Of a stretch of 64,000 nucleotides of DNA, positions 1-64,000 are shown one piece after another (position 1 is the stretch's first letter; the number at the start of each line of letters is the position of its first letter). Position numbers and translations under genes: made by a program. This stretch comes from an uncultured Coriobacteriaceae bacterium (lineage in GTDB: Bacteria > Actinomycetota > Coriobacteriia > Coriobacteriales > Atopobiaceae), in the NCBI GenBank assembly GCA_902779675.1, contig CACZCK010000016.1, positions 1-64,000 of the forward strand, read 5' to 3'. The notes beneath the pieces were generated by a model, which worked only from the letters and a program-made list of their open reading frames with translations, searched no databases and was not told the origin of the DNA.

Positions 1-825
1 CAGGTTGAAGACCTCGCAGCCCGTCCTGCCGTCCATCCAGGCCAGCGCCGCCACGTGGCCCGCGGCCAGGTCCATCACGTGGATGTAGTCGCGCACGCCG
101 GTGCCGTCGGGCGTGTCGTAGTCGTCGCCGAAGACGTGCACGGCGTCGCGCCGGCCCACGGCCACCTGCGCCACGTAGGGCAGCAGGTTGTTGGGGATGC
201 CCTTGGGGTCCTCGCCCATGAGGCCCGACGGGTGCGCGCCAATGGGGTTGAAGTAGCGCAGCAGCACGACGTCCCACTCGGGGTCGGCCACCACCAGCGA
301 GCGCAGGATCTCCTCGACCATCCACTTGGTCCAGCCGTAGGGGTTGGTGGCCGGCTTCTTGGGGCTCTCCTCGGTCAGCGGCAGCGCGTCGGGGTCGCCG
401 TAGACGGTGGCCGAGCTGCTGAAGATGATGGACTTGCAGCCGTAGATTCGCATCGTCTCGAGCAGCGCAAGTGTCGACCCCAGGTTGTTGGCATAGTATT
501 CGAGCGGCTTCTTGACGCTCTCCCCTACCGCCTTCAGTCCCGCGAAGTGGATCACGGCGTCGATGGGATAGGCATCGAAGACCATGGCGAGCATCTTGGT
601 GTCGCGGACGTCCGCATGCACGAAGGAGAGCTGTTCAAAGGCTTCCTCGCCCACGATCTTCTTGATGCGGCGTAGGACCTTAATGCTCGAGTTGCACAGG
701 TTGTCCATCACCACCACCCGGTAGCCCTGCTCCAGCAGACAGACGACGGTGTGGCTGCCAATGAAGCCACACCCACCCGTCACCAGCACGCAGCGATACC
801 GTGGTTTCTCGTTGTTGTCATCCAT
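1..825 (-). CDS. galE: UDP-glucose 4-epimerase, partial (3' end outside window)
   Basis: Interconverts UDP-galactose and UDP-glucose, the step that regenerates UDP-glucose for GalT in the cytosolic Leloir pathway. The 275 codons visible start at the ATG at 825, after a GAGGAG ribosome binding site. They show the NAD-binding glycine motif TGGCGFIGSH at residues 16-25, the SSSATVYG segment, and the YxxxK catalytic pair (about Y163 and K167), followed by the RYFNPIGAHPSG segment typical of GalE. Family length is about 330-340 residues, so roughly the last 60 lie beyond base 1. It is the last visible gene of the lac/gal operon, 24 bp after the HAD phosphatase. Confidence 0.96.
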   Translation of the reverse strand, partial: MDDNNEKPRYRCVLVTGGCGFIGSHTVVCLLEQGYRVVVMDNLCNSSIKVLRRIKKIVGEEAFEQLSFVHADVRDTKMLAMVFDAYPIDAVIHFAGLKAVGESVKKPLEYYANNLGSTLALLETMRIYGCKSIIFSSSATVYGDPDALPLTEESPKKPATNPYGWTKWMVEEILRSLVVADPEWDVVLLRYFNPIGAHPSGLMGEDPKGIPNNLLPYVAQVAVGRRDAVHVFGDDYDTPDGTGVRDYIHVMDLAAGHVAALAWMDGRTGCEVFNL

Positions 826-849
826 CGAAGGCTCCTCTCTACGCTCGTC

Positions 850-1710
850 CTATGAGCGCATGAATCGCGGCATCTCTCCGCTTGTCGCAGCCGCCGCGAT
901 GTCCTCGAGCGCTGCTGCCACGGCATCATCGGTGGCCGCACCGATGCGGTAGCGCGCCGCGGCAGCTGCGTCGGCGCTGGCATTGCTTACTGCCACCGCA
1001 TGCCCCGCGGCTTCGAACATCGAGATGTCGTTCTCCGAGTCGCCGAACGTCGCCACCTCGTCGAGCGAGACGCCGAGGTGCGCGGCCAACACCTCCACGG
1101 CGCGCCCCTTGCTCCACCCTCGCGGGAGGATGTCGATAAAGACGCCGTTCAGCGCGGGAAACACGAAATCGAGTGTGGGAACGGCAGCGCGCAGTTCGTC
1201 GCGCAGCGCCACCATCTGGGGCCAGGGAAGGTCGCAGCGCACGTTCGCCTTGATGTAGGAGGGCTGGTCGAGCCGGTCGATCACGCGCGGGTCCTTCCCG
1301 AAGCAGGCCGCGTGCCGCTCCAGCTCCGCATCCGATATGCCCAGCAGGTAAGCCGCGCCATCGGTCGTCTGCGAGATGTCGTTGAGGTCGTAGACCACCA
1401 GCGCACAGCCCTCGTGCTGCGACACCAGCTCTGCGACGGCCGCAAGGTCGGCCGCATCCAGCAGTTCCTCGTGCACTAGCTCGCCGTCGGCATACACCAG
1501 CTGGCCATTGACGAACGCACCGGTGCGATAGCACGCCTCGTCGCCGTCGAACATCCAGCGCATCGCCGCAGGTACTCGGCCCGAAACCGGGCCGAACCAC
1601 AGGCCGGCGTCGAGCATGGCATGGACCGCCCGGATGGCACGCGCGCTGGCGTGTGGCGCGCCCAGGGGGATGAGAGTGTTGTCGAGATCGGTCAGCGCCA
1701 GACGAATCAT
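850..1710 (-). CDS. HAD-superfamily (Cof-type) sugar phosphatase
   Basis: A 286-residue cytosolic phosphatase of the Cof/YidA-type HAD group. Motif I DLDNTL holds the nucleophile D8 and D10, and the C-terminal GDSENDISMFEAAG is motif IV with the Mg2+-binding acids. The cap lies between, as in class IIB enzymes that act on sugar phosphates. The ATG at 1710 is preceded by GGGAGGAG; the frame stays open upstream, but that stretch is repetitive and lacks homology. It sits between galT and galE in the operon headed by the lactose PTS. I infer that its substrate is galactose-6-phosphate from LacG, which would feed the Leloir enzymes. The family and metal site are clear; the substrate is a hypothesis. 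Confidence 0.85.
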   Translation of the reverse strand: MIRLALTDLDNTLIPLGAPHASARAIRAVHAMLDAGLWFGPVSGRVPAAMRWMFDGDEACYRTGAFVNGQLVYADGELVHEELLDAADLAAVAELVSQHEGCALVVYDLNDISQTTDGAAYLLGISDAELERHAACFGKDPRVIDRLDQPSYIKANVRCDLPWPQMVALRDELRAAVPTLDFVFPALNGVFIDILPRGWSKGRAVEVLAAHLGVSLDEVATFGDSENDISMFEAAGHAVAVSNASADAAAAARYRIGAATDDAVAAALEDIAAAATSGEMPRFMRS

Positions 1711-1825
1711 GCCGCTCCTCCCTTCGTATCGGTCCTTCGTATCGGCACTTCGCACGAAGCCCTTCGCATCGGCACTTCGCGCAAGGCCTTCGCGTCGAAA
1801 CTCTGCCTTGTCGTCCGCGGGTCCG
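1711..1825 (-). repeat. Short tandem repeats before the HAD phosphatase gene
   Basis: The gap between galT and the phosphatase gene contains copies of a unit that reads CCTTCGTATCGGCACTTCGC on the plus strand: 1734-1753 and 1761-1780 (one mismatch), with partial copies at 1721-1732 and 1787-1797. On the mRNA strand each copy carries CGAAGG, which resembles a ribosome binding site, and the last copy merges with the real one, GGGAGGAG. Confidence 0.75.
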
Positions 1826-3235
1826 CTACAGACTGGCGAGGAAGCGGCCGAGGGCTGCCCTTCCCTCCACGTCCCACTTGAACACGCCGGCATCCTCCAG
1901 CACGCCGGCAAAGACCTGCCCGACACCATCCCGTGTGAGCGTGCCCGCCTCGAGGTCCCCCAGCAGGCGCGGAGGCAGGATGGCCATGCCCATCACCTCG
2001 ATGAGCCCGATGTTCTCCTTCTTCACGTGCCACTTGTCCTCGTGGGGATGGAAGACGCCCAGTGGATGCGCCTCGGAGGTCACGTTGCACCGCAGGGCCA
2101 GGCAGAGCTCGTAGCCGCCATCCACCCGGCGCGCGATGGGGGTCACGGTGTTGTGCGGCGTGCCGTCCGCGTCGCGGGCGACGATTCCGACTGTGCGGTC
2201 GGTCCATCCACGCCAAGCGCAGGTCAGCTGCCATGCCACCTCCAGCAGCCGCGCGCGATCCGCGCAGCGCAGGCGCAACACCGTGAGCGGCCAGCGCAGC
2301 ACCGCGCACGCCACGTCGGGATAAGCCTGCAGGCGCACCTCCTGAGCCACCTCGGCCTGCATCATGGCGAACACGTGCCGACCGCCCTGGAAATGGTCGT
2401 GGCTCAGAATCGATCCGCCCACAATGGGCAGGTCGGCGTTCGACCCCACGAAGTAGTGAGGCAGCTGGTCCACGAAATCGAGTAGGCGCGTCATGTTGGC
2501 CCGGCTCACCACCATCGGACGGTGCTCGGTACTCATGGCGATGCAGTGCTCCTCGAAGTAGGCGTACGGGCTGTACTGGAAGCCCCAGGTCTCCCCACCC
2601 AGGCTAAGGGGCACCACCCGCAGGTTCTGCCGGGCGGGATGAGCGCCGAACGCCGCCTGCGCCCCACGCCCGTAGTACCCCACGTTCTCCACGCACAGTT
2701 GGCAGGCGGGATACTGGCTGCCCGTCGGCGCGCTGCCCGCCGCAGCGATGGCCGCTGGGTCCTTCTCGGGTTTGGAGAGGTTGATGGTGATCTCGAGCTC
2801 GCCCCAGCGAGTTGGGGTCGTCCAGCTGACATTGCGGGCGATGGCGGCCTCGCGCACATAGCGCACGTCGCAACACAGCCGATAGAACCAGTCGGTCGCC
2901 GCCAGGGGCCCGCTGGCCTCGGCCAGCACATGGAAGCGGCTATTGATCCGCGAGGGTCGCTCCATGAGCAGGCCCATGAGCTCGGTCTGCACCCTATCGC
3001 GCCCGGAAGGCGTGTCCTCCTCGATGCCTGCCGCCACACCAGCTGACCCCAGCCGCTCCATGAGGGCCTCGAGGTCGTCGCCGGCCTCCTCCGCGTCTGT
3101 CCACGAGGGCAGCGGGCCCTCCTCGCGCAGCGCCGCCAACAGGCGGTTGTAGGCCCACGCGCGATCGTCGCGGCCGATGATGCCGCGCCGCTCCGCATAG
3201 ACGACCAGCGCCGCTACATCCTGTGTCACACCCAT
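1826..3235 (-). CDS. galT: UTP/UDP-glucose--hexose-1-phosphate uridylyltransferase, class II
   Basis: Transfers UMP between UDP-glucose and galactose-1-phosphate, giving UDP-galactose and glucose-1-phosphate (Leloir pathway). The 469-residue length and the N-terminus (DVAALVVYAERRGII, then NRLLAAL) match the GalT type of low-GC gram-positives, which is longer than the E. coli enzyme. The HDHFQGG segment around position 280 belongs to the nucleotidyl-transfer histidine region. Its ATG at 3235 overlaps the end of galK by 10 bp, and the ribosome binding site lies inside galK, so the two are probably translationally coupled. The following gap holds short repeats. Confidence 0.95.
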   Translation of the reverse strand: MGVTQDVAALVVYAERRGIIGRDDRAWAYNRLLAALREEGPLPSWTDAEEAGDDLEALMERLGSAGVAAGIEEDTPSGRDRVQTELMGLLMERPSRINSRFHVLAEASGPLAATDWFYRLCCDVRYVREAAIARNVSWTTPTRWGELEITINLSKPEKDPAAIAAAGSAPTGSQYPACQLCVENVGYYGRGAQAAFGAHPARQNLRVVPLSLGGETWGFQYSPYAYFEEHCIAMSTEHRPMVVSRANMTRLLDFVDQLPHYFVGSNADLPIVGGSILSHDHFQGGRHVFAMMQAEVAQEVRLQAYPDVACAVLRWPLTVLRLRCADRARLLEVAWQLTCAWRGWTDRTVGIVARDADGTPHNTVTPIARRVDGGYELCLALRCNVTSEAHPLGVFHPHEDKWHVKKENIGLIEVMGMAILPPRLLGDLEAGTLTRDGVGQVFAGVLEDAGVFKWDVEGRAALGRFLASL

Positions 3236-4422
3236 TGCGCCTGCGCCCCCTCTCCGGAGATACGATAGACCTGGCAGGCACCTGCGCCAAAGCAGGCGTC
3301 CATGCCCTCGACGTAGGCGTCGAGCAGCTCAGTCGGCACGAAGGCCTGGATGGAGCCGCCGAAGCCACCACCATGGATGCGCGTGGCTCCCCGCCCCTGC
3401 AGCAGGCGCGTCGAGAGCGCGATGGCCACCATCGCGTCCTGCTCCCGCGCGCCGCCCACGCTCACGTTCTGCAGGAACATGGCCGAGCTGGCGCCGGAGC
3501 GCTCCGTCAGCAGCAGAAAGCGTGCGAGATCGCGCGCGCCCAGTGCTTCCCAGCGCGCGTCGACCAGCTCCATCTCCTGCCAATAGTGGAGCGCACGCAG
3601 CACCATGCGGTCACCCAGCTTGCGCCGGAGCTCGGGCAGGCGCTCGACCAGCTGGAGCTCGCGCACATCGCAGAGACGCCTGCCACCCAGCGCCCGCGCC
3701 ACCTTGCGCATCTCGGCTGGCACGGCTGCGTACTCGTCGGTGTAGGCGCTGTGGTCGCAGCCCACGTCGGTCAGGCAGAGCGCCAGGCCGTAGTCGGCGA
3801 AGTCCAGGGCGAGGCGCCTGGTGGCCGGGCGCTCCTCGGCAAAGTCCATGTACGACAGCCCGCCCATGCTCACGGCCAGCTGGTCCATGAGCCCGCAGGG
3901 CTTGCCGAACCAGTCGCGCTCCACGCGCTGGGCCAGCTGGGCCGCCTCGACGTTGTCGATCTCGCGACCCGGCCAGAGGGCCTCCATCGCACGGCAAAGC
4001 GCCAGCTCGTAGGCCGCCGACGACGACAGCCCACCACCTGCGGGAATGTCGCTTGCCATCACGAGGTCGAAGCCCGCCGGGCGGCGGCCCGTGAGAGCCA
4101 TCTGCGCGGCCATGCCCCGCACCAGCGCGGTGGACGTCACGTACTCGGCCTCGCTCGGCTCGAGGGAGTCGAGCCCCACCGCCACCAGGTCGTGCCCCGC
4201 GCTGTAGACGCGGATCGTGTCCGTACCGTTGGGCGCTGTCAGACCCTCAATGCAGCGGTCGAGCGAGGCGGCGATCACCCGGCCGCCCTCGTGGTCGGTA
4301 TGGTTGCCGGCAACCTCGGTGCGCGCCGGGGCACGAACCGCGAGGACGCCCTCCACGCAGCGTCCGGTCTTCTCGATAAACGTGGCCCCCAGCCTGTCGA
4401 CTATGCCTGTGACATCGATCAT
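3226..4422 (-). CDS. galK: Galactokinase
   Basis: Phosphorylates galactose at C1 with ATP, the entry step of the Leloir pathway. The 398 residues carry the substrate motif RTEVAGNHTDHEGG (residues 34-47, with presumed catalytic R34 and D43) and the GHMP-kinase ATP loop IPAGGGLSSSAAYE. The start chosen is the ATG at 4422, behind GGAGAGGAG. The frame stays open far upstream through the antisense of lacG, but that extension has no homology or ribosome binding site. The gene follows lacG after a 332-bp repeat-rich gap and overlaps galT. Confidence 0.96.
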   Translation of the reverse strand: MIDVTGIVDRLGATFIEKTGRCVEGVLAVRAPARTEVAGNHTDHEGGRVIAASLDRCIEGLTAPNGTDTIRVYSAGHDLVAVGLDSLEPSEAEYVTSTALVRGMAAQMALTGRRPAGFDLVMASDIPAGGGLSSSAAYELALCRAMEALWPGREIDNVEAAQLAQRVERDWFGKPCGLMDQLAVSMGGLSYMDFAEERPATRRLALDFADYGLALCLTDVGCDHSAYTDEYAAVPAEMRKVARALGGRRLCDVRELQLVERLPELRRKLGDRMVLRALHYWQEMELVDARWEALGARDLARFLLLTERSGASSAMFLQNVSVGGAREQDAMVAIALSTRLLQGRGATRIHGGGFGGSIQAFVPTELLDAYVEGMDACFGAGACQVYRISGEGAQAQWV

Positions 4423-4754
4423 TTCGTGCTCCTCTCCGCGGGCCATTTCCGCAGCCTGGCGCCATACGCTCCTGCGCTCGCAGCCCGGCAACACCCGCTC
4501 CCGAATCTGCAGCTGTGCAGGCCCGTCCGCGCAACCAAGCGCTACCTGCCCTCCGCCCGCAGCTCGGCAGGCATGCCCCCTCGCAACCCAGTGCAGCTCG
4601 CTCCTGAACCTGCAGCTCCTTAGCTCCGCAACCGACGCTGCCAGCACCAACGCTGTAGCCCAGTCTGCCACCACGCCGCAGCCAGGCCGCAGCAGCTCTC
4701 GCGCCCAGCACCGCAGCCAGGCCTGCAGCAGCTCTCGCGCCCAGCGCCCCTCGC
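4423..4754 (-). repeat. Repeat-rich gap between lacG and galK
   Basis: 332 bp without a convincing gene. It contains a direct tandem duplication, copy 1 at 4676-4710 and copy 2 at 4711-4746 (35 and 36 bp, about two differences; both run from CCGCAGCCAGGCC to CTCGCGCCCAGC). The rest is degenerate, with many GCAGCTC/GCTGC-like elements. No terminator with a U-tract is visible, so read-through from lacG to galK is plausible. Confidence 0.75.
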
Positions 4755-6173
4755 CTACATCAGCACTCCCGTGCGTGCGACCTGCGCAAACCAGTAGGCC
4801 GACGCCTTGGGCACGCGGTCCTGGGTGGCGAAGTCGACGTAGAAGAACCCGTAGCGCTTGTTGTAGCCGTTGGTCCAGCTGAACATGTCCATGAGCGACC
4901 ACAGGAAGTATCCGCTCACGTTGACGCCCGCCTCGCGCGCCCGCAGCAGCCAGCTGAGGTGCGCCCGCACGTAGTCGATGCGATACGGGTCGTCCACTAC
5001 CCCGTCTACCAGCTCGTCCTTGGCACCCATGCCGTTCTCGGTGATGAGGATCTCGCGGTAGTTGGGGTACTGCAACCGGATGCGCACGAGCAGGTCGTAC
5101 ATGCCCTCGGGGTAGATGAGCCAGTCCCAGTCGGTGCGCGGGATGCCTTCCTTGTTCACCCGCTCCCCCACGCCCCGCAGGGCATAGCGCTCGGTGCCCT
5201 TGTCCCCGGTGGCGTTGTGATGCAGGATGTTGGGCCCGTCGTAGGCCCGCAGGAATCGGCTCTGGTAGTAGTTGATGCCCAGGTAGTCGTTGTGACGGGC
5301 AGCCGCGCGCAGACAGACGAGGTCCTCGTCGCGGATATCGAGCTCGCCACCGCAGAGGGCCGCGAGACCCTGCGCGCAGGCGAGAGTGTCCGGCGCATAG
5401 TCGCCCCGGAAGGTGGCATCCAGCAAAAACTGGTTCTGGAGTACGTCTTCCTTGCGGGCCGCCTCGATGTCGGCGGGGTCGAGCTCGTCGTAGGGATACT
5501 TGCCCTCCAGCGTGTGCACCACGCCGATCTTGCCAGGATGGCCCGCCTCCTCGAAGGCCAGCACCGCCCGCGCATGGGCCAGCATCATGTTGTGATTGCA
5601 CTGCAGCGCCTGGTCGAGCCTGCCGGTGATCCCACCCGGTGGGAAGGTGCCCTCGATGTAGGTGTTGCTCGCCACCGCCCAGATCTCGTTGAACGTGAAC
5701 CAGTTGCGGACCTCGCGGCCATACTCCGCAAAGCAGAAGCGTGCATACTTCTCGAAGGCATCGATGGTCGCACGGTTGAGAAAATCGCCCTGCGCGAAGA
5801 GGGCCTGGGGCGTGTCGAAGTGGTGCAGCGTGACGTAGGGCTCGACCCCATGGGCGTGGCACGCCTGGAAGAGCCGGTGGTAGAAGGCCACGCCCTCGGC
5901 GTTGACGGTGCCGGTACCCTCTGGGAAGATACGGCTCCACGCGATGGAGATGCGGATGCCGTTGATGCCAAAGCGCTCGCACAGGGCGAGATCCTGCTCG
6001 TAGCGATGGTAGAAGTCGGACGCGGGATCGGCAGAGAAACGCCCGCGCTCCGCCAGAAAGCCGTCCCACGAGACCAGGCCCTTGCCATGGCCGTGTGTCT
6101 CGCCCTCGCACTGATAGGCCGCCGTCGCCCCACCAAAGATGAAGCCCTCGGGAAATGCGCAGGTAGCAGACAT
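4755..6173 (-). CDS. lacG: 6-phospho-beta-galactosidase, GH1
   Basis: Hydrolyses lactose-6-phosphate to glucose and galactose-6-phosphate in the cytosol. The 472 residues align along their whole length with remembered LacG features: HFDTPQALFAQGDFLNR, the acid/base glutamate in TFNEIW (E163; NEI rather than the NEP of other GH1 enzymes), FPPGGITGRLDQAL, the nucleophile in ITENGMG (E379), and the phosphate-binding loop S432-K439-Y441 in FSWTNGYNKRYGFFYVD. The ATG at 6173 has GAGAGGAG upstream. It lies directly downstream of the lactose EIICB gene, as expected for PTS lactose use. Confidence 0.93.
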   Translation of the reverse strand: MSATCAFPEGFIFGGATAAYQCEGETHGHGKGLVSWDGFLAERGRFSADPASDFYHRYEQDLALCERFGINGIRISIAWSRIFPEGTGTVNAEGVAFYHRLFQACHAHGVEPYVTLHHFDTPQALFAQGDFLNRATIDAFEKYARFCFAEYGREVRNWFTFNEIWAVASNTYIEGTFPPGGITGRLDQALQCNHNMMLAHARAVLAFEEAGHPGKIGVVHTLEGKYPYDELDPADIEAARKEDVLQNQFLLDATFRGDYAPDTLACAQGLAALCGGELDIRDEDLVCLRAAARHNDYLGINYYQSRFLRAYDGPNILHHNATGDKGTERYALRGVGERVNKEGIPRTDWDWLIYPEGMYDLLVRIRLQYPNYREILITENGMGAKDELVDGVVDDPYRIDYVRAHLSWLLRAREAGVNVSGYFLWSLMDMFSWTNGYNKRYGFFYVDFATQDRVPKASAYWFAQVARTGVLM

Positions 6174-6264
6174 GGAACTGCTCCTCTCTGTAGGTTGTTG
6201 CTGCTGCATGCCTTCTCCGACGGCGCCCCGACACACAGCCGGGGCGCCACCAGGGGAGGGAGGG

Positions 6265-8004
6265 TCAGCCGAGCTGCTCGCGTACGAACTCGAGCGCAGC
6301 CTCGCCATTGCGGGTGAGGGCGATGTACTGGCGTCCCTCGCAAGCAGCCGCCTGCACGCCCATCCGGTCGGCGTCAGCCTTCAGGTCCTCGTAGTACGAC
6401 GCCACCTGCGGCGCCAGCACCACCAGGTCGAAGTCCGGCATGATGTCGAGGTGAGCACCATAGGCTCCGGCTGCGCTCTCGAGGTCGATACCTCGCTCCT
6501 CTGCTGCCTTTGCCAGCGCGTTTGCCAGCAGTCCAGAAGTGCCGCCGCCCGCGCACAGCACGAGCACCTTCTTGCCCGCCAGCACGTCCGCGCCTGACGG
6601 CGCAGCGACCTCAGCCTTGACGACCGTCGGGGCCGTCACGTCGCCAGCCAGGTCGGACGCCTGGGTCCTGCCCTGGAAGGCATCGGTCATGCGCGAGGCC
6701 TTCTCTGCAGCACGGGCCTCTAGCTCGTCGGCCTCGACCTGGGCCTCTTCCTCGCACTTCTCGAGGTCGTAGGTCTTGAAGAAGGGATAGTAGATCACGA
6801 AGTCCATCACCAGGGCCACTGCCACAAAGACGAACGACAGCGGACTGAGGCCGCAGCCGAGCACGATGCCCAGCGGCGCCGGCGTGGTCCACGGCAGCGT
6901 GTAGAGGAAGCCGTTCATGCCCAGCACGTCGATGAAGAGCTTGAACACCCAGGCATTGGCCACGGGCGCCAGCACGAAGGGCACCAGGAAGACCGGGTTC
7001 AGCACCATCGGTGCGCCGAAGAGGAAGGGCTCGTTGACGCCGAAGGTCACCGGGATAGCCGAAGCGCGCCCCACCGCACGCAGCTCCTTCGACTTGGCCA
7101 GGAAGGCGAACATCAGGCAGGGAACCAGCGTGGCGCCGGTGCCGCCCATCGTGACCACGAAGAACTGCAGGTCCAGGCTGAGAGCGTGGGTGGCGTGCAT
7201 GCCGGCCTGGAATGCGGCCAGGTTCTCGGTCATGCCGGCGAGCAGCGCGACCTCCACGGCGGGCTCCACGATGGAAGGCCCGTGCACGCCCACAAACCAG
7301 AAGAGCGACATCGCGCCGTAGATGATGGCCATGCCGATGTAGCTGTCGGCCGCCGAGAAGAGCGGCTGGAAGAGATGGATGACACCTTCCGCCACGCAGG
7401 CGCCCGTCAGCGCACGGACGGCCGTGTCTACCAGCCAGAAGAGGATGACCGACAGCGAGAACGGGATGATGTCCTTGAAGGTCTGCGAGATGTTGGGCGG
7501 CACCTGCTCGGGCATGTGAATGGTGATGTTGCGCGACACGCAGAAGCGGTAGATGCCACCCACCACGAAGGCGGCCATGAAGGCCGTGAGCAGGCCCTTG
7601 CTGCCCAGGCAGTCCGCGGCGAAGCCTCCCTCGATGGGATCGGACGCCAGGATGAGCAGGCCCACCGTCGCGCAGGTCATGGTGGAGAGGAAGTTGATCT
7701 GGTTGTTGCGGGGCATGTCGCGGTTGAGGCTGTCGGTGAAGTGCTTGGCCGTCGTGGCGGCTACCACCAGCGACAAGATGCCCATGGAGTAGTTGTACGG
7801 CTTGGTGATGAGCGACTCGATGTGCGCCGGCCAGACAAAGCCCCAGATGTTGGGCACGTAGGCCACCAGCAGGAAGATGGACGAGAAGATGACGATGGGC
7901 ATGCACGAGATGAAGCCGTCCTTGACGGCCTTGAGGTAGCGGTTGCGGGCCAGCCGGTCGAAGAAGGGCTTGCCGCGCTGGATGGTAGCGATGAGGGTAT
8001 CCAT
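6265..8004 (-). CDS. lacE: Lactose-specific PTS EIICB component
   Basis: Membrane transporter that imports and phosphorylates lactose (possibly also cellobiose-like disaccharides). In 579 residues it has an N-terminal IIC domain of about ten membrane segments (residues 1 to about 440) containing FGVNEPFLFGAPMVLNP. A hydrophilic linker rich in Glu and Ala follows, then a C-terminal IIB domain (from about residue 478) with the phospho-cysteine in VLVLCAGGGTSG (about C485). The ATG at 8004 follows AGGAG. The partner EIIA is lacF, upstream; lacG follows. Lactose is favoured over cellobiose because of the adjacent LacG and Leloir genes. Confidence 0.92.
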   Translation of the reverse strand: MDTLIATIQRGKPFFDRLARNRYLKAVKDGFISCMPIVIFSSIFLLVAYVPNIWGFVWPAHIESLITKPYNYSMGILSLVVAATTAKHFTDSLNRDMPRNNQINFLSTMTCATVGLLILASDPIEGGFAADCLGSKGLLTAFMAAFVVGGIYRFCVSRNITIHMPEQVPPNISQTFKDIIPFSLSVILFWLVDTAVRALTGACVAEGVIHLFQPLFSAADSYIGMAIIYGAMSLFWFVGVHGPSIVEPAVEVALLAGMTENLAAFQAGMHATHALSLDLQFFVVTMGGTGATLVPCLMFAFLAKSKELRAVGRASAIPVTFGVNEPFLFGAPMVLNPVFLVPFVLAPVANAWVFKLFIDVLGMNGFLYTLPWTTPAPLGIVLGCGLSPLSFVFVAVALVMDFVIYYPFFKTYDLEKCEEEAQVEADELEARAAEKASRMTDAFQGRTQASDLAGDVTAPTVVKAEVAAPSGADVLAGKKVLVLCAGGGTSGLLANALAKAAEERGIDLESAAGAYGAHLDIMPDFDLVVLAPQVASYYEDLKADADRMGVQAAACEGRQYIALTRNGEAALEFVREQLG

Positions 8005-8357
8005 ATGCCTCTCCTTTTGAGTGTGGGTCGCCGCTGGACAGATGCGGTGGTGCAGCAAGGTAGACGCGAAGGCGCCACAGGGTTGGTGTGGTGAACGGGC
8101 AGGTATATGTGGTTGTCGACAGGTTGGTGGCGGTCCGGTTGGTTGGTGTGGTCGTGCCGGTCGGGTGGTGGTCTGGCAGGCTGGCGGTCCGGTGGGCTGG
8201 TGCGTTCCGGCGGGTAAGTGGTCCGGCAGGTGGTTGCACCGACGTCGCATGATGGATGCGGCCACCGTAGCTTTGATGCGAGGGTGCGGCGAAACGCTGC
8301 CAGCACCGAGAGCGCCGAACAGAGGAGGCACCGCACCCCCGCGACTGCGGGTACTCG
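8005..8357 (-). other. C/A-rich repetitive leader between lacF and lacE
   Basis: 353 bp without a recognisable gene. From about 8081 to 8235 the plus strand is a degenerate G/T-rich string (repeated GGTTGGTGTGGT- and GGTCCGGT-like units), so the lac transcript here is rich in C and A, poor in G and probably unstructured. That composition resembles a Rho utilisation site. The function is inferred from composition only. Confidence 0.55.
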
Positions 8358-8663
8358 CTAGCGATAGATGTCCATCAGCGCGTCGATGACATCGCGCAGC
8401 AGCATGGTGGTCATGAGGTGGTCTTGGGCATGGACCAGAAGGACCGACGGCGTGGTCACCTCGCCACGCGCTTCGGCGGTGAGCAGGTCGGTCTGGGAGG
8501 TGTGGGCGTCGTTGAGCAGCCCCTGCGCCTCGTCGACCAACGCCCGAGCACCGGCAAAGTCGCCCTCCTTCGCCTTCTTGACGGCAGTGAGCAGCTTGGT
8601 GCGCGCGTCTCCCGAAAGAGCGACGATCTCTATCATGGTCAACTCGAGTTCATCGGCGGTCAT
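8358..8663 (-). CDS. lacF: Lactose-specific PTS EIIA component
   Basis: Cytosolic phosphocarrier that takes phosphate from HPr and passes it to the IIB domain of LacE. The 101 residues match the all-helical lactose/cellobiose EIIA family, with the phospho-histidine H78 in LLVHAQDHLM at the family's usual position and D81 next to it for Mg2+/trimer contacts. It is the first gene of the lac/gal operon, starting at the ATG at 8663, after GAAAGGGGAT. Its promoter lies under two LacI-type operators. Confidence 0.94.
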   Translation of the reverse strand: MTADELELTMIEIVALSGDARTKLLTAVKKAKEGDFAGARALVDEAQGLLNDAHTSQTDLLTAEARGEVTTPSVLLVHAQDHLMTTMLLRDVIDALMDIYR

Positions 8664-8706
8664 GACAATCCCCTTTCATCGCAAATTCGCAGGTCAATCC
8701 AGCAAA

Positions 8707-8712
8707 ATCATA
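8707..8712 (-). promoter_or_regulatory. Probable -10 of the lac operon promoter
   Basis: On the minus strand this reads TATGAT, close to consensus. The proximal operator occupies the spacer and -35 zone just upstream, and no good -35 is visible. Transcription would begin near 8700, giving a leader of about 37 nt before lacF. Confidence 0.55.
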
Positions 8713-8714
8713 AA

Positions 8715-8754
8715 ATGTTTACGTTAACATTCCACGATATGTTTACGTTAACAT
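8715..8754. promoter_or_regulatory. Twin LacI-family operators
   Basis: Two identical 16-bp pseudo-palindromes, ATGTTTACGTTAACAT, at 8715-8730 and 8739-8754. They lie 24 bp apart and each has the central CG step typical of LacI-family sites. They lie between lacF and the divergent LacI-type gene and next to the presumed -10, so they should mediate repression of the lac operon and probably autoregulation. Confidence 0.85.
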
Positions 8755-8895
8755 TTCAAATGAGACCATTCCAATGGCAAATGCGAACGACACATAATTT
8801 CTGGCGAACGGCATCTGCAGGCGCGGATGGTTCCCCTTCCGGCGCAGGCGATGGTTGCGCTACCATCTAGAGGAACGAAGGAGGGTAGCCAGGCC

Positions 8896-9906
8896 ATGGC
8901 CCGCAGACCGAATACGAACGCCTCGCTCCGCGACGTGGCGAAGCTTGCCGGCGTATCCGCGCAGACCGTCTCGCGCGTGGCGAACGGCTCCGACGCAGTG
9001 CGCTCCGCCACGAGGGAGCGTGTGCTCTCCGCCATGGATCAGCTGGGCTATCGTCCCAGCTTCGCGGCACGCAGCCTGCGCGCCGGCACGTATCGCAGCG
9101 TGGGCCTGGTCATGCCCTGCGACATCTCGGCCACCGGCAGGCGCTTCCAGCTGGAGGGCATCGCGACCGCGGCCGCCGAGCGCAAGTACGCGCTCACGCT
9201 GGTGCAGCTCTGCGACGGCGACATCTCACTCGAGGATGCGTCTCGGCGCATGGCATCGCTGCCGGTCGACGGCCAGATCCTGGGCCTGGGATCGGACCCG
9301 TCGGACTTTGCCACCTTCGTGCCCCCCGCCACCATCCCCACCGTCATCATCAGTACGCATCCGCACCCGCGCTGCGCCACCGTCAGCAACGACCAAGTGG
9401 CCTGCTCCACGGCCATCGTCGACTACCTCGTGTCCATGGGCCATCGCGAGATCCGCTTCGCGGGCGGTCGTCGCGAGGCGCCCGCCAATATCGGGCGTCT
9501 CGAGGGCTGGATGGCTGCCATGGCAGCGCATGGTCTCGCATGCCACGAGCCCCTCTTTGGCGACTGGACCGCCGACAGCGGCTATCGCATAGGTGCCCTG
9601 CTGGCCCACGACGATACCTGCACGGCCATCTATGCCGGCAACGACGCCATGGCCGTTGGTGTCATCTACGCCCTACGCGACGCGGGGCGCCGTGTGCCCG
9701 AGGATGTCAGCGTCATCGGCGTCGACGACTCGCTGGTGGGCGTCATCCCTCGTCTAGAGCTGAGCTCGTACCGCTTCGACGACGAGCAGGTGGGCGCCAT
9801 CGCCTTCGACCTGGCCATCAATCCCCCGCTGGGCGATGTCCCGCCGCACACACTGGTGCAAGGCGCGGTGGTCAAGCGCTCCACTGTCGCACCGCCCCGC
9901 AGCTAG
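8896..9906 (+). CDS. LacI-family transcriptional regulator of the lac/gal operon
   Basis: A 336-residue repressor. The N-terminal helix-turn-helix and hinge region (ASLRDVAKLAGVSAQTVSRVANG, from about residue 8, then RPSFAARSLRAG) is followed by a periplasmic-binding-like sugar domain ending in the GVIYALRDAGRRVPEDVSVIGVDDS segment. The ATG at 8896 is chosen because AAGGAGGG lies about 10 nt upstream and the HTH then begins at the normal distance. It is divergent from lacF with two operators between. The inducer is probably lactose, galactose or a phosphorylated derivative; this is inferred from context. Confidence 0.93.
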   Translation: MARRPNTNASLRDVAKLAGVSAQTVSRVANGSDAVRSATRERVLSAMDQLGYRPSFAARSLRAGTYRSVGLVMPCDISATGRRFQLEGIATAAAERKYALTLVQLCDGDISLEDASRRMASLPVDGQILGLGSDPSDFATFVPPATIPTVIISTHPHPRCATVSNDQVACSTAIVDYLVSMGHREIRFAGGRREAPANIGRLEGWMAAMAAHGLACHEPLFGDWTADSGYRIGALLAHDDTCTAIYAGNDAMAVGVIYALRDAGRRVPEDVSVIGVDDSLVGVIPRLELSSYRFDDEQVGAIAFDLAINPPLGDVPPHTLVQGAVVKRSTVAPPRS

Positions 9907-10337
9907 GCAGGACCAGCCCAGGGCCGTGGCCGTACGTCCGCCGGTGGGAGTGCACCGATAGGTCCGGACCTTGCGATTCGCCCTCTCCCAGCACAAAAGG
10001 GTGCAGGTCACGATGTCAAATCACGATTCCGGAACGCCGACAGAGCTGTTCCACCGCCCAACCCCTCGGCTGCATGCTCACCAAGAACCGTCACGACGCT
10101 CCGCAGTAAGTGAGGGCCGCCCTACACGCCACCCCACCCGTGCCGCTCCCCATACGCAAGTAAGCCTCCCCATCTCGGTAAAAGCCTTCCACATAAGAAG
10201 CCTCCCCTTCTCGGTATCCCAGGAAGGGGAGGCTTTCATTCATGTCCTATCAGCCTAGGGCTACGACGTGCTCGCCTCGTCTGCGGCCTGTTCGCCGCGC
10301 TCGCGACGTGCCTGCCCCGCTCGCAGTCCGCCGAGAT
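9907..10337. other. Intergenic region after the lacI-type gene
   Basis: 431 bp between the LacI-type gene and the 3' end of the downstream GH1 gene. I see no gene with a ribosome binding site. The right part holds a strong hairpin (10198-10235) and a second copy of its left arm (10162-10180); the left 250 bp show nothing recognisable. Confidence 0.6.
10198..10235. terminator. Hairpin terminator with a duplicated left arm
   Basis: A perfect 13-bp stem (AAGCCTCCCCTTC, 10198-10210, with GAAGGGGAGGCTT, 10223-10235) and a 12-nt loop. A short T-rich run follows on the plus strand. It could end the LacI-type transcript and, in the opposite direction, the GH1 transcript. The left arm plus loop start recurs at 10162-10180 with one change. 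Confidence 0.7.
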
Positions 10338-11846
<1,509 letters not shown>

Positions 11847-11984
11847 TCACCGGCATAACTCCTGCAGTCAACGGCACCATTATCCAGCTTTGTCACAGGA
11901 CATGTGGCAGAATTACGAGACGTCAGAGCCACGCCCGAAGGAGGTTGCGGACGTGCTGCAGTAGCCCCGGCCAAGAGAGCACCC

Positions 11985-12659
11985 ATGAGCCAGATCGACA
12001 TCACACAGCGCAGGGTCTATGCGGGCACGCTGGGCTCGCCCGCCCCCATCATCTACGTCATCGACTCTCCGGAGCATCCCTTTGACACCGAACCGCTGCA
12101 GGGGCACGCGGCCACCATCGTGACCCTACCCGTCACCGACTGGAACGCCGCCCTCACACCCTGGCCGGCACCAGGCATCTACCGCGGCGAGCCCGACTTT
12201 GGCGGACAAGGCCAGCAGACGCTGGCCGAGCTGACGGGCACGCTCATCCCTGCCATCGAGGCCGACGAGGGCCTCTCTCCCACCAGCCGCGCCATCTGCG
12301 GCTACTCGCTTGGCGGGCTGTTCGCGCTCTATGCGCTCACGCACTGCGACGACTTTGCGGCATGCGCCTGCCTGTCGGGCTCGGTCTGGTACGAGGGGTG
12401 GGTCGAGCACCTGCAGGAGCTTCCGCTCGACCTCACCGGACGGTTCGCCTACTTCTCGATTGGCACCAAGGAGCGCAAGGCGGCACGGCCCATCCTCAAG
12501 ACGGTGCAGGACCGCATGGAGCAGTGTGTGGCCATCCTGCGGGAACGCGGTTGCGAGGTGAAGTATCGCACCGGGCCGGGCAACCACATGCAGCGTGTGA
12601 ACGAGCGCCTTGGCGCCGGACTCGACGCTCTGGACGCATTTGTCGCCCCGCGGGCGTAG
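11985..12659 (+). CDS. Esterase-D-like alpha/beta hydrolase
   Basis: A 224-residue cytosolic hydrolase of the putative-esterase family (enterochelin-esterase/IroE-like fold). The nucleophile elbow is GYSLGG and a probable catalytic histidine lies near the end in GPGNHMQRVNERL. The substrate is unknown. The start at ATG 11985 has only a weak GAGAG upstream; a much better ribosome binding site lies 45 bp upstream, before a three-codon mini-ORF. It stands alone between a divergent GH1 gene and a convergent PhzF-like gene. Confidence 0.8.
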   Translation: MSQIDITQRRVYAGTLGSPAPIIYVIDSPEHPFDTEPLQGHAATIVTLPVTDWNAALTPWPAPGIYRGEPDFGGQGQQTLAELTGTLIPAIEADEGLSPTSRAICGYSLGGLFALYALTHCDDFAACACLSGSVWYEGWVEHLQELPLDLTGRFAYFSIGTKERKAARPILKTVQDRMEQCVAILRERGCEVKYRTGPGNHMQRVNERLGAGLDALDAFVAPRA

Positions 12660-12716
12660 CGCCTCGCGGGGACCCTAGCCGCACGGAGCCGTCGTCACCC
12701 TCGAACGGTGCCCGCC

Positions 12717-13529
12717 CTACGCCTCGTCGGGGACCTCGATGGTACCCGTGAGGTAGCGCGCGCCCGTGCCCGAGATGCGCACCACGTTGCCCGCGTCCTC
12801 GCACCAGACGGTACCCCCACGTGCGGAAGTCTGCCGGCAGACCATGCTTGCCTTGCCCAGGCGCTCTGCCCAGTAGGGAACCAGCGCCGACTGCATGGAC
12901 CCGCAGACCGGATCCTCGGGGATGCCCAGCTTGGGCCAGAAAGCACGCGCCACGTAGTCGTACGCCACGCTCGGTGCGGTGGCGTACACCGACAACCCGT
13001 GCTCCAAGGCCTCGACCGCGTCCATGTCTGGCGCGAGCGCATTGACCGTCTGCTCACTCTCGAAGACGCAGATCAGGTCGCGTTCGGTGCAGAGCAGCTG
13101 TGCCGGTGCGGCTCCAAGGGCTGTCTCTACGGCCGTACCATCCGAGCCGCCGTAGGGCAGGACCTCCATGCGCGGGAACTGCATCTGTATGCGATCGCCG
13201 CACCTGCGGCAAATGAGCTCGTAGCCTCTCATAGGAGCGTGAAAGCGCAGCTCGCTTGCATCGCGCTCGGGTCCTTCGAACAGCACGAACGCCGTGCCAA
13301 AGGTGGCGTGCCCGCAGAGGTCGATCTCGGCTACGGGCGTAAACCAGCGCAGGTCGTAGAAAGCAGGCCCGCGGCGCACGCAGAAGGCTGTTTCGGACAG
13401 ACGGTTCTCGGCTGCGATGGCGAGCATGGTGGCGTCGGGTAGCCACTCGTCGAGCACGCACACTCCCGCGGGGTTGCCCTCGAAGGGCCGCTCAGCAAAT
13501 GCGTCGATCACGTGATAGGTCAGTCTCAT
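12717..13529 (-). CDS. PhzF-family isomerase-like protein
   Basis: A 270-residue protein of the PhzF/diaminopimelate-epimerase fold. It shows the family start YHVIDAFAERPFEGNPAGV, the catalytic glutamate in NRLSETAF (E46), GHATFGTAFVLFE, and the C-terminal GSMQSALVPYWAERLG. Characterised members isomerise a phenazine precursor, but most bacterial copies have no known substrate, and nothing nearby suggests phenazine synthesis. The ATG at 13529 is followed directly by the family N-terminus; the frame stays open upstream without homology. Confidence 0.88.
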   Translation of the reverse strand: MRLTYHVIDAFAERPFEGNPAGVCVLDEWLPDATMLAIAAENRLSETAFCVRRGPAFYDLRWFTPVAEIDLCGHATFGTAFVLFEGPERDASELRFHAPMRGYELICRRCGDRIQMQFPRMEVLPYGGSDGTAVETALGAAPAQLLCTERDLICVFESEQTVNALAPDMDAVEALEHGLSVYATAPSVAYDYVARAFWPKLGIPEDPVCGSMQSALVPYWAERLGKASMVCRQTSARGGTVWCEDAGNVVRISGTGARYLTGTIEVPDEA

Positions 13530-13894
13530 GGCATGCTCCCGTCTCGGTCCCTCGCGTTGGCAGACGGCGCGGCCTTGGTTCGGAAGGTCGTCGCGCCTCG
13601 GTTGCCCGCATTTGCCAACGGTGACAAGGATAACGCTCCTCGCGTCGGCAGGTGCCTCACTGCGAGGAGGAGAAGCACTTACAGCGCAGGTTGTAGGTAG
13701 TTCCGGACCCCTCCCCCCCGCCCCAACCACCTACAACCCAAGTTGCAAGTGCTTCCAAGCCGCACCCCCACGTGCACCGCCGTCCCTGCCTTCGATGCGG
13801 CATGTCCCCGATAAGGCGCCGCAGAACCTTCTGCCGCAGACCGCTCCCGTATTACGATGTGCTGATACAGTAGGTGCGCAGGCTGGGAGGGCAC
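13530..13894. other. Intergenic region with a long inverted repeat
   Basis: 365 bp between the divergent PhzF-like gene and a HAD gene. No gene is supported. It is dominated by the imperfect inverted repeat 13673-13754 described separately; the remainder probably holds the promoters of both flanking genes, but no clear -35/-10 pair stands out. Confidence 0.6.
13673..13754. repeat. Two-part inverted repeat around a C-rich loop
   Basis: Outer arms AAGCACTT (13673-13680) and AAGTGCTT (13747-13754) are perfect. The inner arms GGTTGTAGGTAGTT (13689-13702) and 13725-13738 pair over 14 nt with one mismatch. Eight unpaired bases on each side separate the two parts, and a 22-nt loop contains a run of seven C. 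Confidence 0.85.
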
Positions 13895-14725
13895 ATGATC
13901 GAGAGAGTCACGGCCGTCATCGCAGACGTCGACGGAACCATCAACCTCAAGGGCTCGCCCCTCATGCCACGCACGCTGGCAGCCATCAACCGCCTGCACG
14001 AGCAGGGCATTCTCTTTGGCACGGCGTCCGGACGTCCGCTCGACCACCGTTCGCTCGACAAGGCGCGCGAGTGGGGTCTCAACTTTGAGTTCGACATGGC
14101 CATCGGCATGAATGGCGGCGACCTGTGGGACCGCGACCACGAGGGCATCGAGCACATCATGCTCCTGCGCAAGGAGCTCGTGCGCGAGATCTGTGAGTTC
14201 ATGTGGCCGCTCGACTGCAACGTCATCGTCTACGAGGACGCCTATGACCACGTACTGGTCAAGCGGCGCGACCAGCACCTGGAAGACAGCGTCATCCGCA
14301 ACAAGTCGTTCTGGGAGTTCTCCACGCCCAAAGAGATGGCCGCACACGACACCGGCAAGATCGAGATCCAGTACGACAAGGACAAGCCGGGCCTTGAGGA
14401 GCAGCTCATGGCCGTGATTGCCGAGCACCCCTCAACCGAGTGGGACGTGGTGAAGACGTTCCCCGGCACGGTCGAATTCATGACGCCCGGCCTGGACAAG
14501 AGTGTGGCCCTGCGTCGCTACGCCGAGCGCAACAGCATCCCCATCAGCGAGATCATGGCCTTCGGCGACATGGACAACGACATTGCCATGATCGCCGCAG
14601 CGGGCTGGGGCGTCTGCATGGCCAACGGCTGCGACGAGGCCAAGGCGGTAGCCGACGCCATCACCGAGTACGGCGTGCTCGAGGACGGCATGGGCCGCTA
14701 TCTGGAGACCTACGTGCTCTGCTAG
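13895..14725 (+). CDS. HAD-superfamily hydrolase, Cof type
   Basis: A 276-residue phosphatase with motif I ADVDGTIN near the start, SGRPLDHRSLDKAREWG in the cap region, and motif IV GDMDNDIAMIAAAGWGVCMANG near the end, where substrate and Mg2+ bind. This is the class-IIB Cof/YidA group acting on phosphosugars or nucleotides. The ATG at 13895 follows GGGAGGGC. It is a separate family branch from the HAD gene in the lac/gal operon and stands alone. The substrate is unknown. Confidence 0.88.
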   Translation: MIERVTAVIADVDGTINLKGSPLMPRTLAAINRLHEQGILFGTASGRPLDHRSLDKAREWGLNFEFDMAIGMNGGDLWDRDHEGIEHIMLLRKELVREICEFMWPLDCNVIVYEDAYDHVLVKRRDQHLEDSVIRNKSFWEFSTPKEMAAHDTGKIEIQYDKDKPGLEEQLMAVIAEHPSTEWDVVKTFPGTVEFMTPGLDKSVALRRYAERNSIPISEIMAFGDMDNDIAMIAAAGWGVCMANGCDEAKAVADAITEYGVLEDGMGRYLETYVLC

Positions 14726-14728
14726 GGT

Positions 14729-15421
14729 CTAGCGCATGTAGTGCAGCCACAGGCCCGACGCCGGCAGCCTACGCGCCTCGACGAGCTCGAATGACAGGGG
14801 TCGCGCCGAAAGGCCACGCACCGTCTCGAACAGCGACGGCTGGCCACTGGCCACCTCGGCCACAGGTGCCACCACCAGCGAGAGCTCGTCGACGCAGTCC
14901 GCCGCGGCAAAGGTGCCGTCAGCAAGGCCCCCGCCCATGAGCAGCGCACGACTTATGCCAAAGAGTTGCAGCAGCTTCTCTGCCGCAAGCTCCGCGTCAA
15001 AGCTCCCTCGCCCGGCGAGCACGTAGCTTACGCCCACAGAACGCAGGTAGTGGAGGTAGCCTGGGTTGACGTCCTCACGCAGCAGCTGGATGACGTGGCC
15101 CTCCGTGCCGCCGCGCGTGGTAGTGGCGCCGTCAAAGCGAAGCGTTCCCTCGGGGTCGACGATGGCATAGAAGAAGTCCGCTCCGTCGTCGGCCACGTAG
15201 TCGCCTGCGGGCACAGGCCTGCGCACCTGCGTCGGACGCCCGGCGTGCACACCCGGCAGCACCTGCGCTGCCGTGGTCGCCCCATAGACGATGGCTTCCG
15301 CGTCCAGCTCGTCGCGCAGGGCGGCGTAGGCACCTACCTGCTCGGATGCCTCGGCAAAGAACCCGCCTGCCACGCGGCCATCAATGGACTGCAGGATGTG
15401 GACGATGATGTGCGTGCGCAT
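14729..15421 (-). CDS. RibD C-terminal-domain reductase-like protein
   Basis: A 230-residue protein of the bacterial dihydrofolate-reductase/RibD-C fold, which uses NAD(P)H. Evidence is the N-terminal HIIVHILQSIDGRVAG, the AIVYGATTAAQVLPG segment, and RALLMGGGLADGTF near residue 170, followed by VDELSLVVAPV. The start chosen is ATG 15421; an in-frame GTG at 15436 precedes it, but the AGAGGGGA that should act as ribosome binding site lies between the two. It is convergent with the HAD gene, 3 bp away. The role could be flavin or pterin related; not proven. Confidence 0.8.
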   Translation of the reverse strand: MRTHIIVHILQSIDGRVAGGFFAEASEQVGAYAALRDELDAEAIVYGATTAAQVLPGVHAGRPTQVRRPVPAGDYVADDGADFFYAIVDPEGTLRFDGATTTRGGTEGHVIQLLREDVNPGYLHYLRSVGVSYVLAGRGSFDAELAAEKLLQLFGISRALLMGGGLADGTFAAADCVDELSLVVAPVAEVASGQPSLFETVRGLSARPLSFELVEARRLPASGLWLHYMR

Positions 15422-15618
15422 GGGTTCCCCTCTCACAAGACTGTACCGCGCTCACCGGGCATCGTGCCGGCGCGTGACGCCAGCGGCGCCACCCCAGCAT
15501 AGACCATCGGATGCTGCAACCATTCCGACAGGACAAGCGGCTCCCGTTCGCACGACAGGCACGCGCGTCCGTCTGCTGCGGTACGCTTGAACGCGACCAC
15601 CCAATGACAGGAGCTGCC

Positions 15619-17973
15619 ATGCACCGCACGCCATTCAACGAGGACTGGACCTTCTACCGCAACGACGCGCCGACAGGGCGGCCCGTGACCCTACCCCACG
15701 ACGCCATGATTGGCACCGAGCGCACACCCGACGCGCCCTCGGGCGGAGAGCAGGGCAACTTTGCAGGCGGCACCTACCGCTACGAGAAGCGCTTCGTCGC
15801 TCCCGCCTCATGGGAGGGACGCTGCACGATGCTCGAGTTTGGCGGCGTGTATCGCCACGCCGTGGTCACGCTCAACGGCAGCGAGGTCGGGCGTTGCGCC
15901 TATGGCTGGAGTCCCTTCCTTGTCGACCTCACGTCCGCACTGCGGCCCGGTGCCGAGAACGTGCTAGCCGTGACCTGCGACAGCGCCAACCAGCCCGACT
16001 CGCGCTGGTACACGGGCGCGGGCATCTTTAGGCCCGTATGGCTGTGGGAGGGCGACGAACACCACATCGATCCGCAAGGCGTGCGGCTGCGCACGCTGTC
16101 GATCGACCCCGCCCACGTGCGCGTGGACGTGGAGGCAACAGAAGGCGACGTGCTCGTGGAGCTGCTCGACGGGCAGGACGTGGTTGCCTCGGGCTGGGGC
16201 GCCCACCTCACCCTCACGGTACCCGACGCCAAGCTCTGGAGCACCGAGCATCCATACCTCTACACTTGGCGCGTCTCGCTCCACGAGGGCGAGCAGACCC
16301 TCGACGAGGCAACGGGGGCCTTTGGCATCCGCCTGCTGCGCTGGGGTACCGACGGGTTCTTTGTGAACGGCGAGCGCACGTTGCTGCGGGGTGGCTGCAT
16401 CCACGCCGACAACGGCATCCTGGGTGCCTCCGCCTGGCCCGACGCCGACCGCCGGCGCGTACGCATGCTCAAGGAGGCAGGCTTCAACGCGCTGCGCTCG
16501 GCACACAACCCCGCCTCTGAGGCCACCATCGAAGCCTGCGACCGCTACGGCATGTACCTCGTCGACGAAACCTGGGACCAGTGGTTCGAGCATAAGACGG
16601 CCCACGACTACGCCAGCGAGTGGCGGGAGCACCACCTGGCCGACCTCGACGCCATGGTGGCACGCGACTACAATCATCCCTCCATCATCATGTGGTCCAT
16701 CGGCAACGAGATCAGCGAGCCACGAGGCGCAGAGGGGCTCACGGCCATGGACCAGATGGTCGCCCACCTGCACGAGGTGGACCCGTCCCGCCCCGTGACC
16801 TGCGGCATCAACCTCACCATCCTGGGCAGCGCCGCCAAGGGCAAGGCCGTCTACGACGCAGAGAACGGCGGCATGGGCGAAGGTGGCGAGGCCTCGCAGT
16901 CGGGGCTCACCAGCTCGACCTTCAACGCGCTGTCGCAGGCCATCGGCTTTGGCATGAACCACATGGCCGACCTACCCTCCTTCGACCGCGCCTGCTCGCC
17001 GGCACTCGATCGGCTGGACATCGCCGGATACAACTACGCCACCGGACGCTACCGCATGGACGGCAGGCTGCACCCCAACCGCGTGATCATGGGCTCGGAG
17101 ACCCTCTGCGGCGACGTGGTACGCAACTACCGCGCCATGGAGCGCCTTCCCTACCTGGTGGGCGACTTCGTATGGGCTGCCTGGGACTACCTGGGCGAAG
17201 CCGGCTGCGGCGCGTGGACCTACGGCGACCCCGACCGCGCGTTCCAGAAGTCCTACCCGTGGCTTCTGGCCAACCAGGGCGCCGTGGACATCTGCGGCCG
17301 TCCCAACGCCGAGCTCTTTCTCGCGCAGGCAGCCTGGGGACGTGCCAACCAGCAGCCGCTAGTGGCCGTCCGTCCGCTCGGCCAGGGCGAGCCACCCGCA
17401 CGTGCCATCTGGCGCTTCTCCAACGGACTGGCCAGCTGGAGCTGGACGGGATGTACGGGCGAGCGTGCCGTGGTGGAGGCGTTCTCGGATGCGCCCGTGG
17501 TGGAGCTGCGCCTTAACGGCCGCTCCATCGGGCGCAAGCGCCCGCGCGGATGCATCTGCCGCTGGAGTGTCCCCTACGAGCCAGGCGAGCTGCGCGTCAC
17601 CGCGCTCACGGCGCGCGGCGAGGAGCTCGGACATACCACGCTACGCTCGGCGGACCATGCGCAGGTACGCCTGATACCCGAGCAAAACGAAGCGCACACG
17701 GGCGAGCTCGTGTTTGTGGACGTGCTGGTAGCCGACGACGAGGGGATCGTCGAGCACAACGACGACCGCCTGCTCATGGCCAGCGCGGAGGGGTGCGTGC
17801 TGCTGGCCTTTGGCAGCGCCCGCCCGCGCACCGAGGAGCGCTACGACACCGGCCGGCACACCACCTACTTTGGCCATGCGCAGGCCATCCTACGCATGGG
17901 AACGCAGGATGCCACGCTCGTCGTAGTCGATGGTAGCGTGCGCACACAGGTCACCATCGTCCACGTGGACTGA
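15619..17973 (+). CDS. Beta-galactosidase, GH2
   Basis: A 784-residue GH2 enzyme with the order jelly-roll sugar-binding domain, Ig-like domain and TIM barrel. The barrel has LLRGGCIHADNGILG, the acid/base glutamate in GNEISEP (E364) and the nucleophile in MGSE (E494), then the VGDFVWAAWDYLGE segment. A C-terminal Ig-like module (DUF4982-like) follows. No signal peptide is present, so it acts on sugars already imported. The ATG at 15619 is preferred to one at 15604 because AGGAG sits 6 nt before it. Beta-galactosidase is most likely; beta-glucuronidase cannot be excluded. Confidence 0.88.
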   Translation: MHRTPFNEDWTFYRNDAPTGRPVTLPHDAMIGTERTPDAPSGGEQGNFAGGTYRYEKRFVAPASWEGRCTMLEFGGVYRHAVVTLNGSEVGRCAYGWSPFLVDLTSALRPGAENVLAVTCDSANQPDSRWYTGAGIFRPVWLWEGDEHHIDPQGVRLRTLSIDPAHVRVDVEATEGDVLVELLDGQDVVASGWGAHLTLTVPDAKLWSTEHPYLYTWRVSLHEGEQTLDEATGAFGIRLLRWGTDGFFVNGERTLLRGGCIHADNGILGASAWPDADRRRVRMLKEAGFNALRSAHNPASEATIEACDRYGMYLVDETWDQWFEHKTAHDYASEWREHHLADLDAMVARDYNHPSIIMWSIGNEISEPRGAEGLTAMDQMVAHLHEVDPSRPVTCGINLTILGSAAKGKAVYDAENGGMGEGGEASQSGLTSSTFNALSQAIGFGMNHMADLPSFDRACSPALDRLDIAGYNYATGRYRMDGRLHPNRVIMGSETLCGDVVRNYRAMERLPYLVGDFVWAAWDYLGEAGCGAWTYGDPDRAFQKSYPWLLANQGAVDICGRPNAELFLAQAAWGRANQQPLVAVRPLGQGEPPARAIWRFSNGLASWSWTGCTGERAVVEAFSDAPVVELRLNGRSIGRKRPRGCICRWSVPYEPGELRVTALTARGEELGHTTLRSADHAQVRLIPEQNEAHTGELVFVDVLVADDEGIVEHNDDRLLMASAEGCVLLAFGSARPRTEERYDTGRHTTYFGHAQAILRMGTQDATLVVVDGSVRTQVTIVHVD

Positions 17974-18011
17974 CGGCGGACCGGACACAGCACCAGGCCC
18001 GGAGCTCGTGC

Positions 18012-19148
18012 CTACAACAGCCCTAGCGCCGAGAGCAGGTCGTTGCCGGCAACCGGGTCGTCCTCGCGGCCGTGGTGCAGGTCAAGCCAGCCCTTGACGA
18101 CGCAGGTGCGCAGGTCCCAGTCGGCATGACCTGGATCGTCCACGCGATAGCTCCAGTAGCATCCACCGATGCCCTGGTCCCAAGCGTCAAGCTGGGCGTC
18201 TGCCAGCACGCGGTAGAAGTCCTTGAGCCCCTGCTCGTCGAGGGTCTTCTTGTGCGGGCTGTGATTGCCCAGGCACCACTCGCCCACCAGCACCTGGTGA
18301 TGCTTGGCGGCCGCGGCAACCTGTGCGGAGAACTCCGCCACCTTGGCCTGGTACTCCTCCACGTCGTAGCGCTCGAAGCCAAAGTCCTGGAAGTTGAGGT
18401 ACAGGTGCGTGTCGATGACCACGTTCTGGTAGCGGTCGGCGGGCAGCAGGTCATCCCAGGAATCGAGCTCGAACTGGTCGTGGAAGACCAGCACCACGTC
18501 GGGCCCCACGATGGGGCGCAGCCGCTGGTACACGGTGTCGTAGAAGGCAAGCAGGGTCTGGCGGTCAATCACCTGAGAACGCGCGACGCGCTCGGGGAAC
18601 CGCTTGCCGTAGTTGCGCAGGTTCATTTGGAGCACGAACTCGTTGGCCGGCTCGTTGAGCGCCTCGATGCCCCAGAGCGCCTCGTTGCCGGCGTAGCGCC
18701 GCGCGAGCCTCTCGAGCACGTCCACCGCAAAGTCGATGCGGCCCTGGTCCTGGGCCCATGCGCACAGGCCCATGTAGCCACCGTTATCGAAGGCGTTCTG
18801 GCTCAGGGGCACGGAGTGCAGGTCCACGAGCACCTTGATGCCCCAGCGCTGGGCCCACTCGAAGGCGTGGTCAAGGTGCTCGATGCAGGCGGCATGGTGC
18901 TCGGTGCCAAAGATGTAGTACGGCACCGGGATGCGCACCAGATCGCAGCCCACCTGGCTCAGCCAGACAAAGTCCATCTCGGTGATAAACGTCGCACGAT
19001 GCTGTTCCAGGGCCTCGGCCAGCACGTCTGCCGGCACCTCGTCGATGAGGCCGCGGTCGTCCTCGGCCTCGGCGGCAGCAAGGGGCGACGCCCCCATCCA
19101 CTTCTCCAGAACCAGCCAGTTGCCCAGATTGACGCCACGAAGCCTCAT
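18012..19148 (-). CDS. GH5 glucanase (glucan beta-1,3-glucosidase-like)
   Basis: A 378-residue cytosolic glycosidase. It begins with RGVNLGNWLVLEKWM, the signature start of exo-beta-1,3-glucanase-type GH5 enzymes. It carries the acid/base glutamate in EALNEPANE (E166) and the nucleophile in VLVGEWCLG (E290), with HSVPLSQN and DTHLYLNF at the active-site loops. The ATG at 19148 follows GAGAGGTG. It is convergent with the GH2 gene. It has no signal peptide, so it should act on imported oligosaccharides; the exact linkage is not known. Confidence 0.85.
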   Translation of the reverse strand: MRLRGVNLGNWLVLEKWMGASPLAAAEAEDDRGLIDEVPADVLAEALEQHRATFITEMDFVWLSQVGCDLVRIPVPYYIFGTEHHAACIEHLDHAFEWAQRWGIKVLVDLHSVPLSQNAFDNGGYMGLCAWAQDQGRIDFAVDVLERLARRYAGNEALWGIEALNEPANEFVLQMNLRNYGKRFPERVARSQVIDRQTLLAFYDTVYQRLRPIVGPDVVLVFHDQFELDSWDDLLPADRYQNVVIDTHLYLNFQDFGFERYDVEEYQAKVAEFSAQVAAAAKHHQVLVGEWCLGNHSPHKKTLDEQGLKDFYRVLADAQLDAWDQGIGGCYWSYRVDDPGHADWDLRTCVVKGWLDLHHGREDDPVAGNDLLSALGLL

Positions 19149-19213
19149 GGGAACACCTCTCATCGCGCGATGCCTATTGGTCACATCCAGTCTAGCGAAA
19201 CGGGACGCGACAA

Positions 19214-19259
19214 GGGGATGACCCCGGCTCCGCGGGCAGGCGGAACCGGGGTCATCCCC
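19214..19259. terminator. Strong hairpin ending the sialic-acid operon
   Basis: A perfect 14-bp stem, GGGGATGACCCCGG (19214-19227) pairing with 19246-19259, with an 18-nt loop, 24 bp after the nagB stop. There is no clear U-tract, so termination is inferred from position and stem strength. Confidence 0.7.
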
Positions 19260-19282
19260 TCACGCGTGCTATACGCGCACGG

Positions 19283-20014
19283 CTACTTGGTGCAGAGGCT
19301 GAGTGCGGCCTCGTCGGCGATCACGGTGCAGTTGGGGTGCAGCTGCAGGATGGAGGCAGGCACGCGCGGCGTCACCGGGCCGTAGCACATGTCGTAGACG
19401 GCCTGCGCCTTGGCCTCGCCGTTGGCGATGACCAAGATCGAGCGTGCGTGCATGATGGTCTGCACGCCCATGGTGTAGGCCTGGCGCGGCACGTCCTCGA
19501 TACGGTCGAACAGGCGGCTGTTTGCCTTGATGGTGCTCTCGGTGAGGTCAACGCAATGCGTGCCCTTGGAGAAGACGTCGTCGGGCTCGTTGAAGCCGAT
19601 GTGGCCGTTGTTGCCAATACCCAGCAGCTGCAGGTCGACATAGCCAGCGTCCTTGACCATGGCGTCATACTCGGCGCAGGCGGCTTCTGCATCGGGGTTG
19701 GAGCCGTCGGGCACGTGCGTGTTGGCCAGATCGATGTTGATGTGATCAAAGAAGTTCTTGCGCATGAAGTAGTGATAGCTCTGCGGGTCGTCGTGCGAGA
19801 GACCACGGTATTCGTCGAGGTTGTAGGTGACGACCTCGGAGAAGTCCACGTCGTCCTTCTCGTACCACTCAATGAGCTGCTTGTAGGCGCCGATGGGCGT
19901 GGTGCCGGTGGCCAGGCCCAGGATGGAGCAGGGCTTGAGAATGACCTGCGCGGAGATGATGTTTGCGGCCTTGCGGCTCATGTCGTCGTAGTCCTTGGCG
20001 TGACGGATCTTCAT
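19283..20014 (-). CDS. nagB: Glucosamine-6-phosphate deaminase
   Basis: Converts glucosamine-6-phosphate to fructose-6-phosphate and ammonia, the last step of amino-sugar use. The 243 residues have LGLATGTTPIGAYK near the start, VTYNLDEYRGL with the catalytic aspartate, and LLGIGNNGHIGFNEP with the ring-opening histidine. It is the last gene of the sialic-acid operon and is followed by a strong hairpin. The substrate is formed by NagA, encoded 13 kb away at 33387-34544, so the two loci must act together. Confidence 0.97.
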   Translation of the reverse strand: MKIRHAKDYDDMSRKAANIISAQVILKPCSILGLATGTTPIGAYKQLIEWYEKDDVDFSEVVTYNLDEYRGLSHDDPQSYHYFMRKNFFDHINIDLANTHVPDGSNPDAEAACAEYDAMVKDAGYVDLQLLGIGNNGHIGFNEPDDVFSKGTHCVDLTESTIKANSRLFDRIEDVPRQAYTMGVQTIMHARSILVIANGEAKAQAVYDMCYGPVTPRVPASILQLHPNCTVIADEAALSLCTK

Positions 20015-20058
20015 GGCCGAGACTCCCTTCGTGTTGTCGGTTGGCTGTGCGAGTGCGG

Positions 20059-20742
20059 CTACCCCTCGATTGCAGCAGTAAACCAGCTGGTGAGCGAGGT
20101 GGGATGGGTGATGGCGGTGCCCACGACCACGGCCCAGGCACCCGCGTCGATGGCGGCCTTGGCGTCGGCCGGCGTGTGCACGTGGCCCTCGCAGATGATG
20201 GGCAGGCCAGGGAACTCGCTGGTGGCCTGCTGCAGCAGGGCGATGTCGGGACCCTCGTCAAGTGTGGTCTCGATGGCGGGCTTGTTGTGGCTGAGCGTGG
20301 TGGATACCAGATCGCAGCCGCAGGCCACGGCGTTGCGGATGTCGTCGATGGTCATGCAGTCGGCCATGACCAAGGTCTCGGCCTGCGCACGCAGGTCGGC
20401 GACGGTCTGCGCGAAGGTGCGCCCGTCGGGGCGCGGGCGGTCGGTGGCGTCAATGGCCACCACGTCGCAGCCGGCGTTGACGCACGCCAGGGCATGGCGC
20501 AGCGTCGGGGTGATGTACACGCCCTCGTGACCCTCCTTCCACAGGCCGATGACCGGAATGTCCACGCGGCCCTTGATGGCCGAGATGTCGGACAAGCCCT
20601 GGCAGCGGATGGCCGCCGCGCCGCCCAGCTCGCAGGCGCGCGCCATCTGGGCCATCGTCTCGGGGTTGCGCAGCGGCTCGCCAGGGTAGGCCTGCACCGA
20701 GACGATGAGCTTGCCGCGGATCTGCTCAATGACGGGATGCAT
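20059..20742 (-). CDS. nanE: N-acetylmannosamine-6-phosphate 2-epimerase
   Basis: Epimerises ManNAc-6-phosphate to GlcNAc-6-phosphate. The 227-residue TIM-barrel protein has IRGKLIVSVQAYPGEPLRN at its start, DIPVIGLWKEGHEGVYITPT, and PIICEGHVHTPADAKAAIDAGA with the C-terminal phosphate-binding GAWAVVVGTAI segment. The ATG at 20742 is chosen because GAAAGG lies upstream; a GTG at 20754 lies within that site. It lies between nanK and nagB in pathway order. Confidence 0.95.
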   Translation of the reverse strand: MHPVIEQIRGKLIVSVQAYPGEPLRNPETMAQMARACELGGAAAIRCQGLSDISAIKGRVDIPVIGLWKEGHEGVYITPTLRHALACVNAGCDVVAIDATDRPRPDGRTFAQTVADLRAQAETLVMADCMTIDDIRNAVACGCDLVSTTLSHNKPAIETTLDEGPDIALLQQATSEFPGLPIICEGHVHTPADAKAAIDAGAWAVVVGTAITHPTSLTSWFTAAIEG

Positions 20743-20784
20743 GTTGTTCTGCACCTTTCTCTCGTTGGTGATGGGTAGGCGTGC

Positions 20785-21738
20785 CTACAGCGACGCGTAC
20801 GCCGACGCGATTACGTTCTCGGCGGCGCCGATCAGTGGGGCATCGCCACCCAGGTCGCCCGATACGATGGGGGTCTGCGCCACGGGCGGCATCACGGACT
20901 CGTGCCAGCCGCGCGCCATGGCGTCGTGCCAGGCAGGACCGCACTGCGCCACCGAGCCGGAGAGAATCACGCAGTCGGGGTCGAGCATGTTGACCAGGCT
21001 GCCGAGCACCTCACCGATGGCGTGGCCGGAGCGGTCCTCGGCCGCACGTGCCGCGTCGTCGCCCGCCGCCGCGCGACGGTCGATCTCGGCGCCGTCGATG
21101 GGCGTCCCATCGGGCAGGGTGGCGTCACCGCCCAGCTCCACGTAGCGCTCGATGATTCCAGGACCTGCGGCGATGGGCTCCAAGTGGCCGGTCGCGCCGC
21201 ACGAGCAGGGCACACCCACCGCGTCGGAGCAGCTCACATGCCCGATGTGGCCCGCCTCGTTGTGCGCGCCAAGCATGATGTGCCCGTCCTCCACGAAGGC
21301 GCCGCCAATGCCGGTGCCCACGGCCACGACCAGGCAGCTGGAGGCCTCGCGGCCGCCGCCCCAACGGGCCTCGCCCAGTGCGTGGGCATGCACGTCGTTG
21401 AGCACGCGAGCGGGCACCCCAAAGGCCGCCTCCAGCTCGGCACCCAGATGCGTGCCGCCCCAGCCAGGCATGATCTCGTTGGCGTAGGTGACGTCGCCCG
21501 TCGCGGGGTCGATCACCCCAGCGCTCGAGACGCCAATGCCGTCGACAGTGCCACCAGCAGCGTCGATCACGCGGCGTGCGGAGTCGATGGCGGCCTGCAG
21601 CACATGCGCGCCACCCAGCTTTGCCTCGGTGGGCACCTTGCCCACGAACTCCACCACGGGAGCCTTCCCCTCGTCCAGGATCACGAGGGCAGATGCGATC
21701 TTGGTCCCTCCGATGTCGAGCGCTACGATCCGTGCCAT
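20785..21738 (-). CDS. nanK: ROK-family N-acetylmannosamine kinase
   Basis: Phosphorylates ManNAc at C6 with ATP. The 317 residues show the ROK phosphate loop ALDIGGTKIASALV at the start, GVSSAGVID, VGTGIGGAFVEDG, and the catalytic aspartate in NDVHAHALGE. The zinc motif of ROK kinases appears as PCSCGATGHLE, with histidine where most members have the third cysteine. The ATG at 21738 follows GGAGGAGG. The order nanA-nanK-nanE supports ManNAc as substrate rather than glucose or GlcNAc. Confidence 0.92.
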   Translation of the reverse strand: MARIVALDIGGTKIASALVILDEGKAPVVEFVGKVPTEAKLGGAHVLQAAIDSARRVIDAAGGTVDGIGVSSAGVIDPATGDVTYANEIMPGWGGTHLGAELEAAFGVPARVLNDVHAHALGEARWGGGREASSCLVVAVGTGIGGAFVEDGHIMLGAHNEAGHIGHVSCSDAVGVPCSCGATGHLEPIAAGPGIIERYVELGGDATLPDGTPIDGAEIDRRAAAGDDAARAAEDRSGHAIGEVLGSLVNMLDPDCVILSGSVAQCGPAWHDAMARGWHESVMPPVAQTPIVSGDLGGDAPLIGAAENVIASAYASL

Positions 21739-21769
21739 GACGACCTCCTCCGGTCGAAGTCCGATGTTG

Positions 21770-22693
21770 CTAGAGCAGCCCGTTTTCGGCGAGCACCGTG
21801 CGGATGGCCTCCACGTTGGCACCCTCCATGGCCTTGACCGGGCGCGGCATCTGGTTGGAGTCGAAGATGCCCATCAGCCACAGGGCCGTCTTGAAGGCGC
21901 CCACGCCACCAGCGTAGCCCTGCAGGCCGCTGGTCACGTCAAAGATGTGGCTGATCTCGTTGAGGCGATCCTGCTCGGCCTTGACCGTGGCCCAGTCGCC
22001 CGCCTGCGCGGCCTTCCACATACGCACGTAACCCTCAGGCTCGACGTTGGCCAGACCCGGCACACTGCCGTCGGCGCCGGAGAGGTAGGCGCCGTCGACC
22101 ACGATCTCATGGCCGGTGAGCACGCTCATGGGATGGCCAGCCTTGGCGTTGGCCTGGCAGAGGTAGCGGAAGCTGATGTCGTCGCCAGAGGAGTCCTTGA
22201 CGCCGGCGAGCACGCCCTCTTCGCCCAGCTTGGCGAGCATCTTCCAACCCAACTTGGTGTGCACGCACACGGGGATGTCGTAGGCAAAGATGGGCAGGTC
22301 GAGCTCGTCGTGCAGGATGCGGAAATGCTCCTCGTTCTCGGTGGCGCCACCCAGGGCGTAGAAGGGAGCGGTGGCTACGAGGGCGTCGGCGCCAAGGGCG
22401 GCGGCGCGCTTGCCCTGCTCGATCACGCGCTCGGTCTCGGTGTCGATGATGCCCACCAGCAGCGGTACGCGGCCGTCGATGATGCGCACCGACTCGCGGA
22501 TGACCTCCTCGCGGCGCTCGTCGGTGGAGAAGACCACCTCGCCGGAGGAGCCGAGCACGAACAGGCCGTCGACACCCGCGTCGATCATGCGGTTGAGGTT
22601 GCGCTCGTAGGATGCCACGTCAAGCTTGCGGTCGGGAGTGTCGGGCACGACCACGGGGGGCACCACGCCAGAGATCTTGAAGTTGTTTGACAT
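21770..22693 (-). CDS. nanA: N-acetylneuraminate lyase-type aldolase
   Basis: Cleaves N-acetylneuraminate to pyruvate and ManNAc. The 307-residue (beta/alpha)8 protein belongs to the DapA/NanA family: FVLGSSGEVVFSTDERRE (the pyruvate-binding GS-GE loop), the tyrosine in IFAYDIPVCVHTKLG, and the Schiff-base lysine in LAGVKDSSGDD. Sequence alone would also permit a related aldolase, since this branch differs from E. coli NanA. Its place before nanK, nanE and nagB and after the transporter makes the lyase role the best reading. Confidence 0.88.
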   Translation of the reverse strand: MSNNFKISGVVPPVVVPDTPDRKLDVASYERNLNRMIDAGVDGLFVLGSSGEVVFSTDERREEVIRESVRIIDGRVPLLVGIIDTETERVIEQGKRAAALGADALVATAPFYALGGATENEEHFRILHDELDLPIFAYDIPVCVHTKLGWKMLAKLGEEGVLAGVKDSSGDDISFRYLCQANAKAGHPMSVLTGHEIVVDGAYLSGADGSVPGLANVEPEGYVRMWKAAQAGDWATVKAEQDRLNEISHIFDVTSGLQGYAGGVGAFKTALWLMGIFDSNQMPRPVKAMEGANVEAIRTVLAENGLL

Positions 22694-22768
22694 GCAATCA
22701 GGTCCTTTCGTTGTTCGTGCGGCGCGACCGCGTCGCGCCGACCGGTAGGTGACAGTCGTCGCGGACGG

Positions 22769-23617
22769 TCATGGCCGCCCGTCCTGCAAGCCCACGAGGA
22801 ACGAGAGCATCTCGTCCTCGAAGGCGTTGACACGCTCGTGTCCGTAGCGCGGGTAGACGATGCGCCGCACGTCGGCAAGCCCGGCTGCGAGCGCATCCTG
22901 CGCCTGCCTGGATGCCTGCAGGTCGAGGGCACAGGTGCCCATCAGCACCGGGCAGGCGAGGCCCCGTGCGATGAGCGCAACGTCCGCGCGTGCGGAGGTT
23001 TCCGCGAGTGCGGCGGGAAGCGGATTGAGCGCACATGCCGCACGTGCGGCAACAAGGGAGGCCACCGAGAGGGCCAGGCCCGCACCGAGCCCCTCGCCCC
23101 AGGTGACGACCTCCGTCGCATCGAACCCTTCGAGGCGCGACAGCACGCCGGCAAGCACCAGGGCGTCATCGAGCGTCGCCTCGAAGGCATCGGCAGCCGC
23201 AGGAGCCAGCTCCCTACCCACCGGGATCGGCTCGGGGCAGGTGGGCACGCGCATGGCCACACCCAGACCGTCACCCACGGCAAGCGGCTCGGGCGCCAGG
23301 ACGTCCTTGACACCCGCACGGTTCTGCAGCGCCGCGACCGCATAGCCCAGCGCCACGAACCGCGTCATGTGATGCCAGCCCCGCACCCCGCGGTTGGCAT
23401 CGTGGAACATCAGGATCACGGGGTGCGGGCCCTCCCCCGCAGGCTTGACCAGGCGCGCGCGGATGGGCTCGCCGTCCATGCCTGCCAGCGAGAGCTCGGC
23501 GTAACTGCCGCAGGGGTTGCCCAGCTCCACGGGCGTCAGGGAGAGGTCGCACGTGCCTGCGTGCTGCGCTGCCTGGGTCGCACGGTCACGCCACCAGTCG
23601 CGAGTCGCGTTGCTCAT
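22769..23617 (-). CDS. Acetylxylan-esterase-family protein lacking the catalytic serine
   Basis: A 282-residue alpha/beta hydrolase of the AXE1 (CE7-like) family, paralogous to the gene directly upstream. Where the paralogue has the nucleophile elbow NGASQGG, this protein reads TWGEGLG, so glycine (G176) replaces the serine. The aspartate (GTCALD, D232) and histidine (RYGH, H260) positions are kept. It is therefore either a pseudoenzyme (binding or regulatory) or uses another mechanism. Its ATG at 23617 overlaps the upstream stop as ATGA, so translation is coupled. The reading frame is intact and follows the codon use of its neighbours, which argues against simple decay. Confidence 0.85.
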   Translation of the reverse strand: MSNATRDWWRDRATQAAQHAGTCDLSLTPVELGNPCGSYAELSLAGMDGEPIRARLVKPAGEGPHPVILMFHDANRGVRGWHHMTRFVALGYAVAALQNRAGVKDVLAPEPLAVGDGLGVAMRVPTCPEPIPVGRELAPAAADAFEATLDDALVLAGVLSRLEGFDATEVVTWGEGLGAGLALSVASLVAARAACALNPLPAALAETSARADVALIARGLACPVLMGTCALDLQASRQAQDALAAGLADVRRIVYPRYGHERVNAFEDEMLSFLVGLQDGRP

Positions 23618-24588
23618 CGCGCACCTCCCTCGCCCTTGACCTCGGCAAAGAACCTGATGATCAGATCGTCGAAGTCCTGGATCTCCTCGTGGCCGAACCC
23701 CTCAAAGAGGCGCCGGGTCTTGGGGCATGCCAGCTCGTTGTAGACCGCGCATTGGGTCTGCGGCGGGCACACCGTGTCGGCGAGCCCCGTGCCAAAGAGC
23801 ACCTCGCAGCGAACCAGGTGCGCGAAGTTCTTGGTGTCGACATAGGCAAGCTTGCCCAGCCACTCCTGCTGGCGCTCGCCGGTGGGGTCGAGCCAACGGG
23901 CGTGGTAGCGCAGCCCCTCGTAGGCGATGAGGTCGGCGCCCAGCTCCATGACGGCGGCAAAGTCCGAAAGGAACGGGTACAGGATGGCTGCACGACGCAC
24001 GAGGTCCGGGTTGAGGGCACAGCAGGCCACCCCGAGGCCACCTCCCTGCGAGGCGCCGTTCACGAACACGCGCCTTAGGTCGAACAACCCGCAGTCGCGC
24101 ACGATGTTGCAGAGGATGCGTATGTCCTGGTGCAGGCGAACGTAGTACAGGTCCTCCACGGGACCCTCGAGCCCGGCCACCAGATGCCCGGCAACCGTGC
24201 TTCCCAGAAAGCCTCCCAGGTCCTGGCTGAGGCCTCCCTGGCCAGGGCAGTCGAGCGCCACCACGGCACAGCCCATGCCCACGAACGAGGCCTGCTCGAG
24301 CCAGCTGCGCGTGGCACCAGGGTATCCATGGAACTGGAGGACCACGGGCGGGTTCCCCTGCGCGGGCATCAGCACCCGCGCGTGCAGACGCGCTCCGAGC
24401 ATGCCGTCAAACCACAGGTCGAAGCATGCGCACGTAGGTAAGGTGCGCGCGTCGTCCGGCACGAACTCGTAGCGCAGCGGCACCGCATCGGCCTGGGCCA
24501 CGCGCGCAGCCCAGAACTCGTCGAAGTCCTCCGGGCACGCCATCAGCCCATGGTACCCGTCAAACCGCTTGATATCGTCAGGAGTCAA
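23614..24588 (-). CDS. Acetyl esterase, AXE1/CE7 family (candidate sialate O-acetylesterase)
   Basis: Removes acetyl groups from sugars; in this operon the likely substrate is O-acetylated sialic acid. The 324 residues show QFHGYPG (oxyanion region), the nucleophile in NGASQGG (S180), D271 in GTGLADTVCPP and H300 in FEGFGHEE, a complete triad. There is no signal peptide, so it works in the cytosol after uptake. The start appears to be a TTG at 24588 with GAAGGG upstream and the family N-terminus following directly. Family members also act on cephalosporin C and xylo-oligomers, so the substrate is inferred from context. Confidence 0.87.
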   Translation of the reverse strand: MTPDDIKRFDGYHGLMACPEDFDEFWAARVAQADAVPLRYEFVPDDARTLPTCACFDLWFDGMLGARLHARVLMPAQGNPPVVLQFHGYPGATRSWLEQASFVGMGCAVVALDCPGQGGLSQDLGGFLGSTVAGHLVAGLEGPVEDLYYVRLHQDIRILCNIVRDCGLFDLRRVFVNGASQGGGLGVACCALNPDLVRRAAILYPFLSDFAAVMELGADLIAYEGLRYHARWLDPTGERQQEWLGKLAYVDTKNFAHLVRCEVLFGTGLADTVCPPQTQCAVYNELACPKTRRLFEGFGHEEIQDFDDLIIRFFAEVKGEGGAR

Positions 24589-24867
24589 GTCGCAGACCCT
24601 TCAATCGAATCGCGAGCGTCATGACAGGGAACGCTCGCGAGCACCCATACCGTCACCTCGGCCAGCCCCGCGGCACACCAAGCCGCCCTGTTCGGCGCCT
24701 TCGATGAGGCGCGCCTGTGGGGCGTGGCCGGTTGAGGCGGGGCGGACGATGGTCGGTCGCAAGTTCCACAGCCCAGGCTCGCCCCGCCGCGCGATGCGCG
24801 GCGAAGGACGACCTGAGGCGAGGACTGTCTGAGCATGCGACCATCGTCCGCCCCGCCCGGGAGAGAC
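24589..24867. other. Intergenic region with nested inverted repeats
   Basis: 279 bp between the last transporter gene and the esterase pair, both on the minus strand. No gene is seen. It holds the 20-bp inverted repeat at 24736-24857 and, inside its loop, a GC-rich 8-bp palindrome. Confidence 0.7.
24736..24857. repeat. 20-bp perfect inverted repeat with inner hairpin
   Basis: GGCGGGGCGGACGATGGTCG at 24736-24755 is exactly inverted at 24838-24857. The 82-nt interval contains an 8-bp stem, CGCCGCGC (24785-24792) with 24796-24803. It begins 10 bp after the ATPase stop, so in the transcript it follows the transporter genes. It could be an mRNA-stabilising or partially terminating element. Confidence 0.85.
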
Positions 24868-25679
<812 letters not shown>

Positions 25680-25680
<1 letters not shown>

Positions 25681-27869
25681 TACTCCTCGCCCCCTTCCTT
25701 GATGCTCTCGGCAGCCTCGATGAGCTCCTCGAGCGCCGTGGCCTTGTCGACGGTCTCGCCCGTGACGGCCTTGATCGCGTCCTGGACGGCGGCGGTTGCC
25801 TCTTCGAGGCTCTCGTTCACCTTGGCGCTTACGGCGTCAACTGCACCGGGGTCGTCATAGCCGACACGCGAGGTGATGTTGTTGGCCTCCAGCACGTCGT
25901 CGGGCAGTTCGGCGACGTAATGGTTGGTAGTGCCCTTGACCAGCTTCATGACCGGCTTGACGTCCAGGCCGACCGTCGGATGGCTGGAACGCGGGGCAAA
26001 GCGGTCGCCCTTGGGGAAGTCCGCGGGGCTGGGCACGCTGCCCGGCACCTGATGCAGGCGCTTGCCGTCGTGGGCCTCGATGGAGAGGACCGAACCGAGC
26101 AGACCCTGGGTGTACTCGTGACGCGGATTGGTGAGCAGCTCCTTGGTCGGCGCGCTCTCGACGACCTGGCCGGCGTACATGACGGTAATCTCGCTGGCGA
26201 CCTCGGCCACGAGGGCAAGGTCATGGGAGACGAAGATCATCGCGAAGCCGAGCTTCTTCTGCAGGTCGTTCAGCAGCTTGATGACCTGCTTCTGCACGGT
26301 CACGTCAAGGGCGGTGGTCGGCTCGTCGCAGATGACCAGCGACGGGTCGCGCGTCAGGGCCATGGCGATGACCACGCGCTGGCACTGGCCGCCCGACAGC
26401 TCGTGCGGATAGCTCTCGAGGGTGCGCTTGGGATCCAGGCCGACCAGCTCCAGCAGCTCCTCGGCACTGCGGGTGCCACCACGGCTGGTGAGCTGCTTCA
26501 TCTGCGCGGAGATGAGCATGGAGGGGTTCAGGGCGGACAGCGAGTCCTGGTAGACCATGGCGATCTCGCGACCCAGAAGCTGACGGTGCTGCTCCTCGGT
26601 GAGCTTGAGCAGGTCCTGGCCCTTGTAGAGCACCTCGCCCGTGATGCGCTCGCCGGGGTCGGTGAGGTTCATGATGACCTTGGTGGTGATGGACTTGCCG
26701 CAGCCCGACTCGCCCACCAGCGCCATGCACTGACCGGGGCGAACGTCGAAGCTGACGTTCTCCACCACGTTGACGTCACCATGGTTGGGGAAGCCGATGC
26801 AGAGGTTCTTGACCTGCAGCAGGGGCTCCACGGAGTAGTCGGGCACGCGACGGTCGGTGCGGGCCAGCTCGACCTTGCGCAGGGCTCCCAGGCGCTCGGC
26901 CAGCGTGTCGGCCTGTGCGGCATAGGCGCGCACGGGGTCCGCCACCAGCAGGTCGGCCTCACGGCGGCTCTCGGAGTTCTCGGCATCCACGGGCGCGGAC
27001 GGTGCGGCGGCCATGGCGTCGGTCACACCCTCGGAGAGGATGTTGAGTGCCAGGCAGGTGAACATGATGGCCATGCCCGGGAAGAGCGCCTGCCACCAGC
27101 GGCCGGACAGGACGCCGGCACGGGCGTCTGCCAGGATGTTGCCCCAGGTGGGCGTGGGCTCGGCGATGCCCGCGGACAGGAAGGTCAGCGACGCCTCGAA
27201 GATGATGGCGTCTGCGACGAGCGTCACGGTGAACACCAGAATCGGCGCGGCGCAGTTGCGCAGCACGTGCTTGATGAGGATCCATGGAGCACGAGCGCCA
27301 CTGACGATGACGGCACGCACGTAGTCCTCGCCGTACTCGGAGACGATGTTGGCGCGCACGATGCGGGCGATCTGCGGCATGTACATGAAGCCGATGGAGA
27401 AGATGATGGCTGGGATGGACTTGCCCAGGATGGTCACCAGCACTGCCGCGAGCGCGATGCCGGGCACCGACATGATGACGTCGAGGATGCGCATGATGAC
27501 CTCGGAGATGCTCTTGCGCGAGACGGCTGCCGTGGCACCGATGATGGAGCCGGTAACCAGCGCGAAGAGCGTGGCGCCGAAGCCGATGACCAGCGAGATG
27601 CGGCCACCGTAGAGCATGCGCGAGAGGATGTCGCGGCCCTTGTCGTCGGTACCGAAGATGTGTGCCGCGTCGGGGGCCTGACGGGCCATGCCGATGGCAA
27701 AGGGATCGTTCGGCGCGATGAGGGGCGCGAAGATGGACAGGATGGCAACCACGACCAGGATGGCGAGCGCGATCTTGGAGGTGGTCTTCATGTTCTTGAT
27801 GCCCTCGAGCTTGAGGCCCTTGGCGGCCATGCCCTCGAGCATCTCGGAGTTCTGCTTTCTGGTCGCCAT
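25680..27869 (-). CDS. Fused ABC permease-ATPase, SatC-like (OppC-OppD fusion)
   Basis: A 729-residue fusion. Residues 1 to about 310 are an OppC-type permease with about six membrane segments (DKGRDILSRMLYGGRISL, then the EAA-like region near SEYGEDYVRAVIVSGA). From about residue 350 follows an ATPase with Walker A GESGCGKS (about 386-393), the signature LSGGQCQR (about 490) and Walker B VICDEPTTALD. A C-terminal tail rich in Glu and Ala (about 685-729) has no known role. The same permease-ATPase fusion is known from the SatABCD sialic-acid importers, which supports that assignment here. Confidence 0.9.
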
Positions 27870-27871
27870 GG

Positions 27872-28828
27872 CTACACGCTCCTGATCCTGGGGTTGATGA
27901 GCAGGTACAGCATGTCGACGACGATGTTGATGATGATGAACGACAGCGCGACGACGATGACGACGCCCATCACGAGCATCGGCTCGTTGCCGCTGACGCC
28001 GTCAAGAATCGCCATGCCCATGCCCGGCAGGTTGAAGATGACCTCGATGACGACGGCGCCGCCCATGAGGTAGCCGATCTTCATGCCCAGCGTGGTGACG
28101 GGCGTGATGAGGGCGTTGCGCAGCACGTTGCGGGCGATGATGACGCCCTTGGGCAGACCCGAGCCCTTGGCGGTGCGCACGTAGTCGCGGTCGAGCTCCT
28201 CGACCATGGCGGTACGCACGATACGGGTCATCTGACCGGTCAGCGGAACCGCAAGCGAGATGGCCGGCATGATCATGCGGGCCAGGTACCCACCGAAGTT
28301 GGCGGTCGGGCTGGGCAGCGGGCCGGAGGCGGGCAGCATCTTGAGGAAGGACGAGAAGATCAGGATGAGCAGGACGGCCAACCAGAACGACGGCGTCGCC
28401 AAGCCTGCGATGGACAGCAGGCGTATCAGCTGGTCAGGCCACCCATCACGGTAGAGTGCGGCGATCACGCCCAGCGTGAACGAGACGATGGTGCCCAAGA
28501 GCAGGCCAAAGAAGGTGAGCTGCATCGTGACCGGCAGGGCCTTGGCGATGCGGTCGGCCACCGGGCGGCGCTGGGCGCTGTAGGTGCCCATGTCGCCATG
28601 CAGCAGGTCGCCCATGTAACGGACGTAGCGGACGGGCCAGGGATCGTCCAGGCCAAAGTCCTCGTGGTACTTCTGGATGGCTTCCGGCGTCGCCGCCTCG
28701 CCGAGGGCCTTGTAGGCGGGGTCGATGGGCGAGAACGACATGAGGAAGAAGATCAGGAACGAGACGCCAAGCGCCATGATGGGCAGGGCTATGAGCCGGC
28801 GGCCAACAAGACGCAGCAGGTTGTTCAT
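27872..28828 (-). CDS. ABC transporter permease, SatB/OppB-like
   Basis: A 318-residue inner-membrane permease of the binding-protein-dependent oligopeptide type. It begins with MNNLLRLVGRRLIALPIMALG and has about six membrane segments and a cytoplasmic EAA-type loop (YVRTAKGSGLPKGVIIARNVLRNA). The ATG at 28828 follows GAGAGGAG; the open frame upstream has no homology. It is separated from the binding-protein gene by two hairpins and from the fusion gene by 2 bp. It forms the translocation pore with the permease half of the fusion protein. Confidence 0.92.
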   Translation of the reverse strand: MNNLLRLVGRRLIALPIMALGVSFLIFFLMSFSPIDPAYKALGEAATPEAIQKYHEDFGLDDPWPVRYVRYMGDLLHGDMGTYSAQRRPVADRIAKALPVTMQLTFFGLLLGTIVSFTLGVIAALYRDGWPDQLIRLLSIAGLATPSFWLAVLLILIFSSFLKMLPASGPLPSPTANFGGYLARMIMPAISLAVPLTGQMTRIVRTAMVEELDRDYVRTAKGSGLPKGVIIARNVLRNALITPVTTLGMKIGYLMGGAVVIEVIFNLPGMGMAILDGVSGNEPMLVMGVVIVVALSFIIINIVVDMLYLLINPRIRSV

Positions 28829-28878
28829 GTGCTCTCCTCTCTTTCTCTTCGTGTTGGCAGAAACGTTCGCCGTGCTGC

Positions 28879-28986
28879 GGGGCGAAGGGAATGCTGCTCC
28901 CCCGCTCTCGGTCGGAACGGAAGGGAGCACCCTCTCCGCCCCACAGCACGGGGCCCAGGCGCGAGTCACTACGCCCGGGCCCCGTG
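28879..28986 (-). terminator. Two stacked hairpins between binding protein and permease genes
   Basis: The first (28947-28986) has a perfect 10-bp stem, CACGGGGCCC with GGGCCCCGTG, extended by a short inner GGCG/CGCC stem. The second (28879-28942) pairs two arms of about 20 nt imperfectly, with GGGGCG/CGCCCC at its base and TGCTCCC/GGGAGCA near the loop. No U-tract follows either. They probably lower permease expression relative to the binding protein or protect its mRNA. Confidence 0.65.
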
Positions 28987-29019
28987 GGTATTGCCTATGC
29001 TATGCGCGTGTGCCGCTGG

Positions 29020-30624
29020 TTACGCGGTGACGGTCGCAACGTCGGCGAGAGCAACGCCGGTGGTGCCGATACCGGAGAAGTTCTGGACGGCGGTGCCGGC
29101 CGGGCTGACGGTCTCGGACCAGGAGGCCGTCGGGGTGATGACCTGCAGCACCGGGTACAGGACGACGTTCTCGGCGAGGATGTCGAAGACCTGGTTCCAG
29201 CACTCCTGCTGCTCGTCGCCGGTCTTCTCGAGCGCTTCGGACATCAGGCCATTGAGCTGCTTCCACTCGTCTGAGCCGTTCCAAGCGCAGCGGGTCTGCA
29301 TCCAGATGTTGTCACCGAACCACCAGTTGAGCAGCAGGTCGGTGTCGCCGCCGAAGCAGGACGGATCGCCAGGGGCGATGAGGATGTCCCAGCTGTCGTC
29401 GGCCTGGTCGATGGCGGCGTAGGTCGCGGGGCTCTGGTCGCTCGTCAGGTTGACGGTCACGCCGAAGGCGTCCTGGAGGTCCTGCTGGGCCTGGGTGCCC
29501 ATGGCCACGACCTGGGCGTTGTCGGTGGTGCGCAGCTCGATCTTGCCGGTGATGGCGCTGCCGAGGCTCTTGGCCTTCTCGACGTCGTAGTCGTAGATCG
29601 TCGAAGCCTCATGGAAGTTGGCGAAGTTCTCGGGCAGGTAGCACTTGGGCTTGGCGGCAAGGCCGGAGAAGGCGTTGGTGATCATCTGGTCGGTGTTGAG
29701 GGCATACATGACGGCCTGACGGGCGTCCTTGTTGTCCCACGGAGCCTTCTTGACGTTGAACATGATGAAGCGGGTGCCGAAGCCCTGGACCTGGTCGACG
29801 CGGCAGCCGGCAGCGGTGATCTGGTCGATGCTCTCGGGCGGCACGGACTCGGAGATGAGGGTAGTGCCCTCCTGCTGGGCGGTCACGCGAGCGGTGGCAT
29901 CGGTCATCGAGTCGATGCGGAGCTGGGCGTCCTGGGCGGGATGGGCGCCGTTGTAGTTGGGGTTGGGCTCGAGGACGACATAGGTGTCGGAGACCTCGGT
30001 GTACATCCAGGGGCCGGTGCCGATGGGCTGGGCGGCAGCGTCGTCGTCAGAGAGGCTCGCCGGGGTGACCTTGATGATGCCCAGGCGCTCCTTGATGAGC
30101 GAGAACTGCGGGATGTTGACCTTGACGGTCAGGGTGGTGTCGTCCTTCTTCTCGATGGAGTCGATCATGGTGAGGAAGGAGACGTACATCATGCCGTCGG
30201 CCTTGGCGCGCTCGAACGAGTGGACGACGTCCTCGGGGGTGACGGGGTCGCCCGTCGAGAAGGTCGCGCCTTCGCGCAGGGTGATCTCGCAGGTGTTGTC
30301 GTCAACCCACACCGGATCGCCCACGCACAGACCGTCGGAGACGCTGTAGTCGTGGAAGTCGATGTCGTAGAGGCCCTCCATGACGTTCATGTTGGCGCTC
30401 AGGCAGAAGGCCGAGGAGCAGTTCTGCGGATCGAAGGACGAGGGGCCATAGGCGGAGCCGACGGTGAGCGTGCCGCCACCGACGGTACCCTCGACGGAGC
30501 CACCCTCAGCGGCGCCGCCATCGGCAGAGGAGCCGCCACCGCAGGCCGCGAGGCCCAGCATTGCCGCAGCTGCGCCAGAGGCGCCAAGGAACGTGCGACG
30601 TGACAGGTTGGTGTTCTCGAGCAT
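29020..30624 (-). CDS. Substrate-binding lipoprotein of the ABC importer, SatA-like
   Basis: A 534-residue solute-binding protein of the oligopeptide/SatA family (family 5). The N-terminus has a twin-arginine motif, SRRTFLG (R9 R10), then a hydrophobic stretch and a lipobox LAAC (C28), so it is probably exported folded by Tat and anchored to the membrane as a lipoprotein. A low-complexity Gly/Ser linker follows. GDPVTPEDVVHSFERAKADG is the family's domain-I signature. It is first in the operon, directly upstream of the permeases. Sialic acid is the inferred ligand; peptides remain possible. Confidence 0.9.
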   Translation of the reverse strand: MLENTNLSRRTFLGASGAAAAMLGLAACGGGSSADGGAAEGGSVEGTVGGGTLTVGSAYGPSSFDPQNCSSAFCLSANMNVMEGLYDIDFHDYSVSDGLCVGDPVWVDDNTCEITLREGATFSTGDPVTPEDVVHSFERAKADGMMYVSFLTMIDSIEKKDDTTLTVKVNIPQFSLIKERLGIIKVTPASLSDDDAAAQPIGTGPWMYTEVSDTYVVLEPNPNYNGAHPAQDAQLRIDSMTDATARVTAQQEGTTLISESVPPESIDQITAAGCRVDQVQGFGTRFIMFNVKKAPWDNKDARQAVMYALNTDQMITNAFSGLAAKPKCYLPENFANFHEASTIYDYDVEKAKSLGSAITGKIELRTTDNAQVVAMGTQAQQDLQDAFGVTVNLTSDQSPATYAAIDQADDSWDILIAPGDPSCFGGDTDLLLNWWFGDNIWMQTRCAWNGSDEWKQLNGLMSEALEKTGDEQQECWNQVFDILAENVVLYPVLQVITPTASWSETVSPAGTAVQNFSGIGTTGVALADVATVTA

Positions 30625-30872
30625 TTCTCTCCCTTTCTGTACGATCGGCGGCGGTTGCCACCGTCAAACCACTATGCAAATCGTATTGTTAACAGGTTGG
30701 TAACCAGGCGGTGAAGCCGCGAACGCGGCGCTTGGCTCGCCTTGCGGCAGTTGTATCATGTTGGAACGAGCAACCTGCCACAGAGCCACACAACCCAGCG
30801 CCAGCGGGTTTATGCCCCGCACTCCTTCCCTCCCTCCCTCCACTGATGGAAAGCGGTTCTGGTTAACAAAAG

Positions 30873-30902
30873 ATTACAACAGAAAGTAACATTTTCTGTC
30901 AA
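30873..30902 (-). promoter_or_regulatory. Promoter of the sialic-acid operon
   Basis: On the minus strand: perfect -35 TTGACA (30897-30902), 18-bp spacer, -10 TGTAAT (30873-30878). Transcription would begin near 30866, about 240 nt before the first gene. Confidence 0.75.
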
Positions 30903-30940
30903 TGCTGTGACAATTCTTGTGAATGGATGATATTTGGGTG

Positions 30941-31103
30941 TGAACGGTAAGACTTGGTACCGCTCAGACCTGCTGAGCTCCGTTATTTGTACGTGACAGC
31001 TTCTCACACCGCTCAGCCGCCTCAACTACCGTTCAGTGCACTTCCCCTCACAACACCTTCCAAGGCATGTGTTAATGAGTGTTACAATGTGTCACGAACG
31101 GTA
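30941..31103. repeat. Five TGARCGGTR-like elements (candidate operator half-sites)
   Basis: TGAACGGTA at 30941-30949 (plus); TGAGCGGTA at 30958-30966, TGAGCGGTG at 31007-31015 and TGAACGGTA at 31027-31035 (minus); CGAACGGTA at 31095-31103 (plus). They lie between the operon promoter and the start of the DeoR gene. Binding by the adjacent DeoR protein is the simplest reading. Confidence 0.6.
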
Positions 31104-31135
31104 TTTCGTCAAATCGGGCAGGAGGCATGACGGAC

Positions 31136-31903
31136 ATGAGTCCAGTCGAGCGTCGCACGCTGATCTTCAACCGCCTCCAGACAGAGGGCAAGGTCAACCT
31201 CAACCAGATCGCCGCCGAGCTGGGCGTCTCCAGCATGACCATCAGGCGCGACCTGCGCCTGTTCGTAGAGCAGGGCGTAGCTACCATAAGCGCGGGAACC
31301 GCGCACCTCATCGACTCCAACGGGAGCATCCCCCTGGTGCAGGCGGCAGCCCCCGTCGAGGCCAAGGACAGCCGCAAGCTGGCCATCGGCAGGGCAGCCG
31401 CCCAGCAGATCGATGACGGCGACACCGTCATCGTCGATTGCGGCAGCACCACGCTCCAGCTGCTGCGACACATTGGGCCCAAGCGGCTCACCATCGTGAC
31501 CAACTCCATTCCCGTGGCGGGAATCGTGGGCACCAACCCCAACGTCAAGCTCATCTATGCCCCTGGCGAATACACCTCCGACTCCAACGGCATGATCGGG
31601 CCGCTCACCGTGGACTTCTTCCGCAACATCCGCGCCGACAAGGCCTTTCTCGGCGCCCACGGCTTTGACGCCGAGGGTGGCGTCAACGAGCCGGTGCTGG
31701 GCGACGCCACCGCAAAGCGCGCCATGCTCGAGGCAACGCGCGAGTCCTACCTCATGGCCGATAGCGGCAAGTACGGCAATGTGCACCTCATGGCGCTCAG
31801 CCGCCTGTCCGACTACACCTGTGTCATCACCGATGACGACTTCCCCGCAAGCAAGCGCCCCGAGCTCGAGGCTGCCTGCAACCGGGTCATCTACGCCTCG
31901 TGA
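31136..31903 (+). CDS. DeoR-family transcriptional regulator
   Basis: A 255-residue regulator. The N-terminal winged helix-turn-helix (VERRTLIFNRLQTEGKVNLN, then AELGVSSMTIRRDLRLFVEQG) is followed by a sugar-isomerase-like ligand domain with VDCGSTTLQLLRH and TNSIPVAGIVG, typical of DeoR proteins sensing phosphosugars. ATG 31136 is preferred to ATG 31127 because AGGAGG ends only one base before the latter. Divergent position and repeated elements suggest it controls the sialic-acid operon, with GlcNAc-6-phosphate or a similar intermediate as signal; that is inference. Confidence 0.9.
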   Translation: MSPVERRTLIFNRLQTEGKVNLNQIAAELGVSSMTIRRDLRLFVEQGVATISAGTAHLIDSNGSIPLVQAAAPVEAKDSRKLAIGRAAAQQIDDGDTVIVDCGSTTLQLLRHIGPKRLTIVTNSIPVAGIVGTNPNVKLIYAPGEYTSDSNGMIGPLTVDFFRNIRADKAFLGAHGFDAEGGVNEPVLGDATAKRAMLEATRESYLMADSGKYGNVHLMALSRLSDYTCVITDDDFPASKRPELEAACNRVIYAS

Positions 31904-32029
31904 CGTTTCTTTCGCGCAAGAGGGAGTGCCCCCTATGCGCGAGCCCATGTGCGCCAAACACTGGCTTGGCAGAGGCGTCGCCGTATCATATGAGGTAGAC
32001 GTACCATGACGATTGCAAGGGAGCCCACC

Positions 32030-32557
32030 ATGAACGAGACCCTCGAGACCATCCGCAAGCGCCGCAGCGTCCGCGACTTCACCGACCAGCCCGTCCCGCG
32101 CGAGCTGATCGAGCAGGTCGTCGATGCCGGCATCTGGGCAGCCAGCGGCAAGAACGGCCAGGCACCCGTCGTGCTGGCCATCACCAACCCCGAGCTCGTT
32201 GCTCGCCTCTCCGACCTCAACCGCCGGATCGGCGGCTGGAAGGAGGACTTCGACCCCTTCTACGGCGGCAAGGTGGTACTGGTGGTGCTCGCCCGCCGCG
32301 ATGCCGCTGCCACCTACGTGTACGACGGAAGCCTGGTGCTGGGCAACATGATGCTGGCCGCCGAGTCGCTGGGCCTGGGAAGCATCTGGATCCACCGCGC
32401 CAAGGAGGAGTTCGAGAGCGAGGAAGGCAAGGCCATCCTCGCCGAGCTGGGCATCGAGGGCGACCTCGAGGGCATCGGCCACTGCGTGCTGGGCTATGCC
32501 GACAAGCCCGCAGCCGATATCCCCCGCAAGCCCGGACGCGTCTTCTGGGCCGAGTAG
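32030..32557 (+). CDS. Nitroreductase-family protein
   Basis: A 175-residue FMN-dependent oxidoreductase. It opens with the family's flavin-binding start ETIRKRRSVRDFTDQPV and continues with AGIWAASGKNGQAP and GNMMLAAESLGLGSIWIHRAKEEF. Such enzymes reduce nitroaromatics, quinones or flavins with NAD(P)H, and the physiological substrate is usually unknown. ATG 32030 follows AAGGGAG; an upstream ATG at 32006 lacks one. It ends 5 bp before the nitrilase gene, so the two are probably co-transcribed. Confidence 0.92.
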   Translation: MNETLETIRKRRSVRDFTDQPVPRELIEQVVDAGIWAASGKNGQAPVVLAITNPELVARLSDLNRRIGGWKEDFDPFYGGKVVLVVLARRDAAATYVYDGSLVLGNMMLAAESLGLGSIWIHRAKEEFESEEGKAILAELGIEGDLEGIGHCVLGYADKPAADIPRKPGRVFWAE

Positions 32558-32562
32558 ACGCC

Positions 32563-33378
32563 ATGGCTGACTTCCTGCTTGCGCTTGCCCAGAGCGGCTA
32601 CCCGACAGATGGTAACGTGCTGGCCCAGGCTGAGCGCTTTGCCAAGCGTGCGAGCGACGCCAATGCGCACCTGCTCGCCTTCCCCGAGAACTTCATGTGC
32701 CCGCGACCCCTGAGGGCCCAAGAGCTGCGCGATATGTCTGAGCCGCTCGACGGCCCCTTCGTGCGTGCGATTGGCGCATGCGCACGGCGGCACGGCCTGT
32801 GGATCGTCTTCAACATGAGCGAGGCCAACCCTGCCGGAGGGCCGCCCTTCAACACGGCCGTGGTGGTCGACGACGCGGGCGAGGTGCGTGGGTCCTACCG
32901 CAAGTGCCACCTGTACGACGCGCACGCCGTGCGCGAGTCCGACCGCATGAGCGCGGGCAGCGCCCTCTGCGCCCCCATACAAACGCCCTTCTGCACGCTG
33001 GGCGTGGGCATCTGCTACGACCTGCGCTTTCCGGAGCTCTCGCGCCACCTGGCGCTTGCCGGCTGCGACCTGCTGGTCATTCCCTCGGCATGGCACGACG
33101 GCCCGCACAAGGCACGCCATTGGCAGACGCTCCTGGCTGCCCGCGCCATCGAGAACGAGTGCTACGTGGCAGGTATCTGCCATGCTGGAAGCCGCTTTGT
33201 GGGCACGAGCCTGGTCGCCAACCCGCTCGGAAGCATCGTCGCGTGCGGCCCGGCTACCTCGGACGCACAAGGGCCCGAGGCACTGGTGCTCGCACGCATA
33301 GACACACAGGCTGTAGCCGAGACACGCGACGCCATGCCCGTGCTCGACCACCGCCGCCCGGGGCTCTACCAGCTCTGA
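32563..33378 (+). CDS. Carbon-nitrogen hydrolase (nitrilase superfamily)
   Basis: A 271-residue cytosolic amidase-like enzyme with the complete Glu-Lys-Cys triad: E42 in FPENF, K114 in YRKCHLYD and C151 in GICYDLRFPE. The branch resembles omega-amidase/NIT2 and deaminated-glutathione amidases, which repair or recycle small amides. It follows the nitroreductase gene closely without a strong ribosome binding site and is convergent with nagA, 8 bp away. Confidence 0.92.
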   Translation: MADFLLALAQSGYPTDGNVLAQAERFAKRASDANAHLLAFPENFMCPRPLRAQELRDMSEPLDGPFVRAIGACARRHGLWIVFNMSEANPAGGPPFNTAVVVDDAGEVRGSYRKCHLYDAHAVRESDRMSAGSALCAPIQTPFCTLGVGICYDLRFPELSRHLALAGCDLLVIPSAWHDGPHKARHWQTLLAARAIENECYVAGICHAGSRFVGTSLVANPLGSIVACGPATSDAQGPEALVLARIDTQAVAETRDAMPVLDHRRPGLYQL

Positions 33379-33386
33379 GGCAGGGC

Positions 33387-34544
33387 CTACTTCACCAGCC
33401 TGCCACCGACGTAGGTCTCAACCAGCGCCATGTCGGCATCCATGACCACGAGGTCGGCGGCACGGCCCTCCTCGATCAGGCCGCAGCGGTCGTCTATGCC
33501 TGCGCTGCGCGCGGCGATCTCGCTCGCCATGCGCAGGGCCTGCGAGGCGCTGACCATGCCCCAGGAGGTCACGTTGCGTACTGCCTTTGCCAGGGTGAGG
33601 GTCGAACCCGCCAGGTTGCCCGCGCCCTTGAGGTAGGCGGCGCCTCCGCGCAGCTCGATGGGAAGCTCGCCGATGAAGTAGTCGCCGTCCTCGAGGCCGC
33701 CGCAGCTCAGGCAGTCGGTGATGAGCGCCACATGCTCCCAGCCCTTGGCGCGCACCAGCGCGGCGCAGGCCACGGGATGCACGTGCATGCCGTCGCAGAT
33801 GAGCTCCGAGTACGTATCAGGCGTGGTCATGGCACAGCCCACCGGACCAGGCGCGCGATGCAGGAGGTCGTCCATGCCATTGAAGGTGTGCACGAAGGTG
33901 AGCGCACCCGCCTCAACGGCCGCAAGGCACTCCTCGTAGGTGGCGGAGGTGTGTCCCAGGGCCACGGTCACACCGCGCTCCCCCATCGCGCGTACGTAGT
34001 CCAGCGAACCGTCGCGCTCGGGAGCGATGGCACTCTTTGCGATGAGGCCGCGAGCCTGCCGCTGCCATCCGTCGAGGACGGCGACATCCGGGTCGATGAG
34101 GTAGTTGGGGTTCTGGGCGCCCTTGTGCTTCTCGGTGAAGAACGGCCCCTCGAGGAAGATGCCCTGAGTCCGGCAGCCCACGAAGTCGTCGCCCTGCGCC
34201 TCGACGGCTGCGGCCACAGCCGCACAGGCCTCGCCCGTCTGCTCGACCGACGCCGTGAGCGTGGTCGCGAGCCAGGAGGTGGTGCCCCGACGCGCGAGCT
34301 CCTCGCAGATTGCGGTGACACCCGCGGGGTCGCAGTCCATCACGTCGTGGCCGCAGTAGCCGTGGATGTGGGTGTCCACAAAGCCCGGAGCGACCCAGCA
34401 CTCCGTGCGGTCGAGAACCTCAACGCCCTCGGGCGCCTGGGCAAACACTCCGGCGAACGTCCCATCACTCACCAGCAGATAGCCGCTGCCATCGACGTTA
34501 CCGGGCAGGACGATGTGGTCGGACTTGATGGCAAAGGCACCCAT
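33387..34544 (-). CDS. nagA: N-acetylglucosamine-6-phosphate deacetylase
   Basis: Removes acetate from GlcNAc-6-phosphate, giving the substrate of NagB. The 385 residues of the amidohydrolase fold show the metal motif VDTHIHGYCGHD, the EGPF metal glutamate, ALGHTSATYEE, and the catalytic aspartate in ALITDCLSCGG. It completes the pathway begun by the nan operon, although it lies outside that operon on the far side of the DeoR gene. The ATG at 34544 is followed by the usual N-terminal beta-sandwich. Confidence 0.96.
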   Translation of the reverse strand: MGAFAIKSDHIVLPGNVDGSGYLLVSDGTFAGVFAQAPEGVEVLDRTECWVAPGFVDTHIHGYCGHDVMDCDPAGVTAICEELARRGTTSWLATTLTASVEQTGEACAAVAAAVEAQGDDFVGCRTQGIFLEGPFFTEKHKGAQNPNYLIDPDVAVLDGWQRQARGLIAKSAIAPERDGSLDYVRAMGERGVTVALGHTSATYEECLAAVEAGALTFVHTFNGMDDLLHRAPGPVGCAMTTPDTYSELICDGMHVHPVACAALVRAKGWEHVALITDCLSCGGLEDGDYFIGELPIELRGGAAYLKGAGNLAGSTLTLAKAVRNVTSWGMVSASQALRMASEIAARSAGIDDRCGLIEEGRAADLVVMDADMALVETYVGGRLVK

Positions 34545-34646
34545 GGGGCACTCCTATCCCTTGCTGCGAGACATGCGACGGCCGCGCCTTGTCAGCACTG
34601 CCGCCACCCTTAGTGTAGACGCTTGCGAGCCGGATGTGCCGTGACG

Positions 34647-35366
34647 CTAGTAGCCGCGCACGGCCGTGTTGTGGAACGTGAAGAAGTCGGGCCGATGCCG
34701 CGAGAAGGTCGTCTCGAAGTGCACGCCGTCCGAATTGAACGTCACGCTCGTGACCACCGCTACCATGGTGTAGTCCAGCAGGTCAAGCACCATGCGGTCG
34801 GCCACCGACACGTGCTCGACGCTCACGCTGCGCTTGCTGGTGGTGATGTGCATCCCCAGCGTCTCTTCGATGTAGAGGTAGACGGAGTCCTCCACGATGT
34901 CAGGCGTCAGCTCGGGAAGAGCCGAGGCGAGGAAGTAGTTGATGTCGTAGATGAGCGCGGCACCATTGATGTGACGCACCCGCTCCACCCGGTACAGGCG
35001 GTCACCGATGGCAAAGCCCGTCATCTCGGCTATCTGCTTGTCGGCGGTTATCTGCGTGAACGAGCGCACCGAGGTATGTGCCCTGATCCCGTTGCGCTCG
35101 CACGCCTCCCTAAAGGACTCGATGTCGCCCAGCACGAAGCGCGCGTGCACGTCGGGCTGCCAGATGACCAGCACGCCCTTTCCGTGGATGGGTTGGATGT
35201 AGCCATGCAGACGCAGAACGTTCAGCGCCTTGCGTAAGGTGTTGTGAGAGCACTCGTACTCCTCGACGAGCGCCGATTCCGACGGAATGTATGACTGATA
35301 GGGAAACTCCCCCTCTTCAATGCGGTCGCGCAGGTCCTCGAAGATCTCGTAGTAGATGGATCTCAT
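34647..35366 (-). CDS. treR: GntR/HutC-family trehalose operon repressor
   Basis: A 239-residue repressor: an N-terminal winged helix (YIPSESALVEEYECSHNTLR, then HGYIQPIHGKGVLV) and a C-terminal UTRA effector domain (residues about 80-235, with DINYFLASALPELTPDIVEDS, YLYIEETLGM and FETTFSRHRPDFFTF). It resembles Bacillus TreR in order and detail; that protein senses trehalose-6-phosphate. The ATG at 35366 is chosen over an upstream in-frame start because the family N-terminus begins here. It is divergent from treP. Confidence 0.9.
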   Translation of the reverse strand: MRSIYYEIFEDLRDRIEEGEFPYQSYIPSESALVEEYECSHNTLRKALNVLRLHGYIQPIHGKGVLVIWQPDVHARFVLGDIESFREACERNGIRAHTSVRSFTQITADKQIAEMTGFAIGDRLYRVERVRHINGAALIYDINYFLASALPELTPDIVEDSVYLYIEETLGMHITTSKRSVSVEHVSVADRMVLDLLDYTMVAVVTSVTFNSDGVHFETTFSRHRPDFFTFHNTAVRGY

Positions 35367-35453
35367 GTTTTGGCTCCCTGTGTCCGGACCATAACCTCGT
35401 CGCAAGACAGCATACGACAAATCGACCGCGTATCTTATGCAAATAACTTGCAG

Positions 35454-35482
35454 TTGTGCATCATATTTCCCCTGCTAGATAA
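35454..35482 (+). promoter_or_regulatory. Promoter of the trehalose operon
   Basis: -35 TTGTGC (35454-35459), 18-bp spacer, -10 GATAAT (35477-35482) within TGCTAGATAAT. Transcription would start near 35489, directly before the inverted repeat at 35496-35522. Confidence 0.6.
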
Positions 35483-35495
35483 TCAGGTTAGTAGG

Positions 35496-35522
35496 TGACT
35501 TATTCATTTTATTTGAATAAGT
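35496..35522. promoter_or_regulatory. Probable TreR operator
   Basis: A perfect 10-bp inverted repeat, GACTTATTCA / TGAATAAGTC, with a 7-bp AT-rich centre, located just downstream of the presumed start of treP transcription, where a bound repressor would block initiation or early elongation. Confidence 0.7.
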
Positions 35523-35570
35523 CCGCTGCTTCGCCCAGTCCGAAACAGGAAGAGGAGAAGAGGAGAAGAG

Positions 35571-37532
35571 ATGGGCAAGTTTGAGCATGACGCCCGAGAG
35601 ATGCTGCGTCTGGTGGGAGGCAAGGAGAACATCGCCGCCCTCACGCACTGCGTCACGCGTATGCGGTTCACCCTGGTGGACCCGAGCATCGCTGACGTCC
35701 CGGCAATCGAGGCGCTGTCCGCCGCCAAGGGCAGCTTCACGCAGGCCGGTCAGTTCCAGGTGATCATCGGCAACGAGGTGACCGACTTCTACGACGAGTT
35801 CGTGGCCATCAGTGGCATCACGGGCGTTTCCAAGGACGAGGCCAAGGCCATCGCCGCCAAGCAGGGCAACCCGCTGCAGCGCCTTATGGGCTCCATCGCC
35901 GAGGTCTTTGCCCCGCTCATCCCCGCCATCATCACTGGCGGCCTGATCCTGGGCTTCCGCAACGTCCTGGGCGACATGCCCTACTTCGGGCCCGACGGCA
36001 ACGCCACCCTCGCGTCGATGTCGGTCTTCTGGAGCGGCGTCAACCACTTCCTGTGGCTTATCGGCGAGGCCGTCTTCCACCTCGGCATCCCCGTGGGCAT
36101 CTGCTGGTCGGTCACCCGCAAGATGGGCGGCACCGAGATGCTCGGCATCATCATGGGCCTGACGCTGGTTTCCAGCCAGCTGCTCAACGCCTACGCCGTG
36201 GCCGGCGCCACCGCGGAGACCTGGGAGCAGTACAGCTGGAACTTCGGCTTCGCCCAGGTGCACATGGTCGGCTACCAGGCGCAGGTCATCCCCGCCATCC
36301 TGGCCGCCATCACCTTCAACTACCTTGAGCGCTTCTTCAAGAAGATCACCCCGTCCATCGTCCAGATGATCGTGGTGCCCTTCTGCTCCATCCTGCTGGG
36401 CGTCATGGCCGCCCACTTCGTCCTCGGCCCCATCGGCTGGACGCTGGGCACGGGCGTCAGCTCCATCGTCAACGCCGGCATCACCGGCCCTGCCAAGGTG
36501 CTCTTCGGCGCCATCTTCGGCGGCGTCTACGCCCCGCTCGTGATCACCGGTCTGCATCACATGACCAACGCCATCGACCTGCAGCTCATCGCCGACTACG
36601 GCGGAACGATGCTCTGGCCCATGATCGCCCTCTCCAACATCGCCCAGGGCTCCGCGGTCCTCGCCATGATCATGCTGCAGAAGGGCGACGAGAACGCCGA
36701 GCAGGTCAACATCCCCGCCTGCATCTCCTGCTACCTGGGCGTCACCGAGCCCGCCATCTTCGGCGTCAACCTCAAGTACATGTTCCCGTTCTACAGCGCC
36801 ATGATCGGCTCCGCCATCGCCGGCTGCCTGTCCTGCGCCTTCGGCTGCACCGCCAACGCCATCGGCGTCGGTGGCCTGCCCGGCATCCTGGCCATGCAGC
36901 CGCAGTCCATGCTCAAGTACGCCCTCTGCATGCTCATCGTCATCGTCGTCCCGTTCATGCTGTGCTACACCATCGGCAAGCGCAAGGGCATCGACAAGGA
37001 GGCCCAGGCCAAGGCAGCCGCAGCTCATGCCAAGGCCGCTGGCATCCCCACCGCTGCGACCCATGTGGACGCCGTCGACCAGCCCGGCACCCTGGCTGCT
37101 GTCATGGATGGCACCGCCACCGCCATGATTGACGCCCCCGACGCCGTGTTCGCCAGCCTCGCCATGGGCGACGGCGTGGTCATCGAGCCCTCCAACGGCG
37201 CGCTCTACAGCCCCGTCTCCGGCACCGTAACCATGCTCTTCGACACCAAGCATGCCATCGGCCTCATGTCCGACGACGGCACCGAGATCCTGATTCACAT
37301 CGGCGTGGACACCGTCGAGCTTGCCGGCGCCCCCTTCACCGCGCACTGCGCGCAGGGTGACAAGGTCAAGGCCGGCGACCTGCTGATGGAGGTCGACCTC
37401 GACGCCCTCGAGGCCGCCAACAAGCCCAGCGCTACCATGGTCATCGTCACCAACAGCGACGCCTTCAAGTCCATCAAGGCGAACGTCGGTCCCGTGAAGG
37501 CCGGCCAGGCCTCCTGCACGCTCACGAAGTAA
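35571..37532 (+). CDS. treP: Trehalose-specific PTS EIIBCA
   Basis: Imports trehalose as trehalose-6-phosphate. The 653 residues contain all three domains: IIB at 1-90 with the phospho-cysteine C27 in ALTHCVTRMRF; IIC with about ten membrane segments (about 105-470; ITGLHHMTNAIDLQLIADYGG and GVTEPAIFGVNLKYMFPF); an Ala-rich linker; and a Crr-like IIA (from about 515) with H576 in ILIHIGVDTVEL. The fused IIA means no separate EIIA-glucose is needed. Sucrose- and beta-glucoside-type systems share the layout, but treA and TreR flanking it point to trehalose. Confidence 0.93.
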   Translation: MGKFEHDAREMLRLVGGKENIAALTHCVTRMRFTLVDPSIADVPAIEALSAAKGSFTQAGQFQVIIGNEVTDFYDEFVAISGITGVSKDEAKAIAAKQGNPLQRLMGSIAEVFAPLIPAIITGGLILGFRNVLGDMPYFGPDGNATLASMSVFWSGVNHFLWLIGEAVFHLGIPVGICWSVTRKMGGTEMLGIIMGLTLVSSQLLNAYAVAGATAETWEQYSWNFGFAQVHMVGYQAQVIPAILAAITFNYLERFFKKITPSIVQMIVVPFCSILLGVMAAHFVLGPIGWTLGTGVSSIVNAGITGPAKVLFGAIFGGVYAPLVITGLHHMTNAIDLQLIADYGGTMLWPMIALSNIAQGSAVLAMIMLQKGDENAEQVNIPACISCYLGVTEPAIFGVNLKYMFPFYSAMIGSAIAGCLSCAFGCTANAIGVGGLPGILAMQPQSMLKYALCMLIVIVVPFMLCYTIGKRKGIDKEAQAKAAAAHAKAAGIPTAATHVDAVDQPGTLAAVMDGTATAMIDAPDAVFASLAMGDGVVIEPSNGALYSPVSGTVTMLFDTKHAIGLMSDDGTEILIHIGVDTVELAGAPFTAHCAQGDKVKAGDLLMEVDLDALEAANKPSATMVIVTNSDAFKSIKANVGPVKAGQASCTLTK

Positions 37533-37539
37533 CCACTGC

Positions 37540-37572
37540 GACGGGGTGCCCGCCTTGTACCGGCACCCCGTC
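37540..37572 (+). terminator. Intra-operon hairpin between treP and treA
   Basis: A perfect 11-bp stem, GACGGGGTGCC (37540-37550) with 37562-37572, 8 bp after the treP stop, followed by CCTTTGG. Partial termination or mRNA processing here would lower treA relative to treP. Confidence 0.65.
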
Positions 37573-37618
37573 CCTTTGGAAGGCCGCACCCGTCCTTCCA
37601 CGAACGAATCGAGGAAAC

Positions 37619-39289
37619 ATGACCATCGCCGATAACAGCCGCGCCTTCGAGCTGGGCAGCAGGGTCGTGTATCAGGTCTACATCAAGTCCTTCCAAGACT
37701 CCGACGGCGACGGCATGGGTGACCTGCGCGGCATCACCAGCCGCCTCGACTACCTGGTGGACCTTGGCATCGACTGTCTCTGGATCACGCCCTTCTTCCC
37801 CAGTCCGCAGAACGACAACGGCTACGACGTGAGCGACTACTGCGCCATCGAGCCCATCTACGGCACCATGGACGACTTCGACGAGCTGTCCCGCCAGGCC
37901 AAGGCACGCGGCCTGAGCCTGATGCTCGACATGGTGTTCAACCACACCTCGACCGAGCACGAGTGGTTTCGGAAGGCACTTGCGGGAGACCCGCGCTACC
38001 TTGCCTACTACAAGTTCGTCGACGCCGAGCCCGGCGCCACCGCAGATGACCCTGGCAAGCCGCCCACCAACTGGGAGAGCAAGTTCGGCGGCAACGCCTG
38101 GGAGTACGTGCCCTCGCTCAACAAGTGGTACCTGCACCTGTTCGACGTCTCCCAGGCCGACCTCAACTGGGACAACCCCCAGGTGCGCGAGGAGCTTGCG
38201 GGCGTGCTGCGCTTCTGGCGGGCCAAGGGCGTCGACGCCTTCCGCTTCGACGTCGTCAACCTCATCAGCAAGCCAGAGAGGCTCGAGGACGACTTCGAGG
38301 GCGACGGACGCCGCTTCTACTCCGACGGACCCCACATCCACGAGTACCTGCAGGAGCTGGTCAGGCTGGGCGGCATCGACGGCCTCATGACCGTCGGCGA
38401 GATGAGCTCCACCTCGCTCGAGAGCTGCATCGGCTACTCCAACCCCGCCAACCACGAGCTGGGCATGGCGTTCAACTTCCATCACCTGAAGGTCGACTAC
38501 CCGGACGGCGAGAAGTGGGCGCTCATGGAGCCGGACATCGCGGAGCTGCGCGATCTGTTCGCCCGCTGGCAGCAGGACATGACCGCAGGTGGCGGCTGGA
38601 ACGCGCTCTTCTGGTCGAACCACGACCAGCCGCGCCCCAACTCGCGCTTCGGCAACACCGAGAGCCACTGGTACGAGTCGAGCACCCTGCTCGCCACCTG
38701 CACGCACCTCATGCGGGGCACCCCCTACGTCTACCAGGGCGAGGAGCTCGGCCAGACCATCACCGACTTCACGAGCATCGACCAGTACCGCGACGTGGAG
38801 TCGCTCAACTACTACCGCATCCTGCAGGAGCGCGGCCTCACGGCCGACGAGGCCTTCGCCGTCGTCCACGCGCGCTCGCGTGACGATGGGCGCACGCCCA
38901 TGGCCTGGGACGACGGCCCCAACGCCGGCTTCACCACAGGCGAGCCGTGGCTCGGCCTCTGCGGGAACTACCCGACCATCAACGCGAAGACCGAGATGGC
39001 CGATCCCCATTCCGTGCGCGCCTACTTCAAGCGCCTCATCGCGCTGCGCAAGGCGGAGCGCGTCATCCAGGCGGGCGACGTGCGCTTCCTCGAATCGCCC
39101 GCCGACAAGGTCATCGCTTACGAGCGCACGCTCGATGGCGAGCGCATCGTGGTGCAGTGCAACTTCTCGGGCGAAGAGCAGCCCGCACTCGAGCTCGACG
39201 GTGGCGAGATCCTTGTGAGCAACTATGACGAGGCCGCCCAGACGTCCACTCTGCGCCCCTGGGAGGGCACGGCTCGAATCTGGCGCTAG
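37619..39289 (+). CDS. treA: Trehalose-6-phosphate hydrolase, GH13
   Basis: Splits trehalose-6-phosphate into glucose and glucose-6-phosphate. The 556 residues have the GH13 regions in order: NDNGYDVSDY; MVFNHTS; the nucleophile in AFRFDVVNLISK (D in region II); the acid/base in TVGEMSSTSLE; and SNHDQPR (region IV). NLISK after the nucleophile and MSSTSLE are typical of phosphotrehalases rather than oligo-1,6-glucosidases. It ends 28 bp before a rho-independent terminator. The start at ATG 37619 follows GAGGAAAC. Confidence 0.94.
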   Translation: MTIADNSRAFELGSRVVYQVYIKSFQDSDGDGMGDLRGITSRLDYLVDLGIDCLWITPFFPSPQNDNGYDVSDYCAIEPIYGTMDDFDELSRQAKARGLSLMLDMVFNHTSTEHEWFRKALAGDPRYLAYYKFVDAEPGATADDPGKPPTNWESKFGGNAWEYVPSLNKWYLHLFDVSQADLNWDNPQVREELAGVLRFWRAKGVDAFRFDVVNLISKPERLEDDFEGDGRRFYSDGPHIHEYLQELVRLGGIDGLMTVGEMSSTSLESCIGYSNPANHELGMAFNFHHLKVDYPDGEKWALMEPDIAELRDLFARWQQDMTAGGGWNALFWSNHDQPRPNSRFGNTESHWYESSTLLATCTHLMRGTPYVYQGEELGQTITDFTSIDQYRDVESLNYYRILQERGLTADEAFAVVHARSRDDGRTPMAWDDGPNAGFTTGEPWLGLCGNYPTINAKTEMADPHSVRAYFKRLIALRKAERVIQAGDVRFLESPADKVIAYERTLDGERIVVQCNFSGEEQPALELDGGEILVSNYDEAAQTSTLRPWEGTARIWR

Positions 39290-39316
39290 CTTGCCCAGGG
39301 CCTTCCCTCTTCCCTA

Positions 39317-39349
39317 GCGGGGCAGGTCTTGCGCCTGCCCCGCAGTTTT
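39317..39349 (+). terminator. Rho-independent terminator of the tre operon
   Basis: A perfect 10-bp stem, GCGGGGCAGG (39317-39326) with CCTGCCCCGC (39334-39343), then AGTTTTA. Confidence 0.9.
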
Positions 39350-39467
39350 ACCGGTTGTCCCTGGGAGGTACGCTTCGCACAGACACGCAGCGCGCAGGGA
39401 CCCTCCTTTTCCCGGCGGACCAGCTCCTCGTGGGCTGGCCCGTCCCTTATGGAACGCCCCGAACGAC

Positions 39468-39501
39468 AGCGGCTCCCCCGGACCAGTCCGGGGGGGCCGC
39501 T
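39468..39501 (-). terminator. Hairpin downstream of the first EIIA gene
   Basis: A 15-bp stem with one G-U pair and a 4-nt loop (arms 39468-39482 and 39487-39501), about 25 bp past the stop of the minus-strand EIIA gene. U-tracts are weak; it may act in both directions between the converging units. Confidence 0.65.
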
Positions 39502-39525
39502 TGCAGTGCCTTTTGGGTGCCTTTG

Positions 39526-39981
39526 TTACAGGTCGATACCCTCGTTGATGAGCGCGCTGATGGCCTCGGGGTCGTCGGTGGCGATGACCTTGTCACGGAA
39601 CTCCTCGTTCATGAGCAGCACGGCCACCTGAGAGAGCATGCGCAGGAAGGTGACACCCGCCTCGCCCTCGGGCACCAGCAGCGAGATGGCCACCCTGATG
39701 GGCTGGCCGTCCATGGAGTCCCATGCCACGTCGCCGGCAAACTTGACCACCAGGACGGAGGCCTTAAGGACGGCGTCGCTCTTGCAGTGCGGAATGGCAA
39801 AGCCCGACATCATGCCGGTCGTGCCCTCTGCCTCACGCGCCTTGAAGGCCGCCAGGACGGCCTGCTCGTCGTTGGAGATGCCCAGCTCGGTGGCCTTTGC
39901 GGCCAGGAACTCGAGGACCTCGTCGACGTCGGTCGCGGGGTTGTCCAGAAAGACCTGGGATGCCTTGACGAAATCTGCCAT
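39526..39981 (-). CDS. Stand-alone fructose/mannitol-type PTS EIIA protein
   Basis: A 151-residue EIIA of the fructose/mannitol/nitrogen (EIIA-2) fold with the phospho-histidine H65 in SGFAIPHCKSD. It would accept phosphate from HPr and pass it to an EIIB, but no EIIB or EIIC gene is adjacent. The first 25 residues are nearly the same as in the next gene (KASQVFLDNPAT, VDE, LEFLA), so the two arose by duplication. It could serve a distant transporter or act as a regulatory phosphocarrier, as PtsN does. Confidence 0.9.
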   Translation of the reverse strand: MADFVKASQVFLDNPATDVDEVLEFLAAKATELGISNDEQAVLAAFKAREAEGTTGMMSGFAIPHCKSDAVLKASVLVVKFAGDVAWDSMDGQPIRVAISLLVPEGEAGVTFLRMLSQVAVLLMNEEFRDKVIATDDPEAISALINEGIDL

Positions 39982-40107
39982 GCGTTCCTCCTGTCATCAG
40001 AAGATAAAAATTGCTCGTCTATGAATGTAGCACGCCTGCCCGAGGCGGAAGCGCAGCGTTTGTCTGACATCGGTATCAGGCCCGCATGCAGCGCAAACGC
40101 AAAGAAC

Positions 40108-40139
40108 GGGAGCCCGGCACCTCTCCGTGCCGGGCTCCC
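40108..40139 (-). terminator. Terminator of the second EIIA gene
   Basis: A perfect 13-bp stem, GGGAGCCCGGCAC (40108-40120) with 40127-40139 and a 6-nt loop, 25 bp after the stop of the EIIA gene at 40165. The transcript continues with a U-rich stretch (GTTCTTTGCGTTTG). Confidence 0.85.
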
Positions 40140-40164
40140 CAGTCGTAGCTGTGGTTATGTGTGC

Positions 40165-40611
40165 TTAAGCACCCATGGCCGCGTTGATGGCGTCGGCGAT
40201 GGCGTCGGCGTCAGCAGCCTCGAGCAGCTTAGCGCGATTGCTCTCGTCGGTGAGCATGCCAGCAACGGTGGAAAGCAGGGTCAGGTGCACGTCACCGTCG
40301 GGAGCGAACAGGGCGACAGCCATCTTGATGGGCTTGCCGTCCAGGCTCTTCCAGTCGATGGGGTTGGCGAACTTGACCACGTAGATAGCGGCGTCGTTGA
40401 CGGCAGCGCTCTTGCAGTGCGGAATGGCGAAGCCACCCTGCATGCCGGTGGTGCCCATGGCCTCGCGGGCCTTGAAGGCGTCGAGAACGGCGGCCTCGTC
40501 ATCGGACAGGCCCTGGGCCACGGCCTGCTTGGCCAAGAACTCGAGGGTCTCGTCGACGGTGGTGGCAGGGTTGTCAAGGAAGACCTGGGATGCCTTGATG
40601 TAATCGCTCAT
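40165..40611 (-). CDS. Stand-alone fructose/mannitol-type PTS EIIA protein, paralogue
   Basis: A 148-residue EIIA-2 protein with H65 in GGFAIPHCKSA. It is a duplicate of the gene at 39526-39981, with the same N-terminal block and a more diverged C-terminal half (VAGMLTDESNRAKLLEAADADAIADAINAA). Each copy has its own terminator and promoter-sized upstream gap, so they are expressed separately. No EIIB or EIIC lies in the window. The neighbour is a glucokinase. Confidence 0.9.
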   Translation of the reverse strand: MSDYIKASQVFLDNPATTVDETLEFLAKQAVAQGLSDDEAAVLDAFKAREAMGTTGMQGGFAIPHCKSAAVNDAAIYVVKFANPIDWKSLDGKPIKMAVALFAPDGDVHLTLLSTVAGMLTDESNRAKLLEAADADAIADAINAAMGA

Positions 40612-40745
40612 GCAATAACTCCTTCACAAAAGAGGGTGCCAGTCACTCTATTGAATGTACCACGGTTCAACAATTGCTTGCCGAGCTTATTGGTAACGGT
40701 CGCAATTCTCTCCCCCACCGCACGCCCGGAGCTGCCAGATTGGCG

Positions 40746-41687
40746 CTAGCCGCGCTCGACCAGGGCCTGATAGGCGCAGCCATACATGGCCGCGTCATTG
40801 CCCAGGCTGGCGGGCAGAATGCGCGTGTCGACGCTCGGAGCAAGGCAGTAGCGGCGGAACGCATTGCGCAGGTCCTTGGCGTAGAGGTTGAAGCCGCCGC
40901 CCACGCCACCACCAATGAGGTAGATCTGCGGGTCGACGACCGCGGAGATCTGCGCCATGGCGTAGCCCAGGTAGTCGCACATGGTGGCAATGGCCGCCAC
41001 GGCAGCCTTGTCGCCGGCGCGATGCGCGTTGAACACCGACAGGGTATCGGTGGGGCCGTCGAGCGCGACGGGCTCGGTGCCCAGACGCTCGCACTCCTGC
41101 TTGTAGCTGCGCACGATACCCGTCGCGGAGGCGTACTGCTCGAGGCAGCCCTTGCGGCCGCAGCCGCAGCTGGCGGTCTCGTCGCGGTTGACGGTCACAT
41201 GACCAATCTCACCGCCCGCACCAAAGGCGCCGGAGACGAGCTTGCCGTTGGCCACCACGCCACCACCGACGCCAGTGCCAATCGCGATGAGCACGAAGCT
41301 GCTGGCGCCCTTTGCGGTGCCCTGCCACAGCTCGCCGAGCGCCGCCGCGTTGGCGTCGTTGACGAAGGCCAGGTTGGCGCGGGTGAAGGTGCGCTTGATG
41401 GCAGCCTGCAGGCCCTCGGGGTCGAGCTCGATGTTGGCGAGCATGCCCACCTTGCCCTCGTCGTCGACGGGGCCGGGCACGTCCAGGCCAATGGCGATGA
41501 CATCCTCGGGGGCGGCGCCGTTCTCGGCGAGCAGGCCCTTGAGACCCTCGGTGACCACGGCAAACGCGGCCTCGCTCACGATCTCGCCAGTCGGAATCTT
41601 GGTGACGGCCTCGAGCGTACCCTCCGTCGAGAACATGCCGACCTTGATGCTCGTACCGCCAATGTCGATGCCCAGAACCTTATCCAT
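40746..41687 (-). CDS. ROK-family glucokinase
   Basis: Phosphorylates glucose with ATP. The 313 residues start with the phosphate loop VLGIDIGGTSIKVGMF. They carry the catalytic aspartate in FVNDANAAALGE, IGTGVGGGVVANG, EIGHVTVN and the intact zinc motif CGCGRKGCLE, which the NanK product lacks. The branch resembles GlcK-type glucokinases of gram-positives. It would phosphorylate the glucose set free by LacG, TreA and the beta-glucosidases in this window. Confidence 0.92.
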   Translation of the reverse strand: MDKVLGIDIGGTSIKVGMFSTEGTLEAVTKIPTGEIVSEAAFAVVTEGLKGLLAENGAAPEDVIAIGLDVPGPVDDEGKVGMLANIELDPEGLQAAIKRTFTRANLAFVNDANAAALGELWQGTAKGASSFVLIAIGTGVGGGVVANGKLVSGAFGAGGEIGHVTVNRDETASCGCGRKGCLEQYASATGIVRSYKQECERLGTEPVALDGPTDTLSVFNAHRAGDKAAVAAIATMCDYLGYAMAQISAVVDPQIYLIGGGVGGGFNLYAKDLRNAFRRYCLAPSVDTRILPASLGNDAAMYGCAYQALVERG

Positions 41688-41970
41688 GTGATGTCCCTTC
41701 TCGAGGATCCTATAGCCACGGTCGTGATGTATGCCGCCAAGCGCCTCCCTCGACCCGAGTCGGCATACCCGTTAGGTAGTTTGACGCAACTGGAGAAGGC
41801 CGGATGTTCCCAAACTTATGCATTTCGGTGACAGTGCACCTGTGCCGCCGCAGCGACAGACGAGCCGCCGAAGCCTGTCCGACGTTCTCTTTGTCACGCT
41901 CTGGCGCAGGTCCTATGGGTGGCTTACACTTGGCTTGTGCACACGTCGCCAAAACACACCAGGAGGCACC

Positions 41971-43575
41971 ATGAGCGACTTCCAACCCACTCTCACCGGC
42001 TTTGACACCGATCCCGACGCCACCACCATCCTGCCTGGCACGCCTGCGGCCGTCAGCCCCGCCGGAGTCCCCAACCCCAAGGCCGACATCGCCGCTCTCG
42101 ACGAGCTCGAGCGTCATCTGTACGCGCACCGCTACGCGGCCAACGGCATGGCTGCCTACGGCGCGACCATCGATCCCGCGGCTGCCACCGCCGACCGTGG
42201 CGAGGCGCTGGCCATTCTGCAGGAGGAGGACCAGGCCCTGCTCTGCTCGCCCGAGACCGGTGCCCTGCTCGACCGTCTCGCGGCCGCCCAGGCGCTGCTC
42301 AGCCCGATCCAGGCTGCCCAGGTGCGCATCCTGCAGCGCGACCGCGCGAGCCTGGTGGACGTGCCGCCCGAGGTCCAGTCCGCCTTCACCCGCCTGACCA
42401 CCGAGGCCGACGACGTGTGGCGCCATGCCAAGCTGGCGGGAGACTGGAAGGCCTTCGAACCCTATCTCGACCGCATCGTAGAGCAGATGCGCCAAATGGC
42501 CCAGTACCGCAACCCGTCAGCCGACGCCTACGACGTCTGGCTCGACGAGTTTGAGCATGACACCAACCAGGCCTTCTATGATCGCTTCTTTGGCCAGGTC
42601 AAGGAGGTCGTGGTGCCACTTTTGGCCGACGTTCGCGCGAGCCGCCGCCCTGCGGGACGCAACCCCTTCCAGGGGCGCTTCGACACGAGCCGCCAGTGGG
42701 AGCTGGCACGCGACCTAGTGCGCCTCGAGGGCCTCGACGAGCGCAAGGTCTTCCTCACCTCCACCGAGCACCCCTTCTCCGAGGGCCTGACCAGCAACTA
42801 TGCCATCGTCGCCGCGCACGTGCGCGAGGACGACGTGCTGTCCAACGTCTTCACCATGCTGCACGAGGGCGGGCACGCGCTTTACGAGATGGGCGTCGAC
42901 TCTGCGCTCGACCGCACCTCGCTCAAGGGCGGCACGTCAAGCGGCATGCACGAGGCGCAGTCGCGCTTCTTCGAGAACTACGTGGGTCGCAGCCTGGCCT
43001 TTGCCCCGCGCCTCAACGAGGTCATGGCGCGCCAGTTCCGCGGGCAGCTGGGGCGCGCCACGCCCAACCAGCTCTACGTCACCGTCAACCGCGTGGAGGC
43101 CCAGCCCATCCGCACCGAGGCCGACGAGCTCACCTATCCCCTGCACGTACTGGTGCGCTACGAGATCGAGCAGCTACTGCTGTCGGGTGAGGCAAAGGCG
43201 GCGGACGTGCCGCGCCTCTGGACGCAGAAGTACCACGACTACCTGGGCATCAACGTGCCCAACGACGCTCGCGGTGCCCTGCAGGACACCCACTGGTCGG
43301 GCGGTCTCATCGGCTACTTCCCCACCTATGCCTACGGCAGCGCCATCGGCGCGCAGCTCAAGGCCACCATGGTGCGCGAGGGCATGGACTTCGACGGCGT
43401 GTGTGCCTCCGGCGACCTCACACCCATCCACGCGTGGCTACGCGATCGCATCTGGCGCTTCGGCCGCTCGCGCGACACCTCGGAGCTGATCCTCGACGCC
43501 TGTGGCGAGCCCTTCTCGCCCGCATACTTCACCGACTACCTCACCGAAAAGTTCTCGGCGCTCTACGGCCTGTAG
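41971..43575 (+). CDS. Carboxypeptidase, peptidase family M32
   Basis: A 534-residue cytosolic metallocarboxypeptidase (Taq/Pfu carboxypeptidase family) removing C-terminal residues from peptides. The zinc motif HEGGH is at residues 298-302 with the third ligand in [10 protein letters not shown] (E328). [25 protein letters not shown] and [16 protein letters not shown] follow, both characteristic of M32. The ATG at 41971 has CAGGAGGCACC directly upstream. The first 60 residues are Pro/Thr-rich and variable. It is followed by dtd 80 bp downstream. Confidence 0.94.
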
Positions 43576-43655
43576 GAGCGAGGCACGTCAGACACTGCCG
43601 CCGGAGCCGGCCCGCGCCAGGTCGACCCCGGCGGCCCTTCTTGGAAAGGATCTAC

Positions 43656-44129
43656 ATGAGAGCTGTACTGCAGCGGGTCTCGTCGGCATCCGTCGAGGTC
43701 GAGGGCCGGACGGTCGGGTCGTGCGGCAAGGGCTACCTGGTGCTTCTAGGCGTCGCGCCAAATGACACCGAGGCCGAAGCCGAGCGCTTGTGGGGCAAGA
43801 TCTACAACCTGCGCGTCTTCGACGACCCCGATGGCAAGATGAATCTCTCGCTCGCGGATGTGGACGGCGAGGTGCTGGTGGTGAGCCAGTTCACGCTGTT
43901 TGCCGACGCGCGCCGCGGCAACCGCCCGTCGTTTACCGGCGCCGCCCGCCCCGAGACGGCCATCCCCCTCTACGAGCGCTTCTGCGAGTTGGCCCGTCGT
44001 GACGTACGCCATGTGGGGCAGGGTGTCTTTGGCGCCGAGATGCAGGTCTCACTGGTCAACGACGGCCCCATCACCATCTGGCTCGACACCGACGAGCTAA
44101 GCCGCTCTCGCCGTCAGGGCACCTCATAG
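43656..44129 (+). CDS. dtd: D-aminoacyl-tRNA deacylase
   Basis: Removes D-amino acids (and glycine) mischarged on tRNA, a translation quality-control step. At 157 residues it is of full family length and shows [15 protein letters not shown] at the start, the [10 protein letters not shown] motif and the [10 protein letters not shown] motif that forms the cross-subunit Gly-Pro active site. The ATG at 43656 follows GGAAAGGA. Confidence 0.96.
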
Positions 44130-44230
44130 CTGCTCGTATTACCGCTTTTTTACTATCACCCTCCATTGTTCCTCCATATGCTACAGTAGTCCCTATGCAT
44201 TAGCCTGCACTACCAAAGGATGTGATTCGC

Positions 44231-44653
44231 ATGAGCAAGTACATCGACGAGTTCAAGGAGTTCATCGCTCAGGGCAACGTCATGGATATGGCTGTGGGCG
44301 TCATCATCGGCGGCGCCTTCACCGGCATCGTCAACTCCCTGATCGAGGACATCATCAACCCGATCATCACCCTGGCCACCGGTGGCAACGGCGCCGAGGT
44401 TGGCGGCCTCAACTTCAACGGCATCGACCTCGGCTCCTTCATCAGCGCCATTCTCAACTTCCTGATCATCGCCTTCATCGTCTTCAACATGGTCAAGGCC
44501 CTCAACAAGTTCAAGTCCGTGACTGGCCTCGAGCAGCCCGCCGAGGAGCCGGCTCCCGCTCCTGTCTGCCCGCACTGCCTCGAGGAGGTTAAGGAGGGCG
44601 CAACTCGCTGCCCGCACTGCGCCGGCGAGATCCCTGGTGGCGCCAAGGCCTAA
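44231..44653 (+). CDS. mscL: Large-conductance mechanosensitive channel with C-terminal zinc ribbon
   Basis: A pressure valve in the cytoplasmic membrane that opens on osmotic downshock. The 140 residues have the N-terminal amphipathic helix (EFKEFIAQGNVMDMAVGVIIG), TM1 with GGAFTGIVNSLIEDIINPI, a short external loop, and TM2 (ISAILNFLIIAFIVFNMVKALN). After an Ala/Pro/Glu linker from about residue 103, the protein ends in CPHC...CPHC, a zinc-ribbon-like module absent from the E. coli channel, whose tail is a helical bundle. The ATG at 44231 has AAAGGATG upstream. Confidence 0.92.
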   Translation: MSKYIDEFKEFIAQGNVMDMAVGVIIGGAFTGIVNSLIEDIINPIITLATGGNGAEVGGLNFNGIDLGSFISAILNFLIIAFIVFNMVKALNKFKSVTGLEQPAEEPAPAPVCPHCLEEVKEGATRCPHCAGEIPGGAKA

Positions 44654-44683
44654 GTGCCTCGCGCATCCATAGCGTCAACACCG

Positions 44684-44717
44684 AGGGGCAGGTCACACGA
44701 CCTGCCCCTTCCTTTTT
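44684..44717 (+). terminator. Terminator of mscL
   Basis: A perfect 11-bp stem, AGGGGCAGGTC (44684-44694) with 44699-44709 and loop ACAC, followed by TCCTTTTT. Confidence 0.92.
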
Positions 44718-44769
44718 GGTTGGTTGTGCTCATGAGCCACCGCCCGGGCGGCGGCCGGCCACGGCGGTG

Positions 44770-45753
44770 CTACAGCACCTGCTCCATGCCCACCTTGTAG
44801 GGGCTCATGCCCATGGCCTCGTAGAAGCGCTGGGCGCCGGGGTTGCAGGACCACACGTTGAGAGTCACGTTGTAGAAGCCCTCGGCGCGTGCGAAGCCGA
44901 TCACGTGCTCGTAGAGCGCCGTGCCCACATGCCTGCCGCGCGCGGCCGCATCGACGCAGATGTCATCGACGTAGAGCGTGCGGATGGGCGTACGCACCGT
45001 GTCGCCGGCGTAGTCCTCGTACATGCAGAAGGCGTACCCCAGCACCTCGCCGTCATCGTCGACGGCCACAAAGATCGGCCGCTCGTCGTCGGCGATGATG
45101 TCCAAGAGCTCGCCGTCGGTGTACTTGGTGCCGCCCGACATAAAGAGGTCGGGCCGTCCGTCGGCATGCACCTGCGCCACCTGCAGCAGTAGCTTTGCAA
45201 TGCCCGGGATGTCCCGATCGCACGCCCGCCTGATGTCCATGGTTCCGACCTCCGCTCTCTCGACCGATACCGCATGAGATTGTAGGACCTCGCGAGCAAG
45301 GCGCACGTAGCCTTCGGCGTTTCGTTTGTTTGCCGCAACATCCTCCTGCGTTGTGGGACGCACCACGCGCGCCGGGCTTCCCACCACCACGGACCCGTCG
45401 GGAATGACCTTGCCCTGTGTGACCAGAGCACCTGCACCAACGATGCAGTCCCTGCCCACCACGGCGCCATCGAGCACGATCGCACCCATGCCCACGAGCG
45501 AGTTGTCTCCGATCGTGCAGCCATGGACGATGGCCCCATGCCCCACGATGACGCCCTCGCCCAGCACCGTGGGATGCCCGTGCGACACGTGCACCACAGC
45601 GTTGTCCTGTATGTTGGTGCGCGGCCCAACCGTAATAGCGTCGGAGTCTCCGCGCAGGACGGCACCGTGCCAGACGGAGCAGTCCTCCCCTAGGGTCACG
45701 TTGCCCGTGACCACGGCGGTCGGGGCCAGGTAAGCGCTGGTCATCGTACTCAT
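44770..45753 (-). CDS. Gamma-carbonic-anhydrase-like / GNAT acetyltransferase fusion
   Basis: A 327-residue fusion. Residues 1 to about 160 form a left-handed beta-helix with the gamma-carbonic-anhydrase pattern (PTAVVTGNVTLGEDCSVWHG, NIQDNAVVHVSHGHPTVLG, and GHGAIVHGCTIGDNSLVGMG with the histidine zinc ligands). From M172 a complete GNAT N-acetyltransferase of 156 residues follows (MDIRRACDRDIPGIAKLLLQ, DDICVDAAARGRHVGTALYE, NPGAQRFYEAMG). The start at 45753 has GAGGAG. A second start for the GNAT part alone is possible at 45240, where GGAGG lies 8 nt before the ATG. Confidence 0.87.
   Translation of the reverse strand: MSTMTSAYLAPTAVVTGNVTLGEDCSVWHGAVLRGDSDAITVGPRTNIQDNAVVHVSHGHPTVLGEGVIVGHGAIVHGCTIGDNSLVGMGAIVLDGAVVGRDCIVGAGALVTQGKVIPDGSVVVGSPARVVRPTTQEDVAANKRNAEGYVRLAREVLQSHAVSVERAEVGTMDIRRACDRDIPGIAKLLLQVAQVHADGRPDLFMSGGTKYTDGELLDIIADDERPIFVAVDDDGEVLGYAFCMYEDYAGDTVRTPIRTLYVDDICVDAAARGRHVGTALYEHVIGFARAEGFYNVTLNVWSCNPGAQRFYEAMGMSPYKVGMEQVL
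45240..45253 (-). promoter_or_regulatory. Internal ribosome binding site before the GNAT domain
   Basis: Within the fusion gene, GGAGG (45249-45253 on the minus strand) lies 8 nt before the in-frame ATG at 45240, which starts exactly at the GNAT domain. It could produce a separate acetyltransferase. Confidence 0.55.
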
Positions 45754-45848
45754 GCGGGCTCCTCGTGCTCTTTGGTAAACGTGCATGCACCTTAGTCTAG
45801 CCAAACGGCGGGCGGCCGTTCTCACGGGGGCGCCTGACATTGTCTGCG

Positions 45849-45923
45849 TTTGCCACACAGCAAGGCCCTCCAAAAGCGCAGAACACAGACGTATTCTGCG
45901 CTTTTGGAGGGCCTTGCGGCAAA
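45849..45923. repeat. 24-bp perfect hairpin with a bulged outer stem
   Basis: Arms 45860-45883 and 45894-45917 are perfect complements over 24 bp, with a 10-nt loop. An outer 6-bp stem, TTTGCC (45849-45854) with GGCAAA (45918-45923), continues it past a one-sided ACACA bulge. It lies between the start of the fusion gene and the end of feoB, about 100 bp past the feoB stop. No U-tract follows on either strand. Confidence 0.9.
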
Positions 45924-46014
45924 GTGACCCTTTCGAGCACCCCTTCAAACGCAATACATCGTACATCGTGCCGCAAACTCAGGTCTTAAAGTGCAATAAA
46001 CGTGTCTGAACGTC

Positions 46015-48381
46015 CTAGCCAAGACCGAGCAGCATACCCACCACCCTCACCAGGAGCGCGGCCACCCAGGCGATGCCGCATTGGAACAGCATCACGCCCC
46101 ATGCCCAGCGGTTACCCAGCTCGCGTCGGATGGCGGCAATCGCAGCCACGCAGGGGGTGTAGAGCAGGCAGAAGACCAGCAGGCTGTAGGCCGTGACCGG
46201 CGTGAGGACGCTGGCCACCTCGGCCGTGGAGCTAAACAGCACCGTACAGGTCGAGACCACCGTCTCCTTGGCCATGAAGCCCACGATCAGCGAGGTAGCA
46301 ATGCGCCAGTCGGCAAAGCCGAGCGGGGCAAATAGCGGGGCGATCCAGCCAGCGACCAGTGCGAGGATGGACTGCGACGGATCCTCTACAAAGCGCAGGG
46401 ACGCATCGAAGCTGTTGAGGAACCACACCAGCACGCTGGCCACAAAGATGACCGTGAACGCACGCGTGAGGAAGTCCTTGGACTTGTCCCACACCAGCCG
46501 ACCGACGCTCTTGAGGCCGGGCAGGCGGTAGTTGGGGAGCTCCATCACAAAGGGCACGGCCTCGCCCTTGAAGACAGTCGCGTGGCTCACCAACGCCGTC
46601 ACGATGGCCAGGGCGATGCCCACCACATACAGCGACACCATGACCAGCGCGGCATGCCGCGGAAAGAACGCAGAGGCAAAGAAGCCGTAGATAGTGAGCT
46701 TGGTTGAGCAGCTCATGAACGAGGTCAGCAGCACCGTGAGCTTGCGGTCTCGCTCGGAGGGCAGGGTGCGCGTGGCCATGACCGCGGGCACGGTGCAGCC
46801 GAAGCCCACCAGCATGGGCACGATGGAGCGACCCGACAGGCCCAGACGGCGCAGCAGCCGGTCCAGTACAAAGGCGACACGAGCCATGTAACCCGTATCC
46901 TCCAGAAGCGAGAGGAAGAAGAACATGGTCACGATGATGGGCAGAAACACGATGACCGTTCCCACGCCTCCTATAATGCCGTCCACCACCAGCGAGACAA
47001 TGGCAGGGCTGGCACCGGCAGCCTCGAGGCTCGACCCACAGAATCCGGCAAAGGCGTCGACGCCCGCCTGCATCAGGTCCTGAAGAGGTGCGCCGATCGC
47101 ATGGAACGACAGCCAGCAGACCAGTCCCATGATGGCCACGAACGCCGGAATGCCCGTCCAGCGGCCCGTGAGCACGCGGTCGATGCGCTGGCTGCGCTCG
47201 CGCTCGCGGCTCTCGCGGGGCTTGGTCACGCAGGCGTCCACGACCTTCTGGATGAACGAGAAGCGCATGTCGGCGATGGCTGCCGCGCGGTCGAGCCCGC
47301 GCTCCGCCTCCATCTGGCTCACGATGTGCTCGATGGCCTCGAGCTCGTTGGCATCGAGTCCGAGGGCCTCCCCCACCAGCGAATCGCCCTCTACCAGCTT
47401 GGTCGCCGCAAAGCGCAGCGGTATGCCCGCGCGTTGCGCGTGGTCCTCGATCAGGTGCATGACCGCGTGCAGGCACCGGTGCACGGCTCCGCCGTGGTCG
47501 TGCACGTCACAGAAGTCGAGCCTGCCGGGGCGTTCTTGGTACTTGGCCACGTGCAGGGCGTGCCCGATCAGCTCGTCCACGCCCTCGTTGCGCACGGCCG
47601 AGATGGGCACCACCGGTATGCCCAGCATGCCCTCCATCTCGTTGACGTTGACAAAGCCACCGTTGCCCTGCACCTCGTCCATCATGTTGAGGGCCAGGAC
47701 CATGGGGCGGTCGAGCTCCATGAGCTGCATGGTCAGGTAGAGGTTGCGCTCGATGTTGGTCGCGTCCACGATGTCGATGATGCCGCAGGGGTTCTCCTCG
47801 AGGATGTAGGCGCGGCTCACCAGCTCCTCGGGGCTGTAGGGAGAGAGCGAGTAGATGCCCGGGAGGTCGACGACGCTCGTGTCGGCGTGCTTGCGGATGG
47901 GGCCGTCCTTGCGGTCGACCGTGACGCCCGGGAAGTTGCCCACGTGCTGGTTGCTGCCCGTGAGCTGGTTGAACAGCGTGGTCTTGCCGCTGTTCTGGTT
48001 GCCGGCGAGCGCGAAGGTCAGCGTGGTGCCATCGGGCAGCGGGTGCTCGTCGGCCTTGACGTGGTAGCGCCCTCCCTCGCCCAGACCCGGATGCTCGCGG
48101 CTCGAGGAAGCATGCGCATGGCGCTCCTGCCGCACGTACGACGAGGGCTCTGCCTTGATCTCGCTTGCCTCGTCCATGCGCAGCGTGAGCTCGTAGCCAT
48201 GGACCAGAAACTCCATCGGGTCGCCCATCGGGGCGTACTTGACGAGCGTCATGTGGGCGCCCGGAATGATGCCCATGTCGAGGAAGTGCTGGCGCAACGC
48301 GCCGGAACCGCCCACCTCGGTGACCACGGCCGTGGCACCGATCTCCATACCCGACAACGTGCCGGGCACCTTATGTGCCAT
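46015..48381 (-). CDS. feoB: Ferrous iron transporter, FeoA-FeoB fusion
   Basis: GTP-dependent Fe2+ importer of the cytoplasmic membrane. The 788 residues begin with an SH3-like FeoA domain (1-75; GATAVVTEVGGSGALRQHFLDMG). A linker leads to the FeoB G domain with G1 GNQNSGKTT (127-135), the G3 region DLPGIYSLSPYSPEE and G4 NMMD, then the helical GDI domain and a membrane part of about 11 segments with two gate repeats (LVGFGCTVPAVMATRTL and LVFCLLYTPCVAAIAAI). FeoA is a separate protein in E. coli; here it is fused. The ATG at 48381 follows GGGGGGAT. Confidence 0.95.
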   Translation of the reverse strand: MAHKVPGTLSGMEIGATAVVTEVGGSGALRQHFLDMGIIPGAHMTLVKYAPMGDPMEFLVHGYELTLRMDEASEIKAEPSSYVRQERHAHASSSREHPGLGEGGRYHVKADEHPLPDGTTLTFALAGNQNSGKTTLFNQLTGSNQHVGNFPGVTVDRKDGPIRKHADTSVVDLPGIYSLSPYSPEELVSRAYILEENPCGIIDIVDATNIERNLYLTMQLMELDRPMVLALNMMDEVQGNGGFVNVNEMEGMLGIPVVPISAVRNEGVDELIGHALHVAKYQERPGRLDFCDVHDHGGAVHRCLHAVMHLIEDHAQRAGIPLRFAATKLVEGDSLVGEALGLDANELEAIEHIVSQMEAERGLDRAAAIADMRFSFIQKVVDACVTKPRESRERERSQRIDRVLTGRWTGIPAFVAIMGLVCWLSFHAIGAPLQDLMQAGVDAFAGFCGSSLEAAGASPAIVSLVVDGIIGGVGTVIVFLPIIVTMFFFLSLLEDTGYMARVAFVLDRLLRRLGLSGRSIVPMLVGFGCTVPAVMATRTLPSERDRKLTVLLTSFMSCSTKLTIYGFFASAFFPRHAALVMVSLYVVGIALAIVTALVSHATVFKGEAVPFVMELPNYRLPGLKSVGRLVWDKSKDFLTRAFTVIFVASVLVWFLNSFDASLRFVEDPSQSILALVAGWIAPLFAPLGFADWRIATSLIVGFMAKETVVSTCTVLFSSTAEVASVLTPVTAYSLLVFCLLYTPCVAAIAAIRRELGNRWAWGVMLFQCGIAWVAALLVRVVGMLLGLG

Positions 48382-48490
48382 ACGACATCCCCCCAGATTC
48401 GTTGGCTGTGAATGTTAACCATTGTACGCAACCGTGACGACAGCGGCATCGCGCTAGACTGATGCCATACGATTCACCGAAGGAGGATGC

Positions 48491-49315
48491 GTGGCCTTTG
48501 CCTTGCTCATAGCCCTGTGTACGTGCGCGGCAGCGCTGCTGTGGGCCCGCCTGCACGGCTACGTGTACGTGGGACGCACGGCCGCAGGCTGGACCACCGT
48601 GCACGACGACACGCACGCCATCGGCGAGCGCATCCGCGTGCTCCACGTGGCGGGCACCTACCAGTCGGCCACCTTCCTCGACGAGCGCTGGGCCGACCCG
48701 GTCTTTCCCTACCATGCCCTGTTCGACCACGCCTTCGACGCCTGGCCCACAGCAGAGGGGCCCAAGAGCGTCGTGGTACTCGGCGGGGGCGGCTATGCGG
48801 TGCCCAAACACCTCGTGATGCACCACCCCGAGCTCGAGCTTGTCGACGTGGTGGAGATCGATCCCGCCATCGAGCAAATCGCGCGGCGCCACTTCTTTCT
48901 CGACCGCCTTGCGGAGGCCGAACGCACCGGCAGGCTCCGGCTGCATGTGGGCGAGGCGCGCGCATGGCTCAAGCGGGCGGACCGCCGCTACGACATCATC
49001 GTCAACGACTGCTTCTCTGGCCTCGAGCCGGAGGGCAGGCTGATGGGCGCCAGCGCCGCACGCCTCGTGCACCAGCGCCTCACGCAGGGTGGACGCTACC
49101 TCACCAACGTGGTGTCGGCGCTCGAGGGGCCCGACGCGCGCACGCTCTATGGCGTGATTGAGGCCCTGCAGGGGGCGTTCGCGCACGTGTGGGTGTACCC
49201 CTGCGGCGCCGACGACCCCACGTCCCCCGAGAACAACGTGGTCATTGCCTCAGATGCCTGGCATGCCTTCGAGGGTGCCTGGGAATGGCCCAGCCCGCGA
49301 GAGGAACGCCCATGA
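48491..49315 (+). CDS. Spermidine-synthase-like SAM-dependent methyltransferase-fold protein
   Basis: A 274-residue protein with a hydrophobic N-terminal segment (about residues 2-18), likely a membrane anchor. A Rossmann domain follows, with motif I VVVLGGGGYAVPKHL, acidic motif II VDVVEIDPAIE, and DIIVNDCFSG, as in polyamine aminopropyltransferases and related methyltransferases. The aminopropyl-binding residues cannot be judged, so the reaction is open. The start is a GTG at 48491 with AGGAGG 4 nt upstream. Its stop overlaps the ATG of the peptidase gene (ATGA), so they are coupled. Confidence 0.8.
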   Translation: MAFALLIALCTCAAALLWARLHGYVYVGRTAAGWTTVHDDTHAIGERIRVLHVAGTYQSATFLDERWADPVFPYHALFDHAFDAWPTAEGPKSVVVLGGGGYAVPKHLVMHHPELELVDVVEIDPAIEQIARRHFFLDRLAEAERTGRLRLHVGEARAWLKRADRRYDIIVNDCFSGLEPEGRLMGASAARLVHQRLTQGGRYLTNVVSALEGPDARTLYGVIEALQGAFAHVWVYPCGADDPTSPENNVVIASDAWHAFEGAWEWPSPREERP

Positions 49316-50457
49316 GACCAGCCACACTCGACCAGGCGCGCCGCTTTGCCGCCTCCAACCACCAGGAGGCGCTCGAGCTGCTGCGCACGCTCGCCCGCAT
49401 ACCCGCTCCGTCGCACCACGAGGGGCGTCGGGCCGCCTTCGTGTGCCAGTGGCTGCACGACAACGGCCTGACCAGCGCCTACGTCGACGATGCGACCAAC
49501 GTCATCTGCCCGGTCGGCGACGACGGCTCCTGCGACCTGGTGGCCTTTGCCGCCCACACCGACGTGGTCTTCGGCGACACTAGCGAGCTGCCCCTGCGCG
49601 AGGAGGGCGGACGCCTGTACGCGCCGGGCGTGGGCGACGACACCGCCAACCTGGTGGCGCTGCTTGTGGCCGCACGCGAGCTGGCACGCAACTCCAGCCA
49701 GCTGCCAGAGGGCCTGGGAGTGCTCATCGTGGCCGACTCCTGCGAGGAAGGCCTGGGCAACCTCAAGGGCACGCGGGCGCTCTTTGACGCCTACGGCAGC
49801 CGCATCAGGCGGTTCTACTCCTTCGACCTGTACCTGCCCCAATGCATCAGCGACGCCGTGGGGTCACACCGCTGGCAGATCGACGTCACCACGCAGGGCG
49901 GCCATTCGTTTGCGGACTTTGGGCGTCCCAACGCCATCGAGCGCCTCTGCGTGCTCATCAAGGCGCTCTACCGCCTCGAGCTACCCGCCAACGTGCCCAG
50001 CACGCTCAACGTGGGAACCATCGAGGGAGGGACCACGGTCAACGCCATCGCGGGACATGCGAGCGCCCTGTTCGAGTACCGGTCGACGTCCGACTCGGTG
50101 CTGCACGACCTGGATGTGCAGATGGAGCGCACCGTGGCCTCGTTTGCCACGGAAGGCGTGGACATTGCCGTGACGAGCAGGGGCCAGCGCCCGGCAAGCG
50201 CGCCACGCACGCCCGAGCTTGAGCGCATGACCTCCGTGAGCTGCGATGTCATTCGCGCCTTGACGGGCGAGGAGCCAGACCTCAGCCCTGCCTCAACCGA
50301 TGCCAACATCCCCCTCAGCCTGGGCATTCCCGCCAACACCGTGGGTGCCGTGCGAGGAGCGCTGCTGCACACCCGCGACGAGTGGGTCGACGCCGCAAGC
50401 GTGGCCGACGGCCTCGCCCTCGCGTATGCCCTCATGCTGTCACAGTCCGAGCTCTAG
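49312..50457 (+). CDS. Peptidase T-like M20 metallopeptidase
   Basis: A 381-residue cytosolic di-zinc aminopeptidase or deacylase. Metal ligands are visible in AFAAHTDVVFG (His/Asp), GVGDDTANLV (bridging Asp), SCEEGLGN (catalytic Glu-Glu) and LLHTRDEWVD (C-terminal His). The dimerisation lid lies between (VTTQGGHSFADFG to EYRST). Family members release N-terminal residues from tripeptides or hydrolyse acylated amino acids. The start at 49312 overlaps the stop of the preceding gene. Confidence 0.9.
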   Translation: MRPATLDQARRFAASNHQEALELLRTLARIPAPSHHEGRRAAFVCQWLHDNGLTSAYVDDATNVICPVGDDGSCDLVAFAAHTDVVFGDTSELPLREEGGRLYAPGVGDDTANLVALLVAARELARNSSQLPEGLGVLIVADSCEEGLGNLKGTRALFDAYGSRIRRFYSFDLYLPQCISDAVGSHRWQIDVTTQGGHSFADFGRPNAIERLCVLIKALYRLELPANVPSTLNVGTIEGGTTVNAIAGHASALFEYRSTSDSVLHDLDVQMERTVASFATEGVDIAVTSRGQRPASAPRTPELERMTSVSCDVIRALTGEEPDLSPASTDANIPLSLGIPANTVGAVRGALLHTRDEWVDAASVADGLALAYALMLSQSEL

Positions 50458-50468
50458 ACTTCGCACAC

Positions 50469-50505
50469 GAGGGAGGCCGACCGCCCTGGGCGACCGGCCT
50501 CCCTC
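50469..50505. terminator. Bidirectional hairpin between peptidase and glpK genes
   Basis: A perfect 11-bp stem, GAGGGAGGCCG (50469-50479) with 50495-50505, followed by TTCATT on the plus strand; it lies between two converging genes. Confidence 0.75.
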
Positions 50506-50525
50506 TTCATTACGCCATTCGTTGT

Positions 50526-52031
50526 CTACAGCGTGCGGCGCACCGCTTCCTTCCAGCCGTCCAGATAGCCTGCCACCTGCTCCTCGGGCATCGTGCGCTC
50601 AAAGACGTCGTCGGTGGTGCGCAGCTGGCGCAGCTCGTCGGTACCACTCCAGAACCCCACCGCGAGGCCGGCCAGGTAGGCGGCACCAAGGCTCGTGGTC
50701 TCGATGTTCTGCGGCCGACGCAGCTCGCAGCCCAGAAGGTCTGCCTGGAACTGCATGAGGAAGTTATTGCGGCTCGCACCACCGTCCACGTTGAGGGTAG
50801 TAATCGGCGCGCCGGCGTCGGCCTCCATGGCACGCACGAGGTCGGCGGACTGGTAGGCCAAGGACTCGAGCGCGGCACGCACGACGTGCGCGCGGCTGGC
50901 GCCACGCGTGAGACCCGTGATCGTACCGCGCGCGTCGGGCGCCCAGTACGGCGCGCCAAGGCCCGTGAACGCCGGCACGATGTACACGCCACCGTTGTCG
51001 GCCACGCTCTTGGCCAGGTACTCCGTCTCGCCCGCGTCGCGGATCAGGCCCAGCTCGTCGCGCAGCCACTGGATGACCGCGCCGGCCACGAAGACGCTGC
51101 CCTCGAGGGCGTACTCGGTGTGGTCCACATCGGGCGCGCTGGCGGCGATGGTGGTGACGAGGCTGTTGTTGGAGGCGCAGGCCTCGGCACCCGTGTGCAG
51201 CAGCAGGAAGCAGCCCGTGCCGTAGGTGTTCTTTGCCTGGCCGGCCTCGAAGCAGCACTGGCCGAACAGCGCCGACTGCTGGTCGCCGGCCACGCCCGTG
51301 ATGGGAATGCCCGCCGGCACGCCCGGGTAGCTGGTCTCGCCAAAGCTCCCCGACGAGCGCCTGACCTCGGGCATCATGCTGGCCGGAATGCCAAACAGGT
51401 CGAGCAGCCACGGGTCCCAGCAGCCCTCGTGGATGTTGTAGAGCATGGTGCGGCTTGCGTTGGTGACGTCGGTGGCATGCACGAGCCCGCCGGTGAGCAC
51501 CCAAATCAGCCAGGTGTCCACCGTGCCAAAGAGCAGCTCGCCGCGCTCGGCACGCTCGCGCGCACCGGCCACGTTGTCGAGGATCCACGCGATCTTGCTC
51601 GCGGAGAAGTACGCGTCGGGCAGCAGACCGGTCTTGGCCTGGATCTTGGCAGCCACCTCGGGGTTGCCGCAGAGCTCGTCGACCATGGCGGCGGTGCGGC
51701 GACACTGCCACACGATGGCATTGGAGACCGGCTCGCCCGTGGAGGGGTCCCACACGATGGTGGTCTCACGCTGGTTGTCGATGCCGATGCAGGCGATGTC
51801 CTGGGCACCCAGGCCATGGCGCTGCAGCAGCTCGGTCAGACTGCCCAACTGCGAGAACAGAATCTCCTGCGGGTTATGCTCGACCCAACCGGGCCTGGGG
51901 TAGATCTGCGTGAACTCGCGCTGCACCACGTCGACCATCTTGCCGTCGTGGTCGACCAGCACCGCACGCGACGACGTGGTGCCCTGGTCGAGCGCCACCA
52001 CGTAGCGCGCCTTGCCTGCCGCTTCGCTCAT
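50526..52031 (-). CDS. glpK: Glycerol kinase
   Basis: Makes glycerol-3-phosphate from glycerol and ATP. The 501 residues of the FGGY family show [21 protein letters not shown] at the start, [22 protein letters not shown], the catalytic-aspartate region [13 protein letters not shown], and [19 protein letters not shown] near the end. Its ATG overlaps the stop of the lipase gene as ATGA, so it is translated together with an enzyme that can release glycerol. No glycerol facilitator gene is seen nearby. Confidence 0.96.
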
Positions 52032-52990
52032 TTGAGATACCCCTCCATCCAGCTGACGACGTCATCGAAGACCACCTGACGGCCACGCTCATTGAGGATC
52101 TCGTGGCGCATGCCCGCATACAGGCGGCAGCGCACGTCGGCGACACCGGCCGCGTGGGCCAGGTCGGCTGCCTTGCTCACGCCCTCGCCGCACTCGCCCA
52201 CCGGGTCGTCGGTGCCTGCGATGTAGAGCAGGGGGAGGTCCTTGGGATAGGCCTCCACGCACTCGCGCGTGCAGACCACGCGCATGAGGTCGGTGACCGT
52301 GGCATAGCCGCCCGCCGTGAACATGAAGCCACACTGCTCGTCGGCCATGTAACGCTCCACGTTCTCGCGGTTGAACGACAGCCAATCGAGGTCGGTCTCG
52401 GCATGCTCGATGTCCTGTGCATAGGCGCCCACGCCCATGTTGTGCAGCAGCTTGCTGTGGTAGCCAGCGCCACGCACGCGCGCGATGGCTCGTGCCACGG
52501 CGTTGCCAGCAGCCGAGGTGCGCGGCGGCATGAAGCCCGTACCGCAGATGATGGCACCCGAGAGACCAAAGGCATGGCGCGCGAGGTAGGCACGCACCAC
52601 AAAGCTGCCCATCGAATGCCCAAACAGGAACAGGGGCGGCAGCTCGCCGTAAGCGCCCGAGATGCGCGCCAGTGCGTCGGTGCGCACGCGGTGCACGTCC
52701 TCGACCAGAATGTCAGTGCCACCGTCTACGGGCAGGTTGCCCCACTCGTCGCGCGAGGCCACGCTCTCGCCGTGGCCTATATGGTCATGCCCAAAGACCA
52801 CAAAGCCCTTGCTGTTGAGGTAGCGGGCAAACTCGTCGTAGCGCCCGATATACTCGGCCATGCCGTGCACCAGCTGCACCGCGGCGCGCGGCACGACACC
52901 CTCCTCGGGCCACCAGATGTATCCGTGCAGGCGCGAGACCCTGTCGTTCGAGTCGCACCAGATCGTTTCTCTTCGAACGTCCTCCACCAT
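52028..52990 (-). CDS. Monoacylglycerol-lipase-like alpha/beta hydrolase
   Basis: A 320-residue hydrolase of the Hydrolase_4/monoglyceride lipase group: [20 protein letters not shown] (oxyanion HGM), [10 protein letters not shown], the nucleophile in [11 protein letters not shown], the aspartate in [13 protein letters not shown] and the histidine in [14 protein letters not shown] 52990 is chosen because GGAGG lies 7 nt before it. Coupling to glpK suggests it frees glycerol from monoacylglycerols or lysophospholipids for phosphorylation; no signal peptide is present, so it acts inside. Confidence 0.9.
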
Positions 52991-53234
52991 AGGTTCCCTC
53001 CAGACGCATCGCCAATCGTAATAACGGTATGCGAGCGTGCTGTGGAAGCCTTTGGCCAATCGCCAATCGGAGAGCGCTCATCGGTATATAAGGCGAACGG
53101 TCGCACTCTCCGCATGAGCGGTGCCATTTATTCATTTATTTATGTTACGAAATGTCACGACCGTATAAATATCGCACAAAGGTCAGAACGTCTGCCTGCG
53201 GCGTACCCGTAAAGGCACCCTCAGAAGAGGCTCG
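52991..53234. promoter_or_regulatory. Control region of the lipase-glpK operon
   Basis: 244 bp, partly AT-rich. ATCGCCAATCG occurs at 53008-53018 and 53059-53069, each followed by CGGTAT (53025 and 53082). CGAACGGTC (53094-53102) and TGAGCGGTG (53115-53123) resemble the elements upstream of the DeoR gene. TATATA at 53085-53090 is a possible -10, but no clear -35 accompanies it. Confidence 0.5.
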
Positions 53235-53678
53235 CTATGCCCTCCGCAATATGCGCAGCGCTGGAAGGTACTTGGTACGCACGCGCTCCAGGTCGCGCTC
53301 GGTGGGCTCGGGAATGCGGCCCAGGTCGAGGTTGTGGCGCACGTCGGCCTCCTTGACCACGCGGGCCACAGGGTCGGCAGCGGCCCGGCTCACGAAGGCC
53401 AGGTACTCCTCGCCCGCACGATGCGTCATGGCGTCGACCCCGCGCACCACCTCTTCGGAGAGGCCGGCGACACGCAGGTCGTCGAGCGTCACGTCGGTGT
53501 CTTCCACCACGTCGTGGAGCCACGCCACCGCCTTGGCGGTGTCACCCTCCACCTGCGCCGCAACGTGCGCGGGGTGCGTGAGGTACACCTCGCCCGTCTT
53601 GGGGTTGACGGTATCGCCGTGCGCGCGCCGCGCAACCTCGTAGGCCAGCCGCTCCTGTGGGCCCATTGTCTGCTGCAT
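53235..53678 (-). CDS. Small HD-domain hydrolase, (p)ppGpp-hydrolase-like
   Basis: A 147-residue stand-alone HD protein of the type found in the hydrolase half of RelA/SpoT. It has VYLTHPAHVAAQV (first metal histidine), the HDxxED motif in AWLHDVVEDTDVT, and VVKEADVRHNLDLGR with the last metal aspartate and the Asn that contacts nucleotide. No synthetase or TGS domain is present, so it could hydrolyse alarmones or related nucleotides. It starts 3 bp after the DUF2130 gene and was probably co-transcribed with it. Confidence 0.82.
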   Translation of the reverse strand: MQQTMGPQERLAYEVARRAHGDTVNPKTGEVYLTHPAHVAAQVEGDTAKAVAWLHDVVEDTDVTLDDLRVAGLSEEVVRGVDAMTHRAGEEYLAFVSRAAADPVARVVKEADVRHNLDLGRIPEPTERDLERVRTKYLPALRILRRA

Positions 53679-53681
53679 GCC

Positions 53682-55394
53682 CTACTCCATCTCGTCGGGA
53701 TCGAGCGCGTCATCGGCTGCGTCCCACGGCTCGGCAATGCTATCCTCCGCCTCGCCGGCCAGACGCTCCCGCTCTGCCTGCGCCTCGGCAAACGCCGCCT
53801 TCATGGTCTGGTTGCCTCTGGTCAGACGCTTGACGGCGAGCTTCTCGCCGCGCTTGCTCGCCGTGCCCAGATGCTTGGCCGCCGTACCCATCTGCTGCTT
53901 GAGGTCATTGAGCTTTGCGATGATGGCATCGATGTCCTTGACGGCACGCTCGTAGTTCTTGGAGGCGAGGGTGTAGTCGTTCTCGATGCCGCCCACCAGG
54001 TCTTTGACCTTGTCCTCGAAGCGCGTCACGTCGAGCTCCTCGCGCTTGGTGCGCTCGAGCTGCAGGCGGTACGGCTGGGCGGTGAGAGCGGCCGCCTTGA
54101 GCAGGCCGATGATGGTGGTAAAGCACTGCGGACGCACCACGAACATCTTGGGGTAGCGCCACGAGACGTCGGCGATGCCGGCGTTGTAGAAGTCGTTGTC
54201 GGGCTCGAGCGTCGAGACCAGTACCGCGTATTCGCAGTTCTTCTTGGTGCGGTCGGCGTCGAGCTTCTTGAAGTGGTCCTCGTTGCGCTTGCGGTTGGCA
54301 ACAGACGACTGCTCCTCCTCGTTCTTCATCTCGAACATGATGGAGAGCAGCTCGTTGCCCTCGTCGTCGTAGTCGCGGAAGACGAAGTCCCCCTTGGTGC
54401 CGCCCACAGCCTCGTTATCCTTCTCGAAGTAGGCGCGCGGGTAGGCCTGCAGGCGGATGCGGTCAAACTCCGTCTGGCAGTGCTGCTCGAGCGACTCGCC
54501 GATGAGCTTGGTGGACAGGCTCATGCGGTAGTTGCGCAGGCGCTCGATGTCGTCGCGGTAGCGCTCGATGAGCTCGTCTTTGGCCTTGAGCTGGCGCTCA
54601 GTGTCGTGAGTAAGCTCGTTCTCGCGCTGGGCCATCTGCTCGCGCAAGTCGGCCTGGGCGCGTCTGCCATTTGCCTGCTCCACCTTGAGCTGGGCCTCCA
54701 GCTGGTCGCGGCTGCGCTCGAGGTCGGCCGTGGCGCGCAGCAACTCTGCCTCGCCCTGGGCGCGCAGGGTCTGCTCCTGAGCAGAGAGCTCCGCCTTGAG
54801 CCGCGTGACCTCGCCCGAGAGGGCTTCCTCACGCTCGTGGGCCTTGTCGCGCGCAGCCTGTGCGGACTCCTGCGCCTTGGCGCGCTGCTCGTCCATCTGG
54901 TGTTGAAGCGCCGCACGCTCCTGGGCCGCCTGGGCACGCACCTCCTGCAGCGCCAGCTCGCGGGCCTGCTGCTCCTGCCTGAGCTGCGCCTGGAGCCTGG
55001 CACGCTCCTCTCCCGCAGCCGAGCGCTCCCGCCCAATGGCCAGCTCTTGCTCGCGTTGAGCGGCCTCGAGCTGTGTGCGGAGCCGCGCCAGCTCCTCGCT
55101 CGCGGCGGCCCGCTCCTGCTGGGCGGTCAGCTCTTGCCTGTGGGCGGCATCGTCGAGCTGGGCCTGCAGCTGGGCGACCTGTGCCTGCGCCTCGGCCACA
55201 CGTCGGTCGGCCTCGCGGCGCTCCTCGGTGCGCGCCGTCTCGAGCTGGGCCTCATGCAGGTGGCCAGCCTCGGCAAGGCGCTGCTCGAGGTCGTGGGCAA
55301 ACAGCTCGTCACGCAACTGCCGCGTAAGGTCCTCGACCTGGGAAGGGTCGACCTCGATGATCTCGCCGCAGTTGGGACACTTGATCTTTGCCAT
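53682..55394 (-). CDS. DUF2130-family coiled-coil protein
   Basis: A 570-residue protein beginning with a half zinc ribbon (IKCPNCGEIIEVD). A long coiled coil rich in Glu, Gln, Ala and Arg follows (about residues 25-320), then a conserved domain with YRMSLSTKLIGESLEQHCQ, GGTKGDFVFRDYDDEG and SIMFEMKNEEEQS, characteristic of DUF2130. The acidic D-x-D/E-x-K arrangement suggests a restriction-endonuclease-like fold as in RmuC relatives, but activity is unproven. The ATG at 55394 follows AAGGAGG. It is paired with the HD hydrolase gene. Confidence 0.87.
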   Translation of the reverse strand: MAKIKCPNCGEIIEVDPSQVEDLTRQLRDELFAHDLEQRLAEAGHLHEAQLETARTEERREADRRVAEAQAQVAQLQAQLDDAAHRQELTAQQERAAASEELARLRTQLEAAQREQELAIGRERSAAGEERARLQAQLRQEQQARELALQEVRAQAAQERAALQHQMDEQRAKAQESAQAARDKAHEREEALSGEVTRLKAELSAQEQTLRAQGEAELLRATADLERSRDQLEAQLKVEQANGRRAQADLREQMAQRENELTHDTERQLKAKDELIERYRDDIERLRNYRMSLSTKLIGESLEQHCQTEFDRIRLQAYPRAYFEKDNEAVGGTKGDFVFRDYDDEGNELLSIMFEMKNEEEQSSVANRKRNEDHFKKLDADRTKKNCEYAVLVSTLEPDNDFYNAGIADVSWRYPKMFVVRPQCFTTIIGLLKAAALTAQPYRLQLERTKREELDVTRFEDKVKDLVGGIENDYTLASKNYERAVKDIDAIIAKLNDLKQQMGTAAKHLGTASKRGEKLAVKRLTRGNQTMKAAFAEAQAERERLAGEAEDSIAEPWDAADDALDPDEME

Positions 55395-55482
55395 GGCAAC
55401 CTCCTTGGCCGGACGGGCGTTCGGGCAAGCATACGCCCCCGACCGGACACGAATCACCCCTCGATTGTAGCCCTCTCACAAA

Positions 55483-55518
55483 GAGCGGGACGAAGGGGAG
55501 CTCCCCCTCGTCCCGCTC
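55483..55518 (-). terminator. Terminator of the sulfhydrylase gene
   Basis: A near-perfect hairpin: GAGCGGGACGA (55483-55493) pairs with 55508-55518 and an inner GGGGAG/CTCCCC stem continues it. It begins about 25 bp after the stop of the minus-strand gene and is followed on that strand by CTCTTTGTG. Confidence 0.8.
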
Positions 55519-55542
55519 GTGTCACGCCGAAATCTGGCGTTG

Positions 55543-56826
55543 CTAGTCGAGCTTTGCCAGCGCCTGCTCCACGTCGGCAATGAGGTCGGCAGTATCCTCC
55601 AGGCCGCAGGACAGGCGCACCATGTTGGGCATGACGCCCGCCGCTACCAGCTCATCATCGGTCATCTGGCGATGCGTGGAGCTGGCGGGGTGCAGGCAGC
55701 AGGTGCGGGCGTCGGCCACGTGGGTCTCAATGGCAGCCACGCGCAGGCCGGCCATGAACTTCTCGGCAGCGGCGCGCCCGCCGGCCACGCAGAAGCTCAC
55801 CACGCCGCATCCGCCCTGGGGCAGGTACTTCTGAGCCAGCTCGTAGTACTTGTCACCCGGCAGGTTGGGGTAGCTCACGCTCTCGATGCGCGGATGCTGC
55901 GACAGGAACTCGGCCATGGCCTGGCCGTTGGTGCAGTGGCGCGGCATGCGCACGTGCAGGCTCTCGAGGCCGAGGTTGAGGTAGAAGGCGTTCTGCGGGC
56001 TCTGGATGGAGCCAAAGTCGCGCATCAGCTGGCTCGTGGCCTTGGTGATGAAGGCGCCACCCAGGCCAAACTTCTCGGCGTAGACAATGCCGTGGTAGCT
56101 CTCATCGGGCGTGGTGAGGCCAGGGTACTTGTCGGCATGGGCCATCCAGTCAAAGTGGCCCGAATCCACGATGGCGCCGCCCACACCCACGCCGTGACCG
56201 TCCATGTACTTGGTGGTGGAGTGAGTGACGATGTCGGCACCCCACTCGATGGGACGGCAGTTGACCGGCGTGGGGAAGGTGTTGTCCACGATCAGCGGCA
56301 CGCCGTGGTCGTGGGCTGCGGCGGCAAACATCTCGATATCGAGCACCGCGAGTGCGGGGTTGGCGATGGTCTCGCCCACCACGCACTTGGTGTTGGGCCT
56401 AAAGGCGGCGTCGAGCTCCTCGCGCGTGCAGTCGGGGCTCACGAAGGTGGTCTCGATGCCCATCTTGGCCATGGTCACCGAAAGCAGGTTGAAGGTGCCG
56501 CCGTAGATGGCCGAGCAGGCCACCACGTGACTGCCCGCCTCGGCGATGTTGAACACGGCAAAGAAGTTGGCCGCCTGGCCCGAGCTGGTGAGCATGCCCG
56601 CAGTTCCACCCTCGAGCTTGGCAATCTTGGCGGCCACGGCGTCATTGGTGGGGTTCTGCAGGCGGGTGTAGAAGTAGCCCTCGGCCTCGAGGTCGAAGAG
56701 CTGCCCCATGTGCTCGGAGGTGTCGTACTTGAAGGTGGTCGACTGCACGATGGGCAGCTGACGCGGCTCACCGTCGCCGGGACGATAGCCTGCCTGCACG
56801 CAGTCGGTGCCGATTCCGTATGCCAT
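55543..56826 (-). CDS. metY: O-acetylhomoserine sulfhydrylase-type PLP enzyme
   Basis: Forms homocysteine from O-acetylhomoserine and sulfide (direct sulfhydrylation), or a related Cys/Met-metabolism reaction. The 427 residues belong to the PLP gamma family, with TSSGQAANFFAVFN, SAIYGGTFNLL, the PLP aspartate in LIVDNTFPTP and the Schiff-base lysine K206 in THSTTKYMDGHG. The length and the YFYTRLQNPT motif are those of MetY rather than the shorter MetB/MetC. The ATG at 56826 is chosen because the family N-terminus (GTDCVQAGYRPG) follows. Confidence 0.92.
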   Translation of the reverse strand: MAYGIGTDCVQAGYRPGDGEPRQLPIVQSTTFKYDTSEHMGQLFDLEAEGYFYTRLQNPTNDAVAAKIAKLEGGTAGMLTSSGQAANFFAVFNIAEAGSHVVACSAIYGGTFNLLSVTMAKMGIETTFVSPDCTREELDAAFRPNTKCVVGETIANPALAVLDIEMFAAAAHDHGVPLIVDNTFPTPVNCRPIEWGADIVTHSTTKYMDGHGVGVGGAIVDSGHFDWMAHADKYPGLTTPDESYHGIVYAEKFGLGGAFITKATSQLMRDFGSIQSPQNAFYLNLGLESLHVRMPRHCTNGQAMAEFLSQHPRIESVSYPNLPGDKYYELAQKYLPQGGCGVVSFCVAGGRAAAEKFMAGLRVAAIETHVADARTCCLHPASSTHRQMTDDELVAAGVMPNMVRLSCGLEDTADLIADVEQALAKLD

Positions 56827-57116
56827 GTTGGACTCCTCGGATCTTGGTTTTGGTGTGCGCACCCTAGGGTAGCGCAGCCAGGCCGTCCCGAACGATTTGG
56901 TAACCCGCACGCCATGGGCCAGCGGCAAGCGGGCCTGCCAGTCGCACCATGTCGTGGCTCGAGGGGATATATCAAACTGTTAAATAGGCCATCTACCTGC
57001 GCTTTTCACAGTTTCTCCCCATACTACCTGCCAAAACACAAAAGAATGGGTAGACTTCCCATCTGTGCATACGCACACCAACAAAAACCGACCTCCTACG
57101 TTGGAGAGGATTGACA

Positions 57117-58397
57117 ATGAAGCGCGAGTACTATAACCAGCACAGCGACGTGCTCAATGAGGACATGTCCATGATCGTCTACGGCGAGGGCGGCTACCCC
57201 GTCATCGCCTTCCAGGCACAGGACGCCAAGAGCAACAACTTCGAGGACTTCGGCATGATCGACGCCCTCGCCCCCTTCATCGACGAGGGCCGCATCCAGG
57301 TCTTCTCCGTCGACAACCTGGACGAGCAGAGCTGGTCTGACCAGGGCGGCGACAAGGGTGCTCGCGCCTGGCGCCAGGAGGAGTACTTCAAGTTTGTGAC
57401 CGACGAGCTCGTCCCGCGCGTTCACGCCTGGAACAACTCCGACCTCCGTCCGCTCACCGTTGGCTGCAGCATGGGCGCCACGCACGCCGCCATCGCCGCC
57501 TTCCGCCGCCCGGACCTCTTCCAGGGCTGCATCGCGCTGTCCGGCGTCTATCGCACCAGCTTCTTCTTCGGCGACTGGATGGACGAGAACCTCTACAACA
57601 ACGACATCCCCGCGTTCCTCACCAACATGCCCACCGATCACCCCTACGTGAACCTCTACAACCAGCGCCAGCTGGTGATGTGCGTGGGCCAGGGCGCCTG
57701 GGAAGAGGGCATCGACGACCTGCACTACATCGACGACCAGCTCAACCGTCTGGGCGTGAGCCACTGGTGCGACTTCTGGGGCACCGACGTCAACCACGAC
57801 TGGCCCTGGTGGCGCAAGCAGATGCCCTACTTCATGGCCGAGGTCCTGAGCGACATCGACGCCCAGCAGGAGTGGGAGCAGCCGACGATGACTGCCGAGG
57901 CTCCGAAGGCTGAGGAGAAGGTCGAGGAGAAGGCACCTGCCAAGAAGCCGGCTGCCAAGCGCACCACCACGCGCAAGGCTACCACGGCCACCAAGACCGC
58001 GACCACCGAGAAGGCCGCTGCCACCAAGGCTGCTGCCGCCAAGGCTGAGGAGGCCCCGAAGGCCGAGGCCAAGATCGAGGAGGCCGTCGCCGAGGCCGCC
58101 ACGACCGCCAAGAAGCCGGCCGCCAAGCGCACCACCACCCGCAAGGCTGCCGCCACCAAGACGACCGCTGCCAAGAAGACGGCTGCCGCCAAGGCCGAGG
58201 AGGCCCCGAAGGCCGAGGCTAAGGCCGAGGAGGCCGTCGCCGAGGCCGCCACGACCGCCACGACCGCCAAGAAGCCGGCCGCCAAGCGCACCACCACCCG
58301 CAAGGCTGCCGCCACCAAGACCACGGCCGCCAAGACGACCACTGCCAAGAAGACCACCACGCGCCGCACCACCAAGAAGGCCAGCGACGCCGAGTAG
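57117..58397 (+). CDS. Esterase-family hydrolase with a histone-H1-like lysine-rich tail
   Basis: A 426-residue two-part protein. Residues 1 to about 258 are an esterase-D-type alpha/beta hydrolase with the nucleophile elbow GCSMGAT (S118) and a probable catalytic histidine in DVNHDWPWWR (H227). From about residue 260 to the end runs a tail of Ala, Lys, Thr, Glu and Arg. It repeats AAKKPAAKRTTTRKA three times, alternating with acidic AEEAPKAEAK segments, and resembles eukaryotic histone H1 and mycobacterial HupB tails. The tail should bind DNA, RNA or a polyanion. The ATG at 57117 follows GGAGAGGA. Confidence 0.87.
   Translation: MKREYYNQHSDVLNEDMSMIVYGEGGYPVIAFQAQDAKSNNFEDFGMIDALAPFIDEGRIQVFSVDNLDEQSWSDQGGDKGARAWRQEEYFKFVTDELVPRVHAWNNSDLRPLTVGCSMGATHAAIAAFRRPDLFQGCIALSGVYRTSFFFGDWMDENLYNNDIPAFLTNMPTDHPYVNLYNQRQLVMCVGQGAWEEGIDDLHYIDDQLNRLGVSHWCDFWGTDVNHDWPWWRKQMPYFMAEVLSDIDAQQEWEQPTMTAEAPKAEEKVEEKAPAKKPAAKRTTTRKATTATKTATTEKAAATKAAAAKAEEAPKAEAKIEEAVAEAATTAKKPAAKRTTTRKAAATKTTAAKKTAAAKAEEAPKAEAKAEEAVAEAATTATTAKKPAAKRTTTRKAAATKTTAAKTTTAKKTTTRRTTKKASDAE
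57952..58380 (+). repeat. Coding repeats of the lysine-rich tail
   Basis: Three copies of a block encoding AKKPAAKRTTTRKA begin near 57940, 58110 and 58270. Each is followed by a Thr/Ala/Lys stretch, and the first two also by an acidic block. The DNA of the copies is similar enough to suggest recent duplication or slippage. Confidence 0.75.
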
Positions 58398-58430
58398 CCT
58401 TGTGGCGTGAGCCAAGCAGACGATTGACGA

Positions 58431-58471
58431 GGGACGGGTCCCAACCAGCTCGGTTGGGACCCGTCCCCTTT
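58431..58471 (+). terminator. Strong terminator after the tailed esterase gene
   Basis: A perfect 16-bp stem, GGGACGGGTCCCAACC (58431-58446) with 58452-58467 and a 5-nt loop, followed by CTTTTGC. Confidence 0.9.
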
Positions 58472-58576
58472 TGCACCTGCACAAATGCATGGTTTTGCCG
58501 CAACCATACATACGCCTGTAACCTTGAAGCGCTACCATGTTCCGCACATCGAGAGGCCTCCCCGAAAGGACGTGCC

Positions 58577-59730
58577 ATGAACGTCGTCTTCATATCACCG
58601 CAGTTCCCCGACACCTACTGGAACTGGTGCGACCGCCTGCGCCGCAACGGCGCCACCGTGCTCGGCATCGGCGACACCCCCTACGACAACCTCACCCAGG
58701 AGGTCAAGGCCTCCCTCAACGAGTACTACTGGGTCCCGTCGCTGGAGGACTACGACCAGGTCTTCCGCGCCGTAGCCTTCTTCAGCTGGAAGTACGGCAA
58801 GATCGACTGGATCGAGTCGCAGAACGAGTACTGGCTCGCCCAGGACGCACGCCTGCGCGATGACTTCCACGTGACCACCGGCGCGGGAAGCGCGCAGATG
58901 GCGCAGTGGCAGTCCAAGGCCGAGATGAAGCCGCTCTACGCCGCGGCGGGCACGAGGTCCGCGCCTTCGCGGCCGAGGTCGGATACCCCCTGTTCACCAA
59001 GCCCGAGCGCGGCGTGGGCGCGGGCGGCGCCCGCAAGATCGTCGACGAGGCAGCCCTAGAGAACCTGCTCGCCTCCGATCTCGACGAGCCCTACGTCCTC
59101 GAGGAGTATGTGGAGGGCGAGCTCTGCTCCTACGAGGCCATCGTCAACTCCAAGGGCGAGGTGCTCTTTGAGAACCAGTCGGAGTTCCCACCCTCCATCG
59201 CCGACACCGTGGAGTTCATGCTCGACGTCGCCTATCACGCCTGCCCCGACGTCGACCCCAAGCTCGCCGCCGCAGGCAAGGCCACCATCAAGGCCTTCGG
59301 CATCACGAGCCGCTTCGTGCACATGGAGTTCTTCCGCCTGACCGAGGACAAGCCCGGCCTGGGGGCCAAGGGCGACTACGTAGGCCTCGAGGTCAACGTG
59401 CGCGCACCGGGTGGCTACACCCCCGACTTCATCAACTTCGCCCATTCCGCCGACGTGTACCAGATCTGGGCCGACATGGTCACCACCGACACCACGACAC
59501 ATGGCAGCAACGGAGAATGCTACTACGGCACCTATGCCTGCCGTCGCGACTGCCATAGCTACGTGCACACGCACCAGGAGATCATGGATGCCTTTGGCAG
59601 CATCATCTGCATGCAGGGCCGCATGCCCGACGTGCTCTCCGACGACCTGGGCAACGACTTCTACGTCGCACGTGCCAAGGACCTCGAGGAACGCAACGCG
59701 TTTGTGGACTTTGTCCAGCTACAGGCATAG
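58577..59730 (+). pseudogene. ATP-grasp carboxylate-amine ligase gene with a frameshift/deletion
   Basis: The first part starts at ATG 58577 behind GAAAGGA (MNVVFISPQFPDTYWNWCDR) and reads to about 58946 (KAEMKPLYAAAG). The homologous protein then continues in another frame from about 58947 (EVRAFAAEVGYPLFTKPERG), through ATP-grasp residues LEEYVEGELCSYEA and LEVNVRAPGGYTPDF, to the stop at 59730. About 10-15 residues normally present between the parts are missing, so a short out-of-frame deletion is likely. It is either a recent pseudogene or a sequence error. The intact family ligates a carboxylate to an amine using ATP. Confidence 0.8.
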
Positions 59731-59754
59731 GTCTGGCACATCTTGGCAATGCAC

Positions 59755-59788
59755 GGGCGCCTTGGGAGCAGCCAGCCCCGAGGCGCCC
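59755..59788 (+). terminator. Hairpin after the ATP-grasp gene
   Basis: An 8-bp stem, GGGCGCCT (59755-59762) with AGGCGCCC (59781-59788), extended inward by GGG/CCC; no clear U-tract. Confidence 0.5.
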
Positions 59789-59871
59789 GCAACACGTCTC
59801 CGGCACCTGTTGGCCCACGGGCCACTATCCACTAGAATCGGGACATTATGCACGCAACGGGAGGTGACGAC

Positions 59872-60594
59872 ATGGCAGGAACTGGCAGGAGGGACTTCCT
59901 CGAGGGGCTGCGTGACGGCTTGCCCATTGGCCTGGGGTACCTCGCCGTGGCCTTCTCACTCGGCATCGCCGCTCGCGAGGCTGGTCTCACCGCCGTCCAG
60001 GGCTTTGTCGCCAGCCTGCTCTCCATCGCATCTGCCGGCGAGTACGCCGGCTTCACCTTCATCGCCGCGCAGGCGTCCTATGCCGAGATCGCCCTTGGCA
60101 CGCTTATCACCAATGCCCGCTACCTGCTCATGAGCACCGCCCTCTCGCAACGCTTCTCCGACGAGACACCCCTCGCCCAGCGCATCGGCGTGGGCCTGGG
60201 CGTGACCGACGAGCTGTTTGGCCTTGCCATCGCCAGGCCCCTGGTGCGGCCCATCTACCAGTACGGCGCCATGCTCTCGTCCATCCCGCTGTGGTGCATC
60301 GGGACCTCGGCGGGCATCGTCGCGGGGCAGCTGCTTCCCGCGCGCGTGGTTACCGCGCTCTCCGTCTCGCTCTTTGGCATGTTCTTGGCCGTCATCATGC
60401 CCGCCGCCCGCACCGACCGCGTGGTGCGCGTCTGCGTGCTGGCAAGCTTTGCCGCAAGCTATGCGGCAAGCCACCTCATCCCGTTTACGATGGGCTGGTC
60501 AAACGGCACGCGCATCATCGCGCTGACCGTCGTCATCTCTGCCGCGGCGGCGCTGGTGAGGCCCATCGACCCCGAGGGGGATGATGCCGCATGA
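59872..60594 (+). CDS. azlC: Branched-chain amino acid exporter, large subunit AzlC
   Basis: A 240-residue membrane protein of the AzlC/BrnF family, the large subunit of a two-component exporter of branched-chain amino acids (also methionine in some species). GLRDGLPIGLGYLAVAFSLG and the LITNARYLLMSTALSQRF segment are family hallmarks, with about six to seven membrane segments. The ATG at 59872 follows GGGAGGTG; one at 59848 does not. Its stop overlaps the azlD start as ATGA. Confidence 0.93.
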   Translation: MAGTGRRDFLEGLRDGLPIGLGYLAVAFSLGIAAREAGLTAVQGFVASLLSIASAGEYAGFTFIAAQASYAEIALGTLITNARYLLMSTALSQRFSDETPLAQRIGVGLGVTDELFGLAIARPLVRPIYQYGAMLSSIPLWCIGTSAGIVAGQLLPARVVTALSVSLFGMFLAVIMPAARTDRVVRVCVLASFAASYAASHLIPFTMGWSNGTRIIALTVVISAAAALVRPIDPEGDDAA

Positions 60595-60893
60595 GCACAC
60601 GCATCTGGCTGAGCGTCATCGTGATGGGGGCCGTCACCATCGCCATCCGTCTTTTGCCCCTGACCCTCATCAGGCGGCCCATCAAGAACCGCTTCTTGCT
60701 CTCGTTTTTGCACTACGTGCCCTACGTGACCCTGGCCGTGATGACCTTCCCCGCCATCGTGGAGAGCTGCGAGACGCCGCTGGCCGGCTTTGCCGCACTC
60801 GCCGTGGGTGCCATCGCCGCCTGGTACGGCGCCAACATGGTGAGCGTCGCCGCACTCTGCTGCGTCGTCGCCTTTGTGCTTGGGCTTTTGTAG
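60591..60893 (+). CDS. azlD: Branched-chain amino acid exporter, small subunit AzlD
   Basis: A 100-residue membrane protein with about four segments (VIVMGAVTIAIRLLPLTLI, then FLHYVPYVTLAVMTFPAIVE), matching AzlD/BrnE in size and in its PYV/FPAI pattern. It overlaps azlC by 4 bp (ATGA), which fits equal expression of two subunits. Regulation is not visible; no Lrp-type gene is adjacent. Confidence 0.92.
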   Translation: MSTRIWLSVIVMGAVTIAIRLLPLTLIRRPIKNRFLLSFLHYVPYVTLAVMTFPAIVESCETPLAGFAALAVGAIAAWYGANMVSVAALCCVVAFVLGLL

Positions 60894-60900
60894 GGGCAAG

Positions 60901-62079
60901 CTACCGCACCGCAAAGTTGCGTGCCACGTCACCGGCGATGCGCCAAGGCAGCGGCCTCAACTCGCGGTCGGCGATGTGAATCTGCTCCCGGATGGCAATG
61001 CCCTGCGGGCAGTGCCGCTCGCACTTGCCGCACCCCACGCACTGCCGCGCGAAGGCCTTCTCCTTGCGCAGCGAGACCGTCTGCCAGTACTCCTTGCGCC
61101 CGCTCGCTTTGCCCTCGCTGTACATGCGGTTGTAGCAGCGGAACAGCGCCGGGATGTCAACCCCTTGCGGGCAGGGCATGCAGTAGCCGCAGCCTGTGCA
61201 CCCCACGCGCATGCTGGCGTTGATCGCCTCGCAGACCTGCGCGAGCAGGGCAAAGTCCCTCTCGCCGAGCTGGCCTGGCTCCACCTCCGAGGCCACGCGG
61301 CAGTTCTCGTCGATCATCTCGAGGGAGTTCATGCCGCTGAGCACGCACGTCACCTCGGGCTGGTCCCACAGCCAGCGGAAGGCCCATTCCGCCGCGCTCC
61401 AGCCGCGTGGGCTCTGGGCCACCAGGCGCTTGCCCTCCTCGGGCAGCAGGTCGACGAGCTTGCCGCCGCGCAGCGGCTCCATGATCATCACGGGCACGTC
61501 ACGCTCGGCCGCGGCCATGAGCCCGCGGCGCCCAGCCTGGGTATGCTCGTCGAGGTAGTTGTACTGAATCTGGCAGAAGTCCCAGTCAAAGGCCTGCAGC
61601 ACCCCCACGAACCCATCGGTGTTGCCATGGAACGAGAAGCCAATCTGCCCAATCTGGCCGCTCGCCTTCTTGGCGGCGATCCAATCCTCGATACCCAGCC
61701 GCTTGAGGTTCTTCCACTGCGCGGGGTCAGTCACCATGTGCATGAGGTAGTAGTCGATGTGGTCGGTCCGCAGGCGCCTGAGCTCCTCGTCGAGGTAGCG
61801 GTCGAACGCGGCCGCGCTGCGCACCAGATACTGGGGCATCTTGGTGGCGATCTTCACCTTGTCGCGCACGCCGTTGCGGTCGAGCGCCTCGCCCAGCAGC
61901 TCCTCCGAGCCGGGGTAGACGAAGGCCGTGTCAAAGTAATTGATCCCCAGGTCTATGGCATGCAGGATCTCGGCCTCGGCCTTGTCGTAGTCGATGCTCG
62001 CACCCTTGCGCGAGAAGCGCATGCAGCCAAACCCAAGAATCGAGATCGGATTGCCATAGCGGTCGTTGCGATAGTTCAT
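60901..62079 (-). CDS. Aldo/keto reductase with C-terminal [4Fe-4S] ferredoxin domain
   Basis: A 392-residue oxidoreductase. Residues 1 to about 290 are an aldo/keto-reductase barrel (ISILGFGCMRF, DLGINYFDTAFVYPGSEE with the catalytic Asp/Tyr region, and IGFSFHGNTD). The last 90 residues hold two four-cysteine motifs, CTGCGYCMPCPQG and CVGCGKCERHCPQG, for iron-sulfur clusters. Such fusions are common in anaerobes; substrates are usually unknown, and electrons may come from ferredoxin rather than NADPH. The ATG at 62079 follows GGGGGAGG. Confidence 0.92.
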   Translation of the reverse strand: MNYRNDRYGNPISILGFGCMRFSRKGASIDYDKAEAEILHAIDLGINYFDTAFVYPGSEELLGEALDRNGVRDKVKIATKMPQYLVRSAAAFDRYLDEELRRLRTDHIDYYLMHMVTDPAQWKNLKRLGIEDWIAAKKASGQIGQIGFSFHGNTDGFVGVLQAFDWDFCQIQYNYLDEHTQAGRRGLMAAAERDVPVMIMEPLRGGKLVDLLPEEGKRLVAQSPRGWSAAEWAFRWLWDQPEVTCVLSGMNSLEMIDENCRVASEVEPGQLGERDFALLAQVCEAINASMRVGCTGCGYCMPCPQGVDIPALFRCYNRMYSEGKASGRKEYWQTVSLRKEKAFARQCVGCGKCERHCPQGIAIREQIHIADRELRPLPWRIAGDVARNFAVR

Positions 62080-62165
62080 GCGTGCCTCCCCCTCGCCGCG
62101 CAGCCATTCGCACAGCGTAGCGCAAATGGGGCGGCGCGGCACTGACGTGACGGTGCGGACGCACA

Positions 62166-62198
62166 GCGCCGGGCCGAGGCGTTGCCCCGTCCCGGCGC
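62166..62198 (-). terminator. Hairpin after the phosphate transporter gene
   Basis: An 8-bp stem, GCGCCGGG (62166-62173) with CCCGGCGC (62191-62198), 28 bp past the stop of the minus-strand transporter gene; no U-tract. Confidence 0.55.
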
Positions 62199-62225
62199 GT
62201 TACAGATGCATTGGCCTGCCTGAGG

Positions 62226-63218
62226 TTACATAACCAGGCCGATAATGAAGGCGCACAGGCCGCCGAGCGCCATGGTGGCTGGCAGCGTGACCACCCAGGC
62301 GGTAAAGATGCTGCCCGCCATGCCCCACTTGACCTTCTTTGCGCCGCGCACCGAGCCAGCTCCCATGATGGAGGTGGTGAGTACCTGCGTGGTAGAGACG
62401 GGCGCGCCGAGCGCCGTCATGGTCTCGATGGCCACGGCCGAGGAAACCTGGGCGGCAAAGCCAAGCGCGGAGTCGAGCTTGGTCACGCCGTTGCCGACCG
62501 TCTTCATGATGCGTCCGCCGCCAATGGAGGTGCCCAGCGCCATGGTGGCGGCGCAGGTGATCTTGACCCACATGGGCACGCCCGAGCCTTCGGGCAGCAC
62601 GTTGGAGGCGATGAGCGCCAGCGTGATGATGCCCATGGTCTTCTGGGCGTCGTTGTTGCCGTGGCTGTACGACATAACCAGCGACGAGGCGATCTGCAGC
62701 TTGTGAAAGAGCCCGTTGGCGCGCGACGGATGCCAGTAGGCAAACAGCTCGAGCAGCAGCTTCATCAGGCAGAAGCCGATGCAGAAGCCAATGAGCGGCG
62801 AGGTGAACAGCGGGATGAGGACCTTCTCGGCCACACCGCTCCACTCCACCGTGCCGAGCGTGCCGGTAAACACGATGGTGGCGCCGATCAGGCTGCCAAT
62901 GAGCGCGTGGCTCGAGCTCGACGGGATGGAGAACCACCACGTGGCGAGGTCCCAAATGATCGCGCCCAGGAGCGCCGCCAGGATGACGTAGAGCTCGAGC
63001 GAGACGTTGACCAGCCCGTGAGCGATGGTCATGGCCACCTTCTCGCTGGTCAGAGCGCCAACAAAGTTCATGGTGGCGCTCATCAGGATGGCGGTGCGCA
63101 CCGGCAGCGCCCTGGTATACACCGTTGTCGCGATGGTATTGGCCGTGTCATGGAAGCCGTTGATGAACTCAAAGACGATGGCCGATGCGAGGACGGCCAG
63201 AAGCAGCGGGCTAAGCAT
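62226..63218 (-). CDS. pit: Low-affinity inorganic phosphate transporter, PiT family
   Basis: A 330-residue membrane carrier importing metal-phosphate with protons (or Na+). The duplicated PiT signature is visible in both halves: EFINGFHDTANTIAT near the start and MSYSHGNNDAQKTMGI after the middle. PSSSSHALIGSLIGA and PVSTTQVLTTSIMGA are the paired substrate-site segments. About ten membrane segments are present. It overlaps the upstream PhoU-like gene by 8 bp, the usual pairing for this family. Confidence 0.94.
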   Translation of the reverse strand: MLSPLLLAVLASAIVFEFINGFHDTANTIATTVYTRALPVRTAILMSATMNFVGALTSEKVAMTIAHGLVNVSLELYVILAALLGAIIWDLATWWFSIPSSSSHALIGSLIGATIVFTGTLGTVEWSGVAEKVLIPLFTSPLIGFCIGFCLMKLLLELFAYWHPSRANGLFHKLQIASSLVMSYSHGNNDAQKTMGIITLALIASNVLPEGSGVPMWVKITCAATMALGTSIGGGRIMKTVGNGVTKLDSALGFAAQVSSAVAIETMTALGAPVSTTQVLTTSIMGAGSVRGAKKVKWGMAGSIFTAWVVTLPATMALGGLCAFIIGLVM

Positions 63219-63834
63219 TCTTCATCAACACGCTGCGGACGACGTTGGCAACACCCTTGCACGAGTCCACCGTGCTCTCCATGGTGTCGATGAGCGACTT
63301 CCACTTGAGCACCTCGATCGCGTCGTTGTACTCGCGGAAGATGTTGGCCAGGCCATGACGCGACACGGTGTCGCCCTCGTCCTCGATGGTGCCCACGGTG
63401 TGCATCTTCTCGCGGACCACCGGGTCCTTCTTGAAGTTCTCGAAGTGCGCGAACAGCTCCTCGAGCTCCTTGGTAGCCTGCAGGATGAGGTCGGCCATCT
63501 GCACGGCCTCGGGGCGCATTGCGTCGATGTCGTACAGGTCGAAGCGGGCGGCCGCGTTGTCCATGCCGTCGGCAATATGGTCGAGCTCGCGCACCAGCAG
63601 GTTGATGTCCTCGCGGTCGAAGGGCGTGATGAACGAGTTCTCAAGGAGGTTGAGCGTCTCGCGCATGATCGCGTCGCACTTGATCTCGTAGTCCTTTACC
63701 TCGGGAATGCGCGCCTTGTGCGCAGGATAGTTGTGCGCGATGTCGTCGAACACCTCCGCACACAGGGCCACTTCGTGGGCCAACTCGAGAAACTTGTCAT
63801 AGAACTGGTTCTCGATGTGTCGTACTCGACTCAT
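63211..63834 (-). CDS. DUF47 PhoU-like regulator of the phosphate transporter
   Basis: A 207-residue all-helical protein of the DUF47/YkaA group related to PhoU, with conserved acidic metal-binding helices (VKDYEIKCDAIMRETLNLLE, FITPFDREDINLLVRELDHI and TIEDEGDTVSR). Members are nearly always encoded beside a PiT gene and are thought to gate or regulate that carrier. It is the first gene of the pair, with a good promoter upstream. Confidence 0.92.
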   Translation of the reverse strand: MSRVRHIENQFYDKFLELAHEVALCAEVFDDIAHNYPAHKARIPEVKDYEIKCDAIMRETLNLLENSFITPFDREDINLLVRELDHIADGMDNAAARFDLYDIDAMRPEAVQMADLILQATKELEELFAHFENFKKDPVVREKMHTVGTIEDEGDTVSRHGLANIFREYNDAIEVLKWKSLIDTMESTVDSCKGVANVVRSVLMKNA

Positions 63835-63882
63835 ATGCAGCTCTCCTTACGCGCGCAAGGAACCGAAGTAGAATCAGGTGCG

Positions 63883-63951
63883 GATAAGCCAACTGTTATC
63901 TGCTTATCAGCACCTTGGATTCTTATACCCAGTTTTGACCGCTTTTGTGAA
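63883..63951 (-). promoter_or_regulatory. Promoter and leader hairpin of the pit operon
   Basis: On the minus strand: -35 TTCACA (63946-63951), 18-bp spacer, -10 TATAAG (63922-63927). Just downstream of the presumed start lies a 7-bp inverted repeat, GATAAGC (63883-63889) with GCTTATC (63902-63908), which could be an operator or a leader hairpin. Confidence 0.6.
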
Positions 63952-64000
63952 TATTGTACCGATATTCGGCATGTTTTATTAGCTATGCGTAAGGCTCGTG

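What the first reader, a model, noticed from the sequence alone, without database searches (positions are those of the whole stretch)
57117..58397. Hydrolase carrying a histone-H1-like tail
A complete alpha/beta-hydrolase domain (S118, H227) is followed by about 167 residues made of AKKPAAKRTTTRKA-type repeats alternating with acidic blocks. Such tails bind DNA in HupB and H1. An esterase tethered to the nucleoid, RNA or cell-envelope polyanions would be unusual; it might remove acyl marks from DNA-bound proteins.
Basis: partly seen in the sequence, partly recalled or inferred. Interest (0 to 1): 0.75.

Follow-up and report, generated by a model that had tools for sequence, protein, structure and literature searches.

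The report
Esterase sharing glycogen enzymes' histone-like tail
A gut bacterium's small esterase ends in a long, positively charged, histone-like tail, and almost the same kind of tail is found on the enzymes that build glycogen in these bacteria, which suggests a shared anchoring tag for a carbon store rather than an enzyme that edits DNA-bound proteins.

Summary
57117-58397 encodes a 426-aa protein: a PF00756 hydrolase domain (S118, near-invariant E196, H227; folds like feruloyl esterases, Ag85C and FrmB) and a disordered 171-aa A/K/T/E/R tail (33 K, 8 R, 20 acidic). The tail is real: orthologues across the family carry one, different in sequence but constant in charge (K+R 24±3%). Homologues in other phyla lack it and usually sit beside an ATP-grasp ligase gene, as here. 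'H1-like polycationic tail' is a fair description; 'deacylase of DNA-bound proteins' is not supported. Half of the tailed orthologues examined (34 of 68) and nearly all of a paralogue clade have lost the catalytic serine. An unbiased search for similar segments in the family found them mainly on this protein, glycogen branching enzyme (GlgB) and glycogen synthase (GlgA). GlgB has a Lys-rich tail in 40 of 41 genomes of the order but 0 of 24 from other classes of the phylum; in the window's own genome GlgB and a second GlgA are tailed. Best reading: a polyanion-binding tag shared with glycogen synthesis, working like the nucleoid tethers of PHA and polyphosphate granules (PhaF, AlgP). Binding and localisation are untested.

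The parts
57117..57881 (+). alpha/beta-hydrolase (PF00756, CE1/Ag85/FrmB-like) domain, residues 1-255; probable triad S118-E196-H227
   Evidence: Pfam, conservation, AlphaFold pLDDT mostly above 90, Foldseek to feruloyl esterases, Ag85C, FrmB
57882..58394 (+). disordered polycationic tail, residues 256-426: three AKKPAAKRTTTRKA blocks alternating with AEEAPKAEAK-type acidic blocks
   Evidence: translation, composition, pLDDT mostly below 50
58003..58346 (+). degenerate ~159-bp tandem repeat that encodes most of the tail
   Evidence: Tandem Repeats Finder and direct repeats
58577..59730 (+). partner gene: ATP-grasp ligase related to L-amino-acid ligases (RizA, BacD). Here it is broken: N-part in the frame from 58577, C-part in the frame of 58906-59730; 37 bp are missing at 58951/58952 compared with L040
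   Evidence: tblastn, PDB sequence hits, Foldseek, pairwise alignment

Best explanation
The protein is a cytosolic PF00756 hydrolase from an old two-gene unit (hydrolase + ATP-grasp ligase). In Coriobacteriales it has gained a long intrinsically disordered polycation. The tail works as an electrostatic anchor to a polyanion (nucleoid DNA, RNA or polyphosphate). Because the same kind of appendage is fixed on glycogen branching enzyme throughout the order, and sits on glycogen synthase in several genera, the most likely job of the tail is to place the protein with the glycogen-making enzymes on one scaffold, in the way PhaF and AlgP tie PHA and polyphosphate granules to the nucleoid. The hydrolase domain supplies a small-ester activity in members that keep the triad (the window's does) and only a binding or scaffold function in members that lost the serine. 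Shown: domain, intact triad residues, predicted disorder, conserved charge with variable sequence, similar tails on GlgB and GlgA, repeated loss of the serine with the tail kept, at least two separate tail gains. Inferred: polyanion binding, co-localisation with glycogen synthesis, a nucleoid tether. Unknown: the substrate.
For: Unbiased DNA pattern searches for Lys spaced by S/P/T/A over 61 and 81 family genomes, with matches identified by reading their ORFs: by my hand count about 28 of some 45 listed gene instances are this hydrolase or its paralogue (11), GlgB (10) or GlgA (7); the rest are mostly singletons (Rho, S20, L17, L22, TatA-like and others). GlgB has a Lys-rich C-terminus in 40 of 41 genomes of the order and 0 of 24 from other classes of the phylum. 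In the window's own genome the second GlgA (C5:69895) has an N-terminal extension of about 215 aa with KPKRTRKATTRKTTKAAAAKAEEKP blocks, and GlgB ends in KRGARKALGSAAAKATKKSTSGKSAAKGTRAKKA. K+R is 24±3% in hydrolase tails and 31±3% in GlgB tails while T, P and A vary. Serine is lost in 34 of 68 tailed members, and Ser118 is Gly in 24 of 25 paralogues, many of which end in a Lys-rich tail after a helical-looking stretch. Hydrolases of a separate origin in two genera gained their own tail (one clade rejected, p=8e-6), and in exactly those two genomes GlgA has a C-terminal Lys-rich tail. Precedent: PhaF, PhaM, AlgP (PMC9239181, PMC13052382, PMC3574117).
Against: The link to glycogen rests on shared tails: the hydrolase is not beside glg genes in the 43 loci checked, apart from one distant case with GlgB nearby (L048), and genomes exist with tailed GlgB and no detected hydrolase. 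Similar tails also occur on RNA-binding and other proteins (Rho, S20, L17, L22, TatA-like, GatB), so the tail may be a general polyanion module. Several species of the window's genus have the hydrolase without a tail. Tail compositions of hydrolase and GlgB do not co-vary between genomes (Thr: rho -0.09). No binding or localisation data exist.
Confidence: 0.45

Rival explanations
1. General polyanion-binding or solubility appendage without any special tie to glycogen: Lys-rich tails arise easily in these GC-rich genomes and persist on abundant cytosolic proteins, giving loose RNA or nucleoid association.
For: Sporadic tails on Rho, S20, L17, L22, TatA-like, GatB, TetR and other proteins; fast sequence turnover with only charge kept; loss in several species of the genus.
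Against: Sporadic cases are mostly singletons, while GlgB is tailed in 40 of 41 genomes and hydrolase and GlgA recur in many genera; such segments are rare, one in 464 kb.
Confidence: 0.33
2. One reading: a nucleoid-tethered esterase that removes acyl groups from DNA-bound proteins.
For: H1-like tail composition; intact triad in the window's protein.
Against: Fold relatives are CE1/Ag85/FrmB small-ester or acyl-transfer enzymes, not protein deacylases; many tailed members have no nucleophile; untailed homologues keep the same domain and the ATP-grasp partner, so the substrate probably predates the tail.
Confidence: 0.05
3. The tail is an electrostatic partner of other proteins rather than an anchor to nucleic acid, for example pairing with acidic tails such as the (EPEPVVEAAP)n part of the second GlgA to form a condensate.
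For: GlgA2 of this genome has both a basic block and a long acidic EPEP block, seen also in relatives.
Against: GlgB and hydrolase tails in other genera are nearly purely basic and often occur where no acidic GlgA2 was found.
Confidence: 0.12

Closest known systems
PhaF (Pseudomonas PHA phasin)
   Same: C-terminal histone-H1-like, intrinsically disordered AKP-rich tail; carbon-storage setting; the paralogue clade here also has a helical-looking stretch between domain and tail
   Different: The N-terminal part is an amphipathic phasin helix that binds PHA, not an alpha/beta hydrolase; DNA binding and granule segregation are shown for PhaF and untested here
AlgP (Pseudomonas polyphosphate-granule protein)
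   Same: KPAA-type C-terminal tail of similar length (154 aa)
   Different: Helical N-terminus; organises polyphosphate granules; not an enzyme
CE1 / PF00756 esterases (feruloyl esterase BT_4077, FrmB, antigen 85C)
   Same: Fold and Ser-(Glu/Asp)-His triad; Ag85 also uses Glu as the acid
   Different: No tail; only 12-18% identity; substrates known for those, unknown here; no ATP-grasp partner known to me
HupB and other actinobacterial proteins with AKP tails (e.g. the SigA N-terminal extension, PDB 8dy7)
   Same: Lys/Ala/Pro-rich disordered segment in an actinobacterium
   Different: HupB has an HU fold; SigA is a transcription factor; neither is a hydrolase
L-amino-acid ligases RizA and BacD (for the partner gene)
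   Same: ATP-grasp fold; best PDB relatives of the neighbour by sequence and by structure
   Different: About 15% identity; the partner in this window is frameshifted; substrate unknown

Membership tests
PF00756 Esterase (CE1/Ag85/FrmB-like) | significant match to the family profile | tested here: met
   E=3.3e-14, 53.7 bits against a cut-off of 22
PF00756 Esterase (CE1/Ag85/FrmB-like) | nucleophile elbow GxSxG with acid and His | tested here: met
   GCSMG S118, E196, H227 conserved; lost in many tailed relatives but present in the window's protein
PF00756 Esterase (CE1/Ag85/FrmB-like) | esterase or acyltransferase activity | not testable with these tools
   needs an assay
Histone-H1-like tail proteins (PhaF/AlgP/PhaM type) | long disordered Lys/Ala/Pro(Thr)-rich C-terminal tail with net positive charge | tested here: met
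   171 aa, 41 K/R against 20 D/E, pLDDT mostly below 50
Histone-H1-like tail proteins (PhaF/AlgP/PhaM type) | binds DNA and attaches a storage granule to the nucleoid | not testable with these tools
   no binding or localisation data
PhaF-type phasin | phasin (PHA-binding) domain | tested here: not met
   Pfam reports only PF00756 and a weak Abhydrolase_1 match
HupB / HU | HU DNA-binding fold | tested here: not met
   no HU domain reported; alpha/beta-hydrolase fold
Protein deacylases (sirtuin or HDAC type) | sirtuin or HDAC-type catalytic domain | tested here: not met
   only hydrolase-fold families matched

The most novel reading that the evidence does not exclude
Coriobacteriales have a glycogen counterpart of the PHA and polyphosphate nucleoid tethers: H1-like tails on GlgB, GlgA and this hydrolase (and on a serine-less, PhaF-like paralogue with a helical linker) hold glycogen synthesis on the nucleoid or another polyanion and organise glycogen granules.
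Probability: 0.3. Interest if true: 0.8.

Novelty: new variant of a known kind. Interest (0 to 1): 0.58.

Why it matters
H1-like tails are known to position PHA and polyphosphate granules, but a 2025 review of organelle positioning in bacteria does not mention glycogen at all (PMC13052382). An order-wide Lys-rich tail on glycogen branching enzyme, with similar tails on glycogen synthase and on an otherwise unexplained hydrolase, would give a directly testable case for how a soluble carbon store is placed and inherited, and would be a striking convergence. It also puts a large family of unannotated hydrolase/ATP-grasp pairs, and their repeatedly serine-less descendants, in a possible physiological setting.

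Tried and rejected
Searching the own genome with the whole protein or the tail found only this locus: the first look gave hundreds of candidates but none passed scoring, presumably because of composition correction, so I used DNA patterns and sampled stretches instead. The pattern K[SPTA]3K[SPTA]3K misses the window's own tail because its spacings differ. NCBIfam gave no family for the protein, and PDB sequence search of the domain gave only weak hits. Correlation of tail composition between hydrolase and GlgB, as a sign of a shared partner, was not found. A phylogenetic correlation between tail and serine loss was not significant (independent pairs, median p=1), so I do not claim that tail gain causes serine loss. 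No glg cluster beside the hydrolase except GlgB near L048. No RNA family in the region; promoter and terminator scans uninformative. Papers joining esterase, ATP-grasp and Coriobacteria, or glycogen branching enzyme and Coriobacteria: none held.

Full report
What is there. The ORF at 57117-58397 (+) encodes 426 residues. Residues 10-237 match PF00756 Esterase at E=3.3e-14. The AlphaFold model, built on 44 homologues, has pLDDT above 90 over most of residues 1-250 and mostly below 50 from 256 to the end. Foldseek against the PDB gives Bacteroides feruloyl esterases, antigen 85C and S-formylglutathione hydrolases, best E about 1e-13, 12-18% identity. S118 (GCSMG), E196 and H227 are near-invariant, so the domain should be catalytically competent. 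The 171-residue tail has 33 K and 8 R against 20 acidic residues, and its DNA is a degenerate 159-bp repeat.

The tail is real, lineage-bound and fast-changing. In relatives 89-97% identical over the domain, the tails have different lengths and sequences but the same character. Homologues from Clostridia, Halanaerobium, Proteobacteria, Spirochaetales and others end right after the domain. Within the window's genus some species have no tail (L011, L014, L016, L018, L019, L021). Across 22 genomes K+R is 24±3% of the tail while Thr, Pro and Ala shift widely: charge density is kept, sequence is not.

Old partner. In most of the 43 loci fetched from other genomes, inside and outside the order, an ATP-grasp gene lies next to the hydrolase. 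Its nearest solved relatives are the L-amino-acid ligases RizA and BacD. In the window this gene is frameshifted by a 37-bp gap at 58951/58952; this may be an assembly error. The hydrolase/ligase pair predates the tail, so the hydrolase's substrate probably has nothing to do with DNA-bound proteins.

Other tailed proteins. Composition-corrected searches did not find such tails, so I searched 61 and 81 family genomes with DNA patterns for K(S/P/T/A)-spaced segments and read the ORFs that held them. The recurrent carriers are this hydrolase, glycogen branching enzyme GlgB and glycogen synthase GlgA (together about 28 of some 45 gene instances by my hand count from the truncated match list); the others are mostly single cases (Rho, S20, L17, L22, a TatA-like protein, GatB and others), plus a PRC-barrel protein seen in a few genera. 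A direct check of GlgB: 40 of 41 genomes of the order (both families that have GlgB) carry a Lys-rich C-terminal segment, against 0 of 24 from other classes of the phylum. The window's own genome has two GlgA; one is plain and sits in a glgB-glgP-glgC-glgD-glgA cluster, the other carries a long basic-plus-acidic N-terminal extension; its GlgB has a short Lys-rich end. In an unbiased 464 kb of this genome the hydrolase tail was the only such segment.

Tail without catalysis. In 84 family members examined, 34 of 68 tailed ones lack Ser118 (mostly S to D, including one whole genus), against 1 of 16 untailed; all 30 readable homologues outside the family keep it. A deeper paralogue clade has Gly in 24 of 25 cases, a long helical-looking stretch, and often a Lys-rich end. 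On the tree the serine state changes at least 6 times and the tail state at least 13 times; the two are not correlated once kinship is allowed for. So the sound conclusion is only that the tail is retained where serine catalysis is impossible, which argues against a function that always needs esterase activity. The hydrolases of two genera descend from a different part of the tree (one-clade hypothesis rejected, p=8e-6, group named after seeing the tree) and have their own tails; in the same two genomes GlgA carries a C-terminal Lys-rich tail.

Mechanism. PhaF and PhaM tie PHA granules, and AlgP polyphosphate granules, to the nucleoid with H1-like tails; AlgP's KPAA tail binds DNA and its loss leads to fewer, larger granules (PMC9239181; PMC13052382; PhaF structure PMC3574117). 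By analogy the tails here are most likely polyanion anchors that bring this hydrolase and the glycogen-building enzymes to one scaffold. I put about 0.85 on polyanion binding, 0.45 on the shared glycogen setting as stated, and 0.3 on a true nucleoid tether for glycogen. The main rival is a general polyanion or solubility appendage.

Limits. Everything is sequence-based. There is no full list of tailed proteins for this genome.

Noticed in passing
window 58951/58952 (ATP-grasp gene 58577-59730): A clean 37-bp deletion relative to close relatives (L032, L040) frameshifts the ATP-grasp partner gene; real pseudogene or metagenome assembly error.
   Followed up: partly
L040 (G135), match at 4001-4724: The near-identical hydrolase of this relative has a clean 41-bp deletion in its domain, while its ATP-grasp gene is intact: a similar small deletion in another assembly.
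   Followed up: partly
L082, L083, L093, L094, L296-L314: A paralogue clade of PF00756 proteins with Gly in place of the catalytic serine, a long helical-looking stretch with a recurring AEWIAGEA-like motif, and often a Lys-rich end; looks like a pseudo-enzyme scaffold.
   Followed up: partly
L177 (G000:C5), ORF from 1703: Second glycogen synthase with a ~215-aa basic then acidic (EPEPVVEAAP)n N-terminal extension; in relatives the acidic part becomes a pure EP repeat.
   Followed up: partly
L102, L257, L263: A PRC-barrel protein with a Lys-rich segment just before a conserved MGSMFGSFMDEYKKASK-like C-terminus recurs in several genera of the family.
   Followed up: no
L166 (G058:C2): The GlgB tail runs on into a sequence that looks to me like a tRNA-binding domain near the contig end; possibly a chimeric contig.
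   Followed up: no
window 53682-55457 (-): Long Ala/Glu/Gln/Arg-rich, probably coiled-coil N-terminal part in front of a DUF2130 domain.
   Followed up: no
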